Below are positions 1-46,855 of a stretch of 46,855 nt of DNA, in pieces. Position 1 is the first letter of the stretch; each line of letters begins with the position of its first letter. Below the pieces are notes generated by a model, which saw only the letters and a list, made by a program, of their open reading frames with translations, was not told the DNA's origin and ran no database searches. This stretch comes from Verrucomicrobiota bacterium (lineage in GTDB: Bacteria > Verrucomicrobiota > Verrucomicrobiia > Opitutales > UBA953): contig JAPLTV010000024.1 in NCBI GenBank assembly GCA_026397955.1, forward strand, positions 1 through 46,855, in the 5' to 3' direction. The position numbers and the translations under genes are program-made.

Positions 1-122
1 GTGGCGGGAGTGGTCGCGGTCGTCTCGGCCGCGTTCGCTGTGGCTTTCGTGCCGAAGGCGGTCGTCTGGGCTGAAACCGCGGTGGCGGAAGCCAAGAGGA
101 CAAAGAGCAGTCTCTTGATCAT
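1..122 (-). CDS. Secreted protein, N-terminal part only
   Basis: An open frame starts with ATG at 122 and runs off the left edge of the window, so only about 40 residues are visible. The first 18 or so residues read as a classical Sec signal peptide: a Lys/Arg start, then a hydrophobic LLFVLLASATA core ending near VSAQ. The rest is rich in Thr and Ala. It begins 4 bases after the tatC stop on the same strand, so it is probably co-transcribed with tatC. No family can be assigned from so short a piece. The reading frame and the signal peptide are visible; function is unknown. Confidence 0.6.
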   Translation of the reverse strand, partial: MIKRLLFVLLASATAVSAQTTAFGTKATANAAETTATTPA

Positions 123-126
123 GGGA

Positions 127-1173
127 TTAGTCGAGGGAGGACAGGTCGCCTTCGGCAGGGGGAGGCGTGGACTTAGGCTTGGCGGGGGCTGGGCTGCTGT
201 CGGAAGGGGTCACGGGTTTTTTGCGCTTCGGGCGGTCATCCTCGTCGTCCTTATCGTCGTCTTCGTCGTCATCGTCCTCCGGTAGGTCGTCGTCTTCCGG
301 GTTTGGCTTATCGCCGCGGGCGACGCGTTTGCGGCGGACGATGATCGAGCCGACAAAGATCGCGATCAGGTAGAGCCCGAAGAGCGCTGCGACCAAGATG
401 GCGAGCGAGATGAAGTCGCCGATCGGCGTGATCAGGATCGCCCCAATGGTGATGCCCGCGAACATGCCACGCCAGGACTTGAGGAGCGTCATCGGACGCA
501 CCAGCTCGAGCCACATGATTACGATGAGAGCAAGTGGGAACTGGAAGCACAGCCCGGTCAGCAAGGACATCATCACCACCAGCGAATAGTAGTCGGAGGC
601 CTGCCAGTTGATCCGGATGTCCATGCCGTGGGCGACGTGGTGTACGACCACGATGGACATCGGCGTGAGCCAGAAGAAGGCGAGCGCCGCTCCGATGAGG
701 AAGAGAACCAGGCCGGCGGCGCAGAAGGGGATGAGGCCGCGGCGTTCCTTCTTGTTAAGGGCTGGGCCGACGAAGCGTACGACTTCGTAGAGGAAAATCG
801 GGGAGGCAATGGCGATGCCGGCGGCGATCGCCGCGTACATCAGCACGGACCATACGCCCATGAACTGGGTTTCCTGGAGTTGGGTCGAGATCGCCGGCAC
901 GCTGACCAGCCAAGAGGGAATCGAGAAGAATCCGAGAAAGAGAAGGTCTCCTTGGACTGACGGCTGAGACATGCCTTCGGGGTCGATCTGCTTGGCCCAT
1001 TCCAAGGGGAGCTGCAGGAGGACCGGGATTTCCTTGTAGAAGATGAGGGCGACGGCCACGCCGATGGCGAAGACGCCGAGCACACGCATCAGGGAGATGC
1101 GCAAATCCTCTATATGTTCGAGGAATGACATCTCGCTGCGAGGCCGATTGCGGCGAATGAGGGTGGAAAGCAT
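127..1173 (-). CDS. tatC: Sec-independent (Tat) translocase subunit TatC, extended
   Basis: TatC is the multispanning inner-membrane receptor that binds twin-arginine signal peptides and, with TatA, exports folded proteins. The signature MSFLEHIEDLR lies at residues 15-25, and GPALNKKERR at 136-145 matches the conserved first cytoplasmic loop with its Glu (E143). Hydrophobic spans fall near 30-46, 107-130, 149-170, 195-222 and 236-280. At 348 residues it is about 90 longer than usual for two reasons. The first periplasmic loop (about 47-107) carries roughly 30 extra, partly hydrophobic residues. The C-terminus (about 287-348) is a tail with an Asp/Glu run at 293-313, then Lys/Pro-rich sequence. 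The usual TPPD motif reads TPIGD at 249-253. The ATG at residue 15 is a possible alternative start. It follows the helicase gene by 3 bases. No tatA is visible. Confidence 0.95.
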   Translation of the reverse strand: MLSTLIRRNRPRSEMSFLEHIEDLRISLMRVLGVFAIGVAVALIFYKEIPVLLQLPLEWAKQIDPEGMSQPSVQGDLLFLGFFSIPSWLVSVPAISTQLQETQFMGVWSVLMYAAIAAGIAIASPIFLYEVVRFVGPALNKKERRGLIPFCAAGLVLFLIGAALAFFWLTPMSIVVVHHVAHGMDIRINWQASDYYSLVVMMSLLTGLCFQFPLALIVIMWLELVRPMTLLKSWRGMFAGITIGAILITPIGDFISLAILVAALFGLYLIAIFVGSIIVRRKRVARGDKPNPEDDDLPEDDDDEDDDKDDEDDRPKRKKPVTPSDSSPAPAKPKSTPPPAEGDLSSLD

Positions 1174-1176
1174 GGG

Positions 1177-4119
1177 TTAGTCCTTGCGGAGGAGGTCCTT
1201 GATGACGTCAAGGCTGAGGCCGGACGAGACGGAGTCTGATTCGGTCAGGAGCTTACGCAACATCTCAGACTTGGACTTTTGGAGCTCCATGACGCGTTCC
1301 TCGATCGTGCCGGCGGCGATGAGCTTGATGCTGGTGACCGTACGGGTCTGACCGATGCGGTGGGCGCGGTCCGTGGCCTGGGCCTCGGCGGCGGGGTTCC
1401 ACCAAGGGTCGAAATGGATGACCGTATCGGCGCCGGTCAGGTTCAGGCCCGTGCCGCCCGCCTTGAGCGACATGAGCATGACCGGGATGGTGGGGGTCGA
1501 ATTGAAGGTGTCGCAGACGCCTTGGCGGTCCTTGGTGGAGCCGTCGAGGTAGCAGTAGGGGATGTCGCGGTCCTCGAGGGCTGTCTTGAGGAGCTGCAAT
1601 GCGGTGACGAATGTCGAGAAGACCAGCATGCGGTGGCCCGCGTCCTTGGATTCTTCGACGAGTTCGAGGAAGGCCTGCAGTTTCGCCGAGTCGGCTTCTT
1701 CCATCTTCGGATCGAGGATGCGCGGGTCGGCGCAGATCTGACGGAGGCGGAGCAGCTGGTTGAAGGCCGCCATCTGGATGCGGGCCTGCGTGGCACCGCC
1801 CATCTCCATCTCGAAGATCTCCTTGCGCGTGGACTCGAGGTACTCGTCGTAGATCTTCTTTTGGTTATCCTCGAAGTCGCAGTAGACGATCTGTTCGATC
1901 TTCGCTGGCAGCTCCGGGGCGACGGCGACCTTGGAGCGGCGCAGGATGTAAGGCGCGGCCATCTGCAGGAGACGGTCGTCGTGCCATTTGCGTTCTTCGG
2001 CCTGGATACGTTCCTCGGGCTTGGGCAGGTAGCCCGGCATCAGGAAGCCGAAGAGCGAGCGCAGGTCTTCGAGCGAGTTCTCCACCGGCGTGCCGGTGAG
2101 GATGTAGCGGCCCTTCGCGACGAGCTGCTTGACCGCCTTGGCGGCCTGGGCGCGGGCGTTCTTGATGTTCTGGCCTTCGTCGCAGATCGCGGCACCCCAG
2201 GTGATGAGGGAGAAGGCTGCGATGTCGCGCGAGAGCGTGCCGTAGGAGGTGATGACGAGGTCGAAACGCTGCAGGTAATCCTGGGCGGTGAAGCGGTTCT
2301 GGCCGTGGTGGGCGAGCACCTTGAGCGAAGGGGTGAAGCGGCGGGCTTCGCGGCGCCAGTTCTCGACCAGCGAGGCCGGGCAGACGACGAGGCAGGGGCC
2401 GTCTTCCGGGCGATGCTGGCGAAGGGCTTCCATGAACGCCAAGGCCTGCACGGTCTTGCCGAGGCCCATCTCGTCGGCGAGGAGGCCGCCGAGGGAATTA
2501 TTATGGATATGCCAGAGCCAGGCCACGCCGACCTGCTGGTAGATGCGGAGCATCTTGCTGAGCTCCTCGCGGATGGGCGCAGGCTGCAGCTTCGAAAGGT
2601 TACGGATCGCGGACGAGCGCTTGCTCCAGGTCTCGGGCGGCGCGAAGGCGGCCTGCAGTTCCTCGGCGATGGCATCGGCGCTGGCGAGGTCGGCGTACCC
2701 GAGCTTGAGGTTGAGGTCGAGGTCGACGTCGCGCTTGGATTCGCCGGTGATGCGTCGCTGGGCGTTGCGGATCGACTCCATCAGCTCCGGCGTGATGAGG
2801 CGCGGACCCAGATCGGTGTAGAAGAACATGCGGCCGCTCGAGAGGGCCTCCTGGATGACCTTCGGCGATTTGCCTTCCGGGTCGATGCCGATGGCGAAAC
2901 GGAAGCCGTCGTTTTCTTCGGACGCATCGCACTTCACCTTCGCTAGGTCGACGTTGCGGAGGGAGTGCGAGAGGTTGTGCGTGAAGAACGCGTCATTGTC
3001 CGTCATCAGCAGCTTGTGATGGCGGGCGAGGAAGTTGAGCACCTGGATCGTGCCGGCGAGGTACCATTCGCGGCTGGTGGTCTCGAGGGTAAAGCCGCTG
3101 CGCTGGAGGACATCGCGCAGTTCGGCGACCGGGCCGGAAGATTGCTGGGGCAGGCGGATGCGCAGCCACTTCATCGAGCCGTCGACCCACGGGCGGTCGT
3201 CGCGGCCGCGTTCTTGGGAGCGGACTTCCTGTTCCTCGGGGCCGTCGTCGGGTGCTTCGCCCGCGGCGTTGGTCTGCGGTGTCGCGGCAGGTTCGTCGAG
3301 GTGTTCGTGGACCTTGTCGAGCTGGTCGCCGTCCCATGCCAGCGGGGTCTCCGGCGCGTTGGCCATGCGGAAGATCTTCAGGCCCTTGCCGATGGCGAGG
3401 AGCTGGCGGAGGTGGCGGCGGGTGAGGGGGAGGATGCCCTGGAGTTTGCCGTGGCAGAGGTTTTCGAGGATTGCTAGGAAGAAGACCGTGTCCGGTTCGA
3501 TGGTCCAAGCCTTGCTGCGGTCAAGATTCTCGGGGGCGACCTGGGCGCCTTCGACGCGGAGCTCGAGGCGGCAGATGATTTCATCACGCGCGGCGGCGGT
3601 GACGATGTTGGGCGGAACGATGAAGCGCACCTCGATGGGCGTGCCGCGTTTTTCCGAGAGAGTGAGGGATTTGAGCCGGGGTCCTGCCGAGGTCGTTTCC
3701 GCTTCCTTTGATTTTTCCTTCTTCGTGTCCGCCGTCTTTTCTTTCGTCGTGGTCGCCGTCGCCGGTTTACCAGGCGGCGCAGCCGGTTTCGGCGGCGCTA
3801 TTGTCTCGGGCTTCAGATAGCCCTCTTTGGTCGCGAGCACGAGGTAAGCTGCCACGGAATGGACGCAGAGTTTTCTCCGACCGACAGAGACTTCGCAGCC
3901 GCACTCGTTGCGCTGGAAGGTAATCGAGCGGAGGTTCCAGCGGGCTTCGCGGGATTCGGTGCCATCGTCGACGAGGGCTTCCGCGACCGGGGGCGTCCAG
4001 AGAGCCTTCTTCACCTTGCCCTTGGCCACCAGCTCCTTGGCGAGGAGCACGGTCGCACCGCCAGCTAGATCGACGAGATCGTCTTCGGAGATGTTGGGCA
4101 ACGGCTGACGCGGCGCCAT
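1177..4119 (-). CDS. SWIM zinc-finger SNF2-family helicase/ATPase
   Basis: A 980-residue DEAD/H superfamily-2 ATPase of the bacterial SNF2/HepA type, expected to translocate on double-stranded DNA and remodel nucleoprotein; its partner is unknown. An N-terminal SWIM motif, CxCx9CxH, uses C73, C75, C85 and H87. A Lys/Pro/Thr-rich linker follows at about 105-145. The C-terminal 440 residues hold the motor: GLGKT Walker A near residue 551, DEGQ as motif II, LTGTPVEN as motif III, and GGTGLNL and DRAHRIGQ as motifs V-VI. I chose the ATG at 4119; a TTG at 4164 would add 15 residues without better support. It sits between the dapF-like gene (77 bases upstream) and tatC (3 bases downstream), which says little about its role. 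Confidence 0.92.
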   Translation of the reverse strand: MAPRQPLPNISEDDLVDLAGGATVLLAKELVAKGKVKKALWTPPVAEALVDDGTESREARWNLRSITFQRNECGCEVSVGRRKLCVHSVAAYLVLATKEGYLKPETIAPPKPAAPPGKPATATTTKEKTADTKKEKSKEAETTSAGPRLKSLTLSEKRGTPIEVRFIVPPNIVTAAARDEIICRLELRVEGAQVAPENLDRSKAWTIEPDTVFFLAILENLCHGKLQGILPLTRRHLRQLLAIGKGLKIFRMANAPETPLAWDGDQLDKVHEHLDEPAATPQTNAAGEAPDDGPEEQEVRSQERGRDDRPWVDGSMKWLRIRLPQQSSGPVAELRDVLQRSGFTLETTSREWYLAGTIQVLNFLARHHKLLMTDNDAFFTHNLSHSLRNVDLAKVKCDASEENDGFRFAIGIDPEGKSPKVIQEALSSGRMFFYTDLGPRLITPELMESIRNAQRRITGESKRDVDLDLNLKLGYADLASADAIAEELQAAFAPPETWSKRSSAIRNLSKLQPAPIREELSKMLRIYQQVGVAWLWHIHNNSLGGLLADEMGLGKTVQALAFMEALRQHRPEDGPCLVVCPASLVENWRREARRFTPSLKVLAHHGQNRFTAQDYLQRFDLVITSYGTLSRDIAAFSLITWGAAICDEGQNIKNARAQAAKAVKQLVAKGRYILTGTPVENSLEDLRSLFGFLMPGYLPKPEERIQAEERKWHDDRLLQMAAPYILRRSKVAVAPELPAKIEQIVYCDFEDNQKKIYDEYLESTRKEIFEMEMGGATQARIQMAAFNQLLRLRQICADPRILDPKMEEADSAKLQAFLELVEESKDAGHRMLVFSTFVTALQLLKTALEDRDIPYCYLDGSTKDRQGVCDTFNSTPTIPVMLMSLKAGGTGLNLTGADTVIHFDPWWNPAAEAQATDRAHRIGQTRTVTSIKLIAAGTIEERVMELQKSKSEMLRKLLTESDSVSSGLSLDVIKDLLRKD

Positions 4120-4144
4120 GGTGAGGGTGTGCGGTGAAAAGCGT

Positions 4145-4158
4145 CGTCCGAAAGGACG
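4145..4158 (-). terminator. Small hairpin downstream of the dapF-like gene
   Basis: A 5-bp stem, CGTCC/GGACG, closes a four-base loop. On the minus strand it is followed within a few bases by a short T run. It lies 38 bases past the dapF-like stop and just ahead of the helicase start. It could be a weak terminator or a leader hairpin; the stem is short. Confidence 0.25.
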
Positions 4159-4196
4159 CGCCAAAGGAGGGAAAACCTAGTGGGAAGACGGTTCGC

Positions 4197-5051
4197 CTAG
4201 ACGGCGACGTCTTGGACCGGGACTCCTGGGTGCATCTCGAAGATGCCTACGGGGGTCGTCGGGCCTGTCATCACGATGGAATAATCATCGCCGATGCCAA
4301 TGATAATCTGACCTCCCGGCATATTTACCGTCAAATCTGCGTCAACCAGGCCCATTTTACGAGCCACGGCGGCCGAAGCCGAAGAGGAGGAGCCGGAGGC
4401 CATCGTGTAGCCGGCGCCGCGTTCCCAGATCTCGATCCGCACGTTCTTGCGATCGGTGATCTTCATGAACTGGACGTTGGTGCGGTTCGGGAAATTGGGG
4501 TGCACCTCAAGGTGCGGTCCGTACGTCTTGGCGAGTTCGGGCGTGAGCTCGTCGACCGGGATCACGCAGTGCGGGTTGCCGACGGTGGCGGCCCAATACT
4601 TGAAGGTCTTGCCGAGGACGGTGATCTCTTCGCCGAGGACTTCGCGGTCGGCACCGATGTGCGGGATGACTGGGGCGCGGAAGGAGACCTTGCCCATCTC
4701 GACGCGGATGCGGTTACCGCCGTCGAAGACTTCGCAGCGGACGATGCCGCCGATGGTATGCAGGCGGAACTCCTGGCCTTCCTGGATGCGCTTGGTCTCG
4801 AGGAGGTGGCGGCAGAAGATGCGGATGCCGTTGCCGGACTTCTCGGCCTCGGAGCCGTCGGGGTTAAGGATGCGCAGACCGAAGGTACCGTCAGTGCGTT
4901 CGATTGGGCCGTACAGGATACCGTCCGAGCCCAGACCGAAGTGACGGTGGCAGACCTTGCGGATAGCTTCGGGCGAAAAGAGGGTAGGGCAGTCCTTGGG
5001 CTCAAGGACGAGGTAGTCGTTGCCGAGGGCGTGGTATTTTGCGAAACGCAT
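4197..5051 (-). CDS. dapF: DapF-fold protein (diaminopimelate epimerase-like) with Ser/Ser active site
   Basis: The overall match is to diaminopimelate epimerase, which interconverts LL- and meso-diaminopimelate for lysine and peptidoglycan synthesis. The 284-residue length fits, taking the ATG at 5051 that begins MRFAKYHALGND. Substrate-contact residues known for the E. coli enzyme are conserved: N63 in NPDGS, N159 in GNPH, N192 in RTN, and E210-R211 in ERGAG. However, both catalytic cysteines are replaced. The usual CGNG is SGNG (Ser72), and the usual ACGSG is ASGSS (Ser219). The Glu after ERGAG is Tyr215. Cysteine is the catalytic acid/base pair in known DapF enzymes, so epimerase activity is doubtful. 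It may act on another amino acid or as a dehydratase-like variant. The family is certain; the activity is not. Confidence 0.85.
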   Translation of the reverse strand: MRFAKYHALGNDYLVLEPKDCPTLFSPEAIRKVCHRHFGLGSDGILYGPIERTDGTFGLRILNPDGSEAEKSGNGIRIFCRHLLETKRIQEGQEFRLHTIGGIVRCEVFDGGNRIRVEMGKVSFRAPVIPHIGADREVLGEEITVLGKTFKYWAATVGNPHCVIPVDELTPELAKTYGPHLEVHPNFPNRTNVQFMKITDRKNVRIEIWERGAGYTMASGSSSSASAAVARKMGLVDADLTVNMPGGQIIIGIGDDYSIVMTGPTTPVGIFEMHPGVPVQDVAV

Positions 5052-5148
5052 GTTCGCCTTCTGATTGGGCGTTAAAGGCTCATTTGGCAAGCAAGGGGTG
5101 CCGCTCCCCATCTCATGGCTTTCTTTCTTCGGCCGACGGGCTTAGAAG

Positions 5149-6726
5149 ATGGCCATGCGCCTCCTGCCCCTGGTTGCCCTGTCTTGCATCCTCTCCGTCT
5201 TCGCGGCCGATAAGCGCCCGCCCAACATCGTCCTGCTCTATTCGGACGACATCGGCTGGGGCGACCTCGGCTGCTATGGTTCGAAGGTCATCCCGACGCC
5301 GAACCTGGACAAGCTGGCCGCGCAGGGCACGCGCTTCACCTCAGGTTATTGCACCTCGGCCACGTGCACGCCTTCTCGTTATTCCCTCCTGACCGGCGAA
5401 TACGCCTGGCGTCGTCAGGGTACTGGCGTCCTACCCGGCGATGCACGCCTCATCATCAAACCTGGCCGCCCGACGATGGCCGCCAGCCTCGCCAAGCTCG
5501 GTTACGCGACCGGCGTCGTGGGTAAGTGGCACCTCGGCCTCGGCTCGGGCGATGTGAACTGGAACCAGAAGATCGACCCGTCGCCCAATCAGATCGGCTT
5601 CACTTACTCCTTCATCATGGCCGCCACCGGCGACCGCGTGCCGACGGTCTTCGTGGAAGACGGTTCCGTCGTCGGCCTCGACCCCAAGGACCCGATCGAA
5701 GTCAGCTATAAGCAGGCTTACCCAGGCGACCCCGACCTGACCACCGATGCTGAACGCGCGAAGCTGAAGATGGATTGGTCGCACGGCCATAACATGGCGC
5801 TCGTCAACGGCGTCGGCCGCATCGGCTGGATGAAGGGCGGCAAGTCCGCGCTCTGGAACGACGAGACGATGGGCGACACCTTCGCCGACAAGGCCTGCGG
5901 CTTCATCGCACGCAACAAGGACAAGCCTTTCTTCCTCTACTACGCCTCGCACGAGAACCATGTGCCGCGCGTCCACAACCCGCGCTATGCCGGCAAGACC
6001 CCGTTGGGCCCGCGTGGTGACGCCGTGGTGGCGTTCGACGATCAGGCCGGCCGCATCCTCGCCGAGCTCGAAAAGCACGGCCTCGCTGAGAACACCCTGG
6101 TCATCTATTCTTCCGACAACGGACCAGTGCTCGACGACGGTTACAAGGACAAGGCCGTCGAACTGAACCAGCAGGCCGGCCATACGCCCGCCGGGCCTTT
6201 CCGCGGCGGCAAATACAGCATCCTCGAAGGCGGCACGCGCGTCGGCTTCATCGCCCGCTGGCCCGGCCATACTCCCGTCGGCCAGGTGTCCGACGCCCTG
6301 ATGTCGCAGGTCGATCTCCCCGCCGTGTTCACCAAGGTCGCCGGCGGCGACCCCGCCGATTTCCTTAAGCTGGATTCCGTCGACACCTCCGCGGCCCTCA
6401 CGGGAGGTGCCGGCCGCGAGACCCTGATCTCGAGCACGCAGGGCAACCAGCTTTCCCTCCGCGACGCGCGCTGGAAGTTCATCTCCGGCGTCGGCGCTCC
6501 CGGTAAGGGCAAGAAGGCGCAGGGCCCGCTCGTCGCTTTGCTCGGTTCCGCAGCCGAGCAGGCCAACGACAGTCGCGATCAGACCGGTCCTCGTCTATTC
6601 GACCTGCAGAGCGACCCCGGCGAACGCAATAACGTCGCCAAGGAACACCCGGAGATTGTCGCACGACTCAAGGCTTTGCTTGAGACGCAGCGGGCTAAGG
6701 GCGTCGGTCAGCCGTTACCGAACTAA
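5149..6726 (+). CDS. Exported formylglycine-type sulfatase
   Basis: A type I sulfatase (alkaline phosphatase superfamily) that hydrolyses sulfate esters, probably on a polysaccharide or glycan outside the cytoplasm. A Sec signal peptide covers about residues 1-20. The metal-binding start reads YSDDIGWGDLG. The CTPSR motif puts the cysteine converted to formylglycine at residue 73. GKWHLG and SSDNGP supply further active-site residues. Length, 525 aa, is normal. The start could be residue 3 (MRL) instead of residue 1. It is divergent from the dapF-like gene, with 97 bases between them. The substrate cannot be told from the sequence. An anaerobic or FGE-type maturase is needed but not seen here. 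Confidence 0.93.
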   Translation: MAMRLLPLVALSCILSVFAADKRPPNIVLLYSDDIGWGDLGCYGSKVIPTPNLDKLAAQGTRFTSGYCTSATCTPSRYSLLTGEYAWRRQGTGVLPGDARLIIKPGRPTMAASLAKLGYATGVVGKWHLGLGSGDVNWNQKIDPSPNQIGFTYSFIMAATGDRVPTVFVEDGSVVGLDPKDPIEVSYKQAYPGDPDLTTDAERAKLKMDWSHGHNMALVNGVGRIGWMKGGKSALWNDETMGDTFADKACGFIARNKDKPFFLYYASHENHVPRVHNPRYAGKTPLGPRGDAVVAFDDQAGRILAELEKHGLAENTLVIYSSDNGPVLDDGYKDKAVELNQQAGHTPAGPFRGGKYSILEGGTRVGFIARWPGHTPVGQVSDALMSQVDLPAVFTKVAGGDPADFLKLDSVDTSAALTGGAGRETLISSTQGNQLSLRDARWKFISGVGAPGKGKKAQGPLVALLGSAAEQANDSRDQTGPRLFDLQSDPGERNNVAKEHPEIVARLKALLETQRAKGVGQPLPN

Positions 6727-6737
6727 TCGGTCGATTA
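6724..6737. promoter_or_regulatory. Short palindrome at the sulfatase stop
   Basis: TAATCG and CGATTA flank two bases, and the first arm contains the sulfatase TAA. It lies 60 bases before the next start. It may be an operator for the oxidoreductase/gluconokinase pair or chance. A second imperfect hairpin with CCTTC/GGAAGG arms follows at about 6750-6783. Confidence 0.2.
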
Positions 6738-6797
6738 ATTTCGAGCCATCGCCTTCTCCCGACTTGAAGCGGTGGGAGGAAGGGTGATGCTCGGCGC

Positions 6798-7877
6798 ATG
6801 AGCAAGTCCCCTATCCGTGTCCTTTGCGTCGGTGCCGGCCACATGGGCCGTTCGCACGCCCTCGCTTACCATAATCTCCCCGGCTTTCAGATCGTCGGTC
6901 TCGTGACGCGCTCCGCCGACTCCCGGGCCAAGCTCAATGCCGAACTCGGCGGCGGCTACGCGGAGTATGGTGACTTCCATGCCGCGCTCCAGGCCACGAA
7001 GCCCGATGCGGTCTCGATCTCCAGCTACCCTGATACCCATGCCGAATATGCCGTCGCCGCGCTCGCGGCCGGCTGCCACGTCTTCGTCGAGAAGCCTCTG
7101 GCTGTCACCGTCGCCGAGGCCGAGCAGATCGTCGCCAAGGCCAAGGAAGTGAAGCGCAAGGTCGTCATCGGCTACATCCTCCGTCACCACCCGGCCTGGA
7201 CCCAGTTCATTAAGACCGTGCAGACGCTCGGTAAGCCGCTCGTCATGCGCATGAATCTCAATCAGCAGAGTTACGGCGACATGTGGAAGACCCATAAGTC
7301 TCTGATGCAGACCTGCAGCCCGATCGTCGATTGTGGCGTCCATTACGTCGACGTAATGTGCCTGATGACCGGTAGCCGTCCCGTGCGCGTCTCCGGCATC
7401 GGCGCCCGTCTGTCCGACGAACTCCCGGCGGGCATGGTCAACTACGGCCAGCTGCAGGTCACGTTCGCCGACGGCTCTGTGGGCTGGTATGAGGCCGGCT
7501 GGGGTCCGATGATGTCCGAGGAAGCCTTCTTCGTGAAGGACGTGATCGGGCCGAAGGGCTGCGTCTCCATCGTCGCCGGCAAGGCTTCGCAGGCGGGTAA
7601 TTCCGCCGACGTTGATTCACACTCCGCCGCCCAGGCTCTGAAGGTGCATTCCTCCCAGCTTGGCGCTGACGGTAAGTTCACCAAGCCCGACGAAATCGTG
7701 CCGACGGACGCCGATCCTGGTCATGATGGCTTGTGCGAGCGTGAGCAGATTTATTTCGAAAAGGCCATCCGCGAAGATCTCGACCTCACCGCGCACATGG
7801 ATGACGCCGTGAACTCGATGCGCATCGTCGCCGCGGCAGATCAGTCGTTCCGCGAAGGCCGCACGATCAATCTCTGA
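6798..7877 (+). CDS. Gfo/Idh/MocA-family NAD(P)-dependent oxidoreductase
   Basis: A 359-residue sugar or inositol-type dehydrogenase. The N-terminal Rossmann fold begins with VGAGHMGRSH (GxGxxG, residues about 11-20). EKPLAVT carries the conserved catalytic-region Lys, and the C-terminal half has DCGVHYVDV, matching the family DxGxHxxD pattern. Proteins of this family oxidise or reduce sugars and cyclitols, and are abundant in Verrucomicrobiota and Planctomycetota. Six bases separate its stop from the gluconokinase start, so the two are almost certainly one operon. That suggests a sugar-acid or sugar-lactone route, but this is inference. It has no signal peptide and should be cytoplasmic. Confidence 0.9.
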   Translation: MSKSPIRVLCVGAGHMGRSHALAYHNLPGFQIVGLVTRSADSRAKLNAELGGGYAEYGDFHAALQATKPDAVSISSYPDTHAEYAVAALAAGCHVFVEKPLAVTVAEAEQIVAKAKEVKRKVVIGYILRHHPAWTQFIKTVQTLGKPLVMRMNLNQQSYGDMWKTHKSLMQTCSPIVDCGVHYVDVMCLMTGSRPVRVSGIGARLSDELPAGMVNYGQLQVTFADGSVGWYEAGWGPMMSEEAFFVKDVIGPKGCVSIVAGKASQAGNSADVDSHSAAQALKVHSSQLGADGKFTKPDEIVPTDADPGHDGLCEREQIYFEKAIREDLDLTAHMDDAVNSMRIVAAADQSFREGRTINL

Positions 7878-7883
7878 GCGGCG

Positions 7884-8396
7884 ATGGCGCATCCGAACCT
7901 CGTCTTCATGGGCGTCTGTGGTTGCGGTAAGAGCACCGTGGCGGAGATCTATGCGCAGCGTACCGGTGCCACGCTGATCGAGGCCGATAGCTTCCATCCG
8001 CCGGAGAATGTCGCGAAGATGAGCGCGGGCACGCCGTTGACCGACGCAGACCGTGCGGGCTGGCTGGCCGCCATGGCCGCCCGTCTCGCCGAAGGTAAGG
8101 CCAAGGGTGAGGCGATGGTCGTCACGTGTTCGGCCTTGAAGAAAACCTATCGCGATCGCCTACGCGAAGGGGATCCCGAGCTCTTCTTCATCTTCCTCGA
8201 TGGCAGCCAGGAGCTCCTGCAGGCCCGTCTCGACGCGCGTAAGGGGCACTTCATGCCGCCCGGCTTGCTGGGTAGCCAGCTCGCCACGCTGGAGCGCCCG
8301 AATCTCGCCACGGAGAAGTGTCTGCACGTCAGCATCAGCCTTTCGCCTGAGCAGATCTGCGCGACGGTCGGCGTGGCGATGCGTCGCTTCGCCTGA
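7884..8396 (+). CDS. gntK: Gluconokinase
   Basis: Phosphorylates D-gluconate with ATP to 6-phosphogluconate, feeding the pentose phosphate or Entner-Doudoroff pathway. The 170-residue length is typical of the small GntK/IdnK family. A Walker A loop reads GVCGCGKST (residues 10-17). EADSFHPPENVAKM and GTPLTDADRAGWL are characteristic gluconokinase motifs. CSALKKTYRD and GHFMP follow as expected. It is the last gene of the operon with the oxidoreductase and is followed by a strong hairpin. Confidence 0.93.
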   Translation: MAHPNLVFMGVCGCGKSTVAEIYAQRTGATLIEADSFHPPENVAKMSAGTPLTDADRAGWLAAMAARLAEGKAKGEAMVVTCSALKKTYRDRLREGDPELFFIFLDGSQELLQARLDARKGHFMPPGLLGSQLATLERPNLATEKCLHVSISLSPEQICATVGVAMRRFA

Positions 8397-8403
8397 AAAA
8401 GCA

Positions 8404-8429
8404 GAAGGCCCGCGCGATGGCGGGCCTTC
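8404..8429. terminator. Bidirectional-type terminator hairpin
   Basis: A perfect 10-bp GC-rich stem (arms GAAGGCCCGC and GCGGGCCTTC) with a six-base loop lies between the convergent gluconokinase and ThuA-like genes. An A run precedes it, giving a U run on minus-strand transcripts. On the plus strand the tail is only GTTAT. It probably serves both genes. Confidence 0.75.
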
Positions 8430-8452
8430 GTTATCTGGCGTAAGCTAGAAGC

Positions 8453-9502
8453 TTACTTCTTCCAGACGACCTTGGACGGCTCGATGACGCTCGTCTTGTC
8501 GAGGGTCGGGAAGCCTTCCGGGACGGGCAGGGTGACCTTGCCGGTCGCGGCCCATTCGGTGGAGCGGGCAAGGATGGTCTGGAAGCCCACGCAATGCAGG
8601 GCGTCGAAGGAGTTGTCGCCGACCCAGATGTGGCCCATCGAGGTCGTCACGACGCGGCCCTTGTTGAACGGGGCGTACCAGACCATCGGCTCATGCATGT
8701 CGGTGCCGCCGGTGTCGGGCTTGGAGTAGGAGCTCGAGAGCACGTGCATGTGGTCGGCGCTGCCGCGCATGCGACCGTAGAGTTCGTCGGTGGCATGGAG
8801 CCATTCGGCGGGGAGGCCCTGCATGATCGGGTGGGCGGCGTCGCGGGTCTTGAGCGTGAAGATATGCTTGGAGCCGTGGCCGGAGCCGAAGCCCTTGGTC
8901 GTGATCTTCTCGTCAGCATCGACAAGCGCGACGGCCTTGCCGGTCTTGTCGTCGACCGCGATACGGCTCGCGAATTTTCCGTCGCGCCAGCCACAGCAGA
9001 TCATCTCGTTGAAATTATCCCAGCCCGTGAAGGCGTTGTTGGCCGCGTGGACGTTGACGAGTCCGCCGCCGTTCATGACGAACTCCGTGAAGGAGTCCTT
9101 CATCGCGGTACCCCATTCTGGGCCGTTGTAGTTGTTCACGATGACCTGGTGGTCGGCGAACTTCGGGGACCACTGTTCCCATTCGGCGGCGTGGGCCAGC
9201 TTGAAGGCGGCTTCTTCGGCGTTCCATTCCTTCATCGCGGCGTCGAAGGCTTTCTTCGCGGCAGCGTCGCCGGCCTTCGGCTTGCCCGGCTTGGCCTTGG
9301 CGAAGGCGGCGGGAGCAGTGGCGACCGTCACGGTAAAGCGACCCGTGGCTTCGAGGGTGGCCTTGCAGGACTCGGTCGTGCGGAGCCAGTCGTGATTGTT
9401 GCGTCCGTCGAGGATGAGGACGCGGATCTTCTCGGCGGCGCCGAGGGGCAGGGCCAGGAGGGCGAGCAGGCAGAGCAGCCCGAGCTTGTGCAGGGTTTTC
9501 AT
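8453..9502 (-). CDS. Secreted ThuA-like domain protein
   Basis: A 349-residue ThuA-type protein (class I glutamine amidotransferase-like fold) with a Sec signal peptide of about 22 residues ending LPLGAAEK. The domain starts with KIRVLILDGRNNHDW and continues through LVNVHAANNAFTGW and DELYGR, with GHIWVGD and GFQTILARSTEW near the end. ThuA was named from a rhizobial trehalose-utilisation locus, but the biochemistry of secreted relatives is not settled. An Ala/Lys-rich helical insertion lies at about 67-115. I chose the ATG at 9502 because it begins the signal peptide; an open frame continues upstream to 9868 but overlaps yifB. Confidence 0.87.
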   Translation of the reverse strand: MKTLHKLGLLCLLALLALPLGAAEKIRVLILDGRNNHDWLRTTESCKATLEATGRFTVTVATAPAAFAKAKPGKPKAGDAAAKKAFDAAMKEWNAEEAAFKLAHAAEWEQWSPKFADHQVIVNNYNGPEWGTAMKDSFTEFVMNGGGLVNVHAANNAFTGWDNFNEMICCGWRDGKFASRIAVDDKTGKAVALVDADEKITTKGFGSGHGSKHIFTLKTRDAAHPIMQGLPAEWLHATDELYGRMRGSADHMHVLSSSYSKPDTGGTDMHEPMVWYAPFNKGRVVTTSMGHIWVGDNSFDALHCVGFQTILARSTEWAATGKVTLPVPEGFPTLDKTSVIEPSKVVWKK

Positions 9503-9548
9503 GGGGAGGGCCTCATTGGAGGCATTTCCTGAGGGTGGGCGAGCGTTT

Positions 9549-11072
9549 TCAGTTTCGGTCCAACGAACGGTAGTGGATGGCCTCCAATAGGTGGGCGGTA
9601 GCGATACGTTCGGCCCCCGCGAGGTCGGCGATCGTGCGGGCGACGCGCAGGATACGGTCATAGGCCCGGGCGGAAAGCCCCAGCTTCTCCATCGCCTGCT
9701 GGAGGAGGTCGCCCTGGGCTTTTTCCAGCGCGCAATACTCGCGCAATTCTCGCCCGCCAAGGAGTGCGTTGCACCCGCCCGTCCGTCCGCCGAAGCGCAG
9801 CCGTTGTTGGGCACGGGCCGCTTCGACGCGCCGGCGGATGGCGGCGGAGGCTTCGCCAGGGGCCGCATCGCGGAGTTCTTCTAAGGTGAGTGCGGGCGCT
9901 TCGACCTGGATGTCGATGCGATCGAGCAGAGGGCCCGAAATCTTGCCGCGGTATTTACGCACCTGCATCGGCGAGCAGCGGCATTCGCGTCGGCGGTCGC
10001 CGAGGTGTCCGCACGGACAAGGGTTCATCGCCGCCACAAGCATCAGTCGCGAGGGCAGGGTGACCTTCGCCGCGGCGCGGGAGACGGTGACCTGGCCGTC
10101 CTCGAGCGGTTGACGCAAGACCTCGAGCGCCGAGCGACGGAACTCCGGGAGTTCGTCCAGAAAGAGCACGCCGAGGTGCGCGAGCGAGACTTCGCCGGGG
10201 CCGGGGATGCTGCCGCCGCCGATGAGCCCGATGTCACTGATCGTGTGGTGTGGTGAACGAAATGGCCTCTGCCAGCCGCGCCGGGCGTCAGCGAGCCCCA
10301 TGCCCGCGGCTGAGTGCACGCCGAGGATCTCGAGGAATTCTTCCGCGTCGGGTGCGGGCAGGATTGTCGGGATCCTTTTCGCGATGAGCGATTTGCCCGA
10401 GCCAGGCGGGCCAATCATGAGCAGGTTGTGTCCGCCGGCCGCGGCGACTTCGACCGCCCGGCGGATGGCGGCTTGTCCTTTGACCTCGGCGAAGTCGGGC
10501 TGGCCTTCGGCCGATGCGGCCTCGGGCGCGTGCTTGGGCGTCAATGGTTCGACCTTCGCTTCGCCGGTAAGGAAGCGGAGCGCACCGTCGAGCGTGTCGG
10601 CTGGGATGGCTTCGATGCCGCCGACCAGCGAGGCTTCTTCGGCCGAGGCCCGTGGTAGGATGACGCCCCGCAAGCCGGTCTTGCGTGCGAGAATCGCCAT
10701 CGCCACGCCTCCACGGAGGGGACGGGTCGCTCCGCTTAGGCCAAGTTCGCCGGCGATGAGGTAGTGTTGCAGGAACGTTCGATCCAGTTGCCCCGTCGAA
10801 GCGGCGATGCCGAGTGCGATGGGCAGGTCATAGATCGCGCCTTCCTTCTTTAGGTCACCGGGTGCGAGATTGATGGTCGTGCGCGTCTCCGGCAGCCGGA
10901 GCCCGCTGTTCTGCAAGGCTGACTGCACCCGCTCCTCGGATTCTTTGACCGCCGCATCAGGCAGTCCCACTAGCCAGAGCCCGTTCTCGCCGAGCTCACC
11001 GGTGTTGACCTCGATCTCCACGGGGACGGCCTCGACGCCGACCAAGGCGGCGGAACGGATGACGGAGAGCAT
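9549..11072 (-). CDS. comM: YifB/ComM-family AAA+ magnesium-chelatase-like protein
   Basis: A 507-residue AAA+ ATPase of the YifB/ComM family. ComM is known as a branch-migration helicase that assists integration of DNA during natural transformation; related proteins are widespread and also present in bacteria not known to be competent. The N-terminal ChlI-like domain begins [12 protein letters not shown], followed by [14 protein letters not shown] and [10 protein letters not shown]-type sequence. Walker A GPPGSGKS is at 221-228 and Walker [10 protein letters not shown] follows. A Cys cluster, [10 protein letters not shown] then RECRC, is typical of the family. The last helix bundle ends with [13 protein letters not shown]. 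Forty-six bases lie between its stop and the ThuA-like start on the same strand. Confidence 0.92.
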
Positions 11073-11207
11073 CCAGCAGGGCAGGATTAAACGATGGGTG
11101 TCACAATCCTCGACGCTTGGGGCCTAAATCTCAGCAAAAGTGCCTATTGCTAGGTAGTTTACCTTGGCAACCCTTCGTGGCTTCGGCTGTCATAATGACT
11201 GCCTTTC

Positions 11208-13697
11208 ATGACTCTCCGTCTTGTCTTCCTTAGCCTCGTCCTTCTTCCCCTAGGTTCCGCGGGGGCGCCCCCGCCGTTTCTCGAGAAGAACTGCGTCGAG
11301 TGCCATGACGCCGACGCCAAGAAAGGTGGCCTAGATCTGACGGCCCTCAAGGCCGACCTGACCGATGCCAAGTCCTTCGAGACCTGGGTGAAGATCTTTG
11401 ACCGGACCGCCAGTGGCGAGATGCCACCCAAGAAGAAGGCGCGCCCGGATGTCGCACAGCAGTCGGCCTATCTCGGCGATCTCTCCGCGTTGCTCGTCCG
11501 TCAAGATTCGGCCCGCAACGTCACCCAGGGTCGTACGGTCGAACGACGCATGAACCGTTTCGAATACGAGAACGCCGTGCGCGACCTCCTGCAGGCTCCG
11601 TGGCTCGACCTGAAGGAGACCCTGCCAGAGGACACCGATGCGTTCCGCTTCAATAAGACCGGTCAGGCGCTCGACGTCTCGCACGTCCAGTTGCAGCGCT
11701 ATCTGACCGCCGCCGAAGATGGCCTGCGGTCCGCCTTCGTCTCTTCCGTCGAGAAACCCGACGCCTCGCCGAAGCGCTACTATGCCCGCCAGCAGGGTAG
11801 CTACACCGGCAAGATGAAATTCTCGGAATTCAATACGTCTCCCGAACGCGCTACCTTCCCGACGCTGGGCTTTGCGGGCCAGCCGGATGTCCGCCGGGGT
11901 GACGCTAAGATTTCCGTCGGTAAGGCTGACCCTAAGCTCCGTGATGAAGAGGGTGTGGGTGTCGTGCATGGTGCCTACGAGCCGGTGGAGCCTAATTTTT
12001 CGACCTTCCGGGCGCCGACCTCGGGACGCTATAAGCTCAAGCTCTGCGGCCATTCCGTCTGGGTCGGGCCGGGCAAGCAGGTCGGCAAGGCTCCAGCCCG
12101 CTGGTATATTCCGGACCTCGATGATATCTCCAAAGGCCATCGCCCTGAGCCAGTAACGGTCTATGCGCTGATGCACCCGCGTATCCTGCGTCGCATTGGT
12201 AACGTCGACTTCAATCCGGACGTGACCGTCAACGACCTCGATGTCGTCCTCAAGGCCGGTGAGACCATCCAGATCGACACTGTCCGTTTCTATCGCTCCC
12301 GCCCGGGCGCCAGCCGCGCGCAGAATCCCTTGGCGACCCCGGAAGGGCAGCCTGGCTTGGTGATGCGCTGGATCGAGGTCGAAGGACCGCTCGCGCCGCA
12401 GTGGCCGGCCGCGCCCTACGCCGTGATGTTCGACGCTCTGCCGACGAAGCCCGTCGTGGGTTCGCCCCTCCGCTTCGAGGTCGTGACGAAGGATGCGCCG
12501 AAGGACGCCGAACGCCTGCTGCGTCGCTTCGTGAAGCAAGCCTATCGCACACCGGTCTCGCCGCAGGAAGAGATCCGCTTCCTCCCTGTTATCCTCGGCG
12601 CGATCAAGTCGGGCAGCACCTTCGCCGAGGCCATGTTGACCGGCTACACCGCCGTACTGTGCTCGCCTTCCTATCTCTATCTCCAGGAGAAGCCCGGTCG
12701 CCTGGATGACCACGCCTTGGCCGCCCGCCTGGCCTATTTCCTGTGGAATTCCCCGCCCGATGAACAGCTTCGCTCGCTAGCCGCCGCCGGTACATTGCAT
12801 GAACCCAAGACCCTGCGGGCGCAGACGGAACGGCTTCTCGCCGACCCTCGCTCCGCCCGGTTCGTCGACACCTTCACCGACTACTGGCTCGACCTGCGCA
12901 AGGCCGGCGCCAACGACCCGGACAACCTCCTGTATCCGGATTACTACCTCGACGACCATCTCGTCGAATCGGCCCGCGATGAAAGCCACGCCACCTTCGC
13001 CGAACTGATTCGCGGCAATCTGCCCGTGCGCAATATCGTCGACGCCGACTTCGTCTTCGTGAACGAACGCCGCGGGGGCTTCATGACGCAGGCTGCCGTG
13101 CTCAAGGTTACCGCCAATGGTACGACGACTTCGCCCGTCATCCGCGGGGCTTGGATTATGGAACGCATCCTCGGTCGCAAGCCCCCGCCCCCGCCCGCCA
13201 GCGTGCCGGCGGTCGAGCCCGACACCCGCGGCGCCGTCACGATTCGTCAGCAGCTTGCGAAGCACCGCACATTGGAGTCCTGTTCTTCCTGCCATACCAA
13301 GATCGACCCACCTGGCTTCGCGCTGGAGAGTTTCGATGTCATGGGCGGCTTCCGCGAACGCTATCGCGCTCTCGATGGCAAGACCCCGGAGCTCGGCATC
13401 GGCAAGAACGGACAAAAGTATGCCTTCCATAACGCCTTGCCGATCGAGACCTACGGCGAACTCGACGGTAAGAAGTTCAAGGACATCCGCGAATTTAAGA
13501 AGATCGTCGCCGCCGATGAGCGTCAGCTCGCGCGCAATATCGTCGGACAGTTAGCCGTCTTCGCCACTGGCGCGCCCGTCGGGTTCTCGGATCGTCCGAA
13601 GGTCGAGGCCCTCCTCGATCAGGCCAAGGACGGCCATTACGGCGTCCGTGATCTCGTCCACGGGCTTGTCTCCAGCGACCTATTCCTTAACAAGTAA
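11208..13697 (+). CDS. Secreted DUF1592-family cytochrome-domain protein (DUF1587/1592/1588/1585)
   Basis: An 829-residue exported protein of a type expanded in Planctomycetota and Verrucomicrobiota. A signal peptide of about 20 residues is followed by a cytochrome-like segment with a CVECH haem-binding motif (C29, C32, H33). The middle carries DUF1587-like ([16 protein letters not shown]) and DUF1592-like ([22 protein letters not shown]) sequence. The end carries DUF1588/DUF1585-like sequence, with a second CxxCH, CSSCH, near residue 692. The function of these proteins is not established; a redox role in the periplasm is inferred from the haem motifs. It forms a pair with the DUF1552 gene 11 bases downstream, an arrangement that is standard for the family. 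Confidence 0.92.
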
Positions 13698-13708
13698 TCA
13701 CATACCCC

Positions 13709-15046
13709 ATGTCTTCTTCCCTGAACCCGGCCAACACGCCTTACGTCGCCTTCAGGCGCTCCGTCTCGCGCCGTCGCTTCCTCGCCGGTACCGGCGTGCT
13801 GCTCGCGCTCCCGATGCTCGATGCGATGACCCCGGCCTTCGCCGCCGCTGTCCCGTCCGCGACCAAGCCCCGCCGCATGCTGGGCATCTGCAATAACCTT
13901 GGTCTGGTCCCTGACTACTTCTTCCCGACGGGCAAGGGTAAGGACTACAAGGCTTCGCCGTACCTCGAGCTCCTGCAGGCCCACCGCAAGGACTTCAGCG
14001 TCTTCTCCGGCGTCTCGCACCCCGATGTCGACGGCGGCCACCCGGCGGACAATTGCTTCCTGACCGCGGCTCCGCACCCGAGCAGCGGCGGCTTCCGTAA
14101 CACGATCTCGCTCGACCAGTTCATGGCCGAGCGCATCGGCCACCTGACGCGCTTCCCGGCGATGACCCTTGGCGTCAATTGCGCCCGCGGTTTGCGTAGT
14201 CTTTCTTGGACAGCTGGTGGCGTGATGATTCCGACTGAAGAGAAGGCCTCGGAGGTCTTCCGTAAAATGTTCATGGGCGGTTCCGCCACGGAAGTGCTGG
14301 CCCAGGAGCGTCGCCTCCAGCTCGGCCAGAGCATCCTCGACGCCGTGGGCGGCCAGGCGGGCGAGCTCCGCCGCTCCATGGGCGCGCAAGACCGCGATCG
14401 TCTCGACCAGTACTTCACCAGCGTCCGCGAACTCGAACAGCGTATGCAGATGTCGAAGGAGTGGGAAAAGAAGCCCCGTCCGGTCGCCAAGACCTCCACT
14501 CCGCTCGACCCGAGCAGCCCCAAGGAGTACATGGACAAGGTTCGCCTAATGTACGACATGGCTCGCTTGTGCTTTGAGACCGATTCCTCCCGTGCCGTGA
14601 CCCTCATGCTGGACAGCGTGAACACGCCCGCCCTGGACATCGACCACGTCCATACGACGACCGACGGCTACCACAGCCTCTCGCACCACGGCAAGTCGGC
14701 CAAGAAGCTTTCGCAACTCAAGGACATCGACAGCATGCACATGCGCCTGCTCGCGAAGCTGATGGAAGACCTCAAGACCTCGAAGGAAGACGGTGCGCCG
14801 CTCCTCGACCGTACGATGATCCTCTATGGAAGTAATTTCGGCAACGCCAACGCCCACACGACGACCAACATGCCGACCCTCCTGATGGGCGGCGGCTTCA
14901 ATCACGGCCAGCACCATGCATTTGATACCGAGCGCAATTATCCGCTGCCGAATCTGTTTGTCTCGATGCTCCAGCGCATGGGCATTGATGCCGACAAGTT
15001 CGCCTCGTCGACCGGTTCGATGCGCGGACTGAACCTCGTCGGCTAA
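13709..15046 (+). CDS. Tat-exported DUF1552 protein
   Basis: A 445-residue DUF1552 protein. The N-terminus carries a twin-arginine signal: SRRRFLAG at residues 20-27, then a modest hydrophobic stretch ending near AFAAA. This predicts export in folded form by the Tat system, whose TatC gene is in the same window. Mature sequence includes [30 protein letters not shown] and [13 protein letters not shown], with several His/Asp positions like those of sulfatase or phosphatase-fold proteins; the family's reaction is unknown. It is co-transcribed with the DUF1592 gene, suggesting the two products work together outside the cytoplasm. Confidence 0.92.
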
Positions 15047-15058
15047 GGCCGGCCGGGC

Positions 15059-17635
15059 TTACTCGTCGTCGTCATCGTCCCCGGCTTCGGGGTCGATCTG
15101 CAGGCCGAGGGCTTTGAGGCCCTTGCCATGCGCGCCCATGAATTCGCGAGGGTAGCGTTCGCCCGGTCGGGTCTGCGCCCAGATGGCGCGGTTGAGGGTG
15201 TCGTCGTCAATCCGGTCGGGGCCGCTGAAATCTAAAGCCTCGAACTGCGCGGTCAGGCGATCGTCGCCGACGGAGAAGGGCGGCCAGAAACCTGTCTTCT
15301 TGGGAGCGGGCGGGCGCTTCTCGTTGAGTTTCTGCTTCGGCGTCAGAGCGGCGTAGGGCGTGAGGTCCGCCTGGGTGGTGAAGCAATCTTCCATCGTCGT
15401 GGAGGCGGCGACGACCTGGTTCATTGGGGGCATGCCCAGGATGCGGCAGATCGTGTGCAGCACCGAGGTCTGGTTGTAGAACTTGCTGATGAGAGCGCCC
15501 TTCTTGGCGTAGGGGCTGACCACGAGACAGAACGAGCGATGGCCGTCGACGTGGTCGCCGCCGGTCTGCGGGTCGTCTTCGTTCACGAAGATGGCCATGT
15601 CCTTCCAGAAACGGCTCTTCGAAAGACCTTCGATGACGCGCCCGAGCGCGAGGTCGTTGTCCGCGACGTAGGACTTCGCGGTGAGTTCGTTCGCGGTGTG
15701 GTCGTTGGGCAGGTAGATGATCGTGAGGTCCGGGAAGGAGCCTTTCTTTTCTAGCGCGGCGAGGTCCTTCAGGAACACGTCAGCACGCGTCTGGTCGGGG
15801 ATCGCCATGTCCCAGCCCGGATAGCCAGGGCAGCTGTAGCGGCGGAGCGCATCGATGAAGAAGGTGGTCGTGAACGCCGTCTTGCCGCCGCCGTTCTGGC
15901 GGTCGGTGAAGAAGTCGTCGTAAGTCTTGCCTTTGATCTTCGTCAGCTTGTCCATTTCACCGTAGTTACGGAAGGAGCGACCGTGCAGGAGGGCATGGTC
16001 CCAGATGAACCCACAGCCAGCGAAGAAGAGCGAATCCGTGCCGAAATCATAGGCGCAACGGAAGCCGACGCGGTCCTTCTCGCGATAGGGGCCGACGATG
16101 CCTTGGCTGGCCCAGGCGTGGCCGTCGGACGAGTTCACGCCGTTGCAGTAGTAGTTGTCGAGCAGCGGCCACCGTTCGGCGATGGCGTGATGGTTCGGGG
16201 TGACGTCGCGGGGGAAGAGCACGAGTTTCGGCTCAGCGTTGCCGCGCCCGATGTCGCCGAGGACTTGGTCGAACGTACGGTTCTCCTTGATGATGTAGAC
16301 CACGTGCTTGATCGAAGAGGGCTGGCCGACTTCGGCGGGCACCGGCACCGGCGCCGCGGTGGCGGTGGTCGTGCGCGGGCCCTTGGCATAGCGCAGGGCA
16401 TGAGCGAGGTGGGAAGCCGCGCGGGCGCGGGCGTCGTATGCCGCGACGGTCTTGGCGTCGGTCGGTATCGCGACCTTCTGGACGCCGTTGCGGACGTTGG
16501 CCACGTAGAGTTGGCTGTCGCGCACGCGTAGGGCGCCAGGATACCACCCGGACGGAATCAGCTTCGGGGTCGATTTCGGCGTGGCGAGGTCGAGGCAGGC
16601 GATGGCGTTGATGCCGGCGTTGGCAGCGTAGAGCGTCTGGCCGTCCGCCGAGAGCGCGAGGCCGTCGGTCAGCATGCCCCAAGGGAGTTCGTGGTCCGGC
16701 TTGGTGTCCAAGGTCTGGGTGACTTTCCGTTTCGCAGTGTCGACCACGCTCACGCTATCGCCGCCGACGTTGGCCACGAAGAGTCGCTGACGGGGCGAAT
16801 CGAGCAGGATCTCGGACGGATGGAGGCCGACTTCGACCCGACCGGTTTCGCGGAGCGTAGTGCCGTCGACGTTGATGAAGCTCAAGGTGCCACGCAGGGG
16901 GATGGTGCGCTTATCGACGGCGACCATCGTGCCGCCAGAGGCCTCGGCGAGTTCTTCGGCGCCGGGAGCGTTACCCCCGAAGTTCGACACGTAGGCGGTC
17001 TTGCCATCAGTCGAGAGTGCAACGCCGTAAGGGCAGACGCCGACGGCGACGGTGCTGACGATTTTACCCTCGGTCAGGTCGACCAGCGCGAGCTGGTTGG
17101 TCATCGAGAGCGCGACGAGGGCGTGCTTGCCGTCGGCCGTGAGCGTGAGGCCGAGCGGGTTCACGTTCTTCGCTCCGCCCGAGACATCGATCGACATGCC
17201 CCAGGCAATCTTGCCGTCGGGGCTCACCGTGGCGCGATAGAGGTGGGTCTTGCCGCCGGAAACAAGCACGGTGGCGCCGTCCTTGGCGACCGCGAGGCCG
17301 TGCATCGAGCCGCCACCCTTTACGATGGGGTAGTCGGCTTTTTGGATGAGCTTCATCGTCGCGGCGTCGAGGCTCGCGAGGACGGTGGTGGTCTTCACCA
17401 GCAGAATTTTTCCACCTTGGGCGAATTCGACCGCGAGCAAGCGTCCGGGGACATCCACCAACTGGCCGACGATGTCGAGCTGCTGGCCGCTGGTGAGCAT
17501 CTTGTTCTCGATCGGCCGTTCGTTCATCCAAGCCTCGTCGCGCACGGGCGCATGGCCGGAGGCGGCGGGCTTGTCGGCGCCGAGAAGCGTCACGGCAGCG
17601 AACAAGGAAAGCAGGGCGGGGCAGGCCAGGGTCAT
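15059..17635 (-). CDS. Secreted YVTN beta-propeller / phosphoesterase fusion
   Basis: An 858-residue exported protein. After a signal peptide ending near LLGADKP, residues about 40-410 are repeated beta-propeller blades of YVTN/YncE type, with repeats such as GVCPYGVALSTDGKTAYVSNF. From about residue 438 a PF04185-type phosphoesterase domain begins with HVVYIIKENRTFDQVLGD, as in bacterial acid phosphatases and phospholipase C, and continues through INEDDPQ-like metal-site sequence (VNEDDPQTGGDHVDGH). The C-terminus ends in a short acidic run (GDDDDDE). It probably removes phosphate from an extracellular ester, the propeller serving as a binding platform; the substrate is unknown. It converges on the DUF1552 gene with 12 bases between stops and is divergent from nagB. 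Confidence 0.88.
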   Translation of the reverse strand: MTLACPALLSLFAAVTLLGADKPAASGHAPVRDEAWMNERPIENKMLTSGQQLDIVGQLVDVPGRLLAVEFAQGGKILLVKTTTVLASLDAATMKLIQKADYPIVKGGGSMHGLAVAKDGATVLVSGGKTHLYRATVSPDGKIAWGMSIDVSGGAKNVNPLGLTLTADGKHALVALSMTNQLALVDLTEGKIVSTVAVGVCPYGVALSTDGKTAYVSNFGGNAPGAEELAEASGGTMVAVDKRTIPLRGTLSFINVDGTTLRETGRVEVGLHPSEILLDSPRQRLFVANVGGDSVSVVDTAKRKVTQTLDTKPDHELPWGMLTDGLALSADGQTLYAANAGINAIACLDLATPKSTPKLIPSGWYPGALRVRDSQLYVANVRNGVQKVAIPTDAKTVAAYDARARAASHLAHALRYAKGPRTTTATAAPVPVPAEVGQPSSIKHVVYIIKENRTFDQVLGDIGRGNAEPKLVLFPRDVTPNHHAIAERWPLLDNYYCNGVNSSDGHAWASQGIVGPYREKDRVGFRCAYDFGTDSLFFAGCGFIWDHALLHGRSFRNYGEMDKLTKIKGKTYDDFFTDRQNGGGKTAFTTTFFIDALRRYSCPGYPGWDMAIPDQTRADVFLKDLAALEKKGSFPDLTIIYLPNDHTANELTAKSYVADNDLALGRVIEGLSKSRFWKDMAIFVNEDDPQTGGDHVDGHRSFCLVVSPYAKKGALISKFYNQTSVLHTICRILGMPPMNQVVAASTTMEDCFTTQADLTPYAALTPKQKLNEKRPPAPKKTGFWPPFSVGDDRLTAQFEALDFSGPDRIDDDTLNRAIWAQTRPGERYPREFMGAHGKGLKALGLQIDPEAGDDDDDE

Positions 17636-17686
17636 GGATGAGCAGTAGGATGGCGCGCTGCAGGGGACAAGCCGTGTCGCAGTTTT

Positions 17687-17708
17687 ATTTGGTCGATACC
17701 TGCCAAAT
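17687..17708. promoter_or_regulatory. Inverted repeat between divergent phosphoesterase and nagB
   Basis: ATTTGG and CCAAAT arms flank ten bases. The element is centred about 73 bases before the nagB start and 63 before the phosphoesterase start. The A/T-rich arms stand out from GC-rich surroundings. A transcription-factor operator for one or both genes is possible; no known factor is recognised. Confidence 0.3.
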
Positions 17709-17770
17709 GCGGCTGGTTCGACGCTTGCTCGTTATGGGCCGACGGACAGAGTCACGGCTCCCCCTTCTCC

Positions 17771-18511
17771 ATGAAAATCCAGAAACTCAAAGATGCCTCC
17801 GCCATGGGCCAAGCCGCCTCCGCGCAGGGCGCCAAGGTGCTGCGCGAGGTGTTGGCCAAGAACGGCCGAGCGAACATCATCGTCGCCACGGGCGCCAGCC
17901 AGTTCGAGACGCTGAAGTGCTTAATCAAGGAGCCGGGTATCGACTGGTCCAAGGTCACTGTTTTTCATCTCGATGAATACGTCGGCATTTCGGAAGCGCA
18001 TGGTGCGAGTTTCCGGAAGTATCTGCGCGAACGCTTCATCAGTCAGCTTCCCTCCCAGCCTGAGTTCGTCCCGGTCGACGGCGACGCCAAGGACTTGGGC
18101 GCTGAGCTCAAGCGCCTGAACGACCGTATCACCGCCTGTCCGATTGACCTCTGCTTCGCCGGCATCGGTGAGAATTCCCACCTCGCCTTCAACGATCCGC
18201 CCGCCGACTTCTCGACCGAATTCCCCTACATAGTGGTAAACCTTGATCACGCCTGTCGTCAGCAGCAGTTCGGCGAAGGCTGGTTCCCGACCTTTGACGA
18301 CGTGCCCAAGCAGGCTGTCTCGATGTCCATCCGTCAGATCATGAAGAGCGCCTGCCTCATTCTCTCCGTACCCGACAAGCGCAAGGCCGCCGCCGTCAAG
18401 GGCACCGTCGAAGGTCCCGTGACGCCGACCTGTCCCGCTTCAATCGTCCAGCAGCACGCCGACTGCACGCTGTATATCGACGCGGCCGCCGCATCGGAAC
18501 TTTCCCGCTGA
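17771..18511 (+). CDS. nagB: NagB-like glucosamine-6-phosphate deaminase homologue
   Basis: A 246-residue NagB/RpiA-fold protein; canonical NagB converts glucosamine-6-phosphate to fructose-6-phosphate and ammonia. HLDEYVGI (residues 66-73) preserves the first catalytic Asp (D68). The second motif reads GIGENSHLAFNDP (131-143) where E. coli has GVGNDGHIAFNEP. The catalytic Asp141 is therefore Asn135, and Glu148 is Asp142, while the ring-opening His (H137) is kept. It may be a divergent deaminase or isomerase. nagA follows after 3 bases and an amidohydrolase gene after that, supporting an amino-sugar pathway. Confidence 0.82.
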   Translation: MKIQKLKDASAMGQAASAQGAKVLREVLAKNGRANIIVATGASQFETLKCLIKEPGIDWSKVTVFHLDEYVGISEAHGASFRKYLRERFISQLPSQPEFVPVDGDAKDLGAELKRLNDRITACPIDLCFAGIGENSHLAFNDPPADFSTEFPYIVVNLDHACRQQQFGEGWFPTFDDVPKQAVSMSIRQIMKSACLILSVPDKRKAAAVKGTVEGPVTPTCPASIVQQHADCTLYIDAAAASELSR

Positions 18512-18514
18512 CCC

Positions 18515-19693
18515 GTGTCTGCCGCCTCGCCACAACGCATCCTCGGCCGCGATCCTTCGACGGGCAGGGGCATCGTCGTCACGACCGAAGGCGGCCTGAT
18601 TCAGGCGATCGACTTTCAGGAGCACGGCGAGAAGCAGTGGCTCAGCGCTGGCTTTATTGACCTGCAGGTCAATGGTTTCGCCGGTCATGACCTCAACGGA
18701 CTCACCCTTGACGTCGCGACCGTGCAGGCTCTTTGCCAGGCGATGCTCAAGGTCGGTGTCACGACTTTCCTGCCGACGCTCATCACCGCGCCGGAAGCCC
18801 GAATCATCGCTGCCCTAAAAGTTATCCGTGAGGCTTGCGCGCAACATCCGGATGTCGCCGCGATGGTTGCGGGTATCCATGTCGAAGGACCCCATATCGC
18901 TCCCGAAGATGGACCGCGCGGTGCGCACCCTGCGGACGACGTCCGTCCGCCTGACGTCGCCGAGTTCGATCGCTGGCAGGTGGCCGCCGGCGGGCTCGTG
19001 AAGCTCGTCACCCTTTCGCCGCACTGGCCGGAGGCTCCTGCTTATATTCGTCACCTTGTGAAGGCCGGCATCACCGTCTCGCTTGGCCATACCTCCGCTG
19101 ATGCCGCGCAGATTGCCGCCGCGGTCGACGCGGGCGCGACCCTTTCGACGCATCTCGGCAATGGTTCCCATGCGATGCTGAACCGTCGTCATAATCACCT
19201 TTGGCCCCAGTTGGCGGACGATCGACTGACTGCCATGTTCATTGCTGACGGACATCACCTCACGCCTGCACAACTCAAGACCATGCTTCGGGCCAAAGGC
19301 CTTGAGCGATCTTTGGTTGTCTCCGATACTGTCACGCTGGGTGGGTTGCCCGCCGGCAAGTATCAGACCCCCATCGGTGGTAAGGTCGAACTTCGAGCCG
19401 ACGGCTTCCTCGGCATCGACGACGGTACTGGTAATTACCTCGCTGGGGCGGCTTTGCCCATGAGCGCGGCAATTCCCGTGCTTGTGAATCAGGTCGGGCT
19501 GACCTTGGGTGAAGCCGTCACGCTGATGACCGCAGCACCAGGTCGAATTATCGGAGGCAGGGGAGTATTGGCTATCGGCCAGCCCGCCGACCTTGTCACA
19601 TTCCGCTGGGATGGTTCCGCGGCCCGGCCGGAAGTGGCTAGCGTCTGGCTACGCGGGCTCGCCCGGATCACCGCCGATAAGAATGACGCCTAG
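18515..19693 (+). CDS. nagA: N-acetylglucosamine-6-phosphate deacetylase (NagA family)
   Basis: A 392-residue amidohydrolase-superfamily enzyme, expected to deacetylate N-acetylglucosamine-6-phosphate. The start is GTG at 18515, 3 bases after the nagB stop. GFIDLQVNGFAGHD marks the barrel entry, HVEGPH the metal-binding Glu, LGHTSAD the first metal His and STHLGNGSHAM the second. Classical enzymes read THLFNAM at that last position, so this is a variant of the loop. VVSDTV carries the catalytic Asp. With the NagB homologue it should return amino-sugar phosphate to glycolysis. It is a cytoplasmic enzyme. The altered loop leaves open a related N-acyl sugar phosphate as substrate. Confidence 0.88.
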   Translation: MSAASPQRILGRDPSTGRGIVVTTEGGLIQAIDFQEHGEKQWLSAGFIDLQVNGFAGHDLNGLTLDVATVQALCQAMLKVGVTTFLPTLITAPEARIIAALKVIREACAQHPDVAAMVAGIHVEGPHIAPEDGPRGAHPADDVRPPDVAEFDRWQVAAGGLVKLVTLSPHWPEAPAYIRHLVKAGITVSLGHTSADAAQIAAAVDAGATLSTHLGNGSHAMLNRRHNHLWPQLADDRLTAMFIADGHHLTPAQLKTMLRAKGLERSLVVSDTVTLGGLPAGKYQTPIGGKVELRADGFLGIDDGTGNYLAGAALPMSAAIPVLVNQVGLTLGEAVTLMTAAPGRIIGGRGVLAIGQPADLVTFRWDGSAARPEVASVWLRGLARITADKNDA

Positions 19694-19719
19694 ACGTCGG
19701 CCGACTCCCTGATCTTTCT

Positions 19720-20691
19720 ATGACCCCACTCCGCTATGACTGCCACGTTCACCTCGTCGGAAACGGCCAAGACGGGAGCGGATGCTGGCTGCGGGTCGAA
19801 GGCCTCTGGCTGAAGGCGCTCAGCGAGGTCATGCGCCGGGCGGTCGGGATGCCGCTCCCGCTGACGCACAAGGACTTCGATGTAAAATACGTCGAAGCCT
19901 TGCGCGAACTGATTCGTGGGTCGTACGTGGACAAGGCCTTATTGCTGGCGCAGGACGAGGTATACGACGAAGAGGGTAAGAAGATGAATTTCGGGTCGTT
20001 CCATGTCCCGAACGACTATTTGTTTAAGGTCTGCCGCGAGAATCCTGAGTTCGTGCCCGCGGTCTCGATCCATCCGGGGCGTAAGGATGCCTTGGAGGAA
20101 TTGGACCGCTGCCTCGCGGCCGGTGCCCGCGCGCTCAAGCTGCTGCCCAACTGCCAGAATGTGAACTGCTCGCTGCCCCAGTATGATGAGTTCTGGCGAC
20201 GCATGGCGGCCGCTGGGCTTCCGTTCCTCTGTCATACCGGCGGCGAGATGACCGTGCCGGTCATCAACCGTTCCTATCAGGATCCGCGCATCCTACGGCG
20301 CCCGTTGGAACTCGGCGTCAAGGTCATCGCGGCCCACTCCTCGGGCAACAGCCACTTCTTTGATCAGAACTACTTCGGCGAGCTCATCAAGCTCATGGAC
20401 GAATTCCCGAAGATGTACGCGGATACCAGCGCCCTCAATAGCCCGATCCGCAGTGGCGTGCTCAAGCAGGTCAAGGAATCAGGCCGCTTGGGACGTTTCC
20501 TGCACGGCAGCGATTATCCCGTGCCCGTCGGAGCTTTCTGGGTGCGCTTACGCGGACTCATCACCAACGCGCAGTGGCGGGAAGCGGGCAAGATCCCGAA
20601 TCTCATCGAACGGGACGCCTTCTTGAAGCGAGCGATGGGCTTCGATGAGGGGCACTTCACGCGCCTCGGCGAGATCCTGCGGACTGTCTGA
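19720..20691 (+). CDS. Amidohydrolase-2 family metal-dependent hydrolase
   Basis: A 323-residue TIM-barrel hydrolase of the amidohydrolase-2 (PF04909) type. Metal-ligand motifs are DCHVHL (H9, H11), FLCHTGG, IAAHSSG and LHGSDYPVP with the last Asp. It has no signal peptide. It is the third gene of the nagB-nagA operon, starting 26 bases after nagA, so an amino-sugar or sugar-lactone substrate is possible, but relatives also include decarboxylases and lactonases. Its stop lies 3 bases from the stop of the convergent gene, leaving no space for a dedicated terminator. Confidence 0.82.
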   Translation: MTPLRYDCHVHLVGNGQDGSGCWLRVEGLWLKALSEVMRRAVGMPLPLTHKDFDVKYVEALRELIRGSYVDKALLLAQDEVYDEEGKKMNFGSFHVPNDYLFKVCRENPEFVPAVSIHPGRKDALEELDRCLAAGARALKLLPNCQNVNCSLPQYDEFWRRMAAAGLPFLCHTGGEMTVPVINRSYQDPRILRRPLELGVKVIAAHSSGNSHFFDQNYFGELIKLMDEFPKMYADTSALNSPIRSGVLKQVKESGRLGRFLHGSDYPVPVGAFWVRLRGLITNAQWREAGKIPNLIERDAFLKRAMGFDEGHFTRLGEILRTV

Positions 20692-20694
20692 ACC

Positions 20695-21840
20695 TCAGAG
20701 CGACTTAAGCAGGGTGGGGATGTCGACCGATTCCGAGATCATCTTCTGGATGACGGGAATCTTGTCGGCATCTTGCCGCATCGTCTTCACCGACATATTA
20801 TTGATGCGTGCCGTGACCGCGAAGGATTCGGCCTCGACGGCGGCCAGCGGGATGCCGGCTTCTTTCATCCGCCGGACGATGTCGTCGTTGGGGAGTAGGC
20901 CGTTGGAAAAAATGACACCGGAGAGCGACTTCGCACCGTCGCCGAGGATGAAGGCTTCGAGGAGGTCTTCGCGGTCGCCCGGGACGATCACGAGCGTGCC
21001 CGGGACGCGGAGGTATTCCGCGCAGCGGCGGGCGGACATCGCGCCGATGACCACGCGGCGGACGCGGCGCAGGCCTTCCGGTTGGTGGATCCAGCGGGCC
21101 TTGGTCTCATCGGCCACCTGGTCGAGGTTCGGGTAGACCAGCATCTCCTGGAGCGGCACGACGCCCAGGAGGGGTACGCCGAGCTTACGTAGGCCGCGGC
21201 CAGCGAAGTCGCGGATGAATTCAAGCTTGTCCGGCATCACCTTGTTCAGGATAGCACCGACCACTTGCACGCCGGCCTTGTCGAAGAGCGCCTTGTTGAG
21301 GGCGATCTCATCGATCGGCTTCCCGATGCCACCCGCCGCGACGATGATAGCCTTAGAGCCTAGTACTTTGGCGTTGTCGGCGTTGGAGGCGCCGAAGACC
21401 GAACCCACGCCGGCATGGCCGGAGCCTTCAACGACCACGATGTCCTTGCCGTAGGCCGTACGGTCGAAGGCCCGGCAGATGCGATCCTTGAGCTGCGGGC
21501 CGATCTCGTCGGGGTTCTCGAGGTATTGCTTCGTGAAGTCTGGGCCGATGGCCACGGGCGACATTGCGGCGATCGGGATATCGAGGTCGAAGAGCCCATC
21601 GATGAGGAGCGTGTCCTCGTCGACCTGGTCGTCGCCGGACATCACCACGCGTTGGGCGATTGGCTTGATGTAGCCCACGTGCAGGCCCATCGCCTGCAGG
21701 GCGGCCGTGAGGCCGAGGCAGGTGGTCGTCTTGCCGTCGTTCATGCGCGTCGCCGCGACGAAGATTCGTCGCGTATCGAGGTTCATCGGGCGCTGGAGCA
21801 GCCCGGGTACGTTATCGGCGAAACGTTTGCGAACGGCCAT
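20695..21840 (-). CDS. P-loop/DRTGG protein, separate N-terminal module of phosphotransacetylase
   Basis: 381 residues matching the N-terminal half of long (E. coli-type) Pta. The dethiobiotin-synthetase-like P-loop reads ATRMNDGKTTT (30-40), followed by GYIKPIAQR, then a DRTGG-like domain in the C-terminal third. It has no phosphotransacetylase catalytic domain; that is encoded by the gene just upstream on the same strand. In E. coli this region regulates Pta and promotes its assembly. The start at 21840 lies 2 bases after the pta stop, so the two are translationally linked. A shorter start at residue 19 (MNLDTRR) is possible. Confidence 0.85.
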   Translation of the reverse strand: MAVRKRFADNVPGLLQRPMNLDTRRIFVAATRMNDGKTTTCLGLTAALQAMGLHVGYIKPIAQRVVMSGDDQVDEDTLLIDGLFDLDIPIAAMSPVAIGPDFTKQYLENPDEIGPQLKDRICRAFDRTAYGKDIVVVEGSGHAGVGSVFGASNADNAKVLGSKAIIVAAGGIGKPIDEIALNKALFDKAGVQVVGAILNKVMPDKLEFIRDFAGRGLRKLGVPLLGVVPLQEMLVYPNLDQVADETKARWIHQPEGLRRVRRVVIGAMSARRCAEYLRVPGTLVIVPGDREDLLEAFILGDGAKSLSGVIFSNGLLPNDDIVRRMKEAGIPLAAVEAESFAVTARINNMSVKTMRQDADKIPVIQKMISESVDIPTLLKSL

Positions 21841-21842
21841 GG

Positions 21843-22898
21843 TCAGGCGGCGGGTCCGTCCTTGAGCTTCGGGAAGAGGTAGGACTTGTCGACGGCCTGG
21901 GCGGCGACGATGACGGCCGTACCGAAGATGTCGTGTGCGCTGGCGCCGCGGGAGATTTCGGCGGCCGGACGCTCGAGACCCGTAAGGATCTGGCCGTAGG
22001 CCGGGATGTCGGCGATGTGCTGGGCAAGTTTCGAAGCGATGTTGCCCGAGTTCAGATCAGGGAAGATCAGCACGCTCGCACGGCCGGCGACGGCGCCGGC
22101 GACTTCCTTGGACTGCGCCGCGAACGGATTGATCGCCGCGTCGGCCTGCATGTCTCCATCGATGTCGCAGGTGATGCCCAGCTCGCGGGCCTTGCGGCGG
22201 GCGAGGTCGGTGGCGACTTGGACTTTCTTCACCGAAGCCAGACGCGGATTGGAGGCGTGGGTCGAGTAGGCGAGCATCGCGACCTTCGGGGTCGTGTTGG
22301 TCAGGTGGCCGGCAAGGCCAGCAGTGGTGACTGCAATGTCGGCGAGCTGTTCGGCGGTCGGGTCCGGGATGACGCCGCAATCCGCGAGGAAGAGGACGCC
22401 TTCGATGCCGAACTTGCCCTCTTCGGATTCAAGAATCTGCATCGACGAGACCGTCTCGACGCCCTGCTGGCGGGGCATCACCTGGAGGATGGCGCGCAAG
22501 CCCGAGGAGGCGTGCAACGTGGCGCCGGAGATCAGGGCATCCGCGCCGCCAGTGGCGACCATCAGGCAGGCGAAGTAATTCGGATTGAGGGCCAGTTCGG
22601 CCGGGTTGCCTTGGAGGTTCGTGTTGCCGTAGCGCTGGATGGATTCGAGCTTCTCCGCGAAGCCTTTGAGCTCGTCGCTGCGTTCCGGTTCGATGACGCG
22701 GATGCCCTCGAGGCTGATATTGAGGCGGGCCGCGTTGACCTTGATGCGCTGGCGGTCGCCGACGAGAATCGGCACGCCGAGCTTCTTTACGACGAACTGA
22801 CGGGCGGCCTGGATGACGCGGGCGTCGGCACCTTCGGGGAAGACGATGCGCTTCGGGTGATTCTGGAGACGGGCGGAAAGGCGGGAAATGAGGGACAT
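21843..22898 (-). CDS. pta: Phosphate acetyltransferase, catalytic domain only
   Basis: A 351-residue PTA/PTB-family enzyme that interconverts acetyl-CoA and acetyl phosphate. Characteristic sequence includes RIVFPEGADARV near the N-terminus, ADALISGATLHASSG, and GILFLADCGV- and FPDLNSGNIA-type motifs. I chose the ATG at 22898 (MSLISRLSARL) because the upstream extension to 22949 is not family-like and covers inverted repeats in the leader. It is followed 2 bases later by the separate P-loop/DRTGG module. No ackA is in the window. The upstream M60 gene is 99 bases away. Confidence 0.93.
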   Translation of the reverse strand: MSLISRLSARLQNHPKRIVFPEGADARVIQAARQFVVKKLGVPILVGDRQRIKVNAARLNISLEGIRVIEPERSDELKGFAEKLESIQRYGNTNLQGNPAELALNPNYFACLMVATGGADALISGATLHASSGLRAILQVMPRQQGVETVSSMQILESEEGKFGIEGVLFLADCGVIPDPTAEQLADIAVTTAGLAGHLTNTTPKVAMLAYSTHASNPRLASVKKVQVATDLARRKARELGITCDIDGDMQADAAINPFAAQSKEVAGAVAGRASVLIFPDLNSGNIASKLAQHIADIPAYGQILTGLERPAAEISRGASAHDIFGTAVIVAAQAVDKSYLFPKLKDGPAA

Positions 22899-22908
22899 GG
22901 TCGGGAAA

Positions 22909-22947
22909 CGTCGGTGAGGGCCGACGGGGCGTATTAAGTTTAAATAC
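22909..22947 (-). promoter_or_regulatory. pta leader: hairpin and AT-rich inverted repeat
   Basis: A 6-bp stem, CGTCGG/CCGACG (22909-22914 and 22921-22926), sits 10 bases before the pta ATG. Just behind it is an AT-rich inverted repeat with GTATT/AATAC arms (22931-22947), unusual in this GC-rich region and suitable for a promoter or operator. Confidence 0.3.
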
Positions 22948-22950
22948 ACC

Positions 22951-22981
22951 CGCAGGGCGAGGCAGAAGGCATCACCCTGCG
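22951..22981 (-). terminator. Possible hairpin after the M60 gene
   Basis: CGCAGGG and CCCTGCG arms enclose 17 bases, 16 bases past the M60 stop. There is no clear U run, so termination strength is uncertain. Confidence 0.25.
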
Positions 22982-22997
22982 AACCGTTGCCGCAGCG

Positions 22998-24431
22998 TCA
23001 CTTAGCCGGCGTGGGCAGGGTCGGCTTGAAGGCGGGAAGGCCCTTGAGGGCGGCTTTGGCGGTCGACTCGACGTGGTAGCCCATCTTTTCGAAATAGTCG
23101 CTCACGTCGGCCTTGGCGGCCTTGCCGTAGCGTTCGGCGAAGAGGCTCTGGAGTTGTTCCTTCGTCGCACCCTTGGGGGTGGCGACGGAGGCGTAGGAGC
23201 GGAGCGTTTCGCGCAGGGGGCCCCAGCCATGGGCGCGAATCAGCACGACGAAGGTCGCGAGCAGTTCGAACGGGCCCTTGTTGGGTTCGGCGGCGAAGCG
23301 CTTCGCGAGCAGCTCGTCGATCTTCTCCATCGCTGGGTGACCGCGGCCCTGGGGTTTACCGACGAGTTTCTCCATCACGTAGAGCGAGAAGAGATTGCAG
23401 GTCACTTCTGTCTGGCCGTCGAAGGTCCAGGTTGTGCGCTGGTGGTTGTGGCCGAGTTCGTGGAAGAAGCCCCAGTTGCCTTCCTTGGTCAGTTTCGGGA
23501 GGTCGATGCTGTCCTTCTGGGAGGGGTCGATCCAGCACATGAACGGGTAGCCCGAGTGCATGAAGCCAGCGGAAATCTGACGGTCCGGCACGACGCGTTC
23601 GGGGGCAAGGCGGGTTAGCGCGATGAGGTCGTCCTCGAGCGCCATAGCCTTATCCCACCACTCCAGCAGGCCTTTGGGGTCGGCGAGTTTCTTTACTTCG
23701 GAGGCCTGGACGTGCAGGATAACCTGCTTACCGACGAGGGTGACCCACGGGGCGGGCAGCTGCTTGGCCTTCATCCAAGTGTCGGGGGTATCCTTGCCGA
23801 GGACGTAGGTGGGCATCGCGACGGCGTTGCTGAACTGCAGTGGCGTCGAGGGAGAGGCCTTCACCGGCTTGCGCCAGTCCTTGTGGGAGCTCTGGATGAA
23901 GAGTTGTCCGCCAAACGCGTTGGCGATTTTGTTTTCACCGACCTTGAGTTCGAACGTTCGATTGATCAGAGGGAAGCGGTTCCACTTCTCGAGTTTGAGC
24001 AGGCTGTCGCGGTGGCAGCCGACGATGATCTTCACCACGCGGTTCTCGGGGATCGAGGTGACCTTCACGATTACGACCTCGCCCGGGGCGGCGTAGAGGC
24101 CGGTCTCCTGCCAGGCGTCCGGGCCGGTGGCGAGGTTGGGTGCGTTGCCCGCGGTGGTGTCCCAGCGGTGGACGAGATTAGAATCGTAGGCAACCGTGCG
24201 GGCGACGCGCTCCTTGGCTTCGACGATACCGGGGAAGTCCTGCGCGGAAGCGTGGGCGCCGAACGTGCCGGGTTCCTTGGCCATGTAGGCCTTGATGGAA
24301 TCATTGAGTTCGCCGCGAGCCGCTTCGGCGGGCGGGACGAAGGGGGCCTTCTTGGTCGGCGTGATCTCCTCCGGAGAAACGGCGGCGAAAGCGACGGAGG
24401 TCGCGAAGAGGAAGGCGTAGAGCGGACGCAT
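22998..24431 (-). CDS. Secreted M60-like (enhancin-type) zinc metallopeptidase
   Basis: A 477-residue exported protein with a 17-residue signal peptide starting MRPLYAFLF. The zinc site HELGH lies at about 324-328 inside FFHELGHNHQ, followed by a Glu-containing stretch (FDGQTEVTCNLFSLY), as in peptidase family M60. M60 enzymes cleave mucin-type or other O-glycosylated proteins and are often secreted by host- or glycan-associated bacteria. The N-terminal half (about 60-250) is beta-rich and probably a binding region. The ATG at 24431 was chosen for the signal peptide; an in-frame start at 24482 would mask it. The target here is unknown. Confidence 0.88.
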   Translation of the reverse strand: MRPLYAFLFATSVAFAAVSPEEITPTKKAPFVPPAEAARGELNDSIKAYMAKEPGTFGAHASAQDFPGIVEAKERVARTVAYDSNLVHRWDTTAGNAPNLATGPDAWQETGLYAAPGEVVIVKVTSIPENRVVKIIVGCHRDSLLKLEKWNRFPLINRTFELKVGENKIANAFGGQLFIQSSHKDWRKPVKASPSTPLQFSNAVAMPTYVLGKDTPDTWMKAKQLPAPWVTLVGKQVILHVQASEVKKLADPKGLLEWWDKAMALEDDLIALTRLAPERVVPDRQISAGFMHSGYPFMCWIDPSQKDSIDLPKLTKEGNWGFFHELGHNHQRTTWTFDGQTEVTCNLFSLYVMEKLVGKPQGRGHPAMEKIDELLAKRFAAEPNKGPFELLATFVVLIRAHGWGPLRETLRSYASVATPKGATKEQLQSLFAERYGKAAKADVSDYFEKMGYHVESTAKAALKGLPAFKPTLPTPAK

Positions 24432-24503
24432 GGTAAGGGGTGACTTCACCTTGTCTTTCGTCCTCTCTCCCGCCAACGCCAAACCCTTAGGAAAGGGCGG
24501 TTT

Positions 24504-25358
24504 TTAACGGAAGATAACGGTCTTATTGCCAGCCAGAAGAACGCGGTCCTCGACGACCGCGCGGAGGCCGCGGGCGAGCACGACCTTCTCGATATCCTTG
24601 CCCAGATGGGCCATATCTTCCGGCGTGTCCGAATGGTCGATGCGGATCACGTCTTGTTCCACGATGGGACCTTCGTCGAGGTCGGGCGTGACGAAGTGGC
24701 AGGTCGCACCGATGAGCTTCACGCCGCGGCGATGGGCCTGATGGTAAGGCTTGGCACCGGCGAACGAAGGGAGGAACGAGTGATGGATATTGATGATCTT
24801 GCCTGCAAAGTCGCGGCACATCGATTCGTCGAGCACCTGCATGTAGCGGGCGAGGACGATAAGGTCGGCTTGCGCGTCGCGGAAGAGCTGCTCCATCTTG
24901 CGGAAGGCCGCGTGCTTCGTCTCCGGCGTCACGGGGACATGGTGGAAGGGGATGCCGTGGGCCTCGACGACTTTGCGATGGTCTTCGTGGTTGGAGATCA
25001 CGCAGGGGACGACGAACGGGAAATCCTGGGCGACGTGGCGGGCGAGGAGGTCGTAAAGGCAGTGTTCCTGCTTGGAGCAGAGCAGGACGACGCGGCGCGG
25101 CTGGTCGGAGTCGGAGACTTTCCAGTCCATCGCGAACTTCTTGGCCAGAGGGGCGAAGCGCTGGGCGAATTCGCCGGCCGGGAAGTCGAGGGATTCGGCC
25201 CGGATCTCGACGCGCATGAAGAAGCGGGAGAGTTCGTGTTCCGTGTGCTGGCTAGCTTCCGTGATCCAGCCCTTGTGGCCGGCGACGAATGCGGACACCT
25301 CGGCCACGATGCCGCTGGTGTCTGGGCAGGAGAAGCTGAGGGTGAGCGTACGGGCCAT
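24504..25358 (-). CDS. purU: Formyltetrahydrofolate deformylase
   Basis: PurU hydrolyses 10-formyl-tetrahydrofolate to formate and tetrahydrofolate, balancing one-carbon pools and feeding formate to purine synthesis. The 284-residue protein has an N-terminal ACT domain starting LTLSFSCPDTSGIVAEV, then the formyltransferase domain. Catalytic sequence NIHHSFLPSFAGAKPYHQA supplies the Asn-His pair, and LIGATCHFVTPDLDEGPI supplies the Asp. The ATG at 25358 (MARTL) fits the family. It is divergent from leuC, with 159 bases between them. Confidence 0.95.
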   Translation of the reverse strand: MARTLTLSFSCPDTSGIVAEVSAFVAGHKGWITEASQHTEHELSRFFMRVEIRAESLDFPAGEFAQRFAPLAKKFAMDWKVSDSDQPRRVVLLCSKQEHCLYDLLARHVAQDFPFVVPCVISNHEDHRKVVEAHGIPFHHVPVTPETKHAAFRKMEQLFRDAQADLIVLARYMQVLDESMCRDFAGKIINIHHSFLPSFAGAKPYHQAHRRGVKLIGATCHFVTPDLDEGPIVEQDVIRIDHSDTPEDMAHLGKDIEKVVLARGLRAVVEDRVLLAGNKTVIFR

Positions 25359-25517
25359 GGGTGCAGGATGGAAGGGGAGGGGCGAGCGGGTCAAGACACG
25401 GCGGCGTCCGCTCCTGCGGGATGGCCGTTTTATCATCAAATATGCCCGCCCTCGGCTTGCCTGCAGGATTGACCAGCCCCGGTCCCTTCCTACGTTGACC
25501 CTTCACCTTTTACCAAG

Positions 25518-26924
25518 ATGGCTAAGACCCTGTTCCAGAAAGTTTGGGAAGCGCATACGGTGCGCAAGCTGCCTAACGGGCAGACCCAATTGTTCATCGG
25601 CACGCACCTCATCCATGAGGTGACGAGCCCCCAGGCCTTCGGCATGCTCCGGGACCTCGGCCTCAAGGTGAAATACCCGCAGCGCACCTTCGCCACGGTC
25701 GACCACATCGTCCCGACCAACGAGCTCAAGGAGCCTTACTCCGACCCGATCGCCCAGGAGATGATCGAGGCCCTCCGTAAGAACACCAAGGACTACGGCA
25801 TCCGCTTCTTCGACACCACGACCGGCACCCAGGGCATCGTCCACATGGTCGGTCCGGAGCAGGGCATCACCCAGCCGGGCACCACGATTGCTTGCGGCGA
25901 CTCCCATACCGCCACTCACGGTGCGTTCGGCGCGATTGCCTTCGGTATCGGTACCACGCAGGTCCGCGATGTCCTCGCGACCCAGACCCTCGCCCTCAGC
26001 CCGCTCAAGGTCCGTCGCATCGAGGTCAACGGCAAGCTCGCCCCTGGCGTCTACGCCAAGGACGTCATCCTGCACATCATCCGCGTCCTCGGCGTCAATG
26101 GCGGCATCGGCTACGCTTACGAATATGCTGGCACGACCTTCGACGGCTTCTCCCTCGAGGAGCGTATGACCGTCTGCAACATGTCCATCGAAGGCGGCGC
26201 CCGCTGTGGTTACGTCAATCCGGACCAGAAGACTTTCGACTACATCAAGGGCAAGCCCTACGCCCCGAAGGCCGCCGATTGGGATGCCGCCGTGGCTCGC
26301 TGGGCTTCCTTCGCTTCCGACGCCGGTTGCCAGTATGACGACGTCAAGGTCTTCAAGGCCGAGGAGATCCGCCCGACCGTCACCTGGGGCATCACCCCGG
26401 GGCAGGCCATCTTCATCGATGAGAAGATGCCGGCGCTTGAGACCCTCAATGCCGCTGACCGCCAGACCGCCGAAGACGCCTACGCCCACATGAAGCTGGC
26501 GCCGAACACACCGATCAAGGGCACCAAGGTCGACGTCTGCTTCCTCGGCTCCTGCACCAACGGCCGCATCTCGGACCTTCGCGAAGTCGCCAAGTACCTG
26601 AAGGGCCGCAAGGTCAGCGCGAGCGTCAAGGCGATCGTCGTCCCCGGCTCGCAGCTCACCGCCATACAGGCCGTCCATGAAGGCCTCGATAAGATCTACA
26701 TCGAAGCCGGCTTCGAATGGCGCGGCGCGGGTTGCTCCATGTGCCTCGCGATGAATCCCGACAAGCTCGTCGGCGACCAGCTCTGCGCTAGCTCCTCGAA
26801 CCGTAACTTCAAGGGCCGCCAAGGCTCCCAGACCGGCCGTACGGTACTCATGAGCCCGCTCATGGTCGCCGCTGCCGCCATCACTGGTCAGGTCACCGAC
26901 GCCCGCGAAGTCTTCAAGGTCTGA
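25518..26924 (+). CDS. leuC: 3-isopropylmalate dehydratase large subunit
   Basis: LeuC with LeuD isomerises 2-isopropylmalate to 3-isopropylmalate in leucine synthesis, using a [4Fe-4S] cluster. The 468-residue length is normal. Cluster cysteines are in FLGSCTNGR and [35 protein letters not shown] and the Asp-His of CGDSHTATH are also typical. The stop codon overlaps the start of a small gene by one base (TGATG), and leuD follows, so all three are co-translated. The 159-base region shared with purU contains no attenuator or T-box that I can recognise. Confidence 0.97.
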
Positions 26925-27214
26925 TGTCCGCCTCCGCGCCAGTCGACCGCGTGCTCGAACGTATCGCCCAAGGCGATGACGTCGCCGTGGCCTGCTCGGC
27001 CGAAGGACTAGCCTGCCAGCGCGACGTCCGCGTCGACGCCCATTACGACGGCAAACCCGTGTGTACCGTGACCCTGCCTTGGGTCGTGGATGGCCATGCG
27101 ATCCTGGTGGCCGACGAGACCGTCGCCGCCTCCGTCGCCGAAGAACGCCTCGCTTCCCTCGCTTCCGCGCTCGCGATGCCCGTCTGCGTCATTCGTCGTC
27201 CCGTCGCCGCCTAA
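26924..27214 (+). CDS. Small four-cysteine protein coupled between leuC and leuD
   Basis: A 96-residue product I do not recognise. Its ATG overlaps the leuC stop (TGATG), and it ends 16 bases before leuD, so it is firmly embedded in the leuCD operon. It is soluble in appearance, with no signal peptide or membrane span. Four cysteines are visible: C24, C31, C47 and C88. Secondary structure looks alpha/beta, with a predicted beta region at about 45-64 and a helix at about 67-84. A role as an assembly or accessory factor for the LeuCD iron-sulfur enzyme is inference from position and cysteines only; it could equally be an unrelated passenger. Confidence 0.72.
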   Translation: MSASAPVDRVLERIAQGDDVAVACSAEGLACQRDVRVDAHYDGKPVCTVTLPWVVDGHAILVADETVAASVAEERLASLASALAMPVCVIRRPVAA

Positions 27215-27230
27215 CTTCTTTTAAACCGCC

Positions 27231-27851
27231 ATGTCCCTCGCCAAAATCACCCAGGTCAAAGCCCTCGCCCTCGCCGTCCCCGGCGATGACATCGATACCG
27301 ACCGCATCATCCCTGCGCGTTTCCTCCGCTGCGTGACCTTCGATGGTCTCGGTGAGCACGCCTTCCGCGACGAGCGGACCGGCCCGGATGGCAAGGAGCG
27401 CGCGCACCCCATGAACTCGGCCCAGGCCGCCCGCATCGCCGCCGCCAAGCAGGGCGTCATGGTCGTCGGCTTCAACTTCGGTTGCGGTAGCTCCCGTGAG
27501 CACGCCCCCCAGTCGCTCTGGCGCTACGGCTTCACCGCCTTCGTCGGTGGCAGCTTCGCCGAAATCTTCTTCGGTAACTCTACGACCCTCGGCGTGCCCT
27601 GTATGACCCTGTCCAAAGAAGACCTCGCCGAGTGCGACGCCTTCGTGCGCGCTAACCCGGACGTCGAGGTCACCGTCGACGTCGAGAAACTTAGCGTATC
27701 CGCCGGCGCCAAGACCTGGAAGGCCAGCATCGCTGCTTCCGCCCGCGACGGCCTCGTCAAGGGCAAGTGGGACCCTATTGCTGACCTCCTCGAAGGTACC
27801 GAGCCCGTGGCCAAGGTCGCCGCTGGTCTCGCCTACGTCGCCGGCAAGTAA
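27231..27851 (+). CDS. leuD: 3-isopropylmalate dehydratase small subunit
   Basis: A 206-residue LeuD, the swivel-domain partner of LeuC. GDDIDTDRIIPARFLR near the N-terminus and NFGCGSSREHAPQSL in the middle are diagnostic of the bacterial small subunit. It is the last gene of the leuC operon and is followed by a strong terminator. Leucine biosynthesis also needs leuA and leuB, which are not in the window. Confidence 0.96.
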   Translation: MSLAKITQVKALALAVPGDDIDTDRIIPARFLRCVTFDGLGEHAFRDERTGPDGKERAHPMNSAQAARIAAAKQGVMVVGFNFGCGSSREHAPQSLWRYGFTAFVGGSFAEIFFGNSTTLGVPCMTLSKEDLAECDAFVRANPDVEVTVDVEKLSVSAGAKTWKASIAASARDGLVKGKWDPIADLLEGTEPVAKVAAGLAYVAGK

Positions 27852-27871
27852 GCCGACCATTTAGCCCAAGC

Positions 27872-27899
27872 AAAAGGCCGCCTGATGGGCGGCCTTTTT
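27872..27899 (+). terminator. Rho-independent terminator of the leu operon
   Basis: An 11-bp stem (arms AAAAGGCCGCC and GGCGGCCTTTT) with a five-base loop runs into a T tract, 20 bases after the leuD stop. The A run at its start could let it act for the minus-strand gene as well. Confidence 0.9.
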
Positions 27900-27920
27900 G
27901 TTACAGGACTCAGCTCCAGC

Positions 27921-28364
27921 TTACTTGAAGCGAACGCCGTTGGAGTCCTGCATCACCGTGCAGGCTTCGATGATGGCCCAGATCCACATGAAGAACCAGA
28001 GGATACCGCAGCTCAGGACGGAGACGAGCAGCTGGATGATGCCCTTGGTGTTGTAACCGGCGTAGAAGTTATGGATGCCGCAGCCCAGCAGGACAGCCAG
28101 GAGCACATAAGCCACGCGGTCCTTGGCGTCAGGGTGGTGCTGGCTCGGCGCGGTGTTATAAGGTGAGGCTGACGGGTTGCTGGGCATCGGCGGCGGGACG
28201 GGTAGGCCGGCGGCGAGCTGGGTCTGCTGGAGTGGGGTCCAGTTGGCCATGCCGTTGGTCCAGACCAGCGTGTCGATAGAGATCGTCCGGTCACCGATGA
28301 GCGAGCGCATGGTAACTTCGTCGACTGGTCCGATGCGATTGCCGTTCTGTTCGTAGTACCACAT
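27921..28364 (-). CDS. GYF_2/TM2-domain membrane protein
   Basis: A 147-residue protein with two recognisable parts. Residues 1-50 form a GYF_2 domain (WYYEQNGNRIGPV through LVWTNGMANWTPLQ), thought to bind short peptides or proline-rich sequence. After a Pro/Ser linker, residues about 80-133 form a TM2 domain: two membrane helices with GIHNFYAGYNTKGIIQL between them. Such proteins are common in Bacteroidota and Verrucomicrobiota, but their function is not established. It starts 87 bases after the sucD stop, and a terminator lies in that gap, so it is likely transcribed separately. Confidence 0.85.
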   Translation of the reverse strand: MWYYEQNGNRIGPVDEVTMRSLIGDRTISIDTLVWTNGMANWTPLQQTQLAAGLPVPPPMPSNPSASPYNTAPSQHHPDAKDRVAYVLLAVLLGCGIHNFYAGYNTKGIIQLLVSVLSCGILWFFMWIWAIIEACTVMQDSNGVRFK

Positions 28365-28394
28365 GCGATGGTTCTGGGGGGCAGGTGATCCCCT

Positions 28395-28428
28395 GTAAAA
28401 ACAAAAGAGGCCCGTCGTCGGGCCTCTT
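28395..28428 (-). terminator. Rho-independent terminator of the pyrH-frr-sucCD operon
   Basis: A 10-bp stem (28405-28414 with 28419-28428) closes a four-base loop, 23 bases after the sucD stop. On the minus strand it is followed by a long T-rich tract, a textbook arrangement. Confidence 0.9.
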
Positions 28429-28451
28429 CGTTATAATCTGGTGGCTGGTTT

Positions 28452-29357
28452 TCAGCCCTTCCAGATGCGCAGGAGCGCGTCGGCCATGTCGGACGGCGTG
28501 GCCGCGACGGAGATACCGCACTCCTCGAAGATCTTGATCTTCGCGGCGGCGGTATCTTCGGCTCCGCCGATGACGGCGCCGGCGTGGCCCATGCGACGTC
28601 CGGCCGGAGCGGTGGCGCCGGCGATGAAGCCCGCGACGGGCTTCTTGCAGTGCGCCTTGATCCAGCGGGCGGCTTCGACTTCGGCGTTACCACCGATTTC
28701 GCCAATCATGATGATGGCTTCGGTCTCCGGGTCATCGTTGAAGAGCTTGATGACGTCGAGGTGGGAGGTGCCGTTGACGGGGTCGCCGCCGATGCCGACG
28801 CAGGTCGACTGGCCCTTGCCGCGGCAGGTGAGCTGCCAGACGGCCTCATAGGTGAGGGTGCCGGAGCGGGAGACCACGCCGACGTTGCCGCGGCGGTGGA
28901 TGTAGCCCGGGGCGATGCCGATACGGCAACCGCCGGAGGACTTGTCGCCGCGACCAGGGGTCACGAGACCGGGGCAGTTCGGGCCGATGAGGCGGGTACG
29001 ACGACCGGCCATGGCGCGCTTGGCGCGGACCATGTCACGGACCGGGATACCTTCCGTGATGGCCACGGCGAGATCGAGATCGGCGTCGAAGCATTCCAAG
29101 ATGGCGTCGGCCGCGAAGGGCGGAGGGACGAAAATCGCGGAGACCGTGGCGCCGGTCTGCTTGGCGGCTTCGGCGACGGTGTTGAAGATCGGGACCTTCT
29201 TGCCGGCGTGTTCGAAGACTTGGCCGCCTTTGCCCGGGGTGACGCCGGCGACGACCTGTGAGCCGTAGTCGAGCGAGAGGCGGGCGTGACGCGCGCCGAA
29301 ATCGCCCGTGATGCCCTGGACGAGGATGCGGGTATCTTCTTTGACGAGAATAGACAT
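28452..29357 (-). CDS. sucD: Succinyl-CoA synthetase alpha subunit
   Basis: A 301-residue SucD. With SucC it converts succinyl-CoA to succinate with substrate-level phosphorylation in the TCA cycle. The CoA-binding N-terminus reads [20 protein letters not shown]. The phosphorylated His is in [10 protein letters not shown] near residue 260. [10 protein letters not shown] is another alpha-subunit hallmark. It starts 19 bases after sucC. The sequence before its ATG resembles the helicase leader (CACCGCACAC). Confidence 0.96.
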
Positions 29358-29376
29358 GAGAGTGTGCGGTGAGGGT

Positions 29377-30588
29377 TTACTTGGCGTTGACCAGCTTCAC
29401 GATCTTCTGGGCCGCGTCGGCCATCGAATCGCCCGACACGATGGTCAGGCCCGAAGCCGCGAGGGTGGCCTTGCCGGCTTCGACGTTGTTGCCTTCCAGG
29501 CGCACCACGAGCGGCAGCTTGAGGCCGGTTTCCTTGACCGCTTCGATGATGCCGGTGGCGATCACGTTGCAGTCCATGATACCGCCGAAGATGTTCACCA
29601 GGATGCCCTTCACGTTGGCGTCTCCCAGGATGATTTTGAAGGCTGCCGTGACTTGGTCCTTCGTCGCGCCGCCGCCGACGTCGAGGAAGTTGGCCGGGCT
29701 GCCGCCGAAGTGCTGGATGATGTCCATCGTGGACATCGCGAGGCCGGCGCCGTTGACGAGGCAGGCGATATTGCCGTCGAGGGCGATGTAGGAGAGGCCG
29801 AACTTCGAGGCCTCGATCTCCTTTGCGTCCTCCTCGTTGAGGTCACGCAGGGCGACCACATCAGGGTGACGGAAGAGGGCGTTGTCGTCGAACGACACCT
29901 TGGCGTCGAGGGCGAGCAGCTTGCCTTCCTTCGTGACCAGGAGCGGGTTCACTTCGACCATCGCGCAATCCTTCTCCCAGTAGAACTGGTAGAGCTTCGT
30001 CACCAGCGTGACGCACTGCTTGAAGAGGTCGCCGGAGAAACCGAGCGAGAAAGCGATCTGGCGGGCTTGGAAGGCCTGGAGGCCGACGGCAGGGTCGACC
30101 TGCACCTTGAAGATCTTCTCCGGGGTGTGGTGGGCGACGTGTTCGATTTCCATGCCACCTTCGGTCGAGGCGACGATGACCGGGAAGGACGTCGCGCGGT
30201 CGAGGAGGATGGCGAGGTAGTACTCGTCGTCGCGGCCGTCCGGGCGCTTGCCCAGGTTGGCGGCTTCGGTGAAGTAGATCGTCTGGACCTTGCGGCCCGC
30301 TTCGCCCGTCTGGGCGGTCACGAGGGTGTTGCCGAGCATCGCCTTGGCGTTCTCGAGGGCCTTTTCCTTGGTCGGGGAGAACTTCACGCCGCCTTTGAAG
30401 CCGTCGGTGAAGGTGCCTTTACCGCGGCCACCGGCGTGGATCTGGGATTTCACCATGATGCCACCGGAGGTGTCGATCTTGGCGAGCGCGCCTTCAAATT
30501 CGGCGGCAGAGGTGACCGCTACGCCCTTGGGCACAGCGACGCCGAACTGAGCGAACAGTTCCTTGGCTTGGTATTCGTGAATGTTCAT
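29377..30588 (-). CDS. sucC: Succinyl-CoA synthetase beta subunit (ADP/GDP-forming)
   Basis: A 403-residue SucC with an N-terminal ATP-grasp domain ([17 protein letters not shown] at the start, [12 protein letters not shown] after) and a C-terminal ligase domain containing [13 protein letters not shown] and [10 protein letters not shown]. It supplies the nucleotide and CoA-ligase site for succinyl-CoA synthetase. It starts 22 bases after frr, placing a TCA-cycle enzyme pair in an operon with translation and nucleotide genes. Length is slightly above the usual 385-395. Confidence 0.96.
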
Positions 30589-30610
30589 GAAACGGGACGG
30601 AGGCTGACGA

Positions 30611-31174
30611 TTAACCCTTCAACTCAGCATCCTTGGCCTTGAGATTCTTTTCGATCTCGGCCGTGAAGTTGTCGGTGTGGGTCTGAATCTCCTTTTCGGA
30701 GCGCTTCAATTCGTCGTCGGTGACGAGCTTATCCTTGTTGCCCTTCTTGAGGACTTCGAGGGCGTCGCGGCGGGCATTGCGCACGCGGACCTTTCCTTCT
30801 TCGGCCATCTGCGTGGCGCGCTTGGCGAGCTCAACGCGGCGTTCGCCGGAGAGAGAGGGGACCGGGCAGCGCATGAAGTTCCCCTGCGGGACGGGGTTGA
30901 TGCCGATGTTGGCGGCCATGATGGCCTTGCGGATGTCATCCATCACGCCCTTGTCGAACGGCTGCACGACGATCGTCTGCGCGTCGGGCGTGGTGATGGC
31001 GGCCATGTCCTTGAGGCGCTGCGTCATGCCGTAGGCTTCGACGTGGACCTGGATGTTCTCGATCATGCCCGGCGAAGCCTTGCCGGTGTGTAGCGTGGCG
31101 AATTCGTGCGAAGTGTGATCGACCGCCTTCTTCATGGCGTTGGCGCCTTCGGCGATGAGTTTTTTGAGGTCCAT
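30611..31174 (-). CDS. frr: Ribosome recycling factor
   Basis: A 187-residue Frr, which with EF-G splits post-termination ribosomes. The helical bundle is recognisable from [37 protein letters not shown] and [23 protein letters not shown]. pyrH lies 34 bases upstream, the common bacterial neighbour, and sucC follows. The usual rpsB-tsf genes are not in the window. Confidence 0.97.
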
Positions 31175-31208
31175 GGGATAGGGTGGGGTATGGTTTGTAG
31201 TTGGAAAA

Positions 31209-31943
31209 TCAGGCGACGAGCGTGCCGATGCGCTGGCCGAGGACAGCCTTCTTCACGGCGCCCTTCTCGGACATCGAGAGCACGATAATCGGAAGCTTGT
31301 TGGCTTCGCAGAGCGAGAACGCTTCGGCGTCCATCACGCCGAGGCGCTTCTGGAGGGCTTCGGCATGGGAGACGCGGTCGTAGCGCTTCGCGTCCTTGTG
31401 CTTCATCGGGTCCTTATCGTAGACGCCGTCGACCTTGGTGGCCTTCAGGATGGCGTCGGCGCCGATCTCGTTGGCGCGGAGAGCGGCGGCGTAGTCGGTC
31501 GTGCAGTAGGGGTTACCCGTGCCGGCGACGAAGATGACGATGCGGCCGCGTTCGAGGTGGCGGGTGGCGCGACGCTGGATGAAAGGTTCGGCGATGCGGT
31601 CCATCGGGATGGCCGTCATCACGCGGCATTCGAGGCCGGCCTTTTCGAGGCGGTCCATGAGGGCGAGGCCATTGATGACCGTCGAGAGCATGCCCATATT
31701 GTCGCCCGTGGTGCGGTCCGTGCCGTTGGCGCGCGCGCCGGCGAGTCCGCGGAAGATATTGCCGCCGCCGACGACGACCGCAACCTGGGTGCCGACCTTC
31801 TGGATCGAGCGGAGCTCTTCGGCGAGGCGGTCGAGGACGGCGCTGTCGATGGAGGCGCCGGTCGTGTCATTGCGGAGGGCTTCGCCGCTGATCTTCAGCA
31901 CGATACGACGGTACTTCGGCTTCTTGGAGGTGGAGGCGGGCAT
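31209..31943 (-). CDS. pyrH: UMP kinase
   Basis: A 244-residue uridylate kinase that phosphorylates UMP to UDP; bacterial PyrH is hexameric and typically GTP-activated and UTP-inhibited. VLKISGEAL and VVVGGGNIFRGL mark the nucleotide-binding start, and GTGNPYCTTDYAAALRA the acceptor site. The ATG at 31943 was chosen because the open frame farther upstream runs through the tRNA gene. It heads the pyrH-frr-sucC-sucD unit. A TTGACG element lies upstream, but no convincing -10 box was found. Confidence 0.97.
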   Translation of the reverse strand: MPASTSKKPKYRRIVLKISGEALRNDTTGASIDSAVLDRLAEELRSIQKVGTQVAVVVGGGNIFRGLAGARANGTDRTTGDNMGMLSTVINGLALMDRLEKAGLECRVMTAIPMDRIAEPFIQRRATRHLERGRIVIFVAGTGNPYCTTDYAAALRANEIGADAILKATKVDGVYDKDPMKHKDAKRYDRVSHAEALQKRLGVMDAEAFSLCEANKLPIIVLSMSEKGAVKKAVLGQRIGTLVA

Positions 31944-32035
31944 ACAGGGGAAATGAGCCCTAGAAACCCCAGCGTCAACCCCGCCTTGGTCTCGCTTGAC
32001 TCCGACCCATGAGTCGCTGTTCAGTCGGGGTGCGC

Positions 32036-32106
32036 AGACCCGTGGTGTAATGGTAGCACAGGAGTTTTTGGTTCTCCTTGTCGGGGTTCGAATCCCTGCG
32101 GGTCTA
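32036..32106 (+). tRNA. tRNA-Gln (TTG anticodon)
   Basis: A 71-nucleotide cloverleaf. The acceptor arms AGACCCG and CGGGTCT pair perfectly. The D arm is GTGT/GCAC. The anticodon stem is GGAGT/TCTCC around loop TTTTGGT, giving anticodon TTG (Gln). The T arm is CGGGG/CCCTG around TTCGAAT. The 31-39 pair is U-U. CCA is not encoded, so a tRNA nucleotidyltransferase must add it. It stands alone between divergent pyrH and convergent efp. Confidence 0.95.
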
Positions 32107-32133
32107 CGCTCCTCCTGGGCGGTCCGTCCGCCC

Positions 32134-32160
32134 AAAAAGAACCCCGGCAAGCCGGGGTTC
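32134..32160 (-). terminator. Rho-independent terminator of efp
   Basis: A perfect 10-bp stem (GAACCCCGGC with GCCGGGGTTC) and two-base loop, followed on the minus strand by five T. It lies 23 bases past the efp stop. A second hairpin, TGGGCGG/CCGCCCA, lies just beyond, nearer the tRNA 3' end, and may end the tRNA transcript. Confidence 0.9.
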
Positions 32161-32183
32161 GATGCGTCGCCTGGAAGGGCGGC

Positions 32184-32747
32184 TTAGGCGCGACCGAGGT
32201 ATTCCTTGTTCTCGGTGCTGACCTTGATCTTCTCGCCCTGCTTGATGAAGAGCGGGACGTTGACCTGGAGGCCGTTTTCGCAGGTGACCGTCTTCTGGAC
32301 GTTGCCGGCGGTGTCGCCTTTGACGGCGGGCGGGGCTTCAAGGACTTCGACGATGACGGAAGGGGGGAGGTCGACGGTGATCGGCTTGTCTTCGACGAAG
32401 AGGACCATGTAGGACGTGCCCGAGATCAGGAACTCCTTGGAGTCGGCCAGCGAGGCGGCCGAGATGTAGTATTCCTCGTTGGTGCTGGTATCGACGAAGA
32501 CGTAGCTGCCGTCGGCTTCATAGGACATTTCCAGGGACTTCGTGCTGTTGTCGAAGACGTCGAAGCTGACTCCGATACCGCAGCGGACCGGGATCTTGGC
32601 GCCGGTCTTGATGGAGCGGAGTTCCATCTGGACGTAGGAAGCGTTGTTCGGGGGGGTGCGAACGAGGCACTCGAGAACGATGCAGAGCTCACCATTGTAG
32701 CTCATGATGTTCTTCTTCTTGATACGGTTGACGGGTAGGGAGGCCAT
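32184..32747 (-). CDS. efp: Elongation factor P with Asn at position 34
   Basis: EF-P binds stalled ribosomes at the E/P sites and promotes peptide bond formation at consecutive prolines. The 187-residue protein has all three domains: NRIKKKNIMSYNGELCIV at the start, a middle OB fold, and a C-terminal domain with KGDTAGN and VPLFIKQGEKIKV. The tip of the domain-I loop, normally PGKGQ with a modified Lys34, reads PPNNA, so residue 34 is Asn. No modification gene (epmA/epmB, earP or ymfI type) is adjacent. The ATG at 32747 (MASLPV) was preferred over an upstream in-frame ATG at 32765. Whether this is the only EF-P in the genome cannot be seen here. Confidence 0.95.
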   Translation of the reverse strand: MASLPVNRIKKKNIMSYNGELCIVLECLVRTPPNNASYVQMELRSIKTGAKIPVRCGIGVSFDVFDNSTKSLEMSYEADGSYVFVDTSTNEEYYISAASLADSKEFLISGTSYMVLFVEDKPITVDLPPSVIVEVLEAPPAVKGDTAGNVQKTVTCENGLQVNVPLFIKQGEKIKVSTENKEYLGRA

Positions 32748-32796
32748 GGGAGTAAGGGCGGACACAAGCGAAGCCCGCGGGAACGGTCAAGCCGGA

Positions 32797-32854
32797 CTTG
32801 CCCGAAAGGCAAGGGTGAGGGTTTTAGCCCCGTAAAATAGGGGTGGTCGGGGCT
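32797..32854 (-). other. Two hairpins between the secreted unknown and efp
   Basis: CTTGCC/GGCAAG around five bases (32797-32813) and AGCCCCG/CGGGGCT around 15 bases (32826-32854) lie between the 226-residue gene and efp, both minus strand. Neither has a U run. They may be a weak terminator plus efp leader structure. Confidence 0.3.
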
Positions 32855-32863
32855 GCCGCCGAC

Positions 32864-33544
32864 TTACTCGAGCGTGAACAGGACCCCGCCGATCTGGTTG
32901 ATCTTGATCTTGGTGGCGGTGCTGCCCGCGGCGGTCGAGGCGGCGGTGGCTCCGTTTGAGCCTTCGACCGAGGCGCCGTCGCCGGCTTCCACTTCGAAGC
33001 CAGTGTAAAGGGTGATCATCTTCGAGTAGAGCTGCTGCAGTTCAGCCTTGGTCGTGACGACCATCTCCACGGTCTTGGCGTGGGTGGTGGTCGGGTAGGT
33101 CTTTACGACGAGGTCGCCGGTGCTGTTGGTGACCACATTATTGACCTTCGATTCGATGGCGGCGAGCGGTCCGGGAATCGGTAGTTTGCTGGCGTCTTTT
33201 GGGTCGAGGCCGCGGTTCTCGGAGTTCGCGGCGCTGGCGCGGTTGGCCCGGTTGGCGATGTCGTTCGTGCCCGGCGGGCGGGCGTTATAGATACGGAGCT
33301 GCTGGTTGGAGTCTTTCATGTCGATGACGACTTCGGCGACGATGAACGAGCCGGTGGTGTATTCTTGGAAGGAAATGGAGAGGATGGCGTCGGCGCGGCC
33401 GTAGAAGGCCATGTCGGTCTTGTTCACCTTGATGCCGAAGATGCCTTGGTTGCGGATGGCCTTCTTGGTCATCTGGAAGGCGTCGGCCTGAGGGGCGAGG
33501 GCGGCGGTCGCAAGCAGGGCGGCGGCGAGGGCTTTGGGGCTCAT
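32864..33544 (-). CDS. Secreted protein of unknown function, 226 aa
   Basis: A 226-residue product with a Sec signal peptide ending at ADAFQ. The mature part begins QMTKKAIRNQGIFGIKVNKTD and looks beta-rich to about residue 160, then a helix-like segment with AELQQLYSKMITLYTGFE. An Ala/Thr/Gly-rich stretch at about 190-212 precedes a final GGVLFTLE. I recognise no family. It is one of few genes here with a Shine-Dalgarno-like AAAGGA before the start. It is divergent from the ABC transporter with only 47 bases between starts, so the two may share regulation. Confidence 0.75.
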   Translation of the reverse strand: MSPKALAAALLATAALAPQADAFQMTKKAIRNQGIFGIKVNKTDMAFYGRADAILSISFQEYTTGSFIVAEVVIDMKDSNQQLRIYNARPPGTNDIANRANRASAANSENRGLDPKDASKLPIPGPLAAIESKVNNVVTNSTGDLVVKTYPTTTHAKTVEMVVTTKAELQQLYSKMITLYTGFEVEAGDGASVEGSNGATAASTAAGSTATKIKINQIGGVLFTLE

Positions 33545-33591
33545 GGCGTTAATCCTTTACCCACGGGGGTGCCGAAGCAAGATTACAACCG

Positions 33592-35289
33592 ATGCTGAGC
33601 TGCCAGAACCTCACCGTGCAGGCGGGTAATGACGGCCCCGTCATCCTTGACGGCGCCAATGCCCGCTTCCTTCCGCGCGGCCTCAATGCCGTCATCGGGC
33701 CTTCGGGTTGCGGCAAGACGACCTTGATGAAGGCCATCCTCGGGATCTTGCCGTCGACCGGCGAAGCTTCACTCGCGGCCCAGCGCATCACCTGTACCGA
33801 AGACTTGGTCGGCAAGGTCGGTTTCGCCCCGCAGTTCACTGCGGCCCAGCCCCAGCTGACCGTCGCCGAGTCTTTGGAGTATGCCCTCGAACTCGCCGTG
33901 CCGGACGCCGCCGAGCGCGCCCGTCGCCTGGAGTCCGTCCTCGGCGTCACCGGGATGGCTCCGCACCGCGACAAGCGCGTCTCAGCCCTTTCGGGCGGCC
34001 AGCTCCGCCGCCTTTCCCTCGGCCTCGAGCTCACGCTCGACCCGCCTTGTATGGTCTGCGACGAAGTCACGTCCGGCCTCGATCCGCAATCCGAGGACCA
34101 GATCCTCGCGTTGCTGCGCAACCTTGCGGAGACGAATCACAAGAGCTTCGTCTGCATCATCCATAACCTCGGAAAACTGAACCAGTTCGACTGGGTCACG
34201 GTCGTCTATCAGGGCGATGTGGTCTTCCAGGGCTCGCCGGACGAGCTGCTGGCCTACTTCGGCATCCCCGATGGCCTGCGTCTTTATGAGGTATTGAATG
34301 CCTCGGACCTCGCCACATGGCGCGATCGCTGGTCCATCTATCAGGCCGAACATCAGGATTCCTACGAGGTCGCCGTCGCCAAGGTGGGCGCATCCGCCGA
34401 GGTCGAACCGTTGCCGGAACCCTCGGTTCCCGATGGCTTCTCGCAGTTCACGACGTTGCTTTCGCGTCGCCTCAAACTCTTCTTCCGTGACACCGGCTAT
34501 CTCGGCCTGACGCTGGCAATCACGTTCGGCTTCCCGCTACTCGTGATCATCTTTAACCTCGATGGCGTGTGGGACGTCCTGAAAATCCCGATGGACCGTA
34601 ACACGGCTTCCATGGCGGAAGTGCAGCAGGCGTTGAAGGTCCAGATGTCGAACGCCCAGCTCGCCGGCCTCGCCGCCGGGCTCATCATGTTCCAGGTCAT
34701 CCTGCTTACGCTCATGGGCGCCAATAACGGCGGTCGCGAGATCTCCGCTGAGCGTATCCTTTATGAAAAGGAGCGTATGACCGGGCTGCGTCCGTGGGCC
34801 TATGCGTTCTCCAAGATCGTCTTCGTCTCGCTGGTGGCGATTTTTCAAGGGGTCTGGATGTGCCTTTTCGTTAAACTGATTTGCAGATTCCCTGGACCCT
34901 GGGCGGAGCAGCTTGCGATCCTGGCCGCCAGCTGCGTCTCCATGTCTGTCGTCTGCCTCGGTTTCTCGGCCATGCTGACCTCGCCTGAGAAATCGTCGTT
35001 GCTCTCCATTTATCTCGTCGGCTTCCAGTTGCCGCTCTCCGGGGTGGTGCTCGCCTTGCCGGCGGCGCTGACCTGGGTCTGCCGCCCGTTCATCAATTCG
35101 TACTGGGGTTGGTCCGGGTACATGCATTCCATGATGGGGCAGCCGCTCTACGACGCCTATACCGCGAGCATGCCCAATCAGACCGCCTACGTGGCGAGCA
35201 CCACCGAGGGGCTCGCCGTCCTGCTGGTCCAAGGCCTGGTGGGCTTCTGTCTCGTCGTGTACGGCTGCCAGCAGAAGCGCTGGAACTGA
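33592..35289 (+). CDS. ABCG-like half-transporter (ATPase fused to ABC-2 membrane domain)
   Basis: A 565-residue protein with an N-terminal ATPase (1-230) and C-terminal ABC-2 membrane domain (about 300-565). Walker A is GPSGCGKTT (36-44), the signature LSGGQLRRL, and Walker B MVCDEVTSGLD, close to the ABCG/White-type DEPTSGLD. The membrane part has about six helices. This order (ATPase then membrane domain) is typical of ABCG. ABCG family members export lipids or hydrophobic compounds, or act in cell-envelope processes; no substrate can be assigned. Neighbouring genes encode exported unknowns. It must dimerise to be active. Confidence 0.88.
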   Translation: MLSCQNLTVQAGNDGPVILDGANARFLPRGLNAVIGPSGCGKTTLMKAILGILPSTGEASLAAQRITCTEDLVGKVGFAPQFTAAQPQLTVAESLEYALELAVPDAAERARRLESVLGVTGMAPHRDKRVSALSGGQLRRLSLGLELTLDPPCMVCDEVTSGLDPQSEDQILALLRNLAETNHKSFVCIIHNLGKLNQFDWVTVVYQGDVVFQGSPDELLAYFGIPDGLRLYEVLNASDLATWRDRWSIYQAEHQDSYEVAVAKVGASAEVEPLPEPSVPDGFSQFTTLLSRRLKLFFRDTGYLGLTLAITFGFPLLVIIFNLDGVWDVLKIPMDRNTASMAEVQQALKVQMSNAQLAGLAAGLIMFQVILLTLMGANNGGREISAERILYEKERMTGLRPWAYAFSKIVFVSLVAIFQGVWMCLFVKLICRFPGPWAEQLAILAASCVSMSVVCLGFSAMLTSPEKSSLLSIYLVGFQLPLSGVVLALPAALTWVCRPFINSYWGWSGYMHSMMGQPLYDAYTASMPNQTAYVASTTEGLAVLLVQGLVGFCLVVYGCQQKRWN

Positions 35290-35290
35290 G

Positions 35291-35314
35291 GGCCTAGGCT
35301 GATTACCCTAGGCC
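35291..35314 (+). terminator. Perfect palindromic hairpin after the ABC transporter
   Basis: GGCCTAGG and CCTAGGCC arms flank eight bases, starting 2 bases after the transporter stop. No T run follows, so it may be a terminator or an RNA-stabilising stem. Confidence 0.45.
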
Positions 35315-35327
35315 TATTCGGCCGTGT

Positions 35328-35349
35328 GATTTCTCTTATAAGGGAAATC
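35328..35349. promoter_or_regulatory. 22-base near-palindrome before the exported-protein pair
   Basis: A near-perfect palindrome (one mismatched pair) centred on TTATAA, with outer arms GATTTC/GAAATC. It lies 60 bases before the ATG at 35409. Its AT-rich character in GC-rich surroundings suits an operator overlapping a -10 element (TATAAG). No known regulator site is recognised. Confidence 0.4.
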
Positions 35350-35408
35350 GCTGGAACAAAGCCCAAACCTCGTTAAAGTTGAGAGAGGAAAGCCCCACCC
35401 CCTTTTTC

Positions 35409-35804
35409 ATGTCCAAGATCAATCCTCTCTTCTTTGCCCTCGGCATCCCGGTCGTCGTGATCGTGATTCTCGTCGTGCTCGTCGCCCCGCGCATGAGCGG
35501 AGGCGGCAAGTTCGCCGACCTCACGCCTTTATCGGTTGAGAAATATCGTAGCGACTGGTCGTCCCTGCAGGGGAACTTATATCGCCTCGACTGCCAGGTC
35601 GAGCAGCAGCTCGCCTTCGTCGAGGGTCGTGGTCGCGTGCTCGCCGTGAAGCCAATCGAGAAGGACCCGACCCGGTCCACCGGCCGCATTCCGGTCTTCG
35701 TCCCTGCCGGCTCCGCCGATTCCTTCGAAGTCGGCCAGCGCTTCAAGTGCAGGTTGCGCGTCACCCGCGACCTCCTGGTCGTCGAAGCCCTCGAACGTTT
35801 CTGA
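35409..35804 (+). CDS. Small membrane-anchored protein of unknown function
   Basis: A 131-residue product. Residues about 8-30 form one hydrophobic span (FFALGIPVVVIVILVVLVAP), so the protein is probably anchored in the inner membrane with a roughly 95-residue domain outside. That domain has a beta-rich look: NLYRLDCQVEQQLAF, IPVFVPAGSAD, FKCRLRVTRDLLVVEAL, with two Cys. The ATG at 35409 was chosen because the upstream extension is not hydrophobic or conserved-looking. It is followed after 11 bases by the 644-residue exported gene, so they form an operon. No family is recognised. Confidence 0.75.
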   Translation: MSKINPLFFALGIPVVVIVILVVLVAPRMSGGGKFADLTPLSVEKYRSDWSSLQGNLYRLDCQVEQQLAFVEGRGRVLAVKPIEKDPTRSTGRIPVFVPAGSADSFEVGQRFKCRLRVTRDLLVVEALERF

Positions 35805-35815
35805 ACCTTTCCGCC

Positions 35816-37750
35816 ATGCGTCACTCTCTCTTCAGTCTCTTCGGTTGGTGTGCATTGACCGTGCTGGGCTTCGCCCAAGCACCCCCGCCCGGCGCGACCG
35901 TCAACACCAGCGGTACCGCCGGTGATTACAAGAGCTCCACCGCCGAAGGCGGCGCCGACCGAATCTTTAACGTCAACAGCGACTCCGTGGACATGGAGAA
36001 CGGCACCATGCAGTGGAAGGGCACCACGATGAACCTCGGCAACTCCCGCGCCGTCCGCGCCCGTTTCGAACGCTACCTCGCCGCCCCGACCGACAGCGGC
36101 GACATGAAGCGCTACGTGGCCGTCCTCGAGCAGATTCAATTGCTGCTTTCGCCGCAGTCCATCAACCAAGACAATTATTACCGCAACCAGCAGGAGGCCT
36201 TCAATCTCCTCTTCAAGGCTGCGGAGTTTGACATCGATGCGGGCAGCTCCCTGACCATCGCCTCCCAAGTTCAGAAAATCTGGGTGATGAAGCGGGAGTT
36301 CAATCAGATCGAGATTACCAAGAACCAGCTCGAGACCCTCCGCAAGGTCCAGGAAGGAATCGTCATCAACCGCGCCGACAATATCGAGGCGGCCAACGAC
36401 TCCCGTTCGGCGTCGGCCACCAAGGCCAAGCCGCTCGGCAAGTCTTCCTCCGGCACGACCGAGCTCGGCTACAAGGTCAAGGATGAGGCTCGCACCCAGG
36501 CTGAGATCCTCGCCAAGAACGCGGAGATGACCGCGCTCGGTCTCAAGTCGAAGATCGAATTCCAGTCCCAGATGGTCTCCTTCCTGATGGCTCGCCGCTA
36601 CCGCCATTCCCTGATCACCAGCTCGTTCTATCGCGTGCTCTTCAAGGGTGGCAGCCAGAACATCGTCGTCGGCGCCAAGGAAGTGAAGGAGTTCTTCCCG
36701 ATCTCCGACTTCGTGCCGACGCTCGAGTCGTTCGACATGCTTTCCCGTGAGGCGATCAAGGACACGACCAAGGGTATGCAGACCGTCGACGACCTGGTGA
36801 AGCAGGGTGAGCTCTACGGCGCCTTCGAGCGTCTGCAGGAGACGTTCTTCCTCGGCGAATTCGAACCCATCGTGATGTCCTACCCGCAGGAGAAGAAGCG
36901 CGAGATGCTCGCCCTCTGGAAGGACCTGCGCGAGCTGCAGCGTCTCGGCGACGAGCATGACCTCGGCAGCGTCGAAGGCTACGTTAACAAGGTCCGCGGC
37001 CGCGCCCGCGACTTCCCGGGCGCCCCGATCCTCTCCAAAGTCACCAACGCGATCAATGCGTCGAACATGTCGCTGCTCTCCGCCAAATCCGCCGCCTTGG
37101 CCGGCGACAACGCCAAGGCCGAGGCCGCCCTCGAGCGCGCCGCCAAGATCTGGCCGCAGAATCCCGGCGTGAAGGATTTCGCGACCCAGGTGGTCAGCCG
37201 CCAGGACACCATGGCCCAGATGGTCCCGCAATTCGACCGCCTATTCGCCGACGCGAAATGGAGAGATATTTATAACAACAAGGTTCCTTTCGGGCTGGCC
37301 CTCGCCCAGGACAAGGAGCGTTCCGCGAAGCTCCTCAAGGTCATCGCGCGAATCGGAGAGCTCGATTTCAAGATCCAGAAAGCCAGCGTGCTGTTCACGG
37401 AAAACAACCCTTATCTCGCCTGGGATATCATCGTGGACGCCTATAAGTCCGAATCGGACGACCTCGTGCTGGCCAAGACGCGCGCGGACATCTCCTCTCG
37501 CGTCGGCGTTTACTCCGGCCTGATCGATACCGCCGAGAAGCTCGAGAAAGACGGCGCCGAAGCGGCCGCGCTCACTGCTTGGCTGGCGGCTCAGGACCTT
37601 AACCCGCCTTCGACCATCTGTGGCGCCGCGGTCAAGCGTCTTGCGAAGTCCGTGGCTGAAAGCGCCGTGATCCGCGCGACGGGTGCAGTGCCTGCTCCGC
37701 CGGCCGCGCCGGCCGCTGGTGACGACGTGCCGGTGCCGCCGAAGAAGTAA
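35816..37750 (+). CDS. Large exported alpha-helical protein of unknown function
   Basis: A 644-residue product with a Sec signal peptide ending at LGFAQA. The mature sequence is mostly helical and charged, with TPR-like repeats toward the C-terminus (ALAGDNAKAEAALERAAKIWP at about 430-450, then further helix pairs). A low-complexity tail, Pro/Ala-rich ending VPVPPKK, closes it. Tyr/Gln/Asn-rich helices precede residue 200. The ATG at 35816 was chosen for the signal peptide. I recognise no named family; a periplasmic scaffolding or assembly role is a guess from the helical repeats. The stop lies 3 bases from the stop of the convergent MBL gene. Confidence 0.75.
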   Translation: MRHSLFSLFGWCALTVLGFAQAPPPGATVNTSGTAGDYKSSTAEGGADRIFNVNSDSVDMENGTMQWKGTTMNLGNSRAVRARFERYLAAPTDSGDMKRYVAVLEQIQLLLSPQSINQDNYYRNQQEAFNLLFKAAEFDIDAGSSLTIASQVQKIWVMKREFNQIEITKNQLETLRKVQEGIVINRADNIEAANDSRSASATKAKPLGKSSSGTTELGYKVKDEARTQAEILAKNAEMTALGLKSKIEFQSQMVSFLMARRYRHSLITSSFYRVLFKGGSQNIVVGAKEVKEFFPISDFVPTLESFDMLSREAIKDTTKGMQTVDDLVKQGELYGAFERLQETFFLGEFEPIVMSYPQEKKREMLALWKDLRELQRLGDEHDLGSVEGYVNKVRGRARDFPGAPILSKVTNAINASNMSLLSAKSAALAGDNAKAEAALERAAKIWPQNPGVKDFATQVVSRQDTMAQMVPQFDRLFADAKWRDIYNNKVPFGLALAQDKERSAKLLKVIARIGELDFKIQKASVLFTENNPYLAWDIIVDAYKSESDDLVLAKTRADISSRVGVYSGLIDTAEKLEKDGAEAAALTAWLAAQDLNPPSTICGAAVKRLAKSVAESAVIRATGAVPAPPAAPAAGDDVPVPPKK

Positions 37751-37753
37751 GCC

Positions 37754-38548
37754 TTACCAGAGGCTGACCGGATTATCTTCTAGAGGATCGACCACCGTGA
37801 TGCGGAGGTCGGTCTTCCGGTCGCGCACTTCGTTCATCAGGGCGTCGACAATAATGGTGCGGTTACACTCCTTGCTCAGGTGGCCGAGGTAGAGCTCCGT
37901 CGTCTGCCATTCGCGCAGGCCGAGGAGGAGGTCTTTCGTCTGGACGTTGGAGAGGTGGCCGAAGTTGCCGCGGATGCGCTGCTTGAGCGAGGCCGGGCGC
38001 GTGGAGAGGTCGAGCATCTCGTCGTCGTAGTTCGCTTCGAGCACGAGGATGTCGGCCAACGAGACGTGGTGCTTCACGACGGAGGTGGCGTGGCCGAGGT
38101 CGGTCAGCCAGGTCAGTCGCTTGGCGGGGCGGGCGTCTTCGGCGGGCAGGTCGAAGGCGAAGCCGACCGGATCGGCGGCGTCATGCGGGATGGGGATCGA
38201 GGTCACCTGGATCCCGCGGAACTCGAAGGTCGTGCCGGTCTCGAAGAGCTGCCAGTCCGGCTGCGACTTCAGCGAATCCTTGATGCGACGGGCCGTCTCG
38301 CGGTTGGCGAAGACTTTCAGCGAAGGATTCTGGCGGAGCAGGGCAGGGAGGCCGACGCAGTGGTCGGAGTGTTCGTGGGTGATGAAGACCGCGTCGAGGG
38401 CGCGCGCCTCGATGCCGAGCTTCTGCAGCGAAGCCTCGAGGCGGGGCCCTTGGAAGCCCGCGTCGAGCATCATGCGCGTGCCGCCCGCTTCCAGCAGGGA
38501 GCAGTTGCCGGAGCTGCTCGTGCCGAGGATGTGGAAGGCGAAGGCCAT
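37754..38548 (-). CDS. MBL-fold metallo-hydrolase (YycJ/WalJ-like)
   Basis: A 264-residue metallo-beta-lactamase-fold protein. It begins FHILGTSSSGNCSLLEAG, typical of the YycJ/WalJ group, followed by the metal motif HEHSDH (H58, H60, D62, H63), FANRETARRI and LTDLGH. In Bacillus, YycJ/WalJ acts on DNA and affects cell wall coordination; here only a metal-dependent hydrolase can be stated. The ATG at 38548 was chosen over one at 38587. It is divergent from glgC with 103 bases between. Confidence 0.88.
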   Translation of the reverse strand: MAFAFHILGTSSSGNCSLLEAGGTRMMLDAGFQGPRLEASLQKLGIEARALDAVFITHEHSDHCVGLPALLRQNPSLKVFANRETARRIKDSLKSQPDWQLFETGTTFEFRGIQVTSIPIPHDAADPVGFAFDLPAEDARPAKRLTWLTDLGHATSVVKHHVSLADILVLEANYDDEMLDLSTRPASLKQRIRGNFGHLSNVQTKDLLLGLREWQTTELYLGHLSKECNRTIIVDALMNEVRDRKTDLRITVVDPLEDNPVSLW

Positions 38549-38651
38549 GCGGAAGGCGATGCAACCCCGTCGCCGTGTCGCCTTCAAGCCGCCATTCGCC
38601 CTTTTCCGCTTGAGGGCGAGGGCGACCGGAGGGAAGGTAGGTCATCCCGCC

Positions 38652-39947
38652 ATGCCTTCCCTCCCTCGCGTCATCAGCATCATCATGGGGGGCGGTCGTG
38701 GCTCCCGCCTCTATCCCCTGACCAAGGACCGCTGCAAGCCGGCCGTCCCGCTGGCCAGCAACTACCGTCTGGTCGACATCCCGATCAGCAACTGCCTCAA
38801 CTCCGGCTTCAACCAAATCTTCGTCCTGACGCAGTTCAATACGGCGTCCCTCCACAAGCATATCCAGCAGACGTATAAGTTCGACGGTTTCGGCCGCGGC
38901 TTCGTCGACATCCTCGCCGCCGAGCAGACCGGCGACAAGGAATCTTGGTATCAGGGCACGGCCGACGCGGTCCGCCAGAACCTCCATCACTACAACCTGA
39001 AGGACGAGGACTTGGTGCTCATCCTTTCCGGCGACCAGCTCTACCGCCTCGATTTCGACGAGCTCGCCCGCCAGCACATGGAGAACGCGGCCGACGTCAC
39101 GATCGCCGCCAAGGCGATGCCTTCCGACCAGGTGAGCGCCCTCGGCGTCATGCGCGTCAACGCCGACCTCCGCGTCGTGGAGTTCGTCGAGAAGCCGAAG
39201 GATCCGGCGGTCATCTCTTCCCTTGTCCTCGGCGGTAACGCCCGAGCACGCCTGTCCGATAAGTCCGACAAGCCCTACTGCCTGGCCTCGATGGGCATCT
39301 ATCTCTTCTCCGGCAAGGTCATGCGCGAGGCGCTGGCTGACCCGGCCCAGACCGACTTCGGTAAGGAAGTCATCCCCGGCCTGCTCGCCTCGAAGCGCAT
39401 GATGGCCTATGTCTTCGACGGCTATTGGGAAGATATCGGTACCGTGGGTTCCTTCTGGGAGTGCAACCTGACCCTCACCGACCCGGTGCCCCCGTTCGAT
39501 TTCTTCGACGGCCAGAATCCGGTCTACACCCACGCCCGCTACCTGCCTCCGGCTAAGCTCAACGGCGCCCGCTCGCACCGCGTCCTCATGGCTGACGGCG
39601 CGATCGTGGATGACTCCGAGCTGAGCCGCTGCGTTATCGGCGTCCGTTCCGTGATCCGCGGCGGCTCCCGCCTCGAGAACGTGGTCATGATGGGTGCCGA
39701 CTCGTTCGAGCGCCCCCACGATCTCGCCAAGAACAACTCCCTCGGTCGACCGGATGTCGGCGTCGGCCCCAACTGCCTCATCCGCAACGCCATCATCGAC
39801 AAGAACGCGCGTATTGGCGCGGGCTGTCGCCTCGCTCCCACTGGCCTGCCTGAGAAGTGGGAGACCGACGCCTTGTTCGTCCGTGACGGCGTGATCGTCG
39901 TTAAGAAGGGCGCCATCGTTCCTCCCGGGACGATCGTCGGGGAATGA
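38652..39947 (+). CDS. glgC: Glucose-1-phosphate adenylyltransferase
   Basis: GlgC makes ADP-glucose from ATP and glucose-1-phosphate, the committed step of bacterial glycogen synthesis. The 431-residue protein starts with GGGRGSRLYPLT (13-24) and then LVDIPISNCLNSG; SGDQLYRLDF and FDGYWEDIGT follow. A C-terminal beta-helix ends with GTIVGE. The ATG at 38652 is the first that fits the family. Its stop overlaps the start of a membrane-protein gene (ATGA), so the two are translationally coupled. No glgA or glgB is nearby. Confidence 0.96.
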   Translation: MPSLPRVISIIMGGGRGSRLYPLTKDRCKPAVPLASNYRLVDIPISNCLNSGFNQIFVLTQFNTASLHKHIQQTYKFDGFGRGFVDILAAEQTGDKESWYQGTADAVRQNLHHYNLKDEDLVLILSGDQLYRLDFDELARQHMENAADVTIAAKAMPSDQVSALGVMRVNADLRVVEFVEKPKDPAVISSLVLGGNARARLSDKSDKPYCLASMGIYLFSGKVMREALADPAQTDFGKEVIPGLLASKRMMAYVFDGYWEDIGTVGSFWECNLTLTDPVPPFDFFDGQNPVYTHARYLPPAKLNGARSHRVLMADGAIVDDSELSRCVIGVRSVIRGGSRLENVVMMGADSFERPHDLAKNNSLGRPDVGVGPNCLIRNAIIDKNARIGAGCRLAPTGLPEKWETDALFVRDGVIVVKKGAIVPPGTIVGE

Positions 39948-41005
39948 AGACCTACGCCCGGACCTACTGGTTTACCTGGGCGTTCCTCGTGGTCGCCGCC
40001 GCCCTCACGGGCGTGGCCTCGTTGAAGGATGCCTTCTTCGGTGGGTTATTCGCGGCGCTGCTGTCGGCCTTACTTACTAAGGTCTACGAGCGCAGCGGTC
40101 CTCGTTACGCTCCGCTGATTGGCGCTACCGCCGGCACTCTCTGGGTCGTCGCGATGTTCTTCCGGATCCGCTGGTTCGGCTACCCCGAAGAATTCGCGAT
40201 GGCCCAGTGGACCTTGGGCACGGACATCTCGGTGCATGTGGCCGGTTTCGCGGGTGCGGCGTTGATGACCGCCTTGCTGGCTCGCTATGAATTCCCCAAA
40301 GCGCTCGGCGGAGGCCTGCTGCTCGCCGCAGCCATGACGGTCGTGCCTTACGGCGTCATCGCCTGGATCGACTATCGTGTGGCTGGCCCCATCGATCTCG
40401 TGGTACTCGTTTCGGCGGAGGCGGCTGTCGACGAAGGTCCGATTCGTCGGGTCGGCTCGGTGCAGGCGAACCTGACGCCCTCGGAAATCTTCTTCCTGAA
40501 GGAACGGATGCTCGTCGTCGAGGGTCCTGGCGGCACCGAAGCGGTCGATGAGCAGGGGCGCCGATATTGGCCGCTGGTTCGTCGTCGACTCATCTACCCC
40601 GGTAATCCCGGCGGACCGGTCCGCACCGTCTTACTTATTTTGCCCCCTGGGTTGTCATCTGCTGAGACGTGGAGCGTGCCGGTGCACCAAGACCCGAAAG
40701 GTCTGGCGCTCGTGACCCTCGGTGCTCGTAAGGATATCAAGTTCTCGGGCGGAGCGGCCAGCCAAGCGGTCCGCCTCGACGTGTCCTTGACGGTCAAATC
40801 GAAGGAAAGCGACATCACCTACCAGAACCTGCAGGTCGAAACCTTCCGCAAGTCTCCGGTCGGCGATCTCTATGCGAGCGTCCTAACCCAGGGCATCGCG
40901 GCGGCATTCCCGACGACCTTAGTCGACCCCAAGCCGCCAGCTAAGTCGGAAGAGAAGGCCAAGCCGCGGCGGCCGAACTTCGGCAACGTCCCGGCGGCCA
41001 AGTAG
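39944..41005 (+). CDS. Membrane protein of unknown function, coupled to glgC
   Basis: A 353-residue product starting inside the glgC stop (ATGA overlap). Hydrophobic spans at about 8-27, 31-48, 57-75, 92-112 and 117-140 indicate four or five membrane helices. Residues from about 145 are soluble and beta-rich: DLVVLVSAEAAVDEGPIR, YPGNPGGPVRTVLLILPPG, VRLDVSLTVKSKESDITYQ. A Lys/Pro-rich tail follows. I recognise no family. Coupling suggests co-expression with glycogen synthesis but does not prove a shared function. Its stop is 6 bases from the stop of the convergent ABC exporter. Confidence 0.75.
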   Translation: MKTYARTYWFTWAFLVVAAALTGVASLKDAFFGGLFAALLSALLTKVYERSGPRYAPLIGATAGTLWVVAMFFRIRWFGYPEEFAMAQWTLGTDISVHVAGFAGAALMTALLARYEFPKALGGGLLLAAAMTVVPYGVIAWIDYRVAGPIDLVVLVSAEAAVDEGPIRRVGSVQANLTPSEIFFLKERMLVVEGPGGTEAVDEQGRRYWPLVRRRLIYPGNPGGPVRTVLLILPPGLSSAETWSVPVHQDPKGLALVTLGARKDIKFSGGAASQAVRLDVSLTVKSKESDITYQNLQVETFRKSPVGDLYASVLTQGIAAAFPTTLVDPKPPAKSEEKAKPRRPNFGNVPAAK

Positions 41006-41011
41006 GCGCCC

Positions 41012-42816
41012 TCAGGTCGTCGAGCTCAGGAAGTCGCGGTGCAATCCCGCGTAGGCACCTTGCAGTGCGAGCAGTTGGTCGTGCGTGCCGCGTTCGACGA
41101 TGCGGCCTTCGTTGAGGACGATGACGCAGTCGGCCCGGCGGATGGTGCTGAGGCGGTGGGCGACCACGAAGCTGGTGCGACCCTTCATGAGGCGGGCGAG
41201 GGCGACCTGCAGCCGGGCCTCGGTGAGCGTGTCGACCGCGCTGGTGGCTTCGTCGAGCACGAGGATGCGCGGATTGGCCAACAGGGCCCGTGCGAAGGCG
41301 ACCAGCTGCTGCTGGCCCATCGAGAGCCCACGACCCTTCTCGGAGCATGGCGTGTGGATGCCGGCCGGGAGGTCTTCGATCAGGTCGAGGCAGTCGAGGT
41401 CACGGAAGGCCTGCCGGATCTCCTCGTCGGTCGCGTCGGGGCGGGCCGATTTCACGTTCTCGGCGATCGTGCCCGCGAAGAGGAAGTTCTGTTGGAAGAC
41501 GAAGCCCATCTGGCGGCGCAAGGTCTCCTGGCGGACGTCGGCGAGGTCATGGCCGTCGACGAGCACCTGGCCGCTGAGCGGCAACTGGAACTTCGCCAGT
41601 AGGCCGACGATGGTGGATTTGCCTGAGCCCGTGTGTCCCACGAGTGCGATGACCTGTCCTGGCTGCGCGACGAAAGAGATGCCATGGAGGACGGGACGGT
41701 CCTGGATATAGGCGAAGTGGATGTCACGGAACTCCACGTGGCCTTGGAGCGGCGGACATTCCGTGGCGGTCGGCTTGTCGGTCCAGGCGGGCGGGGTGTC
41801 GAGCAGGCGGAAATAGCGTTCGGCACCGGCCATCGCGAGGGTGGCTTCGGAGAGCTGCGTCCCGATGATCGTGATGGGCGAGAAGAACAGGTCGGCCAGG
41901 AAGAAGAAGGTCACGAGATCGCCGAGGCCTGTGCCGGTGCCGGAGAGCGCCGCCCAGCCGCCGACGCCGATGAGCGCGGCCATGAAGCCTTGGGCGTTGA
42001 GTTCGAGCAGCGGCAGGTAGAGCGCCGTGAGGCTCGCCGTCTTCACGACGTTACCGGCGAGGCTGCGGACGAGACGGGTGAAGATGCCGGCGTTGGTGTC
42101 CTCGCGCGCGAAGCCCTGCGTCACGCGGATGCCCTGGACCGTCTCCGCCAGCGCGGAGGTCACGCGCGAGAAGGTCTCCTGCTGGACGCGCGAGGCGTGC
42201 AGGATCTTGCCGCGGAAGAAGCCGTGCACGAGCAGGAGGCAGGGCACGATGGCCAGTAGGACGAGGAATAGCTGCGGATTGGCGAGCAGCATGAGCGCGG
42301 CCGCGCAGCTCATCTGGCCCAACGAGACGAAGGTGATGAAGAAGTTATTCTGGATCCCGTTACGCATCGCCTCGATGTCCGAGATCATGCGACTGATCAG
42401 GCTGCCGTGGCGGCGGGCATGGAAGAAGGACAGCGGCTGCGTGAGCAGGTGAGCCATCAGCTTATCGCGCAGGTCGCGGAGGACGTTCTCGCCGATTTGG
42501 TGGGCGAGGCGGATGCGCCAGTAGAGGGCGACATCGGCGACGATGAAGAAGACCGTGAACAGGGCGAGCGCGCGGAAGGTCGCCGGGCCGTCGCCGGTCG
42601 TCACGGGACCCTTGATGATATACCCGACCAGCCAGGCGAGGCCGGGCAGCGCCATCGCGCGGAAGACGCAGAGGCAGAGCAGGGTGTTGCGTTGCAGGCG
42701 ATGCGGGCTGGTGAAGGCGAGGAGGCGGGCGATGGTCGACCAGCGCAGCGGCAGGCGATCCGGCTCCTCTTCGTCGGGGCGGATGCGTCGGACTGCAATC
42801 TCGAGGCGATCTTTGC

Positions 42817-42820
<4 letters not shown>
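41012..42820 (-). CDS. ABC exporter half, subunit with canonical Walker B
   Basis: A 602-residue type IV exporter half: six membrane helices in residues 1-330 followed by an ATPase. Walker A is GHTGSGKST near 394. Walker B VLDEATSAVD has the catalytic Glu, but the signature reads LSMGQQ instead of LSGGQ. Its ATG overlaps the stop of the upstream exporter gene by four bases. The pair resembles heterodimeric exporters such as TM287/288, in which one nucleotide site is degenerate. The likely roles are drug or lipid export; no substrate is indicated. Confidence 0.9.
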
Positions 42821-44646
<1,826 letters not shown>

Positions 44647-44668
44647 GCGCGTCAGGGCGCAGGCGGGC

Positions 44669-45538
44669 TTAGCGGATCATCTGGCCTTCCCGCGAAGCCT
44701 TCTTGCGGAATTCCGCGAGGATGCTGGCGGTGATGGGGCCGGGCTTGCCGGTGCCGATCTTGCGGGCGTCGACTTCGATGACGGGGATGACCTCGGCGGC
44801 GGTGCCGGTGAGGAAGCACTCGTCGGCGTTCCAGACGTCGTAGCGCGTGATGTTTGTCTCGACGGTGGGGATCTTGAGGGCGGCGGCGATCTCGAGGGCG
44901 ACCTGACGGGTGATACCGACGAGGGCGCCGGCGTGGGAGGCCGGGGTGATGAGGCGACCCTTGTGGATGAGGAAGACGTTGTCGCCGCTGCACTCTGCGA
45001 CGTACCCCTGCTCATTGAGCATGAGGCACTCGTGGAAGCCGTGCTGCTGGGCTTCCATCTTCGCCATGATGTTGTTCAGGTAGTTGAGAGACTTGATCAT
45101 CGGCGGCAGGGCGGCCGGGCTGATGCGGCGCGTCGGTGCGGTGATGATGCGCATGCCCGTAGCGTAGAGCTCCTCGGGGTAGAGCTTGATGGTGTCGGCG
45201 ATGCAGACGATCGAAGGCTTCGGGCAGTTCTTCGGCGAGAGGCCGAGGTCGCCGAAGCCGCGGGAGACCACGAGGCGGATGTAGCCGTCGGTCAGGTTAT
45301 TGCGGCGGCAGGATTCGCAGACAATCTCCGCGATCTCCTTGCGGGACCAGGGCATCTCGAGGCAGAGGGCCTTGGCGGACATCTCGAGGCGCTCAAGGTG
45401 TTCGTCCAGGCGGAAGACGCAGCCTTGGTAGAGGCGGATGCCTTCGAAGATGCCGTCACCATAGAGGAAGCCGTGGTCGAAGACCGAGATCTTGGCCTCG
45501 GCCTTGGGGTAGAACTTGCCGTCGATGTAGACTTCCAT
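44669..45538 (-). CDS. ilvE: Branched-chain amino-acid aminotransferase-like (PLP class IV)
   Basis: A 289-residue fold-type IV PLP enzyme. Opening sequence is MEVYIDGKFY, then ISVFDHGFLYGDGIFEGI; the PLP Lys is K149 in MIKSLNYLNN. GYVAECSGDNVFLI and DECFLTGTAAEVIPV are also characteristic. It most resembles IlvE, making Leu, Ile or Val from their keto acids, which would fit the leuCD genes 17 kb away. D-amino-acid and aminodeoxychorismate lyase relatives share the fold, so specificity is inferred. It starts 80 bases after the adenylating-enzyme gene. Confidence 0.9.
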   Translation of the reverse strand: MEVYIDGKFYPKAEAKISVFDHGFLYGDGIFEGIRLYQGCVFRLDEHLERLEMSAKALCLEMPWSRKEIAEIVCESCRRNNLTDGYIRLVVSRGFGDLGLSPKNCPKPSIVCIADTIKLYPEELYATGMRIITAPTRRISPAALPPMIKSLNYLNNIMAKMEAQQHGFHECLMLNEQGYVAECSGDNVFLIHKGRLITPASHAGALVGITRQVALEIAAALKIPTVETNITRYDVWNADECFLTGTAAEVIPVIEVDARKIGTGKPGPITASILAEFRKKASREGQMIR

Positions 45539-45618
45539 GGTGGTGAAAAGGCCAAGTTGGCGGGTGAGGGCAGGTTTTTCCAGCCCGAAAGGTCCTTTAA
45601 GGGCGGCAATCTCCTCGT

Positions 45619-46851
45619 TCAGGCCGCTTCGCGGACCGTCAGGCGGAATTTACCCGAATCCTCGGGGGCGATCAGGCCGACGGACTCTGCGGTGACGGAG
45701 GCGCCCAAGAGGCGGCTGAGTTCGGCCGCCAGCTTAGCTTGGGCTGAGTTCAGGGTGTCGCCTTCGGTTGCGGGCAACAGGAAGAGGTGGGCCGAGCCGT
45801 CGGGCTTCTGGCGAAGCTGGTAGTGGGCGATGCCTTTGATCCCAACGAAAACTTGGTCGATCATGCGCGTGGTCAGCAAGCGTCCATCGGCGCCGCGCAG
45901 GGCGTCGCGCTTACGACCATGCACGCGATAACCGTCCGGGGTCCGTTCGACGAAGTCGCCGATTTCGTAACGGAGGAGAGGTAGATAAGGATTCGTGAGC
46001 GTCGTGACGAGAAGTTCGCCGATGCCTTCGCCTGCGGTGCTCTCGAGCATTGCCGTCTGTTCGCTGGGCAGCATCGCGCCTTCATGTTCGACGAGCAGGT
46101 GCCCCGTCTCGCTGGAACCGTAGAGATTGATCACCGGCACGCCGAAGACGCGTTCCATGATCGAGCGGTGGACGACGCTGGTGTATTCGTAACTCGTCAG
46201 GATGAAGCGCAGCGAAGGGAAGCGCAGTCCATGCCGCTCGCAGTGAAGGGCGAACCAGGCACCGTGCACCGGATCGACGTCGAGGAAGATGGGCGCCCAG
46301 TCGGCGACTTCCTTGGCCATGCCGGCGAGTTTCTCTTCTCCGAGTGTAAACGGAATACGCGCCTGATTGACGTAGAGACTGTCGCCGAGGGTGCGTTGTT
46401 CGAGGTTGAGCCAGCGGTTGAAGCAACTGACCCCGCTGCAGCCCGGCGTCGTGAGGACGGCGCGTCGTAGGGTCGGGCTGTTCCCGAAGAGCTCGGCAAG
46501 GAGGGGATTGCGCACCAAGGCGCGGCGTTCTTGTTCGGCCCACCAAGTCTTACCGAAGACCACGCGGACGCTGGCACCCGAGGTGCCCGAGGTACTTTCC
46601 TCTTCGATCAGGCCGCGGGCGAGAAGTGCCTTGAGGTCCATGCCAGCAGGCAGGAATCCTTCGGGCGAATGTTCGCGGAGCTGGCTTTTGGTGATCTGCG
46701 GCAGGTCGGTGAGTCGCGAAGAGGCGAGGGCGAACGCGGCCTGCCATTCCGTCGTGGCGTAGAAGGGCACCGTCAACGTCTGCCGGATGGCCGTCTCCAG
46801 GCATGCCGACCCGTCACGAGACAGGGCGGAAGGCATGGACGAATTCGACAT
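45619..46851 (-). CDS. PaaK/CapK-like adenylate-forming enzyme
   Basis: A 410-residue protein of the phenylacetate-CoA ligase/CapK superfamily. The phosphate-binding loop reads STSGTSGAS (86-94). LYGSSETGHLL is the A5-type motif, followed by RYEIGDF and YRVHGRKRD near the C-terminus. Such enzymes activate a carboxylate as an acyl adenylate and may pass it to CoA or to a polymer. It is close to the minimum length for the family. The ATG at 46851 sits 4 bases from the window edge, so a start farther upstream is possible. The substrate is unknown. Confidence 0.82.
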   Translation of the reverse strand: MSNSSMPSALSRDGSACLETAIRQTLTVPFYATTEWQAAFALASSRLTDLPQITKSQLREHSPEGFLPAGMDLKALLARGLIEEESTSGTSGASVRVVFGKTWWAEQERRALVRNPLLAELFGNSPTLRRAVLTTPGCSGVSCFNRWLNLEQRTLGDSLYVNQARIPFTLGEEKLAGMAKEVADWAPIFLDVDPVHGAWFALHCERHGLRFPSLRFILTSYEYTSVVHRSIMERVFGVPVINLYGSSETGHLLVEHEGAMLPSEQTAMLESTAGEGIGELLVTTLTNPYLPLLRYEIGDFVERTPDGYRVHGRKRDALRGADGRLLTTRMIDQVFVGIKGIAHYQLRQKPDGSAHLFLLPATEGDTLNSAQAKLAAELSRLLGASVTAESVGLIAPEDSGKFRLTVREAA

Positions 46852-46855
46852 GCTT

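Follow-up and report, generated by a model that had tools for sequence, protein, structure and literature searches.

A serine/serine form of DapF, fixed across a broad bacterial clade, is probably a working diaminopimelate epimerase

The textbook DapF is a cofactor-free epimerase that uses two cysteines as a thiol/thiolate pair, and the alpha-proton that such an enzyme takes from an amino acid has a pKa of about 29. What, then, is the role of a DapF homologue with serine at both catalytic positions? Such a gene lies at 4197..5051 (minus strand) of the window, that is, of the whole 46,855-nucleotide stretch analysed, in the genome of a freshwater Opitutales bacterium, and encodes 284 amino acids. 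The double replacement had been reported in the initial annotation. The phmmer alignment with solved DapF confirms it, placing the catalytic cysteines opposite Ser72 (first site; motif EAEKSGNGIR) and Ser219 (second site; motif YTMASGSSSSA). Both codons are TCC, at 4836..4838 (read 4838-4836) and 4395..4397 (read 4397-4395) of the minus strand, coordinates computed from the reading frame.

By profile and fold the protein belongs to the DapF family. The equivalog TIGR00652 matches with 222.8 bits (curated cut-off 114.65) over residues 1-268 of 284, and PF01678 is the sole Pfam match (171.7 bits). The PROSITE signature of DapF, N-x-(DN)-(GS)-(SENGFT)-x(4)-C-(GI)-N-(GA)-x-R, as quoted in PMC8225329, fits the protein except for the cysteine, and of the two catalytic cysteines expected of a DapF neither is present. 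Since the catalytic-cysteine signature fails, we call the protein a Ser/Ser variant, not a canonical member, and one that probably works as DapF. The model of the bifunctional DapF/glutamate racemase (NF038284) yields 58.8 bits against a curated cut-off of 350. No Pfam family of the proline racemase/hydroxyproline epimerase superfamily matches, and structures of this superfamily appear only from rank 27 of the structural matches, at 12-18% identity.

An AlphaFold2 model built from 36 Ser/Ser sequences (pLDDT 93.8) has as its best PDB match the Anabaena DapF 9mro (TM 0.89, 37% identity), and DapF entries fill the first 15 PDB rows. In the model, the predicted helices 73-85 and 220-232 begin directly after Ser72 and Ser219, respectively. 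Asn66, Asn164, Asn197, Glu215 and Arg216 of the Anabaena enzyme hold the distal amino acid of DAP (PMC12039745); their equivalents N63, N159, N192, E210 and R211, which the initial annotation had listed as kept, are all present and do not vary among the 36 Ser/Ser proteins compared. The side chain of Anabaena Thr226 contacts the proximal carboxylate (PMC12039745), and its equivalent is Ser221 (serine in 65 and threonine in two of 67 Ser/Ser proteins). The conserved binding residues fit DAP as the substrate.

In the window the neighbours encode a TatC-like protein, an SNF2-type helicase, a sulfatase-like protein, an oxidoreductase and a gluconokinase, all unrelated, and the neighbours of divergent Ser/Ser loci differ (MoeA, ThiL, ThiH, HisB, PyrD and others); comparison of these loci showed no conserved dap operon around the gene. 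Elsewhere in the window, at 11208-15046 (plus strand), a planctomycete-type cytochrome protein (DUF1587/1592/1588/1585/1595) precedes a DUF1552 protein.

Among 317 DapF rows read at the two sites (a set that contains the window query and two loci derived from the window, with some genomes counted twice), 257 are Ser/Ser, 59 are Cys/Cys, none is mixed and one is incomplete. The last one (L264, genome G293) is a Cys/Cys-type DapF carrying an in-frame TGA, in which the first site only is readable, as cysteine. All 80 loci from named genomes, the best 80 of 105 by similarity to the window protein, are Ser/Ser; according to the record titles they come from Opitutae, other Verrucomicrobia, Desulfobacterales, other Deltaproteobacteria, Planctomycetota, SAR324 and the cyanobacteria Mastigocoleus and Spirirestis. 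The dN/dS ratios range from 0.03 to 0.23 in all six pairs tried, demonstrating purifying selection.

The initial annotation had asked whether Ser/Ser proteins form a clade. In a tree built from 67 Ser/Ser and 44 Cys/Cys proteins, 111 representatives in all, one branch with SH-aLRT 100 separates the Ser/Ser proteins from the rest, implying one change of state. The tree was made by a quick method with the catalytic sites masked (in 12 rows at one site only). The Ser/Ser form is fixed across a broad bacterial clade. In the same 67 and 44 proteins, 26 columns, including the two catalytic sites, are conserved in the Ser/Ser set and different in the Cys/Cys set. Lys71 (66/67) stands opposite Met in 42/44 Cys/Cys proteins, Tyr215 (67/67) opposite Glu (34), Ile (7) or Val (3), Ser222 (66/67) opposite Gly in 44/44, Ile78 (67/67) opposite Cys in 42/44, and Glu207 (63/67) opposite Arg in 43/44.

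One further Ser/Ser DapF, counted separately from the 317 rows, comes from a collection of viral sequences (IMG/VR contig IMGVR_UViG_3300035326_000440; L396:2923-3768; 45% identity). The residues around its serines are Cys/Cys-like (EQSGNG, ASGSGACA), and it is possibly an early branch of the Ser/Ser clade. By similarity only, the window protein matches 117 records of a plasmid collection and 26 of a phage collection (top-ranked rows with 38% and 36% identity, respectively), and it has no match in PHROGs.

LL-DAP is the product of DapL, and a single step by Ddh yields meso-DAP (PMC4176475). The genome harboring the window is 93.6% complete. A PF01678 search found one gene in it, the Ser/Ser DapF, so a hidden second DapF is rejected, and the Cys/Cys copy whose search the initial annotation had proposed did not turn up. 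The same genome encodes an LL-DAP aminotransferase (NF004937, 637 bits; cut-off 585) and MurE (479 bits) with the motif DNPR, which we take to mark the DAP-adding MurE. Two other routes were considered and rejected there, a Ddh bypass (best 19.7 bits, cut-off 180.6) and the DapD route (best 20.9 bits, cut-off 375.4). In the window's genus no DapL scores over the TIGR03542 cut-off, and the best TIGR03542 locus is the different LL-DAP aminotransferase type, NF004937. Five relatives (G110, G111, G113, G122 and G129) have DapL (TIGR03542) over the cut-off and a single DapF of the Ser/Ser form, and no Ddh in them reaches its cut-off; a sixth (G116) has DapL with a Cys/Cys DapF. The Ser/Ser gene lies about 1.1 kb from dapL in L088 and about 1.6 kb in L083, and a dapL relative (profile run on L247 only) shares the locus with the Cys/Cys gene in seven cases (L247, L249, L250, L252, L254, L258, L259). 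In G113 the MurE motif is DNSR (L182), its relatives having DNPR.

In the window's family, DapF scores over the cut-off in 62 of 79 genomes. Of these, 38 were read (the window, 30 loci, four further loci and three genomes known from coordinate-sharing loci), and 37 are Ser/Ser and one (G011) Cys/Cys. The order as a whole has a DapF match in 161 of 183 genomes. Outside the window's family 139 genomes have one, and 127 genes of 126 genomes were read, the 13 left out being mostly weak or partial matches: 115 are Ser/Ser and 12 Cys/Cys, with both forms together in one genome (G166). A phylum sample has a DapF match in 135 of 144 genomes; 43 further genes from it, top scorers and hand-picked ones and not a random draw, comprise 40 Cys/Cys, two Ser/Ser and one incomplete.

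Loss of DapF goes along with gain of Ddh. Among genomes of the order that are at least 90% complete, Ddh scores over the cut-off in 10 of 22 without DapF vs 4 of 57 with DapF (Fisher p = 2e-4; two of the 22, G243 and G261, were inferred from numbering, and the 57 are relatives plus a chosen set, four of them Cys/Cys). Once G180 and, in either group, every genome up to 1.0 Mb are removed, the figures are 10 of 14 vs 4 of 56 (p = 2e-6). These p values overstate the effect because the genomes are related: the ten Ddh genomes without DapF represent about four lineages (g4; G009; G125 with G202; G243). In g4, Ddh is found in six of seven genomes without DapF, and the genome with a Cys/Cys DapF, G011, has no Ddh. 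Ddh accompanies a Ser/Ser DapF in four genomes (G143, G189, G209, G215) and scores over the cut-off in none of the 31 named Ser/Ser host genomes. With Ddh found more often in genomes that lack DapF, the g4 pattern included, meso-DAP seems to come interchangeably from Ser/Ser DapF, Cys/Cys DapF or Ddh.

Twelve of the 22 genomes without DapF also have no Ddh. MurE scores over the cut-off in 11 of them, ten with DNPR; in the eleventh, G219, the matched piece stops short of the motif. Another source of meso-DAP or its uptake may therefore exist in these 11, and assembly gaps may also play a part among the twelve. Seven of the twelve (G151, G219, G165, G175, G193, G198, G212) are small Opitutales genomes of 0.7-1.0 Mb with MurE. 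G180, a single contig of 2.3 Mb, is unlike its genus in having no first-look candidate for DapF, Ddh or MurE, and its sequence may be unusual.

Taken together, we consider it probable that the Ser/Ser protein is the lineage's working DAP epimerase, converting LL-DAP to meso-DAP through Ser72 and Ser219. The sequence, predicted fold, conservation, single branch and gene content are established directly; LL-DAP to meso-DAP as the reaction is probable from pathway content and the replacement pattern. Of the two options that the initial annotation had offered, the lineage's own DAP epimerase gains support from the sole PF01678 gene, the single branch, the pathway content and the replacement pattern, and the other, a different reaction or ligand sensing, finds no support in this genome: nothing pointing to dehydration or ligand sensing was found there. 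LL-diaminopimelate would be delivered by the DapL-type aminotransferase of the same genome, and the meso-DAP formed would pass to MurE for peptidoglycan and probably also to lysine. Ser72 and Ser219 would take off and give back the alpha-proton as a putative serine acid/base pair; Lys71, Tyr215 and Ser222 perhaps tune the pair, as candidate residues for a lower serine pKa or for proton relay. Whether this extends to cofactor-free two-serine epimerisation throughout the clade, assisted by Lys71 and Tyr215, running at physiological rates and replacing the thiol/thiolate pair, we suggest tentatively, doubt being slightly the stronger.

Several findings count against a normal DapF role: the twelve genomes with neither DapF nor Ddh, the four with Ddh beside a Ser/Ser DapF, the lack of a conserved operon, the near inactivity of Cys-to-Ser mutants of related enzymes, and the company that the protein keeps in some hosts. 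No second DapF over the cut-off is found in 25 of the 31 genomes with named Ser/Ser loci, and six (G086, G089, G090, G092, G099, G107) also have a Cys/Cys copy; three of these hosts (G088 and G102 among the 25, G107 among the six) are represented by chromosome-titled records, the rest being of unstated completeness. The coexistence means that Ser/Ser may have another role in those six genomes. More generally, the Ser/Ser protein could act on another substrate or in another reaction (another diamino acid, dehydration, D-glutamate), with meso-DAP supplied by an unrecognised enzyme such as a PLP-dependent DapF2-like one. DapF2, predicted mainly in Staphylococcus as a PLP-dependent replacement, is unrelated and shows that DapF is replaceable (PMC9026213); the genomes with MurE and neither DapF nor Ddh agree with another source. 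Ser/Thr sites are linked to dehydration in the proline racemase superfamily (PMC4113996), and Cys-to-Ser single mutants of relatives are nearly inactive, turnover being greatly reduced in HisR (PMC11602996) and activity almost completely lost in PddB (PMC8225329). We nevertheless regard this explanation as unlikely: the distal DAP-binding residues are invariant, Ser/Ser and Cys/Cys substitute for one another within the order, loss of DapF accompanies gain of Ddh, and the DapF/glutamate racemase model stays far below its cut-off.

A catalytically dead DapF relative, retained for binding or regulation, would explain the absence of both catalytic cysteines, and Chlamydia trachomatis DapF no longer complements when alanine replaces the residue at either of the two sites (PMC5885031). 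We think this highly improbable, as neither the window's genome nor most of the named hosts yielded any DapF besides the Ser/Ser protein, in the 257 Ser/Ser rows the serines are never another residue, and about two dozen other columns have changed along with both sites. An artefact of sequencing, assembly or reading frame, or gene decay, has next to no chance, because Ser/Ser rows come from many genomes with none mixed, the 80 best of 105 loci agree and dN/dS is low, which bears out the initial annotation in its claim that no frame artefact is involved.

The full-text literature, in the parts covered, which leave subscription journals mostly outside, yielded no account of a naturally occurring Ser/Ser DapF. 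A single Cys-to-Ser swap nearly kills PddB and HisR, and a working Ser/Ser form would run against textbook expectation. If whole lineages do rely on this form, the thiol pair is dispensable, one fold holds a second catalytic solution for abstracting the alpha-proton of an amino acid, and cofactor-free alpha-proton removal becomes open to comparison between two natural solutions. Thiol reagents, oxidation and aziridine-type DapF inhibitors would not be expected to affect a Ser/Ser DapF, so that bacteria carrying it would escape thiol-directed inhibitors of DapF. Profile-based annotation would also be assigning the name dapF regardless of absent catalytic residues.

The closest known system is the canonical Cys/Cys DapF (EC 5.1.1.7; PDB 9mro from Anabaena, 4ijz from E. 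coli, 1gqz from H. influenzae). Known DapF enzymes have kcat/KM values of 3 x 10^4 to 8 x 10^5 M-1 s-1 (PMC12039745). The window protein resembles it in fold (TM 0.89 to 9mro), TIGR00652 membership, distal DAP-binding residues and sequence (37% identity to 9mro), and differs in having serine at both sites and in Lys71, Tyr215, Ser222 and some 20 other columns that are conserved differently. The DapF mutants C73S and C217S (PDB 2q9h, 2q9j) likewise have serine at one site in the same fold, but they are laboratory single mutants, unlike the natural double serine, and presumably do not carry the remaining residues typical of the Ser/Ser clade; substitutions of this kind impair catalysis (PMC12039745). 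The aspartate/glutamate racemase EcL-DER, in which one catalytic cysteine is naturally threonine and activity is kept (PMC8142540), is of another structural class, is altered at one site only and catalyses a one-way reaction. Natural serines in place of a catalytic cysteine occur in the related fold of the proline racemase superfamily, in 4-hydroxyproline 2-epimerase B9JQV3 (Ser93/Cys236) and trans-3-hydroxyproline dehydratase B9K4G4 (Ser90/Thr256) (PMC4113996); these differ from the window protein in having one serine opposite Cys or Thr and in acting on other substrates. The Ser/Cys pair of B9JQV3 works, and a natural serine can therefore serve as acid/base (PMC4113996). The two serines of the window protein would go a further step beyond this natural Ser/Cys pair.
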